The notes under the pieces are model-generated. The model did not search any database. It had not been told where the DNA came from and saw only the letters and a list, made by a program, of their open reading frames with translations. A DNA stretch of 33,980 bases, taken from positions 1 to 33,980 of the forward strand of contig JAJHQN010000006.1 in the NCBI GenBank assembly GCA_020833325.1. The letters are read 5' to 3'. This stretch comes from Desulfurococcaceae archaeon. Its GTDB lineage: Archaea > Thermoproteota > Thermoprotei_A > Sulfolobales > Acidilobaceae. How positions within the stretch are numbered: the first letter of the stretch is position 1; every line of letters starts with the position of its first letter. The position numbers and the translations under genes are program-made. Positions 1 to 33,980 of the stretch are shown here, piece after piece.

Positions 1-2321
1 TTTGCTATGAGTAGTTTCTCCTCTACATCAGCTAGCTTTGGTCTCTCATCTCCGCCTTGCACCCAGTATGCTTTGGCTAGCTCGTGTACTATGTCGTTTA
101 CAGCCTCGTATGTCATGAAGCTGTAGCAGTAGGTCCAGAGTCTGTCTAGCTGTACCTTGGTTAGAGTGGGTTTATATCCAGGTATTACCCCTTTGGGCTC
201 CTGGTTTAGGAGTTGTTGTGCTATCTCAACCTCCAGGTCTTTGTAGGTGTCGTAGAGGCTGTTTAGGAGTTTTATCTTGAACTCTTTTAAGGCTACTCCT
301 ACTAGCTCCTCTACCTCCGGTTTAACAGCTTTAATTACTAGTGTTGTGTACTCCCCGCTAACAGGGTTTCTATCCGGGCTTAGATGTACTGCTTTAAAAC
401 CGTTCTTTAACCAGAATCTTAGTAGTTGCTCGTTAACCCCAAAGCCCGAGCCAACCCAGTCTAAACCTCTCTCCCTAGCCTCCTCTAGGATGTGTTGAAG
501 CGCTCTAGAGCCAATACCCATACCTTGAACCTGGGGGTGTGTAGCTATCCTCACTATACGCCACCCCTTCAGCCTTCCAAACTCCCTAAGCCTAACGTGT
601 TTGAGGAGCCTATCCGGTATAATGTTACCTGAGATTCTATCACCCATGAGAAGCCTCTCCACCAGCTCCTCCTCAAGGCCCCCCTCTTCTGCTATCTGTA
701 TAGCCGATACTATCTTCTTACCCCTAGCCGTCCTCATAGCCCTTACTATGTGGTGCGGTGCATCGGCTAAGAGGCCTAGATCGTCCGGCTCGTTCCTATA
801 GTGTGCTAAGACGTATATTCCGAAAAGCTGTCTTAGAGTAGCTTCACCATCCTTGTTGAATAGCTCCTCTGGATCCAATCTGACATACTCTAGGTTACCA
901 GACTTTATATCCTCTAAATCCACATCATCGAGCTCTGCTGGCTCAGCATCTAATAGGAGAGTGTCGAAAAGCCATTTCTCTATAGGGTCTCCCCTAGCAT
1001 ACCTTATAGGCTCCTCCATATCCACAGACTTCAGGAGCGTACTGGGATCGCTTTTTATAGTAGAAAGGAATCTAACACTAAACCCCCTACCAGCCCCCTC
1101 ATACCCGTGTATTGTAGCTGCGAACACGATCCTATCATGGCTCCTCCATATCTTATGTAGTAGTGGGACGTGTATACCGCTAGCCTCGTCAACAGCTACT
1201 ATGTCAGCGCTAAGCCTCGGTATCCTGTAAGGCTCCCAGTACTCAAGGCTAAACTTCCTACCCTGTATCTCTATAATATAACCTCCCCTCTCTACAGGCC
1301 TAGGATCTAATCCCACCACTCTAGCTGCCTTCAATGCCAGCTCCATTAAACTCTGAACATTAGAAACCTCAGGAGCGGTCACCAGTATTCTAACCCTATG
1401 TTTAACCTCGCCTAACAGCTTAGCTAACCCCACAATCCCTATGCCAACAGCACAACTCTTACCCCTACCTCTATCAGCTGTAACAACCATAACCTTCCTC
1501 TTACCACGTGGAGGCCTCTCGTAGAACCACTCCATAGACTTTATAACGTTAACCTGATCCTGTGTTAAAGCTAGGCTGTAGAGCTCCTCCGGGAACATAT
1601 TACCCTTTGGAATAACAATTTCAGCCCTGGGAGGGGCTTCAACTTCATATGAAGACCCGCTTACGAGCTTCTCCAGGTCTAGGTTGTAGATGAAGATATT
1701 ACCGTTATGCTCTAGAAGCTTCCTCTTAAACCACGATATGAAAACATGCCTAGGCTCCTTAAAACCAGGTACTAGTAGGTTACCCTTAAATATCGTTATC
1801 ATCTTATCCCATTCATCCCAGGGAGGTGCCTGGATTACTATCAAACCCCCTCCTTCCACTATGCCTATAAGCCTACCTACATCATTTGGTTTAAGATCGT
1901 TAGTTAAATCTAGAACTAGAAGCTGGAATGTGGTTCCAAGGAATCTCTCGCTCTCCTCATAAACCCCTATGGTAGGTTCTATGCTCCTAGAAGCCTCCTT
2001 AACAGCTCTCCCCACAATCTCCTTTCTTATCCTAGCATCCTCAAACTCGTCGTGGAATACGTAGAGTAGCTTAAGCTTCCTCTCATCACCACCCCTCCTT
2101 CTAACCCTCTCATAGTATAGTAGGGTTCTAGCCGTTACAGCACCCACCCTGAAGGGGTCGGAGCCCGAGTAGACCACAGCAATCCTATACCTATTCCTTA
2201 GAGCACTTCTAACAACATCTCCCAGGCTCCGTATAAACCTAACCGCTTTAACCCTAGACTTCTTATCCAGATCCTCCAGAGTCTCAAGGATCCCCTTTTC
2301 AACATCCTCCCTCATAGACAT
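1..2321 (-). CDS. tmcA: tRNA(Met) cytidine acetyltransferase TmcA-like (DUF699/helicase/GNAT), C-terminus truncated by window edge
   Basis: Manual reverse-strand translation gives one continuous ORF MSMREDVEKGILETLEDLDKKSRVKAVRFIRSLGDVV... with a Walker A-like VVTADRGRGKS, DEASGIHVPLLHKI, and GNAT-like RIATHPQVQGMGIGSRALQHI. Not in the ORF track because it is open at position 1. Confidence 0.9.
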   Translation of the reverse strand, partial: MSMREDVEKGILETLEDLDKKSRVKAVRFIRSLGDVVRSALRNRYRIAVVYSGSDPFRVGAVTARTLLYYERVRRRGGDERKLKLLYVFHDEFEDARIRKEIVGRAVKEASRSIEPTIGVYEESERFLGTTFQLLVLDLTNDLKPNDVGRLIGIVEGGGLIVIQAPPWDEWDKMITIFKGNLLVPGFKEPRHVFISWFKRKLLEHNGNIFIYNLDLEKLVSGSSYEVEAPPRAEIVIPKGNMFPEELYSLALTQDQVNVIKSMEWFYERPPRGKRKVMVVTADRGRGKSCAVGIGIVGLAKLLGEVKHRVRILVTAPEVSNVQSLMELALKAARVVGLDPRPVERGGYIIEIQGRKFSLEYWEPYRIPRLSADIVAVDEASGIHVPLLHKIWRSHDRIVFAATIHGYEGAGRGFSVRFLSTIKSDPSTLLKSVDMEEPIRYARGDPIEKWLFDTLLLDAEPAELDDVDLEDIKSGNLEYVRLDPEELFNKDGEATLRQLFGIYVLAHYRNEPDDLGLLADAPHHIVRAMRTARGKKIVSAIQIAEEGGLEEELVERLLMGDRISGNIIPDRLLKHVRLREFGRLKGWRIVRIATHPQVQGMGIGSRALQHILEEARERGLDWVGSGFGVNEQLLRFWLKNGFKAVHLSPDRNPVSGEYTTLVIKAVKPEVEELVGVALKEFKIKLLNSLYDTYKDLEVEIAQQLLNQEPKGVIPGYKPTLTKVQLDRLWTYCYSFMTYEAVNDIVHELAKAYWVQGGDERPKLADVEEKLLIA

Positions 2322-2564
2322 TAAAGGCACCCAGCCTGATACCGCCCTCAGACCCAAGACATCTGTTATCTAGGCTTGGAGCTTATTAAGCTCACCGATC
2401 TCACTATGCCTAGAGCTCGGAGGATAGCGAAAGCCCCTGTAGCTACTCTAGCTCGTGGCACACTACTATGGTGAAAACCCCCTCTCTTCAAGTATTGGTT
2501 GTGGAGACCGGGTGAAGGACGTGCTTTAAGAGCCTCCAGATATTTTATATGAGGGGGGTCATGG

Positions 2565-3377
2565 TTGGCTCGAGTTCTTAGCGTTGTTAATGAAGGTGAC
2601 TTAGTAGTCTTAGCTGTTGTTAGGGGTGGTTCTGTTAGGTCTTACTATTTTAAAGTAAGGTCTGTTAACGTCTACTCCACTATAGCTGGTATGGTGAGAG
2701 GCTCTAGTATAGTTGGGAGGGGTTATGGCGAGTGTTTTGAACTGGCTGATGGGGAGGCTTGTGTTTTGAAGCCTACGTTAAGGGAGATTCTCGATAATTT
2801 CTATGAGAGGGCTACACAGGTAGTCTACCCTAAGGACGCTGGCCTCATAAGCTTTGAGCTAGGCCTAAAACCCGGGATGCGGGTCTTAGAGGGTGGTACG
2901 GGTAGTGGTTTTTTAACAAGCGAGATCGCCAGGATAGTGTGCCCTACAGGTAGAGTCTATAGCTATGATGTGAAAGCGGAGAATCTAGAGGTTGCAGAAA
3001 GGAATTTAAGGATGTCAGGTTTACTTGATTGCGTCGAATTAAAGTTAGGCGATGTAAGGGCCGGTGTGAGAGAAGAGGACTTAGATGCAGCTGTACTCGA
3101 CATCCCAGATCCCTGGGAGGCCCTAGAACCGCTATCTAGAAACCTCAAGCCCTCAGCACCCCTCGTAGCATTCATACCAACACTAAACCAGGTTGTCAAA
3201 CTAGTGGATATCGCGATGAAGAGCAAGAACTGGATACTAGTAAGAATAGTAGAGGTTAGCGAAAGAGACCTAGACTTCTCACGAGAAGCTATAAGACCGT
3301 CGAAGACAACGACATTCACAGGATACATAGCCGTTCTAAGAAAAGTTAATAGAATACAGAACACACTACTAACCTAA
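2565..3377 (+). CDS. trmI: tRNA (adenine-57/58-N1)-methyltransferase TrmI
   Basis: YPKDAGLISFELGLKPGMRVLEGGTGSGFLTSEIARIV SAM-binding motif and LDIPDPWEAL; TTG start preceded by a G-rich SD-like GAGGGGGG. Confidence 0.88.
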   Translation: MARVLSVVNEGDLVVLAVVRGGSVRSYYFKVRSVNVYSTIAGMVRGSSIVGRGYGECFELADGEACVLKPTLREILDNFYERATQVVYPKDAGLISFELGLKPGMRVLEGGTGSGFLTSEIARIVCPTGRVYSYDVKAENLEVAERNLRMSGLLDCVELKLGDVRAGVREEDLDAAVLDIPDPWEALEPLSRNLKPSAPLVAFIPTLNQVVKLVDIAMKSKNWILVRIVEVSERDLDFSREAIRPSKTTTFTGYIAVLRKVNRIQNTLLT

Positions 3378-3623
3378 ACTACCACCCCCTGATGGAAAGA
3401 CCTAGCAAACCTCGCCCTTAAAGGTGGAGTTAGGCTTTTAAACCTCTGGAGCTCGGAAGGCACACCGCTAGAGTAGTGATGATAATATCTGGTTGAAATC
3501 GAGGACTTGGGGTTGCGGGGCCGAAACCCGCCTTGGAGTACAACTTACTCCCAGGCCTTGATGAGATGATACTGGAAACCATAACCCCCTCCGCCAGGGG
3601 TAACACCCTGGATCCAGAGGTTC

Positions 3624-3659
3624 GAAACCCCGCCCTTAAAGAGCAGGGAGGGGTCATAA
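3624..3659 (+). repeat. IS200/IS605 right-end-like terminal hairpin (copy C), part of a structured noncoding region of about 3505-3660
   Basis: GAAACCCCGCCCTTAAAGAGCAGGGAGGGGTCATAA matches the 3' tails of the repeats at 14738-14773 and 22160-22195(-). Upstream hairpins include GCCTTGGAGTA-CAAC-TTACTCCCAGGC and CCAGGG-GTAACA-CCCTGG. Confidence 0.55.
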
Positions 3660-3929
3660 CCTCCTTTTAACCTTTCGAGATCGACCATCTGCATCCTCTA
3701 CAATAGGGCTTGTTGAGTTTGCCTTCAACATCATCTCGTCGTTTGGAGTGCTGCTTCAAGGGTAGCACGTTTAAGAGCTAAGGGTGTGATGGTTCTCACA
3801 CGTTTCTTCGGGAGCTCTCCCTTTTTGCAAACTCCTCATAACTCTAGGGATTTAAGAGGTTGCATGTAGTTAGGGAGGTTAAACTGTTACACACATTTTA
3901 AAGGTGAGTATTTCCGGGTGTAAGATGCT

Positions 3930-4850
3930 TTAGTAGACAGGGGTTAACCAGTTCTTATATCTTACATCTACGCCTGTAACGATGTTTTGGTAAATCTCTT
4001 TCAACCTCATGGTTATAGGTCCTGGTTTTCCATCGCCTACAGGTTTTCCATCAACTTCCAGTACTGGAGTTATCTCTGCTGCCGTCCCGGTTAGGAATAT
4101 TTCGTCTGCTACTAGTAACTCCTCTCTCGTTATATCCCTCTCCTCGACTGTGTAGCCTTCGTCTCTCGCTATTCTCATAACAGAGTCTCTTGTTACGCCT
4201 TCAAGTATGGAGGCTGTGATTGGCGGTGTCGCTATCACCCCCCCTCTAACTATGAAGACGTTCTCCCCAGAGCCTTCGGCTACGTAACCTCTCCAGTCCA
4301 GTAGTATGGCTTCATCGTAACCCTCCCTTCTAGCCTCTCTTAGAGCTACTATGGAGTTAAGGTATATCCCTGAGGCTTTAGCCATGACAGGGACGGAGAA
4401 TGAGGGGATCCTCCTCCAGCTTGTGATTTTAACTTTAACACCTTCAGCTTTAAGGTATTTACCGAAGGGAAAAGCTGCTATGGAAACCTCGACAGGCATT
4501 CCGGTTATATCGAGGGATATTCCTCCCTCTCCTATAAACGCTATAGGTCTTATATAGACGTCCTCCTTGAAGTTATTAGCTTTGATAACCTCTATAGTTG
4601 CATCTACAAGCTGCTCTACAGTGTAACCTAGGTTAAAGCCCACTAGCTTAGCGGAGTTAACAAGCCTAACCATGTGATCCCTAAGCCTGAATATATTGAG
4701 GTTTGAGCCGTTCCAGTAACCCCTGATACCCTCGAATACAGCAGAGCCGTAGTGGAGGGCGTGTGTTAGAACGTGGACCTTGGCGTTCTCGCACTCCACA
4801 ATCCTACCATTAAGCCATACATACCTGAGCCTCCTACACCAGACGCTCAT
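3930..4850 (-). CDS. ilvE: branched-chain amino acid aminotransferase (class IV PLP)
   Basis: YVWLNGRIVECENAKVHVLTHALHYGSAVFEGIRGYW, EGSGENVFIVRGG, FLTGTAAEITPVLEVDG. ORF is open to 4886; MSVWCRR at 4850 is a likely start. Confidence 0.92.
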   Translation of the reverse strand: MSVWCRRLRYVWLNGRIVECENAKVHVLTHALHYGSAVFEGIRGYWNGSNLNIFRLRDHMVRLVNSAKLVGFNLGYTVEQLVDATIEVIKANNFKEDVYIRPIAFIGEGGISLDITGMPVEVSIAAFPFGKYLKAEGVKVKITSWRRIPSFSVPVMAKASGIYLNSIVALREARREGYDEAILLDWRGYVAEGSGENVFIVRGGVIATPPITASILEGVTRDSVMRIARDEGYTVEERDITREELLVADEIFLTGTAAEITPVLEVDGKPVGDGKPGPITMRLKEIYQNIVTGVDVRYKNWLTPVY

Positions 4851-4997
4851 TCGAACCACCGGTGAGACCGTAAACCTGCACGTCATAAGTTAAGCTAGTA
4901 GTATAGTTAGAGGTATTTAAGCTTTCAAGGAGGGCTACGATAACGCTTATAAGATTTAAGTGGTAACCTCTGAAACGGGCCCAGCCCGAAGACGTCT

Positions 4998-5264
4998 GTG
5001 AGGGAGTTGAAGGGCTTGAGTGGGAGGTTTCTCTGGGATATACTTTCGAGGAGGGATCCTCACGGATACTATGTTATACCTTTGAAGCCTGAGGGTAGGG
5101 GGTTTGCTGAGTCAATCCTGAAACGGAATAACGATCCATACGCTAAGATCGTTGAGGGTAGGGATGTTATACTTGTAAGGGTTAGGTCTAAGAGTGTTGC
5201 TGAGAGGATTGTTAGGATGGCTTGGAGAAGGGGGTTGATAGCTGAGTTTGAGGAAGTGTATTAG
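4998..5264 (+). CDS. conserved hypothetical small protein (88 aa)
   Basis: Complete ORF with GTG start and coding-like composition; convergent 4-bp overlap with the atpA stop. Family not recognised. Confidence 0.6.
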
Positions 5265-8200
5265 GCTATCTCCGCCTTTAACCCTTCAAGCACCTCTAGT
5301 ATGTTTTTCCTTAACTCCTCTATCCTACCCAGCTCGTCATTAGGTATGGTGAACTTAGCTTTAACAAGCTCCGTGTAGAGCCTACCCAGAGCCTCTCTTA
5401 TCCTGGAGACTTGGATTCCATGAGCTACCAGCTCCTCTGCTTTTCTATGTAAGTCTACTATGGCCTTCAATAACATGAATTGTTTTTGCGGAGTTGAGAA
5501 GGCATCTACAGGGTCGTAGGCGTTTTGTTTAAGGAACCCATCCTTTAATAGCCTAGCTGTCTCAAGAACTAGTTTATCTTTCTCACTTAAACTCTCCGTT
5601 CCTATGAGCCTCACTATCTCCTGGAGCTCCGCTTCCTTCAACAGTATTCTCATAGCCTCATCTCTATACTCCCTCCAGTTGGGATCCACGCTTTTATGCC
5701 ACCACTCTGATACAAGGTCTACGTAAGCACTATAGCTCACAAGCCAGTTTATGGCGGGGTAGTGCCTGCTATAAGCTAGCTTCGTATCTAAAGCCCAGAA
5801 GACCCTTATAAACCTCGTTGTATGACTTGTAACAGGCTCGCTGAAATCCCCTCCAGGCGGGCTGACAGCCCCTATTAACGTTACACTCCCAACCCTCTCA
5901 GGACCACCGTATGCTACGACCCTACCAGCCCTCTCATAGAACTCCGCCAGCCTCGACGCTAGGTAGCTTGGGTAACCCTCTTCAGCCGGCATCTCCTCAA
6001 GCCTCCCACCTATCTCCCTTAAAGCCTCAGCCCACCTGCTCGTCGAGTCTGCTACGAGTAACACGTCGTAGCCCATATCCCTATAGTACTCGGCTAGAGT
6101 TACACCAACATATATGCTAGCCTCTCTAGCCGAGACAGGCATGTTGCTAGTGTTAGCTATTAATATAGTCCTATCCATTAGAGGCTTACCAGTCCAGGGG
6201 TCCATGTACTTAGGGAACCTCTCAAGAACCTCCGTCATCTCATTACCCCTCTCACCACAACCAATGTATATGACCACCTTAGCCTCACTCCACTGCGCGA
6301 GAGCGTGTAATGTTACAGTGTTATGGAGTATAGCTGGTACTTCGCCTCCCACGAAGTTATGGGTTCCGGGTACTGTAATATCGTATACATCGAAGTCCCC
6401 CTTGATGACCTCTATACTTTCCACCTCATCGAAAGCCACATACCTTAACGCTTCAGCTATAGGGGCTAACACACTATCCTTAGTTAACCGTTCTAGTAGC
6501 ATTAGTTTTGCTGTGCCTACTCTCTCGCCTAGTATGGTGTAGTTAATCCCCGCTTGCTCTAGGATTCCTCTTGGGGCCATAAGTATAGCCCTTGATATTA
6601 CCTGCTGTTCCATCCTCACGGCATCCCCGGCCTTCCTATCTTGCCTCTTACTCGATACATATGATGCTATCCTGAGGATCCTACTTAAGCTCGTGGTCCA
6701 CTCAGCTGATATCGCTTCTAGGAACTTCTCTATCTCATCTCTACTCGTTATCATAATCCTATAGTAGATTCTGCCAGCTACCCTCCTCTCCCTTATGGTA
6801 TACAGTATGCCTAGTCTAGCTAGTAGGTAGGCTAGGCCTACCGCTACCCACTTAGATGCCGTTGTTATCACAACCTCGTTCTTCGCAAAGCCCCCGTCTC
6901 CCAGGTAGTAGCCTCTTAGGAAGGCGTTCACCACGTTTATAGGGGATTTTAGTATCAAGTGTGGAACCACCGCCTCCCGGGACTTTCTCCTAGAGGGTAC
7001 CCCTAACGCCTTGAATATCCTAGCTACCAGCTTAGAGTTCACTATGACACCTTTGACTGTTCTAAACGATACATCCCTAGCTATGACTCCGAAGATCTTG
7101 TATACTAGCTCCTTGAATCTAGCTCTCAGCTCCTCCGAGTTACTGAAGAACCTTACAGTCCTGTCAGTCACCATACCATCAGATATTACTAGTCCTAGTA
7201 ACTCCGCAAGATCCTCATCTAGGTGCTCGGGCACCCTTACCGAGATCCCACTCCTAGGTAACCCGAGAATCCTTGGTCTTAGCGGTTCTACTCCTAGCAA
7301 CGCGCACACTCTCCTAACGAGACCTAACCTAGGCCTAGTCTTACCCTTGACTATCTGCTTTAAGGTCTTCTCGTTGATACCTAAGGTTTCAGATGCTCTC
7401 TTGTAGCCACCAAGTCTATACACTAACACCCTGATGAACTCCTGTATCCGCTTCAAATCCTCCTCGTCTCCCACAGTTGCATCATCTAATCCTAGCTCGT
7501 AGGGATCGAGGAGTTGTGGTTTACCCTCAATGGGGAGGTATCTGGGTATGACTAGCTGGTCTCCCCTTCTTAGCTCAGCTGCTGGGGTCTCAACTATGCG
7601 TCCATCCTCGCTTAGCTTAAGGAGCTTATGGGGTGGTGTAACCTCTATTACCCTACCAGATCTAGTTCTAATCCTGACCATATACCTGGATTTACCTCTA
7701 TAGATGTAGCTTACAGGAGCTTCCCTTAGTCTAATACCGTCGAAAGATAATATCCTGAGATCTAGGCTTGAGACGTCTATTAACTCTTCCTCCTCGCTAC
7801 TCTCGACTATAACACCCTTGTCTCCCACTCTTTCATATAACTCCTTGATTGGAACAAGCTCACCTGATGCTAGTAGTATTGGCGTACTAGGTGGAACACA
7901 CTTCCCCGTACCAAACCCTCCGGGTATAGCTCCGGTTCCACCTTTAGCCATTGGGAATAATGTGTCTAGTATCCTCATCCCGGTTATAAGGGGTTCTGTA
8001 GGCTCAAGTTTAACCTTGTAAGGTCTCGGTATCCTAACAGGCCATCTATGAAACATTGTAACCTCCGTTTTACCACCCTCTCTCTCAACTTCTGCTACTA
8101 CATCCTCTATAGTGTACTCGCCCTCAGGGGCTACCCATCTAAGCGTGCCTCTCACGCCAGGCGGTATCATAATCCTATGGGTTATTATACTAGTTTCTTG

Positions 8201-8656
8201 AACATAGCCTATCACATCACCGCCTACAACCTTGCTTCCGATCTCAGGCTTAAACCCTGAAGGGTCGCCTGGTGTGAAGTAGTATTTCTTAGATCTAGGT
8301 AGAGGATCTACTCTAACACCTCTCTCAACAAAGAACCTCCTATGAGGAGCTTTCCGGGCTATAAGCTCACTTATAAGAGGGAGGGGTCTCTGTATCCCAT
8401 CGTATATCATGCCTAGGAGCCCTGGGCCTAGCTCTACGCTTAAAGGGTTTCCAGTACCTTCAACTACATCGCCGGGGCTTAGCCCGCTCGTGGACTCGTA
8501 GACCTGTATGTATGCCTTATCACCTTTAATCCTGGTGATCTCCCCTATAAGCCCCTCCCTGCCAACCCTAACCATCTCGTACATCTGAGCTCCCGACATG
8601 CCGTCAGCTACTACCAAGGGGCCGCTGATCCTCACAATTCTACCTTTAACGGACAA
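5261..8656 (-). CDS. atpA: A-type (V-type) ATP synthase catalytic subunit A precursor containing an intein
   Basis: Exteins carry [51 protein letters not shown] and [40 protein letters not shown]. 1131 aa, TTG start. 604 aa remain after removing the intein. Confidence 0.96.
6320..7900 (-). other. intein (527 aa) with LAGLIDADG homing endonuclease domain, at the AtpA P-loop (GFGTGK|T)
   Basis: Starts [23 protein letters not shown] (block A); [10 protein letters not shown] (block B); [14 protein letters not shown] and [12 protein letters not shown] (blocks C/E); ends [25 protein letters not shown] (blocks F/G). Confidence 0.95.
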
Positions 8657-8684
8657 AGTCTAACACCCTCTGTTAACATTTAAG

Positions 8685-9323
8685 CTATTCTATTAAAGCT
8701 TTTAACGCTATATACCTTAGCTTAGCCTCGTTCCTCGATATTATTAGGTCTAAGCTGTAGTCTAGCTTGACGGTGCCGTCCTGGGATTCAGCTATAACAC
8801 CTCCTATGATGTCAACAGGCTCTCTAGATACCTTCAGAAGCTCGGGGTAGCGGGAGGCGATACTCTTAGCTAAGTCCAGGTCCTCGGGGGCCACCATAAC
8901 CTTTAAGGCTCCCAGCTCTCTAGCCTCCACCGCTAAAGCCCTGAAAACAGACTCCATGTAAGTCTTATACCAATCCTCATCCTTAGCCTCCTTCAGCCTC
9001 CTCCTAACTTCAGCTAGCACGGCTTCAATGAACTTATTCCTCTTCTCCGCCATCCTACTCCTCAACTCGAAATCGAGCTTAGACTTTAAACTCTTAACCC
9101 TCTCATTGAGGTTTGAAAACTCCTCTAGGAGCCTCCTCTCAGCCTCCTCTAAACCCCTCTTATACGAGTCCTCAAGTAGCTTCAAGGAAGCCTCTGAAGC
9201 TTCTGAGAGGAGTTTAAGAGACTTAGAGACATCCTCCTTCATAGCCTCTGAAGCTAGCCTCTCCGCATCGCCACGATACTCTACCATCCTAGTGCACCCG
9301 TTGCACTCCTTAGAATACACCAT
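8685..9323 (-). CDS. atpE: A-type ATP synthase subunit E
   Basis: Long coiled-coil N-terminus, C-terminal VDIIGGVIAESQDGTVKLDYSLDLIISRNEAKLRYIALKALI; directly upstream of atpA on the same strand. Exact start uncertain. Confidence 0.85.
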   Translation of the reverse strand: MVYSKECNGCTRMVEYRGDAERLASEAMKEDVSKSLKLLSEASEASLKLLEDSYKRGLEEAERRLLEEFSNLNERVKSLKSKLDFELRSRMAEKRNKFIEAVLAEVRRRLKEAKDEDWYKTYMESVFRALAVEARELGALKVMVAPEDLDLAKSIASRYPELLKVSREPVDIIGGVIAESQDGTVKLDYSLDLIISRNEAKLRYIALKALIE

Positions 9324-9376
9324 CTAAACCCTAGACCTTAAAAGCATGTTATTAAGTGTATGGTAGTAGAGGATAG

Positions 9377-10273
9377 CTAATGCGTACTGTCTGAGAGCCA
9401 TCCTACTACAGCTTCGTATCCTCTGCAACATTCTACCCTCTCGTACACCCTCCTAGACCATGTTCTCCCAAGTTTAACTCTAAGCCTAGACTCTAGAACC
9501 CACATCTCTGTCATGTTTAGAGGTGCTGGTATTACTAGGCTTGAGGGTATCCTAGCATCCTCTCTCGATTCTAGCAGGTGGGTTGCACTATCGTAGACCT
9601 GAACCCTAGCATCTGGGGCTCCAGCCCTTTCAACGACTAAAACCGGGGTTTCGCCTAGAACCCTCTTGAAACCAAGAGTTTTTGAGAGCTCCTCCTCTAC
9701 TACTAAAAGCTCTGATATTGCATCCCTCGGTTTAAGCTGAGCCCCTCTATCATCTACATCTAGTAGTAGTAGGGTGTGAGCATCTACACATAGGTTGGAG
9801 TAGATAACAGCTACAACGCTATAGGGCTTTAAACCCCTCCAAGACCCAGGTATTGTAGCTATCTTACCGAACCTATAGTAGGAGAGCCCGCTATATGATT
9901 TAGCTGCACACACGCCGGAGATCCCTGGTATGTACCTAAACTCAACGCCAAGCCTTGCAGCCTCAGCTAACAGGGTCTGATGGGTTGTAGCTACCAGCGG
10001 GTCGCCAGCAGATAATACTACAACGTTACCAGCCCGAGCGTCCTCCACTATAAGCCTAGATTGCTCCTCCAAAAGCTCCCTCCCAGCAATCTTAACCTTC
10101 CCAGCCCAACGCCCTAAAGCCTCTAGAACCCACAAGGCTGAAGGCATAGTGTAGAGGTCGACGTAGACGATATCAGCAACGTCTAGGGCTTCAACAAGCT
10201 CCCGTGTAAAACTACCACTATAAACCCCGCAACCAGCTAAGATTAAAACCAAGCTACAACACCATAATAACAA
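9377..10273 (-). CDS. dphB: diphthine synthase-like SAM methyltransferase (tetrapyrrole methylase fold)
   Basis: VVLSAGDPLVATTHQTLLAEAARLGVEFRYIPGISGVCAAKSYSGLSYYRFGKIATIP; LLLLDVDD; start codon uncertain. Confidence 0.85.
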   Translation of the reverse strand: MLLWCCSLVLILAGCGVYSGSFTRELVEALDVADIVYVDLYTMPSALWVLEALGRWAGKVKIAGRELLEEQSRLIVEDARAGNVVVLSAGDPLVATTHQTLLAEAARLGVEFRYIPGISGVCAAKSYSGLSYYRFGKIATIPGSWRGLKPYSVVAVIYSNLCVDAHTLLLLDVDDRGAQLKPRDAISELLVVEEELSKTLGFKRVLGETPVLVVERAGAPDARVQVYDSATHLLESREDARIPSSLVIPAPLNMTEMWVLESRLRVKLGRTWSRRVYERVECCRGYEAVVGWLSDSTH

Positions 10274-10468
10274 CGTTGTAGAACCAAAAATCTAATAGCA
10301 TAAAGGTAGACATCTCAACAACAACCTACCTTAAATCACGCCAGCCTCCCTCTCCTCCCACTAGGGAACCGCTATGAGATCTTAGAAGTTCTCGTAGCAA
10401 TGCTACATAAAAGAAAAGACTATATAAAGCTCCCCTGAATCTATAGATGGAAGGTTTGCAGGTGCTCG

Positions 10469-10780
10469 ATGTTGTCGAGGGTTGCAAGGGGTAAGGTTGT
10501 TGTGGTAGGCGATAGGGAGACTCTACCCTTATTTAAATCCGCTGGCTTCACAACCATTGAAGCTTATAGTCAAACTCAAGCTTTAAACATTGTCTCTAGG
10601 TTGCAAGGCTCCAGCGATGTAGTTTTAATAATAGTGTTGAAGCACATAATAGATAACGAGGAGGAGTTTAAAGCTAAAACAGCTGAATCCAGGATCCCGG
10701 TATTCGTGCTACCAACTCTCTGGTCGCCTGGAGAACCATTAGATGTCAATAAGCTGTTAGCTAAAGCTTTAGGTTTATGA
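10469..10780 (+). CDS. atpF: A-type ATP synthase subunit F
   Basis: GKVVVVGDRETLPLFKSAGF...ALNIVSRLQGSSDVVLIIVLKHI...RIPVFVLPTLW; about 100 aa typical of AtpF/NtpG. Confidence 0.82.
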   Translation: MLSRVARGKVVVVGDRETLPLFKSAGFTTIEAYSQTQALNIVSRLQGSSDVVLIIVLKHIIDNEEEFKAKTAESRIPVFVLPTLWSPGEPLDVNKLLAKALGL

Positions 10781-10958
10781 TGTGCTCCCAGTACTTTAAA
10801 TCAACCACCTTGTATGAGAGGATTGAGAACCTACTAAGGCCCAGGCCTCTCAGCCCTAGACTGTGATGTCCTAAGTGGGAACCTTGAAAAGGTTATTTAC
10901 TTGCTTCCAAGCGGAATTGTTAAAAGAGGCCTTGAACTAGAGCCTCTTAGGATGCGGG

Positions 10959-13016
10959 TTACTGTGTGCTTGTGAATACTATTCTTACACCTGGTATTGA
11001 TATTGGTGTGAATGGAATTCCTCCTCCAGCGTAGAATTTACTGAACCACTCGTAGAAGTGTAGTCTTAGGCTGTGGGCGAAGGCTAGTATGCCTTCTAAG
11101 GCTATGACCATTAGGTTGCCTACTATGTAGACAAGGGCTCCTGCGATTAAACCTATGGGGCCCCAGCTTGCTAATAGATCGAATATGTAAGCGAAGGCGA
11201 ACATTATGCTGGAGTGGGCTAAAGCTAAGGCCATTATCCTAAGGAAGCTTGGTATGTTACCCATAGCCATTAATATAGACTCGTAAACCTCCATGAACGA
11301 TCTGGCCATACCGCTTAACGGGTTGTGTCCGTGGAGAGCTGAGATTAAAGGCTCACCTAGTAGAAGCCATGTTAGGGATACTGTGATCCCAGCTAGGACT
11401 ATTGTGGCTAGCATGTCACCCCCTCCTAGCTCGAGTAATGCTAACCCTAGGGTAGCTCCAGCTCTCTTAGCATCAAATAGTATGAGGAATGGTAGTGTTG
11501 CTGATGTGAAGAAGAGGAATTTAGGTATTTTAACTGCTACCATCTCCTCACGCTCCCCCGCAAGATAAGAGTTTACCACGCCAAGGAGTGTACCTAGTAT
11601 TAGCATGAAGGCTGCCATCCACAAGCTTATAGTAATAGCTCTGTAGAGCAGCTCTCCTACAAGCTCATTTAAACCATGTTCTACAGCGTATGTTGGTAGA
11701 GCTAGTGGGGGCACGTGGAGCCCTAGGAGACCCCATATCGATGATATGTGTAGGAACTCTGAAACCTTAGGTCCGAAGACCTCTCCGGCTAGGAGCCCTG
11801 TTACGATTGAGGTTGAACCTAGGATTGCTAGTATGAAAGCCCAATCCGGGCTCCTCCTCCTAAGGTATAGTAGTGCGAAGAGCACTAGAACGAGTCCTTG
11901 GCCTGCATCGGGGAACATTAGCCCGAACGCTATAGGGAATGTTATGGCTAGGAAGATTGTTGGGATTACCTCCTCCGGGTTCGGCTCCCCATACATCTGT
12001 ACTATTCTATGGAATGGTTGTAGGAACCATGGCAGGGATATCCTGGTAGGCACTCTAACCTCACCTCTCCTAATGCCAAGCCTGTATACTATGTATGCTC
12101 CCTCCGTCTCCTCCTCCACTATTGATATGAGCTTGTTGAAATCACTTACATCAACGTAGCCTCTAATGAACATAGATGTTTTACTCTCAAGACTATAGGC
12201 TAGGACCTTAAACGCTTCTCTGAAAGCGTACATGTATGTGTAGTAGTTGTGGAGCTCCTCCACCCTCTCCATAAGTTCGCCTCTAATCCTACTAGCCTCT
12301 CCAACTAGCTTGTCTAAGCCTTCCACCACAGTTTTATAAGCTTCTGAAGGCCTCCCCGGGAGCTCCCTAGGTATGACAATAATACTTAAACCCCTCTTCA
12401 CAAGAGATGGGACTACAAACCTCATAGACTCAGGCCTCCCCGCCACGCCTACCAAGACTGTCCTCTCGTCAACCCTCTCTACAACTGATACAAGGCCGTA
12501 CTTCTCCGTGAGCTCCACCACATATTCAACGATATCCCTAGGTGCTATCCCTAAAGCATACTGCATCCTAGCGGACTCCGCTAAAACCCTTATATCAACA
12601 TCTACATGCTTAACAGGTTCGAGGAGCTCCTTCAACCTCCTAAGCTCGGCAACAGTAGATTCTATTTCCGCTAACCTAGAAACCCTCACGTCGAAGAACC
12701 TATCCAACTCCCTATAACGTTCTAAGTACTCGTTAAAAGAGGAGACCCAGTCTGAAACCACAACCTCAACACCCTCCCTTAGAATAGGTTGCACTTTAAG
12801 GGCGGCATAGTAAGATTGTATCTTAGAGAACTTCTCGGAAGCCTGGGCGTAGGCAAGCTTAAACCTTGAGGTGGAAGCTCCGGGGAGCTCCTTCAAAGGC
12901 TCCTCGACATGGAATAAACTCTCGCTAACAAGCCTAGCAACAAGCCTATCGTAGGCAGATCTAGGTACAGCTATTAAAACCTCCTCAAGCCTCCTCGCCC
13001 TAAGCAAGCAGAACAC
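10959..13016 (-). CDS. atpI: A-type ATP synthase subunit I (a-subunit homologue)
   Basis: 685 aa; N-terminal coiled-coil cytosolic half, C-terminal multi-TM half with GLMFPDAGQGLVL and LRIMALALAHSSIMFAF...HSLRLHFYEWFSKFYAGGGIPFTPI. Confidence 0.92.
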   Translation of the reverse strand: MFCLLRARRLEEVLIAVPRSAYDRLVARLVSESLFHVEEPLKELPGASTSRFKLAYAQASEKFSKIQSYYAALKVQPILREGVEVVVSDWVSSFNEYLERYRELDRFFDVRVSRLAEIESTVAELRRLKELLEPVKHVDVDIRVLAESARMQYALGIAPRDIVEYVVELTEKYGLVSVVERVDERTVLVGVAGRPESMRFVVPSLVKRGLSIIVIPRELPGRPSEAYKTVVEGLDKLVGEASRIRGELMERVEELHNYYTYMYAFREAFKVLAYSLESKTSMFIRGYVDVSDFNKLISIVEEETEGAYIVYRLGIRRGEVRVPTRISLPWFLQPFHRIVQMYGEPNPEEVIPTIFLAITFPIAFGLMFPDAGQGLVLVLFALLYLRRRSPDWAFILAILGSTSIVTGLLAGEVFGPKVSEFLHISSIWGLLGLHVPPLALPTYAVEHGLNELVGELLYRAITISLWMAAFMLILGTLLGVVNSYLAGEREEMVAVKIPKFLFFTSATLPFLILFDAKRAGATLGLALLELGGGDMLATIVLAGITVSLTWLLLGEPLISALHGHNPLSGMARSFMEVYESILMAMGNIPSFLRIMALALAHSSIMFAFAYIFDLLASWGPIGLIAGALVYIVGNLMVIALEGILAFAHSLRLHFYEWFSKFYAGGGIPFTPISIPGVRIVFTSTQ

Positions 13017-13073
13017 CAGATCAAACTCTATCCTATAAAACTTAAAAAGAGTTGAGAGCGTTGAGGTTCTTGC

Positions 13074-13475
13074 CTAGAATACTAGGATTCTCGATCCTCC
13101 TGATACGTGTTTGTGGACGAACGTAGCGGCCCCCACAATAGGGCATCCTTCTATTAGATTACCTTCATTTAAACCCATAGCCTGTATTGTGGTGGAGCAC
13201 GCGTATATCTCAACCCCAGACTTCCTAGCCATCTCCAGCAACATGCTTAAGGGTGGGATCCCCCGGGGTTCTCCTCCTATAGCCTCTCTAAGCTTCCTCT
13301 CAACACTCTCAATACCGCCTTTAACTAGGACCCTTAACCCCCAGAATGTGAAGAAAACCTCCACCTTAACTCCCATGGATGCGGCTGTTGAAGCTATTAT
13401 AAGTGCTGGGTACACCGATTCAGGGTTATCAGATCTAACTATTATAGCTAGGGATCCGCTACCCCCACTGCTCAA
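13074..13475 (-). CDS. DsrE/DsrE2-like sulfur-relay protein
   Basis: SLAIIVRSDNPESVYPALIIASTAASMGVKVEVFFTFWGLRVLVKG and VEIYACSTTIQAMGL (candidate sulfur-carrying Cys); next to tusA. Confidence 0.8.
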   Translation of the reverse strand: MSSGGSGSLAIIVRSDNPESVYPALIIASTAASMGVKVEVFFTFWGLRVLVKGGIESVERKLREAIGGEPRGIPPLSMLLEMARKSGVEIYACSTTIQAMGLNEGNLIEGCPIVGAATFVHKHVSGGSRILVF

Positions 13476-13477
13476 AG

Positions 13478-13720
13478 CTACTTCACCCTCCTAATGAGAG
13501 CTACTATCTCCTCACCACTCCTATTTAACTCTAGAATCTCATGACCTGTCTCGGAGGCCCAGCTAATTACGTCTCTCTCAAAAGCCGGGTCTGTTGCTCT
13601 AACCTCTACCACTCCTCCTTCATCAACGTTCTTAATTGAAAGACTTAGAAGTATTATCGGGTAAGGGCACATATAGCCTCTAGCATCAACACTTAGACTA
13701 GGCTTCAACCTTAAACCCAC
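13478..13720 (-). CDS. tusA: TusA/SirA-family sulfur carrier protein
   Basis: LSVDARGYMCPYPIILLSLSIKNVDEGGVVEVRATDPAFERDVISWASETGHEIL: CPxP motif and typical length. Confidence 0.88.
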   Translation of the reverse strand: MGLRLKPSLSVDARGYMCPYPIILLSLSIKNVDEGGVVEVRATDPAFERDVISWASETGHEILELNRSGEEIVALIRRVK

Positions 13721-13795
13721 TACCCTACACCCTTTAAATCCTGTTAGGTTTAGGGTTTAAAACAAAGAGTATGGTATTTTACAAATTAAAAAAAT

Positions 13796-13966
13796 TTAGG
13801 CTATGATCTTAATCCTCTTAGTCTCGAAAGGGCTTCTAGAATCTCTCATTATATAGTTTCTTAGAGCTCTCCTTATAATCTCGCTCTTCGTTGTATTCCT
13901 CTTCTTAGAGTACTCTTCTAGTAGCTCTAACAAATCCTCCTCTATCTTAAAGCTAACCACCTTCAC
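13796..13966 (-). CDS. ribbon-helix-helix (CopG-like) small DNA-binding protein, 56 aa
   Basis: Manual translation from GTG: MKVVSFKIEEDLLELLEEYSKKRNTTKSEIIRRALRNYIMRDSRSPFETKRIKIIA*. Classic RHH pattern (beta strand plus TTKSEIIRRALRNY). Below the ORF-track length cutoff. Confidence 0.82.
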   Translation of the reverse strand: MKVVSFKIEEDLLELLEEYSKKRNTTKSEIIRRALRNYIMRDSRSPFETKRIKIIA

Positions 13967-14141
13967 GCTCCACACCCCACCTACATGGTGTCCCCGTATT
14001 ACCCAAATATACTATTATAGGTTAGTCTAAGGATAAAACTCTATACTACGAGTAGCCTACATTACTTTCTATATGAGATCTATCCATGTAACGATAGGTA
14101 TTTAAACTCCAGATAGTACTACTCTTACAAGGGTAAGACAT

Positions 14142-14486
14142 ATGCCCACAGTACACTTAGCCCTACCAGAGGGGGTTTACAACGAGCTTAAGAATAGAGC
14201 TGCAGAGCTAGGAATACAAGTAACGGATTTAATAAAACTCTACATAAAAATAGGGCTTGATAGAAGCTATGGAACTAGCCAAGCTGATAACGAAACCCTA
14301 GCATCCCTAGCTAGGAGAGTTGAGAAGCTAGAGAAAGATCTCAGACTTAAAACAACGATAGCAGAGGGTAGGGTGAGAGAGTTGGAGGAGACGCTAAAAT
14401 ATGTAATTGAAAGACTTGAAACACTAGAGGAGGCCTTAAGCGAGTATAAGGCTAGAAAGCTAGCCGAAGGGAAAGCTTACAGCTAA
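14142..14486 (+). CDS. RHH-like N-terminus plus C-terminal coiled coil, putative DNA-binding protein
   Basis: MPTVHLALPEGVYNELKNRAAELGIQVTDLIKLYIKIGL followed by heptad-rich RRVEKLEKDLRLKTTIAEGRVRELEETLKYVIERLETLEEAL. Confidence 0.7.
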   Translation: MPTVHLALPEGVYNELKNRAAELGIQVTDLIKLYIKIGLDRSYGTSQADNETLASLARRVEKLEKDLRLKTTIAEGRVRELEETLKYVIERLETLEEALSEYKARKLAEGKAYS

Positions 14487-14487
14487 A

Positions 14488-14773
14488 GTTTACAACTGAA
14501 ACCCCCGCCTTTTCAAGGCAGAGATGGAAAGAGATTTGAGGCTTAAACTTATAGGGTTGAAGTGGAGAGGAGCCGGTGTGGGGAGGGGGTTCCGAGGGTC
14601 CCACCGGGGCTGCGGCCTCCCGGTCCTGAAATGCGATGCCCATAGGGATGGGGATTCTGAGAGGTGATGTAGGGGTTCCAAGCGGGGATCTGGCAAACTG
14701 CTCGGAGAAGCATTGGAGCCTCCCGGGGGGTGCGGGGAAACCTTGCCCTTTAAGGGCGGGGAGGGGGTTATAA
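14488..14773 (+). repeat. ~285-bp structured GC-rich repeat, copy A (IS605 right-end/omegaRNA-like)
   Basis: Begins GTTTACAACTG, contains CCGGTGTGGGGAGG..CCCACCGGGGCTGCGGCCTCCCGGTCCTGAAAT and ends GCGGGGAAACCTTGCCCTTTAAGGGCGGGGAGGGGGTTATAA. Collinear with copy B on the opposite strand. Confidence 0.8.
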
Positions 14774-14828
14774 AATTGTGTGAAGAGGGTATGTGGAGAC
14801 GTTCTCTTAGAGAGTCTGTTAGTACTAT

Positions 14829-15878
14829 TCATCTGCTTAGAAGTGGTGTGCATCCTGAGAGTAGTAGTCTTCTCCTACTATCACTTCTAATATCTAGGAG
14901 GCTTCTACCGGTTAAGGTTCCTCCTTTGGATCTTAGTTTGTAGAGGTCTTCTTCTAGATCGAGTTCTGTGTATATACAGTTTCTGTTCATGGCCTTTCTT
15001 GCTTCATCTATGTTTTTCGTTCCCGAAACTATTTTTGCTATGCTGCTATTATTGTATGTAACGTCGACGTCTAGGATGTATAGTGTTGTTGATATCATGT
15101 TGACTTGTGCCGTCCTAGATCCCAGCCTTATGCTCTTCTCCCCAACATGGCCTTCGAAAGCCTCGAAGGGTATTTTTGATGCTTCACTTACGAACATCTC
15201 CAGATGCTTTCTAATGTACTTGTATTCTTTCCTTGTGAGCCCGTAGACCCCTACGAGCCCCCCCATTCTCGCAATCTCACTTACCCTTGCAAGTACTGTT
15301 TGCTGGCTTAGCTCTCCATCAGCTCCAGGTGCTAGGACAGCTACTACCGATGGAACCCTGGTTTTATAAAGAGCTCCCAGGCTTATAGAGTCTGATAGGG
15401 GGCTCCAGAGGTCGTCCTCATAGCCTAGAGCGAGTATATCGCCTCCAACATCTACACCAACTATAGCTCCAACCCCCAGCTTCTCGCCAACAACATCAAA
15501 AGCCTCAACCAGGCCAACCTCACCCTTACTAATATCAAAGAATACAGCCTTCTCCCCCAGAATCTCCGAGGCCCTAACAATCTGCGGCTTAAACCTATAC
15601 CCATACCTATCAACATAGGAGCTCCCGTTAACAAGAGCAACACTCCTCCCCAAAACCTCAGCGCTTACAAGCTGCTCTAAAGGCACGGGGCCGGGGAAGG
15701 GATCCAGAGTAAACCTCTCCCAAACAACATTACCCAGGAGAACCCTAACACCAAGAGCTCTAAGCCTATAGTAAAGGATTAGAGCTCCAAGAGTATCCCC
15801 ACCACCACCCACACCAACAACAAGCACCCTATCGATGTCACGGAGATCCTCAAGGGATTCTATGGTTAGCTTAGCCAA
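14829..15878 (-). CDS. DUF1152 domain protein
   Basis: DIDRVLVVGVGGGGDTLGALILYYRLRALGVRVLLGNVVWERFTLDPFPGPVPLEQL; VALVNGSSYVDRYGYRFKPQIVRASEILGEKAVFFDISKG. Confidence 0.8.
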   Translation of the reverse strand: MAKLTIESLEDLRDIDRVLVVGVGGGGDTLGALILYYRLRALGVRVLLGNVVWERFTLDPFPGPVPLEQLVSAEVLGRSVALVNGSSYVDRYGYRFKPQIVRASEILGEKAVFFDISKGEVGLVEAFDVVGEKLGVGAIVGVDVGGDILALGYEDDLWSPLSDSISLGALYKTRVPSVVAVLAPGADGELSQQTVLARVSEIARMGGLVGVYGLTRKEYKYIRKHLEMFVSEASKIPFEAFEGHVGEKSIRLGSRTAQVNMISTTLYILDVDVTYNNSSIAKIVSGTKNIDEARKAMNRNCIYTELDLEEDLYKLRSKGGTLTGRSLLDIRSDSRRRLLLSGCTPLLSR

Positions 15879-16105
15879 AACAGATCCTAAAACTCGTATG
15901 AAGACCCAAAGTTTAAATATTTAAAGAAGAATAGTGGAATAGCCCTTCCACACAGGGGGAAGCTCCTTTTTAATAAACTGTACCTAGAAACTCTTGTCGT
16001 TTGGAGACAGCTTGAGAATAGTAATGTCTTGGATCACGAGGCAGCCTCTACGCACACATATGCAGACTGTTCACATATAAAAATTCCCTTTTAGCAACTT
16101 AAATA

Positions 16106-17407
16106 GTGGGGTTTAAGGGTATGTTTGACTATGTGATCGTCGGCGCTGGTGTTGTAGGTCTTTCTACAGCTTATCATATTAGGAGGCTCTCCCCTGACTC
16201 CAAAGTTTTGGTTGTTGACAGGGCTCATGCTCCGGGTTCTGGTGATAGTGGTAGGAGTGCTGCTGCTTTTAGGGCTTTCTTTACCAACAATGTTAACCTC
16301 CTATTATCTAACTCCAGTATTGAGTTTTACAAGAGCGTTGAGGCTAGCGGCTACGATCTTGGTTTAAGGTTTGTTGGCTACCTCTTCCTAGCTGATAAGA
16401 GGCTTTACAGCGAGCTCCGGGATGGTCTGAGAGAGGCTGAGAGGCTCGGTCTTGAGTTTAAGGTCTACGAGCCCGGTGTTATCGAGGATTCCTTGAACGT
16501 TAGGGTTAGGGTTGAAGATTTGGAGGAGTCCCAGCTTGTAGGTGTTAGTGATATTGTTGAGGGTATACATGCGTTGAAGGCGGGTGTCATGGATGCTGGG
16601 AAGCTCGTCGAGTACTACTATAAGGCTGGCCTCTCAACTGGCATCTCCTACGCTTTCGACACTGAGGTTGAGGACTTGATTGTAGAGCCTAGGAGGCCTC
16701 TTGGCATTGAGGGTGAACCGTTCCCATGGCAGGATTTGAGGGTTTCAGGTGTTAGGGTTAGGGGTGGACGTGAGATAAGAGCTTCTAGGAAGGTTGTGCT
16801 AGCAACAGGTGCTTGGACGTGGAGGATTACAGCTAAAGCTGGAGTTGAGAGCTTCACTAGGCCTAAGAAGAGGCAGGTTTTCTCTATCAAAGCCTTAAAG
16901 GAGCCTTTGAGGAGGATACTCTACGCTAGAGGCTTCAACAGCTACAACGTAGCACCAATGATAATACTGCCTAGGAAAGCCTACATAAGGCCCACCCCGG
17001 AGGAGGGGTCATTCTGGACCGGTGTAAGCGATGACCTAGGAAGGCCCTTCGAACTAGAAGACTGGGATCCGAGGCCCGAGCCTGAATTCTACGTTAAAGG
17101 AGTGCTACCAGTAATCTCACTATACTTCCCACCATTCCAGGAGCACTATCCACACGCAATGTGGGCAGGCTACTACGACTACAGCTTCGACGGCCTCCCA
17201 GTAGTATACGAGCCGTACGAAAGCGACCTAGTAATCTCATGCGGGACAAGCGGAAGCGGGATAATGAAGGCTGACGCCATAGGGAGGATAACAGCATCAC
17301 TAACCCTAGGCCTGGAGGAGGCTGAGCTCTACACAGGGGAAACAATAAAGGTTAAATTGCTAGGATTAAAAGAGAGGGTAACTGGAGCAGAGAAACTAGT
17401 AATATGA
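16106..17407 (+). CDS. FAD-dependent oxidoreductase (DAO/DadA-like)
   Basis: FDYVIVGAGVVGLSTAYHIRRLSPDSKVLVVDRAHAPGSGDSGRSAAAFRAFF (GxGxxG); VLATGAWTWRI; CGTSGSGIMKADAIGRITASL. ATG at 16121 is an alternative start. Confidence 0.88.
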   Translation: MGFKGMFDYVIVGAGVVGLSTAYHIRRLSPDSKVLVVDRAHAPGSGDSGRSAAAFRAFFTNNVNLLLSNSSIEFYKSVEASGYDLGLRFVGYLFLADKRLYSELRDGLREAERLGLEFKVYEPGVIEDSLNVRVRVEDLEESQLVGVSDIVEGIHALKAGVMDAGKLVEYYYKAGLSTGISYAFDTEVEDLIVEPRRPLGIEGEPFPWQDLRVSGVRVRGGREIRASRKVVLATGAWTWRITAKAGVESFTRPKKRQVFSIKALKEPLRRILYARGFNSYNVAPMIILPRKAYIRPTPEEGSFWTGVSDDLGRPFELEDWDPRPEPEFYVKGVLPVISLYFPPFQEHYPHAMWAGYYDYSFDGLPVVYEPYESDLVISCGTSGSGIMKADAIGRITASLTLGLEEAELYTGETIKVKLLGLKERVTGAEKLVI

Positions 17408-17477
17408 TCTGGTTGAGGGGAAAGCTTAGACTCACACATAACGTCAACACTAAGCACGAGATTGGGAGGGTAAAAAC

Positions 17478-17906
17478 TTAAACCCTAACCCTCCTATACT
17501 CTAACACCTTCAAACCCCTAATCCTACTAAAGTGCTTAACGTTCCCCGTTGCAACCATAGCCCCGTGCTCTCTCGCGATAACACCTATAAGGACATCCCT
17601 TAAATCAACCCTTAATCCGAGGAGCTCAAGATACCCCATCTCCTCTCCAGCTTTGATCGCCTCATCACTGGATAAGCTGAGCACCTCTAGGATCTTAGCT
17701 AACCTTCTAACATGGCCGAGCTTGCCGGCACCTAGCTTAGACGCGCCCCATGCAAGCTCGAAGATGTTGATGGAGGTTGTAGCTAGAGTTACACCCTTAC
17801 CTCTAAGATCTTCTATTAACTTAATACTCTCATCCACTCCACGAAGGAAATCGATGAGAACGTCCGAGTCAAGAACTACTCTTCTCGCAACCTCCACGAG
17901 CTCCAC
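17478..17906 (-). CDS. vapC: PIN-domain toxin, VapC-like
   Basis: RRVVLDSDVLIDFLRG, SINIFELAWGA, LRVDLRDVLIGVIAREHGAMVATGNVKHFSRIRGLKVL; overlaps the upstream antitoxin ORF. Confidence 0.88.
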   Translation of the reverse strand: MELVEVARRVVLDSDVLIDFLRGVDESIKLIEDLRGKGVTLATTSINIFELAWGASKLGAGKLGHVRRLAKILEVLSLSSDEAIKAGEEMGYLELLGLRVDLRDVLIGVIAREHGAMVATGNVKHFSRIRGLKVLEYRRVRV

Positions 17907-18520
17907 GCCTCCCTAATGCTCTTCATAACCTCCTCGATCCTCTCACTCGGGACATCCCTCCAGGTTCCCGCAAGCTCCATTATGTCCTTTGCTTCTCCCG
18001 CAAGCCTGAGTATGACGTCTGAGAAGCTCTCACCAGGTCTTTTTAACGTTAAGAGTGTTTCGTAAGCCTCCAGGGTTACCGTTATAGTCTTAACATCCGT
18101 AGCACTCACCTCTGCTCTAGCTTGGATTTCGTTTTCAACAAGCTTTACGAGCTCTTCTAAGCTCATTCTCTTTATTACAAGGTTCCTCCCATCCCATAAT
18201 GTAAGCGTAGATGTTTCCCTAATCCTCCTAACATATTTATACAATGCTGTTTTATCGCTAAAGCCTAGGTAGTAGCTCATTTTTTCCAGGGAGACGTTCA
18301 GCCTCTCATTTAGGTAAACCACGCAAGCTACCTCCATGACATCCTGCCATACAGGTCTACCATATCTTTGGAGGGAGCCGTACTTCTCAATGATCTTAGA
18401 GATCCTAACCTTAACCTCCTCCAATCTCTCGAAACACACTCTAGGAATCAATACCCCCTCCAACCAAGTCACCTTATCTGAACCTACACCCTCTTCACGG
18501 CCATAAACCATAGGCTCCAC
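17876..18520 (-). CDS. vapB: VapB-like antitoxin with additional N-terminal HTH-like domain
   Basis: C-terminal ~70 aa KTITVTLEAYETLLTLKRPGESFSDVILRLAGEAKDIMELAGTWRDVPSERIEEVMKSIREAW is VapB/DUF217-like. N-terminal ~140 aa includes an HTH-like stretch VSLEKMSYYLGFSDKTALYKYVRRI. Confidence 0.75.
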   Translation of the reverse strand: MEPMVYGREEGVGSDKVTWLEGVLIPRVCFERLEEVKVRISKIIEKYGSLQRYGRPVWQDVMEVACVVYLNERLNVSLEKMSYYLGFSDKTALYKYVRRIRETSTLTLWDGRNLVIKRMSLEELVKLVENEIQARAEVSATDVKTITVTLEAYETLLTLKRPGESFSDVILRLAGEAKDIMELAGTWRDVPSERIEEVMKSIREAWSSWRLREE

Positions 18521-18724
18521 CAGAAGGCCCCAATTGAAGTTTATGAAGGGGGGTTAATAAGCTATAGACACTCTTGGAACTAGGTATTTCAGAGCTCTAC
18601 GTAGGAAAAAGGGTTACTTGAAGAACCTCTTTGACATCAACACTCTCAAGCTTCCAGCCTAGGATCCTCTGGAGCACTTAGCAACACCGTTAACTGCATC
18701 AATAAGCTTGGGAAGCCCCAGATC

Positions 18725-19639
18725 TCAAGGGAACCATGTCCAGCCCTTCGCTTCCACTCTCCTCCCTCTGAGGTACACGCCTTCCCCCGCTTCGATCCTC
18801 CCGGCTACGTGGCATTCTACATCCTCTCTCCTACAGTAGTCTAGTAGGCATTCGAGGCTGTTTTCTGGTATTGTTACTGCTATGTTGTAGTCTTCCCAGC
18901 TTTCTAGGAGCTCCTCCTCTGCTAGTTTTAACTCTTGTAGTAGCTTTACAGCCTCTCTTGTCGTGTACAGCTCTTCAACAACAACCTTAACCTTGCTGGC
19001 CTCTGATAGCTGGTGTAGTGTTGCAGCCCACCCATCGCTATTATCTATTGCTGCTGTAGCGTTACACTCTGATATTTTCAAGCCAACCCCAAGGTTTATC
19101 CTAGGTCTTCTCGTAAACTCCATGGCTTCAGGGTACTCTCTTATATCTATTAGCCCTCTCAGAGCCATGGAGGCTACGAGGCCGTAGCCTAGGGGCCCGA
19201 CCTGTACCAGGATATCCCCTGGTTTAGCACCGGATCTCGGTATAGGCTTTAAGGTAACCCCTATGACCGCTACGTCGATCCAAGTGTCATGAGCGCTCCT
19301 ATTAGTATCGGCCTTCAACATCCTAACTTTAGCCCACCTACACGCCTCTCCAACACCTCTGGCAACTTCTAACACCACATCCCTTGAGGGTGCCCCCACG
19401 CTGTAGAGGACTGCTAGAGGCCTACCACCACCGGCCACGATATCAGACATGGAGGCTACTACTGCCTTCCAACCCCAATCACTCCAGCTCATCCAAGGGA
19501 GTCTTGAGCTTGAAGCCTCATAGCCGTCAATGTTAACCACGAAGCCCCCTAGGGGTGGGGAGTCGAAGTCGAAAAGCTCCAGGGAGCCTGTTAGCCTAGA
19601 TAGCTCTTTGAGGAGTTCAAGCCATCCTTTGAAAGACAT
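18725..19639 (-). CDS. AIR synthase/ThiL (PurM-superfamily) related protein
   Basis: WGWKAVVASMSDIVAGGGRPLAVLYSVGAP, AKPGDILVQVGPLGYGLVASMALRG, CNATAAIDNSDGWAATLHQLSEASKVKVVVEE. Confidence 0.8.
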   Translation of the reverse strand: MSFKGWLELLKELSRLTGSLELFDFDSPPLGGFVVNIDGYEASSSRLPWMSWSDWGWKAVVASMSDIVAGGGRPLAVLYSVGAPSRDVVLEVARGVGEACRWAKVRMLKADTNRSAHDTWIDVAVIGVTLKPIPRSGAKPGDILVQVGPLGYGLVASMALRGLIDIREYPEAMEFTRRPRINLGVGLKISECNATAAIDNSDGWAATLHQLSEASKVKVVVEELYTTREAVKLLQELKLAEEELLESWEDYNIAVTIPENSLECLLDYCRREDVECHVAGRIEAGEGVYLRGRRVEAKGWTWFP

Positions 19640-19721
19640 TGTAGCTCAACCCACCTCCAGATGTGTAGTTCAAACTTGGTTATAAGCTCTCCCGTTCAAA
19701 CCCACTAGTGGTGTTAGCTAC

Positions 19722-20723
19722 TTGGACGACCCCATCGTAGACTTCCACACCCACCTGCCGTGGAGGCCTAGGGATTCTCTTGAAGCCTCTAGGGCCCTCC
19801 TGGAGGCTATGGACTACGCTGGGGTTACCTTAGCTGTTGTTATAAACGTTGAGTTTGCTGTAAGAACGTTTCTCGAGAATGTTAGCCCACGTAGGATTAT
19901 TGAAGCTGCAGCTGAGGTTCTAGACTACCTTATAGTAGCTAGGATACCATACATACACAGGATGGTCATGGAGCCTGAGTGGGCTGTGGAGGAGCATGTT
20001 AGGTTTATGAGGGAGAATCATAGGGATAACGTTGACTTCATTAGAGTAGCTAGTACCGGTAGGCTTATACCTGTGGCTAGCTTCAACCCGGATTTAAGTG
20101 TTATGGATAATCTTGGTAGGTTGAGAGCTCTCGGTGATAGGGTGCTAGGAGTGAAGGTATTCCCAACACTACACTTCACAAGACCGGATAGTGAGAAGCT
20201 TAAACCAGTATACGATTACATAGCTAACATTAACGGTTTGGTGATAGTCCATACAGGATGCGATCCAGGCCTCTGGGAGCTCCCACCATTCTGCTCCAAC
20301 GCTAAACCATCATACGTAGCTAGAGCTGCGAGGGAGAACAAGGATGTAAGATTCATAGTAGCACACCTAGGAGCGTATAGTGCCTTAAACCCAGGTATAT
20401 TCTTTAGAGAAGCCCTGGAAGCCCTGGCAATCGATAACGTGTACGCGGACACATCAGCCGTAGACCCATACTTCGTTAGAAGAGCTGTAGAGGAGGTTGG
20501 CTATGATAAGATACTCTTTGGAAGCGATTACCCGATGGTACAAGGGCTTGACATAGCTTCAGCTCTAGAAGATATAATGATGTTGGATATACCCGGGAAG
20601 GCTAAGAGGGCGATGGTAACGGATAATCCATTAAAGCTACTCAAAACATGGCATGGATGGGAGGGAGTGGAGGAAGCTCTGAAACTAGGAAGAGGGGAGG
20701 TGGTAGAGCATGTTAGAGGGTGA
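19722..20723 (+). CDS. amidohydrolase-family metal-dependent hydrolase (amidohydrolase_2-like)
   Basis: IVDFHTHLPW, GVKVFPTLHF, GLVIVHTGCDPG, VRFIVAHLGAY, NVYADTSAVDP, KILFGSDYPMVQG; TTG start. Confidence 0.85.
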   Translation: MDDPIVDFHTHLPWRPRDSLEASRALLEAMDYAGVTLAVVINVEFAVRTFLENVSPRRIIEAAAEVLDYLIVARIPYIHRMVMEPEWAVEEHVRFMRENHRDNVDFIRVASTGRLIPVASFNPDLSVMDNLGRLRALGDRVLGVKVFPTLHFTRPDSEKLKPVYDYIANINGLVIVHTGCDPGLWELPPFCSNAKPSYVARAARENKDVRFIVAHLGAYSALNPGIFFREALEALAIDNVYADTSAVDPYFVRRAVEEVGYDKILFGSDYPMVQGLDIASALEDIMMLDIPGKAKRAMVTDNPLKLLKTWHGWEGVEEALKLGRGEVVEHVRG

Positions 20724-20758
20724 GTTGTACATAAACGCTAACATGAGATCTCCTTGGA

Positions 20759-21355
20759 TTAAAGTTTAACGCTTGTATAGCCTCTATAGTCTAGCCATGG
20801 CTTATAGCAAATGTTAAACCACAGGCTCCTGTAATCCAGCCTCCTAAGTTTCGAGAGAAGACTTCTACTGTAAGGTTTAACCATGATTATATCGTCATCG
20901 TACATGCATGCTATAGCTTCAAGGGCCTCCACCACATCGTATCCCAGCTCGCTCTCAGCTATACTCCACTCTAGAACCCTATAGCCTAGGCTTTTGAAGA
21001 GCCTTTGAGATTCAATATTATCTCTTGTTGTAGATGCCACGTAGACCCTGGAGCCTTTACCCTCCAGAAGCTCCTCCATCGATGCGACTAGCACTTTACC
21101 GAAACCCGAGCCCCTATAGCTTCTTCTAATGTAGACGTAGTAGATGACACCTACAGTTAACATGGAACCTTCAGCGGTATACCCTATGGCCGATCCTACA
21201 TCGACACCGTTAACCCTTATAATAACACCTAGACCACCATTCTCTACAGCTGCTTTTGCGAAAACCTGGTGGTATCTGGAGAGCTCCTCGGACATGAGCT
21301 TCAAAGCTGAGACTTCATCCTCGTATACCACTATTCCATTAAGGTAACCCCCCAT
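20759..21355 (-). CDS. GNAT-family N-acetyltransferase
   Basis: VGVIYYVYIRRSYRGSGFGKVLVASMEELLEGKGSRVYVASTTRDNIESQRLFKSLGYRVLEW. Confidence 0.85.
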   Translation of the reverse strand: MGGYLNGIVVYEDEVSALKLMSEELSRYHQVFAKAAVENGGLGVIIRVNGVDVGSAIGYTAEGSMLTVGVIYYVYIRRSYRGSGFGKVLVASMEELLEGKGSRVYVASTTRDNIESQRLFKSLGYRVLEWSIAESELGYDVVEALEAIACMYDDDIIMVKPYSRSLLSKLRRLDYRSLWFNICYKPWLDYRGYTSVKL

Positions 21356-21377
21356 TAGTTGTTTAACTCCAGCCCTC

Positions 21378-21635
21378 CTACTGTTGCTTCATCTTCTCCA
21401 CGACATACCTTTTATATGTAACCTTCCACATTGTAGGCTCTATGTCGAGTAGCCATGCTGGTATCCTTTTCACCAGCTCGTATGCCTCATCCCAGCTCTC
21501 AAGGCCTAGGGCTGCTGCTAGCTGCTCTAATGTCATCTCAGTCCTCTTATACCTCCTTAGTATCTTCAAAGTCTCCTCGTTAATCTCAACCTCCTTATCC
21601 CCCACCCTTATGACAAACCTCTCCTCACTACTCAA
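21378..21635 (-). CDS. conserved hypothetical protein (85 aa), possible HTH
   Basis: Complete ORF; IRVGDKEVEINEETLKILRRYKRTEMTLEQLAAALGLESWDEAYELVKRIPAWLL. Confidence 0.65.
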   Translation of the reverse strand: MSSEERFVIRVGDKEVEINEETLKILRRYKRTEMTLEQLAAALGLESWDEAYELVKRIPAWLLDIEPTMWKVTYKRYVVEKMKQQ

Positions 21636-21707
21636 AGGAGTGCACCCTAGCCCAAGACCCAGATGGTGTACTACAGCTTAAAAGGTTTAAAGGCGACAGT
21701 TTAGAGG

Positions 21708-21947
21708 GTGTGCACGTTGCCCGTAGAGATAACAGATTTAAACCTGTTCGCAGACATAGCTAGGAGAGCTATAGAGTGTAGGATTAAGAGGGTGAGGAAG
21801 GGTAACCTAGTCAAGATCAAGGCTAGAACCAGGAGATACCTTTACACGTACAAGACAACAGAGGATCAACTACAAGATGTTCTAAGCAAGGTACAGTGTA
21901 AGAAGGTAGTGGACGTAGATAAGGAGATCAAGTCTGGGAAGACGTAG
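21708..21947 (+). CDS. rpl38e: ribosomal protein L38e-like
   Basis: PVEITDLNLFADIARRAIECRIKRVRKGNLVKIKARTRRYLYTYKTTEDQLQDVLSKVQC resembles L38e (K-rich core plus RYLYT). Confidence 0.75.
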   Translation: MCTLPVEITDLNLFADIARRAIECRIKRVRKGNLVKIKARTRRYLYTYKTTEDQLQDVLSKVQCKKVVDVDKEIKSGKT

Positions 21948-22159
21948 AGAAGAAAGAGTTCAACGCAATCAGGTTACATCTTCTAATTTCGTGCTTTCAG
22001 CTGAGGCGCACACCTTACATCAACCGTATGGATCCCGCTTGAACTCTAACATTATGAAGCTCCCATCTATGGATGTACTTGAATAACATTACAGCATTCT
22101 CCAAGGCTTGGCGCACCTACGTAGCCTCATAACCGATACTATGTGGTATCAGCGGAGGC

Positions 22160-22443
22160 TTATGACCCCCTCCTAGCCCTTAAAAGGGCGAGGTTTCCCC
22201 GCATCCCTGGGAGGCTTTACGCCTCCCCCGAGCGGTTTGTCGGATCTCCGCTCGGAAGCCTGCACATCACCTCTAAGCATCCCCATCTCTTGGGGCATCA
22301 TCGTTTCAGGGCCGGGGGGCCTCGGCCCCGGTGGGGCCATCGGACCTCCTCCCCACACCGGGCTGCTTGACCGTAATTGTGTTAACCGAGCTTTAAGCTT
22401 CTTCATCTCCTCCTTAGAAAGGCGAAGCTTTCCAGTTGTAAAC
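22160..22443 (-). repeat. ~285-bp structured GC-rich repeat, copy B (IS605 right-end/omegaRNA-like)
   Basis: Reverse strand: GTTTACAACTG...CCGGTGTGGGGAGGAGGTCCGATGGCCCCACCGGGGCCGAGGCCCCCCGGCCCTGAAACGATGATGCCCCAAGAGATGGGG...CCGAGCGGAGATCCGACAAACCGCTCGG...GGGGAAACCTCGCCCTTTTAAGGGCTAGGAGGGGGTCATAA. Collinear with copy A. Confidence 0.8.
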
Positions 22444-22532
22444 ATATGGTGGTTACAGGTAAGGTATGGGTGGTCGTACCTACCATTAAACTCGTAGCAG
22501 CATATGGCATGTTTACGGTCGACGTAAACCAA
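22173..22532 (-). pseudogene. ORF overlapping copy B; possible C-terminal remnant of a TnpB-type gene
   Basis: ORF ...FTTGKLRLSKEEMKKLKARLTQLRSSSPVWGGGPMAPPGPRPPGPETMMPQEMGMLRGDVQ... runs through the repeat to the terminal hairpin. Copy A partly preserves the same frame (KFTTETPAFSRQRWKEI*, EPVWGGG) but with stops. No RuvC or zinc-finger motif seen. Confidence 0.3.
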
Positions 22533-22647
22533 TCTTCTAGGTAGCGTTCCTCGATTTTAGGTGATTCAGCTCTCTGTGTTTGCTGTCTAGTGCGTCTCAT
22601 TCCTATAAAGGTTTCGGTTTAAGTGTTCTACTGTGTAGTGTTACGAG

Positions 22648-23904
22648 TTGGCTAGGGTTAGGGTTCTTGGTAGTGGTAGGGAGGTTGGTAGGGCTGCTAT
22701 CCTCGTTGAGGGTAGTGGTGGTTCTCTCCTTATGGACTATGGTGTTAACTTTGATGAGAGGGATAACCCTATATTCCCTGAGTATGTTAGACCACGTGAT
22801 CTAAGTGGTGTTGTTCTAACTCATAGTCATCTTGATCATGTTGGTGCATCACCCCTGCTCTATATTAGCGTTAAGCCTAGGCTCTACGCTACACCTCTAA
22901 CATTGGATGTTACAAGGGTACTGTTACATGATATGATTAAGATTGGTGGTGCTAACCTCCCCTTCGATGAGGGTGTTGTTGATGATATGCTTTCATCTGC
23001 TACGACTATAGGCTACAATGAGGAGGTTGACCTGGGTGGTTTGAGGTTTAAGCTCCTCTACTCAGGCCACATACCAGGCTCTGCTAGCGTCCTGGTAGAG
23101 GTTGATGGGAGGGCTGTGCTTTACACGAGCGATGTTAATGTTATAGAGACTAAGCTTATGGGCCCAGCTATGCTCGATGGACTAAGCGTAGACCTGGTTA
23201 TAGTGGAGTCAACCTACGGCTCTACAAACCACCCTCCAAGACAGTTTGTTGAGGATAGGTTCTATGAGAGTTTAAGGGAGGTTGTCGAGTCAGGTGGTGT
23301 AGCCTTGGTTCCAGTGTTTAGTGTGAGTAGGGGTCAGGAGGTTCTATGCATCCTAGCTGAGAGAGACCCCCCGTGGCAGGTTTGGGTTGACGGTATGGTT
23401 AGGGATGTTGCAGAGTTCTACCTAAAACACTCGGGGTACATAAGACTCTACGGGCTCCTAGCGAAGGCTATGAGGGAGTATAACCTGGTTAGAGGATGGC
23501 AGGATAGGAGGATAGCTTACAGGGAGCCTGGGGTTATAGTGGCGAGCTCGGGTATGCTAAAGGGAGGGCCAAGCCTATACTATTTGAAGAGGATAGCTGA
23601 GAATCCGAAAAACGCAGTATTCCTAGTAAGCTTCCAGGGGAGAGGAACACCTGGGAGACAGATACTTGAAACAGGGCTAGCCCTAGCAGAGGAGATACCA
23701 GTGAGAGCTAGGGTGGAGTGGTTCGACCTATCAAGTCACATAGACCAAAACGGGGTCATAAGGCTGCTTAAGAGCATGAAGGCAGACAGGGTAGCCCTAG
23801 TACATGGAACACCAAGAGCACAGGAAGCACTAGCAAAGAGGATCAGGGAAGAGCTAGGACTACAAGTGGAGATACCAGCAGTAGGAGACACGATAGAACT
23901 CTGA
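22648..23904 (+). CDS. metallo-beta-lactamase/beta-CASP ribonuclease (aCPSF2-like)
   Basis: VVLTHSHLDHVGASPLL, YSGHIPGSASVLVEVDGRAVLYTSDVN, VIVESTYGSTNHPPR, VIVASSGMLKGGPS, SSHIDQNGVIRLLKSMKADRVALVHG. Confidence 0.92.
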   Translation: MARVRVLGSGREVGRAAILVEGSGGSLLMDYGVNFDERDNPIFPEYVRPRDLSGVVLTHSHLDHVGASPLLYISVKPRLYATPLTLDVTRVLLHDMIKIGGANLPFDEGVVDDMLSSATTIGYNEEVDLGGLRFKLLYSGHIPGSASVLVEVDGRAVLYTSDVNVIETKLMGPAMLDGLSVDLVIVESTYGSTNHPPRQFVEDRFYESLREVVESGGVALVPVFSVSRGQEVLCILAERDPPWQVWVDGMVRDVAEFYLKHSGYIRLYGLLAKAMREYNLVRGWQDRRIAYREPGVIVASSGMLKGGPSLYYLKRIAENPKNAVFLVSFQGRGTPGRQILETGLALAEEIPVRARVEWFDLSSHIDQNGVIRLLKSMKADRVALVHGTPRAQEALAKRIREELGLQVEIPAVGDTIEL

Positions 23905-24012
23905 AACAACATTAACCCCGATGCCTCAAGGCTCAAAAAGGCTTCTAAACCGAACAGGCTGAAATCACTGTTACAACCTTGCTAGTAGGAGAGCAGTTAT
24001 AGTAAATAGTAA

Positions 24013-24339
24013 ATACACGATACTAGTAGGCATACATCGATAGCTAAGCTCATAGGGATAGCTGTTAAGGAGGGCTTAGACTTTGAAAGATCTATTGCGA
24101 TCACCACGGGGAGGGCATCGTCCGATATGGTCTTAGAATTCGCAAACGTAAGGGTGCCTATAGTTGTATCCACAAGGGGGCCTCTCTACAGCGGCCTTAC
24201 AGCAGCAACGCTTTTCAAGGTAACCCTCATATCTTATATTAGGAGAGGTGATAAGGTTAAAGGGCTTGTCATCTTAACGTATCCCGAGAGGGTTGTAGGC
24301 TATAAGAGGAAGGATTACGTATTACTAGGAGATAGCTAG
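24013..24339 (+). pseudogene. fdhD: FdhD-like sulfurtransferase, C-terminal fragment lacking the N-terminal half
   Basis: Frame open from 24013 reads IHDTSRHTSIAKLIGIAVKEGLDFERSIAITTGRASSDMVLEFANVRVPIVVSTRGPLYSGLTAATLFKVTLISYIRRGDKVKGLVILTYPERVVG, matching FdhD DVGRHNAVDKxIG...GRASSEMV...GIPVLVS...T.L..; in-frame TAG TAA immediately upstream. Confidence 0.7.
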
Positions 24340-24352
24340 CACCTACGTTAAA

Positions 24353-24362
24353 CTTTTTAAAT
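24353..24362 (+). promoter_or_regulatory. putative archaeal TATA box (box A) for tRNA-Phe
   Basis: CTTTTTAAAT about 25-34 nt upstream of the tRNA 5' end at 24387. Confidence 0.55.
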
Positions 24363-24386
24363 CTCGCCTCTAGATAACTCTCTTGG

Positions 24387-24461
24387 GCCGCCGTAGCTCA
24401 GCGGGAGAGCGCCCGGCTGAAGACCGGGTGGTCGGGGGTTCGAATCCCCCCGGCGGCACCA
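24387..24461 (+). tRNA. tRNA-Phe (anticodon GAA), intron-less, CCA encoded
   Basis: Acceptor GCCGCCG/CGGCGGC, D-arm GCTCAGCGGGAGAGC, anticodon stem CCCGG-CTGAAGA-CCGGG, T-arm GGGGGTTCGAATCCCCC, discriminator A plus CCA. Confidence 0.95.
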
Positions 24462-25229
24462 TCACCACTTGTACTCGGGCCTCCTCTTCTCCACGAAGGC
24501 TCTCGCAGCCTCCCTAGCTTCGCTCCCTCTCGCTAGTCTCTCTAGCTCGCTGAACCCTAGTTCCAGTAGTGGTGTTAGCTTAGCCAGTCTTAGCAGTCTT
24601 TTTATAGATTTTATTGCTTGTGGTGAGTTCTCCATTATACTTTTTGCTATCCTTTGAACCTCCTCTCTTAAAGCCTTCTGGTCCGGGGCTAGCCTTGCTA
24701 TGAGCCCTATGTGGTGTGCCTCCTTGGCGGTCAGAGGCTCTAGTGTCATTGCTAGCATTGCTGTTCTCGATGGTCCTAGCACACTTGGGCCTACCACTGG
24801 TAGTATTGGTGTGTTGTAACCCCACCTAGCCTCAGCCCACACGAGCTTAGCGCTCTCAACTGAGACAACTATGTCGGCAGCCCATATTAGCTCGGCTCCA
24901 CCACCGTAGGCGTCACCGTTCAAGGCTAGGATGAGAGGTTTATCAACGTAGAGCATCCTCCTAGCAAGCCTAGCTATGGATGCGAAAAGCCTCCCAGCCT
25001 CCTCTGGGGAGCCCGCGCTAGCGACCTCGGATAAATCTGCACCAGCAGAGAAAACCCTACCCTCACCTGTAATAGCTATAACCCTGACATCACCCCTACC
25101 CTCAAGCTCGTCGAGAGCTCTTAGAACCTCTTCCAGAAACTCAGAGTTCAGGGCGTTAAGCCTCTCAACCCTCCTAAGTACAACCCATCCAACACCATCT
25201 GAAACCTCTACACCAACAAACCTGTACAA
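24462..25229 (-). CDS. enoyl-CoA hydratase/isomerase family protein
   Basis: VRVIAITGEGRVFSAGADLSEVAS, DKPLILALNGDAYGGGAELIWAADIVV, ARWGYNTPILPVVG. Confidence 0.9.
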   Translation of the reverse strand: MYRFVGVEVSDGVGWVVLRRVERLNALNSEFLEEVLRALDELEGRGDVRVIAITGEGRVFSAGADLSEVASAGSPEEAGRLFASIARLARRMLYVDKPLILALNGDAYGGGAELIWAADIVVSVESAKLVWAEARWGYNTPILPVVGPSVLGPSRTAMLAMTLEPLTAKEAHHIGLIARLAPDQKALREEVQRIAKSIMENSPQAIKSIKRLLRLAKLTPLLELGFSELERLARGSEAREAARAFVEKRRPEYKW

Positions 25230-25361
25230 AGCCCTTACACCGTCTAAACCCTAGGCTAGGGGTTAAATTTAAAACTACGCTATGTTAACGCGTTGTCTGA
25301 AAGCTTAACATGTAAGACAATTATTTAAACTCTCGAAGGCTTCTTTAAACAGGGGTATGGC

Positions 25362-27299
25362 GTGGGGTACCCTGAGGTTCTAGCGGAACCTGGCTCAAAG
25401 GTATTGATGTTGGGTAATGTTGCTGTTGCTAGAGCATGTCTTGAGTACGGTGTTGGCCTAGCCTCCGGGTACCCTGGGACACCTTCATCTGAGGTTGTGG
25501 AGGCCCTAGCTTACGCTGCTTCTAAGCTAGGCTATCCTTATGTTGAGTGGAGTGTTAATGAAAAAGTTGCATTTGAGGTGGCTTATGGTGCTGCTATCTC
25601 AGGGGTTCCAAGTGTTGTTTCTATGAAGCATGTTGGTTTGAATGTAGCTGCAGACCCCTTCTTTAGTAGTGCTTATACCGGTGTTGAGGCATCACTCCTA
25701 GTTATCTCAGCCGACGACCCTGGGATGTGGAGTAGTCAGAATGAGCAGGATAACAGGTGGTATGGTGTCCACGCATACATACCGGTAGTGGAGCCTGCTG
25801 GAGCCCAGGAGGCTAGGGAGGCCGCCCTTGAGGCTTTAAGGTTGAGCGGTGAGGTGAGACACCCAGTACTCCTAAGGCTTGTCACCAGGGTATCGCATAC
25901 AAGGGCCCCTGTAACGGTGGGAGCTCTGGGGAGGCCTAGGCTTAGGGGAGTGTTTAAAAGTATCCCTTCAAGGTGGAACCTCATACCAGCACATGCTAGG
26001 AGGCTTAGGGAGGAGCTCCTAGAGAGGTGGAGGAGGATTGAGGACCTAGTCTCAAGGAGTGAGCTTAACGTAGCAGAGGGGCCCAGGGACTCCCAGGTCG
26101 TGGTAATAGGCGTTGGAGTAGGCTATAGGTATGCTAGGGAGGCTCTTAGAAGGCTTAAGGCCCAGGTTAGGCTGGTTAAGGTAACCACCCCTGTACCCCT
26201 ACCATCCAAGTTCGTCCTGGGAGAGGTTGAGGGTAGAGATTCTGTATTAGTGGTGGAAGAGGGGGATCCCGTTTTCGAGACAATGATTAAAACTCTACTA
26301 CAGGAGGTCGGCTTAAACACGAGGGTTTACGGTAAGAGGAGTGGTCACCTTAGGGCTACTGGTGAGCTTAGGCTAGAGGATGTAGAGGGGGCTATAGCAC
26401 AGGTTTTAGGCCTCGGGTATAGGAGGCCAGAGCTCCTGGAGGCAACAGTGAAGCCCCCTCCAAGACCTCCTGTCCTATGCCCTGGGTGTCCTTACAGGAG
26501 TGTGTTCTACGCTGTTAGAAGGGCTGTTAAGAGACTTGGTCTCGATGTAGTGTACTCAGGTGATATAGGCTGTTATAGCTTAGCTGTTAACAAGCCCTTC
26601 AACGCACAGGACACCCTTATCGAGATGGGTGGTAGTGTGGGTCTCGCTAATGGCATGTCTCACGTGCTAGGGGGTAGGGTGGTGATTGCAACTATCGGTG
26701 ACTCTACATTCTACCATGCAGGCATACCAGGGCTTATAAACGCTGTCTACAACAAAGCCCCCATGATGGTTCTAGTACTTGATAATGGGGTTACAGCTAT
26801 GACGGGACACCAGCCCCACCCAGGTTCGGGTTTCAACGCTATGGGAGGGGAGGCTAGGAGGATCCCGGTGGAGGATGTAGCGAGGGGTGTTGGTGTAGAC
26901 TCGGTATATGTAGCTGAGGCGTTCAACCCAAGGGATGTTGAGGCTAAAGCTTTAAGTGCTTTAAGGGATGTAGGGGAGGGTAAGATCTCAGTTGTGATAG
27001 CAAGAGGTCCGTGTATCCTCATGGCAATGAGTAGGGCTAGAGCTGAGAGCATCCCTAGACCGAGCTATGTTGTGGACTCCAGCAGGTGTAGGGGGTGTAT
27101 GGTATGCTATAAAGCTTTCAACTGCCCAGCTATAACGCCTAGTGGTGACGGTAAGATAACCATTAACAAGACTCTGTGTACGGGTTGCGGTGTATGCGAG
27201 AGGATATGCCCGTTCAACGCTATAAAACCTGCTAGCTACATCGATGAGAGGTGGTGGAACCTCCTAGGGTTAACAACGTCTAGTGTGGGAGGTGGCTAA
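25362..27299 (+). CDS. iorA: indolepyruvate:ferredoxin oxidoreductase alpha subunit
   Basis: GLASGYPGTPSSEVVEAL, MKHVGLNVAADPFFSSAYTGVEASLLVISADDPGMWSSQNEQDNR, CPGCPYRSVFYAVR, GDIGCYSLAVNKPF, MGGSVGLANG, C-terminal ferredoxin Cys clusters CRGCMVCYKAFNCP and CTGCGVCERICPF. Confidence 0.95.
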   Translation: MGYPEVLAEPGSKVLMLGNVAVARACLEYGVGLASGYPGTPSSEVVEALAYAASKLGYPYVEWSVNEKVAFEVAYGAAISGVPSVVSMKHVGLNVAADPFFSSAYTGVEASLLVISADDPGMWSSQNEQDNRWYGVHAYIPVVEPAGAQEAREAALEALRLSGEVRHPVLLRLVTRVSHTRAPVTVGALGRPRLRGVFKSIPSRWNLIPAHARRLREELLERWRRIEDLVSRSELNVAEGPRDSQVVVIGVGVGYRYAREALRRLKAQVRLVKVTTPVPLPSKFVLGEVEGRDSVLVVEEGDPVFETMIKTLLQEVGLNTRVYGKRSGHLRATGELRLEDVEGAIAQVLGLGYRRPELLEATVKPPPRPPVLCPGCPYRSVFYAVRRAVKRLGLDVVYSGDIGCYSLAVNKPFNAQDTLIEMGGSVGLANGMSHVLGGRVVIATIGDSTFYHAGIPGLINAVYNKAPMMVLVLDNGVTAMTGHQPHPGSGFNAMGGEARRIPVEDVARGVGVDSVYVAEAFNPRDVEAKALSALRDVGEGKISVVIARGPCILMAMSRARAESIPRPSYVVDSSRCRGCMVCYKAFNCPAITPSGDGKITINKTLCTGCGVCERICPFNAIKPASYIDERWWNLLGLTTSSVGGG

Positions 27300-27300
27300 C

Positions 27301-27894
27301 ATGGCTTCGAGCGAGAGCTTCAACATTTTAATTGCTGGTGTTGGAGGTCAAGGTGTTCTAACACTCTCTAGGATAATAGGTGAGGCCTCCCTAGCTAGTG
27401 GTTTAAACGTACTAGTAGCTGAAACACATGGCTTAAGCCAGAGGGGTGGTGCTGTAGTAGTCCACGTTAGGATTGGTGATGTAGATTCACCACTAGTACC
27501 TCTCGGGGAGGCAGATCTGATGATTGGGTTAGAGCTCCTAGAGGTTATAAGAAACATTGGTTATATGAGGAGGGGTGGTTTTATAGTAGCTGATAGGCTA
27601 ATAATACCACCGTCCATACCCGATGTTAAGACCCCTAGCTTGGATAACGTTATAGAAGCTCTCAGGGGCTTAGATGTTAGGTTAACGGTAATCCCAGCTA
27701 GTGAGGTTGCAGAGAAGCTAGGCGATGTTAGGGTTGCCAATGTATATCTGTTAGGTCAGGCTATTTCAATAACGAAGCTCGGTAGCATCATAGGATTTGA
27801 TGGTGTGGTCAAAGTTTTAAGAGGGCTCCCCAACCCAGAGTTGAACTTGAAAGCGTTCAAGCTAGGGTATATGGGTGGAGGTTTTGAGTGTTAA
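27301..27894 (+). CDS. iorB: indolepyruvate:ferredoxin oxidoreductase beta subunit
   Basis: SFNILIAGVGGQGVLTLSRIIGEASLASGLNVLVAETHGLSQRGGAVVVHVRIGD; ATG at 27301 chosen inside the 27283 ORF. Confidence 0.92.
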   Translation: MASSESFNILIAGVGGQGVLTLSRIIGEASLASGLNVLVAETHGLSQRGGAVVVHVRIGDVDSPLVPLGEADLMIGLELLEVIRNIGYMRRGGFIVADRLIIPPSIPDVKTPSLDNVIEALRGLDVRLTVIPASEVAEKLGDVRVANVYLLGQAISITKLGSIIGFDGVVKVLRGLPNPELNLKAFKLGYMGGGFEC

Positions 27895-28429
27895 ACTCTT
27901 CATACAACCCATAGGGTTCAATGATAGAAGTACGTTGCACTGGCTTGCAGAGGAGCTTAGGCGTAGGTTCCCAGTTAGCCTTGATGTAAGGATCTCCCTA
28001 TGGCCTATAGGTCTCGACTATCTCGATGTATTCGATTGGAGTAGAATGCAGTTTAAAGCTGTTAGGGTTAACGAGGTTTTACAGGAGCTCTACAAAGATG
28101 TCCTCGGACTTAGGGGGAGCTTTGTTCTAGGCCTCGTAGCTGGTGATGGCTATGTTGAGGGTTTAAACTTCGTCTTCGGCCTAGCCATACCGGAGCTCTC
28201 TACAGCCACCGTCTACACCTCTAGGCTTGAAACTGGGGATCGCCAATTATACCACCTCAGGGTTTTGAAGGAGGCTATGCACGAGCTCGGACACCTGCTA
28301 GGTTTAGGCCACTGCCCTAATAGAAGATGTGTTATGTCCTTTAGTAATAGCATTTCAGAGGTCGACTTTAAGGAGCCTTGGTTCTGCCCTGTTTGCGTAT
28401 CCAAGCTTAAAAGCTTTATTGGTGTTTAG
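27875..28429 (+). CDS. amzA: archaemetzincin (zinc metalloprotease)
   Basis: KEAMHELGHLLGLGHCPNRRCVMSFSNSISEVDFKEPWFCPVC: HExxHxxxGxxH plus CxxxxCxM and CxxC. Confidence 0.93.
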   Translation: MEVLSVKLFIQPIGFNDRSTLHWLAEELRRRFPVSLDVRISLWPIGLDYLDVFDWSRMQFKAVRVNEVLQELYKDVLGLRGSFVLGLVAGDGYVEGLNFVFGLAIPELSTATVYTSRLETGDRQLYHLRVLKEAMHELGHLLGLGHCPNRRCVMSFSNSISEVDFKEPWFCPVCVSKLKSFIGV

Positions 28430-28469
28430 AGATTTTGGCGTGCCCGGGGAGGGTTTGGGGTGTGCTGTA

Positions 28470-29447
28470 ATGGCTTTACTTGAGGTAGAGGATCTTAAGA
28501 CATACTACTTCACTTTGAGAGGCCCTGTTAGAGCTGTTGATGGAGTGACATTGCAGCTTGAACGCGGTGAGGTTCTTGGTATAGCTGGTGAGAGTGGTTG
28601 TGGTAAGAGTACTCTAGCCTGGAGCATACTCGGCATGGTTCCACCCCCAGGTAGGATAGTCTCTGGTAGACTTGTAGTGGACGGTATTGATATAACGAAG
28701 CTCTCGGAGGAGGAGCTTAGGGCTAAGATTAGGTGGAAGAAGGTTAGCATGATATTCCAAGGTGCTATGAACAGCCTTAACCCCGTTTATACTGCTGGAG
28801 CTCAGATTGAGGAGGTTCTAACATACCATGCTAGAATGAGCAAGTTGGAGGCTAGGAAGCGTGTATACGAGCTCCTCGAAAGCGTAGGCCTTGATAGGAG
28901 TATTGCCAACAGGTACCCACACGAGCTAAGCGGTGGGCAGAAGCAAAGGGTCGTAATAGCCATGGCGTTGGCCTTGGAGCCTGACATAGTGATAGCAGAT
29001 GAGCCTACAACAGCTCTAGACGTTGTCGTCCAAGCACAGATACTAAATCTGATGAAGAGGCTTCAGAGGGAGAAGGGGATAAGCATAATACTTATAACAC
29101 ACGACCTAGCAGTCATAGCTGAGATGGCCGATAGAGTTGCAATAATGTACGCTGGGAAGATAGTAGAGTATGGTGGTAGCGAGCAGATATTCTACAAGCC
29201 AAGACACCCATACACATACCTGTTGATGAAAGCGGTGCCAAAGCTAAGAGGGCCCAAGGAATCTCTAATATACATACCGGGACAGCCACCAGACCTAATA
29301 AACCCACCTAGAGGTTGTAGATTCGCACCAAGATGCCCCTACGCAATGGAGATATGCAAGGAGGATCCACCGGAGTTCACACCAGAGAAAGGGCACATGT
29401 CAGCATGCTGGCTTGAGAGAACGCCGGAGAAGATTAAGTACTCCTAG
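28470..29447 (+). CDS. oligopeptide/dipeptide ABC transporter ATP-binding protein (OppD/DppD-like)
   Basis: [106 protein letters not shown] is open to 28329; ATG at 28470 preferred. Confidence 0.95.
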
Positions 29448-29950
29448 GGGTTCTCAAACAACCTCTTAGCCCCTTCATCAACTCTTGCTAGAGTCCTAAC
29501 CCTCTCGTACTCCCTACTACCTCTAACATAGGCTATGTAAGCTCTACTATAAGCCTCAAGCCTAGGTTCAAGCTTGTCGCCAAAGATAAGCTTACACAAC
29601 TCCACGGCATTACCAACCTCGTATAGCTCCTCCTCAACACTATCAGGTCTCCTACGGAGTAGGAGGCTTAGAATGGGCTTACGTAACGCCCTCAACCTCC
29701 CCCACTCCTCAACAGCCTTAAAGCATGCTTCCACGAGCTTGTTGAAGAGCTCCTCAGCTCCTAGAGTGGACTCTAGTAACCTTAATCCTGTAGGTCTAGT
29801 GGTGGAGCAGCTGCCCTTAGGGTATGTTAGTATTAGAGCTCTCCATTCTCTAGAGAGTAGCGGTGGTATGCTGGAGTCCACGCAGTACTCTCTAAACTTG
29901 CCCTCTACATTAACCTTCATGATCCAAGCTTTGGAGGCGAAGCCCTCCAA
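29444..29950 (-). CDS. hypothetical protein (168 aa)
   Basis: Complete ORF with coding-like composition; no family recognised. Confidence 0.55.
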   Translation of the reverse strand: MEGFASKAWIMKVNVEGKFREYCVDSSIPPLLSREWRALILTYPKGSCSTTRPTGLRLLESTLGAEELFNKLVEACFKAVEEWGRLRALRKPILSLLLRRRPDSVEEELYEVGNAVELCKLIFGDKLEPRLEAYSRAYIAYVRGSREYERVRTLARVDEGAKRLFENP

Positions 29951-29952
29951 TC

Positions 29953-30420
29953 CTATAACCTCTTCAAAACGATGTACTCTAGGATGCCGTAGCTAGCTAT
30001 TATCATTGATGGTATGAGGATTATGATGGCTGTAAGGCTGAGGAGGAGGTTCACACCTTCCCTCCATATAGTGTATACTGTTACCTCAGCCCTGCCAAGA
30101 CTTGATTCGAAGTTGAAAGATATTACCTCAAGGAGGTTCTCCACTTTAACATTAGTAGAGCCTCCAGGTTCGAGTTTTAGCTGTCTATCACCTATAGCTA
30201 CGTTTAGCCACGAGCCACCTACATTGGATATCGTTATGGTTACATTCCTATACGATCTATCCAGTGTTACGTTTAGGAGTTCGAAGGCACGTTTAGATAC
30301 ATTGGATTCTACTGTTAAAGTGTAGGGTGCCCCCACGGTGTCCCAGCCGCTCCCTATAACTGATAATGTGAAGGCCGCTAGGATTCCTGCTAGGCCTAGA
30401 GCTATCTTAGCTAAACTCAA
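29953..30420 (-). CDS. hypothetical membrane-anchored protein (155 aa)
   Basis: N-terminal hydrophobic segment, polar beta-rich middle (NVTITISNVGGSWLNVAIGDRQLKLEPGGSTNVKVENL), C-terminal TM LLLSLTAIIILIPSMIIASYGIL. Confidence 0.6.
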   Translation of the reverse strand: MSLAKIALGLAGILAAFTLSVIGSGWDTVGAPYTLTVESNVSKRAFELLNVTLDRSYRNVTITISNVGGSWLNVAIGDRQLKLEPGGSTNVKVENLLEVISFNFESSLGRAEVTVYTIWREGVNLLLSLTAIIILIPSMIIASYGILEYIVLKRL

Positions 30421-30500
30421 TAGACACCCCGGGTTTTAGTATCTGGCTTGCAAGGCTATATAAGATTTTAACTGTATCCCCTAGTACTAGGTTAAAGGCT

Positions 30501-31271
30501 ATGAGGAGGAGGCTAGTGCTACTTTTAACCCCCATCTCCGCAGCCGTCCTAGTAGCTATTGCAATCCTATGGGCTAGTGGTTTTACTGTAGAGGAGGTCA
30601 CTCTGGTTAAAGGAGGTGTTGTAGCTAACGAGACTAGAGGTTACACTGTTTACCTTGATAGAGTGCGTGGAGTAGAGTACATAGTTACATTCCTGGAGGC
30701 TGGCCGCGCAGATCTAAGGGTTGCTGTGTTATATAAACTCAACGACTCTATAGGTGAGGTTTTAAGCAGTGCTAGTATAACAGCTGGATCCAGGGGCTAC
30801 ATAAGCCTGCCCCGGGGAGCTCTAATAGACACCATCAACCTGAGGTTAGCAAGCCCCCCCATGCACATACCACCTAGTTTTATGGAGAGCGTAGAACCAG
30901 GGGTTCTCAGGATCAGGTATGAGATGCCAGGCATGAACGTCAACGCACTACTAGAGGCTAGACTTAGGATAGAGTGGTTCAACGTAACAGTAGTTGGAGA
31001 AGGTGATTTCATTGTGAAAACAGAGCTTTACAACGGCTGGGACCTCGTGGGTGTATTGGAGAGGAGCTGTAATGGAGTCTGTAGCCTAGAGTGGAGCCCG
31101 GAGGAGCCAGTGACTTCAATAGACGTCATAGCTATCAAAACCAGTACGAGAGCCCAGGCAACACTACTAGTGGTAGGCCTACTAGCAACTCTAACCCTAC
31201 TCTCCACAGCCCTCTACGCGATAATGAGAAAGGGGGTAAACGAAAGCTTTTTAAGATTCAAACCTAGATAG
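30501..31271 (+). CDS. hypothetical membrane-anchored protein (256 aa)
   Basis: N-terminal TM LVLLLTPISAAVLVAIAILW, extracytoplasmic domain with paired Cys (ERSCNGVCSLEW), C-terminal TM ATLLVVGLLATLTLLSTALYAIM. Confidence 0.6.
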   Translation: MRRRLVLLLTPISAAVLVAIAILWASGFTVEEVTLVKGGVVANETRGYTVYLDRVRGVEYIVTFLEAGRADLRVAVLYKLNDSIGEVLSSASITAGSRGYISLPRGALIDTINLRLASPPMHIPPSFMESVEPGVLRIRYEMPGMNVNALLEARLRIEWFNVTVVGEGDFIVKTELYNGWDLVGVLERSCNGVCSLEWSPEEPVTSIDVIAIKTSTRAQATLLVVGLLATLTLLSTALYAIMRKGVNESFLRFKPR

Positions 31272-31299
31272 TCTAGGGCGGCTAGGTGAGGTGGAGGGT

Positions 31300-33980
31300 A
31301 TGAGCTCCCGTTTAAAGGCTTTAGCACTCGCTCTCGCAACACTCCTAGTACTACCCCTAATCCTGGCTCAAGCTACCCCAGCTTTAGCCCAGGTTAAGGG
31401 GCCTGCAGTTGATAAGGTTGAGTGGTTTAGAGTCAACATACCAGACGTACCTGCAGCCATAACAACTGGCAAGATAGACCTCTACATATTCGGCAGGCTC
31501 CCAGCCGCAATGGCCGAGAGTTTGGCCGCAACACCTGGTATAAGAATTGTAACAGCAGCAGCAGGGTTAACAGACTTAGTCTTAAACCCTGCTCCTGTTC
31601 AGATTCTGAAGTTCCCTGGTAGGGAGTCTAGGGAGACTGCTGCTCTCAAGCTTGGTGTTAACCCACTGTTGATTAGGTATGTTAAGTTTATTGAGGCTGA
31701 GAGGAAGACTGAGGTTGAGCTTTGTGGTGTTGTAGATGTACCTAGGGGTGTTGAGGAGGTTTTCAGAGCTGAGAAGGTTAACTTCAACCCATTCTGTATA
31801 AGGGAGGTTAGATTCGAACTACAATACGCGTTCGATAGGGAGCGTATCGCTAGGGAGGTCTACAGAGGATTCGCTATTATAAAGTACACGTTCTACGGCC
31901 CAGACGACCCGACGTACGCGGATCTAGCAGATGTTATAGCCAAGTATGCGTTCGAATACAACTTCGAGAGGGCTAAGAGGAACATAGAGGATATAATGAG
32001 ATCTGTTGGAGCAGACCTGGTGGGAGGAAAATGGCATTATAGAGGTCAGAGGATTGACATAGTGGGTATCATAAGAGTTGAAGATGAAAGGCTTGAACTT
32101 GGAAGATCATTCGCATTAGAGCTAGTAAAACTAGGGTTCAACGTAATACCATCAGAGCTTACATTCGGGCCAGCGATAGAGATAGTTTATGGTACAAACC
32201 CAATAGACTTCCAGTGGCACTTCTACACTGAAGGTTGGGGTAAGGGTGCTCTAGATAGGTATGATCCAGGTAACCTAGCTCAGTTCGGTGCAGATGTACT
32301 AGGCTACCTGCCAGGCTGGGGTGAGGCTGAATACTGGAACTACAAGCACGAGCTTACAATCGATGGTAGGAATGCTTCTGACTACGCTAGAGATGCCTAC
32401 TACATGAATGTTAAGAGTAAGGAGGAATGGCTTGAAGCTCTAAGAAAGGGCACAGATCTAGCCATAAGAGAATCCATTAGAATATGGGGTTTCGCAACAC
32501 TAGATAAATGGCCTGTCAGAGCTGAAGTCCAAGGATTAACAATAGATCTCGGAGCAGGCCTTAGGAGTCCATATAACTGTAGAGGCTGGTTCATAACTGG
32601 TAGGACTGATATTAAGGTTGGACACCTATGGGTATGGACAGCTTCAACAGTGTGGAACACGTTTAGAGGATTTAGAGACGTGTACAGCGTTGACCCTGCA
32701 AGGTGCACCTACGACTTCGTAGTCTGGAGGCATCCATTTACAGGTATGCCTATACCGTTTAGAACTAAGTTTACTGTTGAAACTGCAGGTCCTGATGGTA
32801 AGCTTAAGGTTCCAGATGATGCGTTATGGTTTGATGTTAATAGGAAGACCTGGGTATACGCTAGGGAGCTAGGTAGGACTGAGGCTACCAGCAAGGTTGT
32901 CTTCGACATGTCAAGATTCCTTGGAGCTAAATGGCATAATGGCCAAACTATAACATGGGCTGACCTACTGGGAACACTAGCACTATACCTAGACGCTGTC
33001 TACGACCCTGAGAAGGCTAAAACCGAGAGGGCATTCGTAGCTGTAAATAAGGAGGGTTTTGATACAGTTGTAGCCGTGAGACCTGTAGGTAACAATCTCG
33101 AAGTCTACATAAACTTCTGGCATTTCGAGCCAGCCTACATAGCAGATTGGGCTACATGGGCTACCTCCACGACAGTACCGTTTGAGCTTGTTGTTGCTCA
33201 GACTTACGCTGGTTATATTGCTAAGGAGTTTGCATTAGACCAAGCTAGATCTAGAGCTGAGAACCTCCCATGGCTTAGTCTTGTCATGAAAGCTCATGCT
33301 GAGAAAGTTGCAGGCTACTTCAGGGACGGTAGGATTAAGTTCGATGACTTCAAATCATATGTTACAACACCTGCAGGAGCACTAATGACCTCCAGCGACT
33401 GGGATGCTAGGGTTAGAGCTCTCCTATCATGGTTTGATAAGACTGGCACTCTATGGGTTTCCAACGGACCGTACATGCTAACATACTATAGCTCTGAGGA
33501 GCAGAAGCTGATACTAGAGGCTTTCAGAGATCCAACTTACCCGTTCGGGCCTAGGGACTGGGTTTTCGGTGAAGCTAAACCAGTGGCGATAACAAAGATT
33601 GAAGCACCATTAGTACCTGTAGGTGGTCCAGCTAAGATTGTTATAAGAGCTGAAGCTCCAGGTGTTATAACTGTTAAGTATGTTATTAGGGATCCTGTTA
33701 CAAAAGCTGTTATCACTAGTGGTGTTGCTAAGCAGACAGCTGAGGGTTTCGTTATAGAGCTCCCCGAGGCAATAACGAACCTACTTAACCCCTTCGCTGT
33801 ATACGAGGTTCTAGTCATAGCATACTCCACTGAGATAGCAGTTCCAACTGAAGTTATTGCTAGGATTCAAACTGTCCCAGTTGGGTTTGTGCAAGAGATT
33901 ACTGCTATTGGTCAGAGTGTTGAGGAGCTTGGTAGGAATTTGGCTGTTGTTCAGGCTGATTTGTTGAGGAGGATGGAGGA
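31300..33980 (+). CDS. ABC transporter family-5 (peptide) substrate-binding protein, C-terminus beyond window
   Basis: Manual translation: signal peptide MSSRLKALALALATLLVLPLILAQATPALAQ, continuous frame to window end with FELQYAFDRERIAREVYRGFA, SRFLGAKWHNGQTITWADLL, LWVSNGPYMLTYYSSEEQKLILEAFRDPTYPFGP. Not in the ORF track because it is open at the right edge. Confidence 0.9.
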   Translation, partial: MSSRLKALALALATLLVLPLILAQATPALAQVKGPAVDKVEWFRVNIPDVPAAITTGKIDLYIFGRLPAAMAESLAATPGIRIVTAAAGLTDLVLNPAPVQILKFPGRESRETAALKLGVNPLLIRYVKFIEAERKTEVELCGVVDVPRGVEEVFRAEKVNFNPFCIREVRFELQYAFDRERIAREVYRGFAIIKYTFYGPDDPTYADLADVIAKYAFEYNFERAKRNIEDIMRSVGADLVGGKWHYRGQRIDIVGIIRVEDERLELGRSFALELVKLGFNVIPSELTFGPAIEIVYGTNPIDFQWHFYTEGWGKGALDRYDPGNLAQFGADVLGYLPGWGEAEYWNYKHELTIDGRNASDYARDAYYMNVKSKEEWLEALRKGTDLAIRESIRIWGFATLDKWPVRAEVQGLTIDLGAGLRSPYNCRGWFITGRTDIKVGHLWVWTASTVWNTFRGFRDVYSVDPARCTYDFVVWRHPFTGMPIPFRTKFTVETAGPDGKLKVPDDALWFDVNRKTWVYARELGRTEATSKVVFDMSRFLGAKWHNGQTITWADLLGTLALYLDAVYDPEKAKTERAFVAVNKEGFDTVVAVRPVGNNLEVYINFWHFEPAYIADWATWATSTTVPFELVVAQTYAGYIAKEFALDQARSRAENLPWLSLVMKAHAEKVAGYFRDGRIKFDDFKSYVTTPAGALMTSSDWDARVRALLSWFDKTGTLWVSNGPYMLTYYSSEEQKLILEAFRDPTYPFGPRDWVFGEAKPVAITKIEAPLVPVGGPAKIVIRAEAPGVITVKYVIRDPVTKAVITSGVAKQTAEGFVIELPEAITNLLNPFAVYEVLVIAYSTEIAVPTEVIARIQTVPVGFVQEITAIGQSVEELGRNLAVVQADLLRRME

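What the first reader, a model, noticed from the sequence alone, without database searches (positions are those of the whole stretch)
14488..14773. Two-copy ~285-bp structured element (14488-14773 + and 22160-22443 -) with covarying hairpins and no transposase nearby
Seen directly: both copies start with GTTTACAACTG and end with GGGGAAACCTYGCCCTTT(T)AAGGGCKRGGAGGGGGTYATAA. They are about equal in length and keep the same order of hairpins. Several paired positions differ compatibly. Hairpin 1 is GGGGC-TGCG-GCCTC (A) against GGGGC-CGAG-GCCCC (B), a G-U to G-C change. Hairpin 2 is CCCAT-AGGG-ATGGG (A) against CCCCA-AGAGA-TGGGG (B). Hairpin 3 is CCAAGCGG/CTGCTCGG (A) against CCGAGCGG/CCGCTCGG (B). 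The terminal stem is CCTTGCCC/GGGCGGGG (A) against CCTCGCCC/GGGCTAGG (B). This pattern suggests selection on RNA (or ssDNA) structure. Known context: IS200/IS605 right ends carry such GC-rich subterminal hairpins, and TnpB omegaRNA spans the tnpB 3' end plus right end with the guide immediately downstream. Inference: these are stand-alone omegaRNA-like/MITE elements, mobilised or used in trans, or a domesticated guide RNA.
Basis: partly seen in the sequence, partly recalled or inferred. Interest (0 to 1): 0.78.

Follow-up and report, generated by a model that had tools for sequence, protein, structure and literature searches.

The report
Dispersed mobile TnpB-type guide-RNA genes
The two matching stretches belong to a family of about 50 small mobile DNA pieces in two related heat-loving archaea; each appears to carry a guide RNA for a TnpB-like protein (a relative of CRISPR nucleases) encoded elsewhere in the genome, so protein and guides have come apart.

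Summary
Both copies are real, and belong to a structured family with 27 matches in this genome and 22 in one congener (Acidilobaceae MAG RSWP17), none in 58 other searched genomes. A 46-sequence alignment shows strong covariation. A third, decayed copy lies at 10806-10961.

Best explanation: transposase-less IS200/IS605-type elements (PATE/MITE-like), each carrying a complete omegaRNA-like guide RNA. The likely partner is a divergent TnpB-like protein found only in the same two genomes. One gene copy has the RNA directly downstream; a fragment in the window's genome does too; two gene copies have none nearby. Ends resemble the IS605 plan: TTTAC at the left end, a hairpin and GGGGGTCA at the right end, guide position after it. 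In 6 of 8 unoccupied sites the guide-position sequence follows (C/T)TAC or TATAC. Copy B is a clean insertion into another repeat.

Beyond the ordinary: guides greatly outnumber tnpB genes; many copies lost both end hairpins but kept a promoter-like box and a sharp 3' end; hairpin-less copies replaced 22-413 bp of host DNA; the partner has Asp for the RuvC-II catalytic Glu; no Y1 transposase was found.

No expression or activity was tested. Guides hit nothing convincing elsewhere, which argues against regulatory domestication.

The parts
14489..14493 (+). TTTAC left of copy A: presumed target/TAM motif at the left-end junction
   Evidence: Same T(T)TAC/TTAC precedes the left end of most hairpin copies; Sulfolobus TnpB TAMs are TTTAA/TTTAT at the same place (PMC10640517)
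14494..14770 (+). Copy A: transposase-less element with left-end hairpin, RNA body, right-end hairpin
   Evidence: 125 bits, E 4.7e-30
14533..14540 (+). Degenerate TATA-like box (GATTTGAG) upstream of the RNA body in copy A
   Evidence: Position by homology to GATTTAAGG/AATATAAGG at about -33 in other copies; weak in copy A itself, whose sequence does not match the scan pattern here
14570..14770 (+). omegaRNA-like body of copy A (covariance-model match) ending GGGGGTTA
   Evidence: covariation
14741..14761 (+). Right-end terminal hairpin CCTTGCCC-TTTAA-GGGCGGGG
   Evidence: Same hairpin at right ends of the genome's classical tnpB elements
14771..14790 (+). Guide position of copy A (host flank; TAAAATTGTGTGAAGAGGGT), length assumed
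   Evidence: Position by analogy with TnpB omegaRNA; no convincing second match in the genome
22438..22442 (-). TTTAC left of copy B
22163..22437 (-). Copy B: transposase-less element, clean insertion into another repeat
   Evidence: 147 bits, E 1.6e-35; six copies of the uninterrupted repeat in G002
22391..22398 (-). TATA-like box GCTTAAAG of copy B
   Evidence: -32 from the RNA body
22191..22364 (-). omegaRNA-like body of copy B (covariance-model match; the right-end hairpin follows it)
22143..22162 (-). Guide position of copy B (TAAGCCTCCGCTGATACCAC), length assumed
   Evidence: Continues the interrupted repeat seen uninterrupted in G002
10806..10961 (+). Third, decayed copy of the RNA body
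   Evidence: 25.1 bits

Best explanation
Copies A and B are transposase-less IS200/IS605-type mobile elements, each encoding a complete omegaRNA-like guide RNA. Shown by sequence: left end after TTTAC with a subterminal hairpin; a conserved, covarying RNA body; a right end with hairpin ending GGGGGTCA/TTA, after which host flanking sequence occupies the guide position. Inferred: the RNA is transcribed from its own archaeal promoter, bound in trans by the divergent TnpB-like protein encoded elsewhere in the genome, and directs that protein to the unoccupied version of its own insertion site, so that the element is kept or restored there; transposition was catalysed in trans by a TnpA not found in the assembly. 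The family has decoupled into few tnpB genes and many guide-RNA genes, and many copies have shed the end hairpins.
For: Dispersed family with different sites in two species. Covariation. Right-end hairpin shared with tnpB elements of the genome. The TnpB-like gene in G002:C13 is followed by the RNA about 114 nt after its stop; in G000:C38 a fragment of its homolog runs straight into the RNA plus right-end hairpin. Close relatives of the TnpB-like protein only in the two genomes with the RNA; it is a TnpB by Pfam (2.1e-7), by profile match to ISDra2 TnpB (E 0.007) and by Foldseek (top hits TnpB, Fanzor2, Cas12p, probability 1.00, E 1.5e-3 to 1.1e-2). In unoccupied homologous sites the guide-position sequence starts right after YTAC or TATAC in 6 of 8 cases. 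Copy B is a precise insertion. TATA-like boxes within 60 nt upstream of the body in 32 of 49 copies against 15 +/- 3 in shuffles (maximum 25) and 17 in a control window, clustered near -33.
Against: No TnpA in either genome, so the mobilising enzyme is unknown. Hairpin-less copies replaced 22-413 bp of host sequence, which plain IS605 insertion does not predict. RuvC-II catalytic Glu is Asp in all three cognate proteins, so nuclease-driven retention is uncertain. Two of three G002 tnpB-like genes have no adjacent RNA; pairing of RNA and protein rests on one locus, one fragment and co-occurrence. The AlphaFold model is weak (pLDDT 51). Two MAGs only; no expression data.
Confidence: 0.78

Rival explanations
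1. Domesticated multi-guide regulator: the hairpin-less, promoter-bearing copies are host guide-RNA genes, and the TnpB-like protein with its altered RuvC site is an RNA-guided DNA binder (like TldR or Cas12m) that silences targets.
For: RuvC-II Glu replaced by Asp in all three proteins while 12 aligned TnpB relatives have Glu; solo tnpB-like genes without RNA; hairpin-less copies keep a promoter-like box and an exact 3' end.
Against: Guides in the window's genome match only their own flanks; the best other matches are imperfect (23/25 at C6, a homologous flank; 20/21 at C106, outside the seed). Copies lie at different sites in the two species and several are decayed. RuvC-I and RuvC-III Asp are kept.
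Confidence: 0.12
2. Plain PATE/MITE: the elements are only cis-acting end sequences left from deletion of tnpB; the body is a fossil omegaRNA with no present function.
For: PATEs of this origin are known in haloarchaea (PMC3119063); several copies are decayed.
Against: The body covaries across 46 copies and is better conserved than the ends, which many copies have lost; promoter-like boxes persist.
Confidence: 0.2
3. An unrelated structured non-coding RNA (or cis-regulatory element) that happens to be repeated.
For: No Rfam match; the body has no detectable similarity to a known RNA family in these tools.
Against: IS605-type ends, target motif, adjacency to and co-occurrence with a TnpB-like gene.
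Confidence: 0.04

Closest known systems
PATEs (palindrome-associated transposable elements) of Haloquadratum walsbyi (PMC3119063)
   Same: Transposase-free, many copies, near-terminal palindromes shared with IS605-type transposons, short target sequence at one end
   Different: Those were described as fused ends of IS605 elements after core deletion; here a full covarying RNA body of about 180 nt is kept with a promoter-like box, and many copies lack the palindromes but keep the RNA
TnpB-omegaRNA units of IS200/IS605 elements (ISDra2; S. islandicus SisTnpB1, PMC8612924, PMC10640517)
   Same: Right end forms the RNA 3' end, host flank is the guide, T-rich motif left of the element, TnpB fold with zinc ribbon
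   Different: RNA lies downstream of or apart from the tnpB gene, guides far outnumber proteins, RuvC-II Glu is Asp, motif is YTAC rather than TTTAA/TTTAT
Stand-alone (trans) omegaRNAs reported for IscB in Ktedonobacter (from memory, not checked in a held paper)
   Same: Many guide loci apart from the nuclease gene
   Different: IscB/HNH lineage in a bacterium; here a TnpB-like protein in Thermoproteota archaea
TldR, TnpB-derived RNA-guided repressors (title and abstract seen only)
   Same: TnpB-like protein with an altered RuvC site
   Different: Here D160 and D340 are kept, only Glu to Asp; no regulatory targets were found

Membership tests
IS200/IS605-type non-autonomous element (PATE) | Near-terminal hairpins at both ends | tested here: met
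   Both in copies A and B; absent in many other copies
IS200/IS605-type non-autonomous element (PATE) | Insertion 3' of a short fixed target without duplication | tested here: met
   Copy B: clean insertion at TTA/TAAG of a repeat; YTAC or TATAC before the guide position in 6 of 8 unoccupied sites. Hairpin-less copies show replacement, not clean insertion; no empty site was obtained for copy A
IS200/IS605-type non-autonomous element (PATE) | Mobilising Y1 (HUH) TnpA in the genome | tested here: not met
   PF01797 absent from G000 and G002; assemblies 94% and 87% complete. A non-autonomous element does not carry its own, so this bears on whether it is mobile now, not on its origin
TnpB omegaRNA | Conserved structured scaffold ending at the right end, guide from flanking DNA | tested here: met
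TnpB omegaRNA | Encoded at the 3' end of a tnpB gene | tested here: inconclusive
   Met at G002:C13 (114 nt gap) and G000:C38 (fragment); not at C93, C134, nor for most RNA copies
TnpB omegaRNA | Bound by TnpB and guides cleavage | not testable with these tools
   Needs biochemistry
TnpB nuclease (partner protein) | RuvC D-E-D and zinc ribbon | tested here: inconclusive
   Zinc ribbon and two Asp present, Glu replaced by Asp258 in all three copies
Rfam families | Score at gathering threshold | tested here: not met
   Only a tRNA in the window; no relevant weak match
TldR-type domesticated repressor | Guide matches a regulatory target elsewhere in the genome | tested here: not met
   No convincing off-site match for the guides of the 27 G000 copies; host promoters were not examined one by one

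The most novel reading that the evidence does not exclude
A decoupled OMEGA system: a few solo TnpB-like proteins with an altered (D-D-D) RuvC site served in trans by 20-30 dispersed, independently transcribed guide-RNA genes, some of which insert by replacing the host segment between two YTAC-like sites.
Probability: 0.3. Interest if true: 0.85.

Novelty: new variant of a known kind. Interest (0 to 1): 0.62.

Why it matters
TnpB and its guide are normally one locus. Here guides and protein appear to have separated and the guides multiplied, which is the step needed on the way from a transposon-bound nuclease to a many-guide system such as CRISPR-Cas12. It gives a natural test of trans use of omegaRNAs in archaea, and of whether an RNA-guided protein with an altered nuclease site can still maintain elements.

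Tried and rejected
Rfam (gathering, and E-value on both copies): nothing relevant. Scan of viral contigs with the TnpB-like protein: nothing. Guide targets elsewhere in the genome: none convincing. Search for Y1 TnpA in 60 genomes: none in this genus. A first regular-expression search for ends in tnpB loci failed; reading the sequences gave the shared right end. AlphaFold model of the TnpB-like protein was poor outside the RuvC region. Copy A against G002:C157: the intergenic part could not be aligned, so no empty site was obtained for copy A. Empty-site checks for C26, C12 and C65 were not informative at the junction.

Full report
WHAT IS THERE. Copies A (14488-14773 +) and B (22160-22443 -) are real and match end to end. 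A DNA search of the window's own genome (1.45 Mb, 114 contigs, 94% complete) returns many further copies, and one congener (G002) has about as many. That congener is the MAG Acidilobaceae archaeon RSWP17. A covariance model (R1) finds 27 matches in G000, 22 in G002 and none in 58 other genomes of the genus, family and order. In the window it finds A, B and a decayed third copy at 10806-10961.

STRUCTURE. RNAalifold on 20 copies gives eight helices. Counting pairs on this sequence-only alignment gives 95.9% paired cells and a covariation score above all 500 shuffles and all slid versions. On 46 copies aligned to the model the signal is larger (32 of 42 pairs with double changes), with the caution that this alignment leans towards the structure. 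Two 5' modules exist: CCGGTGTGGG...CCCACCGG, and GCCTAGGGGGTT...CCCCCTAGGC. A long-range helix joins CCCCC(GG)CCCTG to the segment just before the right end. Rfam has no such family.

ENDS. One class, including A and B, has a left end TTTAC-AACTG with hairpin GCCTCGCCTTTCAAGGCGGGG and a right end with hairpin CCTCGCCCTTTAAGGGCGGGG before AGGGGGTCA. The other class has neither hairpin: it starts with a promoter-like stretch (for example TTTACGAGCGAAAAAGATTTAAGG) and ends GGGATGCGGGGAGGGGGTCAC; some copies have the left but not the right hairpin. The right-end hairpin also ends the classical tnpB elements of this genome. TATA-like boxes occur within 60 nt upstream of the body in 32 of 49 copies, clustered around -33, against 15 +/- 3 in shuffles and 17 in a control window.

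THE PARTNER. In G002:C13 a 353-aa protein with a TnpB zinc-ribbon domain (PF07282, 2.1e-7) is followed, about 114 nt after its stop, by a copy of the RNA; another copy lies divergently upstream. In G000:C38 the 3' end of a homolog, cut by the contig edge, runs straight into a copy with the right-end hairpin. Close relatives of the protein occur only in G000 and G002 among 60 genomes, and only in RSWP17 in a scan of 84,980 species (that scan uses narrow patterns and may leave out the window's own genome). G002 has two more copies of the gene, C93 and C134, with no RNA nearby. The profile matches ISDra2 TnpB (E 0.007) and the model's best structural matches are TnpB, Fanzor2 and Cas12, though the model is weak outside the RuvC core. 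RuvC-I Asp160 and RuvC-III Asp340 are conserved; the RuvC-II position is Asp258 in all three copies and Glu in 12 aligned relatives. Whether it cuts is therefore open.

MOBILITY AND TARGET MOTIF. Apart from one old shared insertion (G000:C60 and G002:C12, both decayed), similarity between G000 and G002 copies stops at the element ends for nearly all pairs. Copy B sits inside another repeat that is uninterrupted in six G002 copies, a clean insertion at TTA/TAAG. For eight copies a homolog of the right flank without the element could be read: the flank begins directly after CCTAC, GTTAC, TCTAC, CTTAC, CCTAC or TATAC in six cases, after CTTAT for copy B and after CCAT for C110. The last base of the right end follows the target base, so the boundary probably lies just before it. 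This is the arrangement expected if the motif 5' of the target is also the motif at the left end, as for SisTnpB (TTTAA/TTTAT at the left end, PMC10640517).

WHAT DOES NOT FIT. Hairpin-less copies, and one with only the left hairpin, do not insert cleanly. G000:C24 lacks 323 bp of a gene intact in G002:C134; G002:C143 (left hairpin only) lacks 413 bp of a gene intact in G000:C98; G002:C44 about 113 bp; G000:C110 about 22 bp. No Y1 transposase was found in this genus. A similar puzzle, mobile repeats without a functional transposase in the genome, is described for some MITEs in Haloquadratum (PMC3119063).

HOW IT MOST LIKELY WORKS. Steps shown: a dispersed, structured element family with IS605-type ends, a target motif and a TnpB-like protein of matching distribution. 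Steps inferred: transcription from the element, binding in trans by the TnpB-like protein, targeting of the unoccupied site. Retention and gene-drive roles of TnpB in IS200/IS605 elements are described elsewhere (PMC11870625). Guides of the G000 copies have no convincing second match in their own genome, as expected for that role and against a regulatory role.

VERDICT. The kind (transposase-less IS605-derived elements; TnpB guide RNA) is known. The decoupled, many-guide form in this archaeal lineage, the loss of end hairpins with retention of the RNA, the replacement-type junctions and the D-D-D RuvC site make it a new variant. I did not find this variant in the papers I could search, a limited library.

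Noticed in passing
window 10806-10961: Decayed third copy of the RNA body beside a V-ATPase subunit I gene.
   Followed up: partly
L023 and L026 (G000:C21:15682-15711, C53:2192-2221): The classical tnpB elements of this genome also appear to have their own tnpB-less derivatives with the same right end and a different RNA body.
   Followed up: no
L034 (G030:C1:867415-867449): In another family of the order, a TTAC-AACTG left end and GGGCGGGGAGGAGGTCA right end flank a different body of about 260 nt: perhaps an independent case.
   Followed up: no
L234-L239 (G002:C116, C63, C158 twice, C132, C10): Another repeat family (GGCTATTACAAGTTTGACAATAAATG...GACTTATAAGTC...) into a relative of which copy B inserted.
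   Followed up: partly
L005 (G000:C74) and L032 (G002:C40): An inverted copy of the right end (GTGACCCCC..CGCATCCC) lies left of the RNA body.
   Followed up: no
L131 (G002:C78), L134 (G002:C22), L076 (G000:C90): Copies lie divergently next to genes of one paralogous family, with similar upstream flanks.
   Followed up: no
L078 (G000:C71:15038-15346): Two copies in head-to-head orientation.
   Followed up: no
L128 and L138 (G002:C143, C113): A duplicated segment carries the same element with the same guide in both copies.
   Followed up: partly
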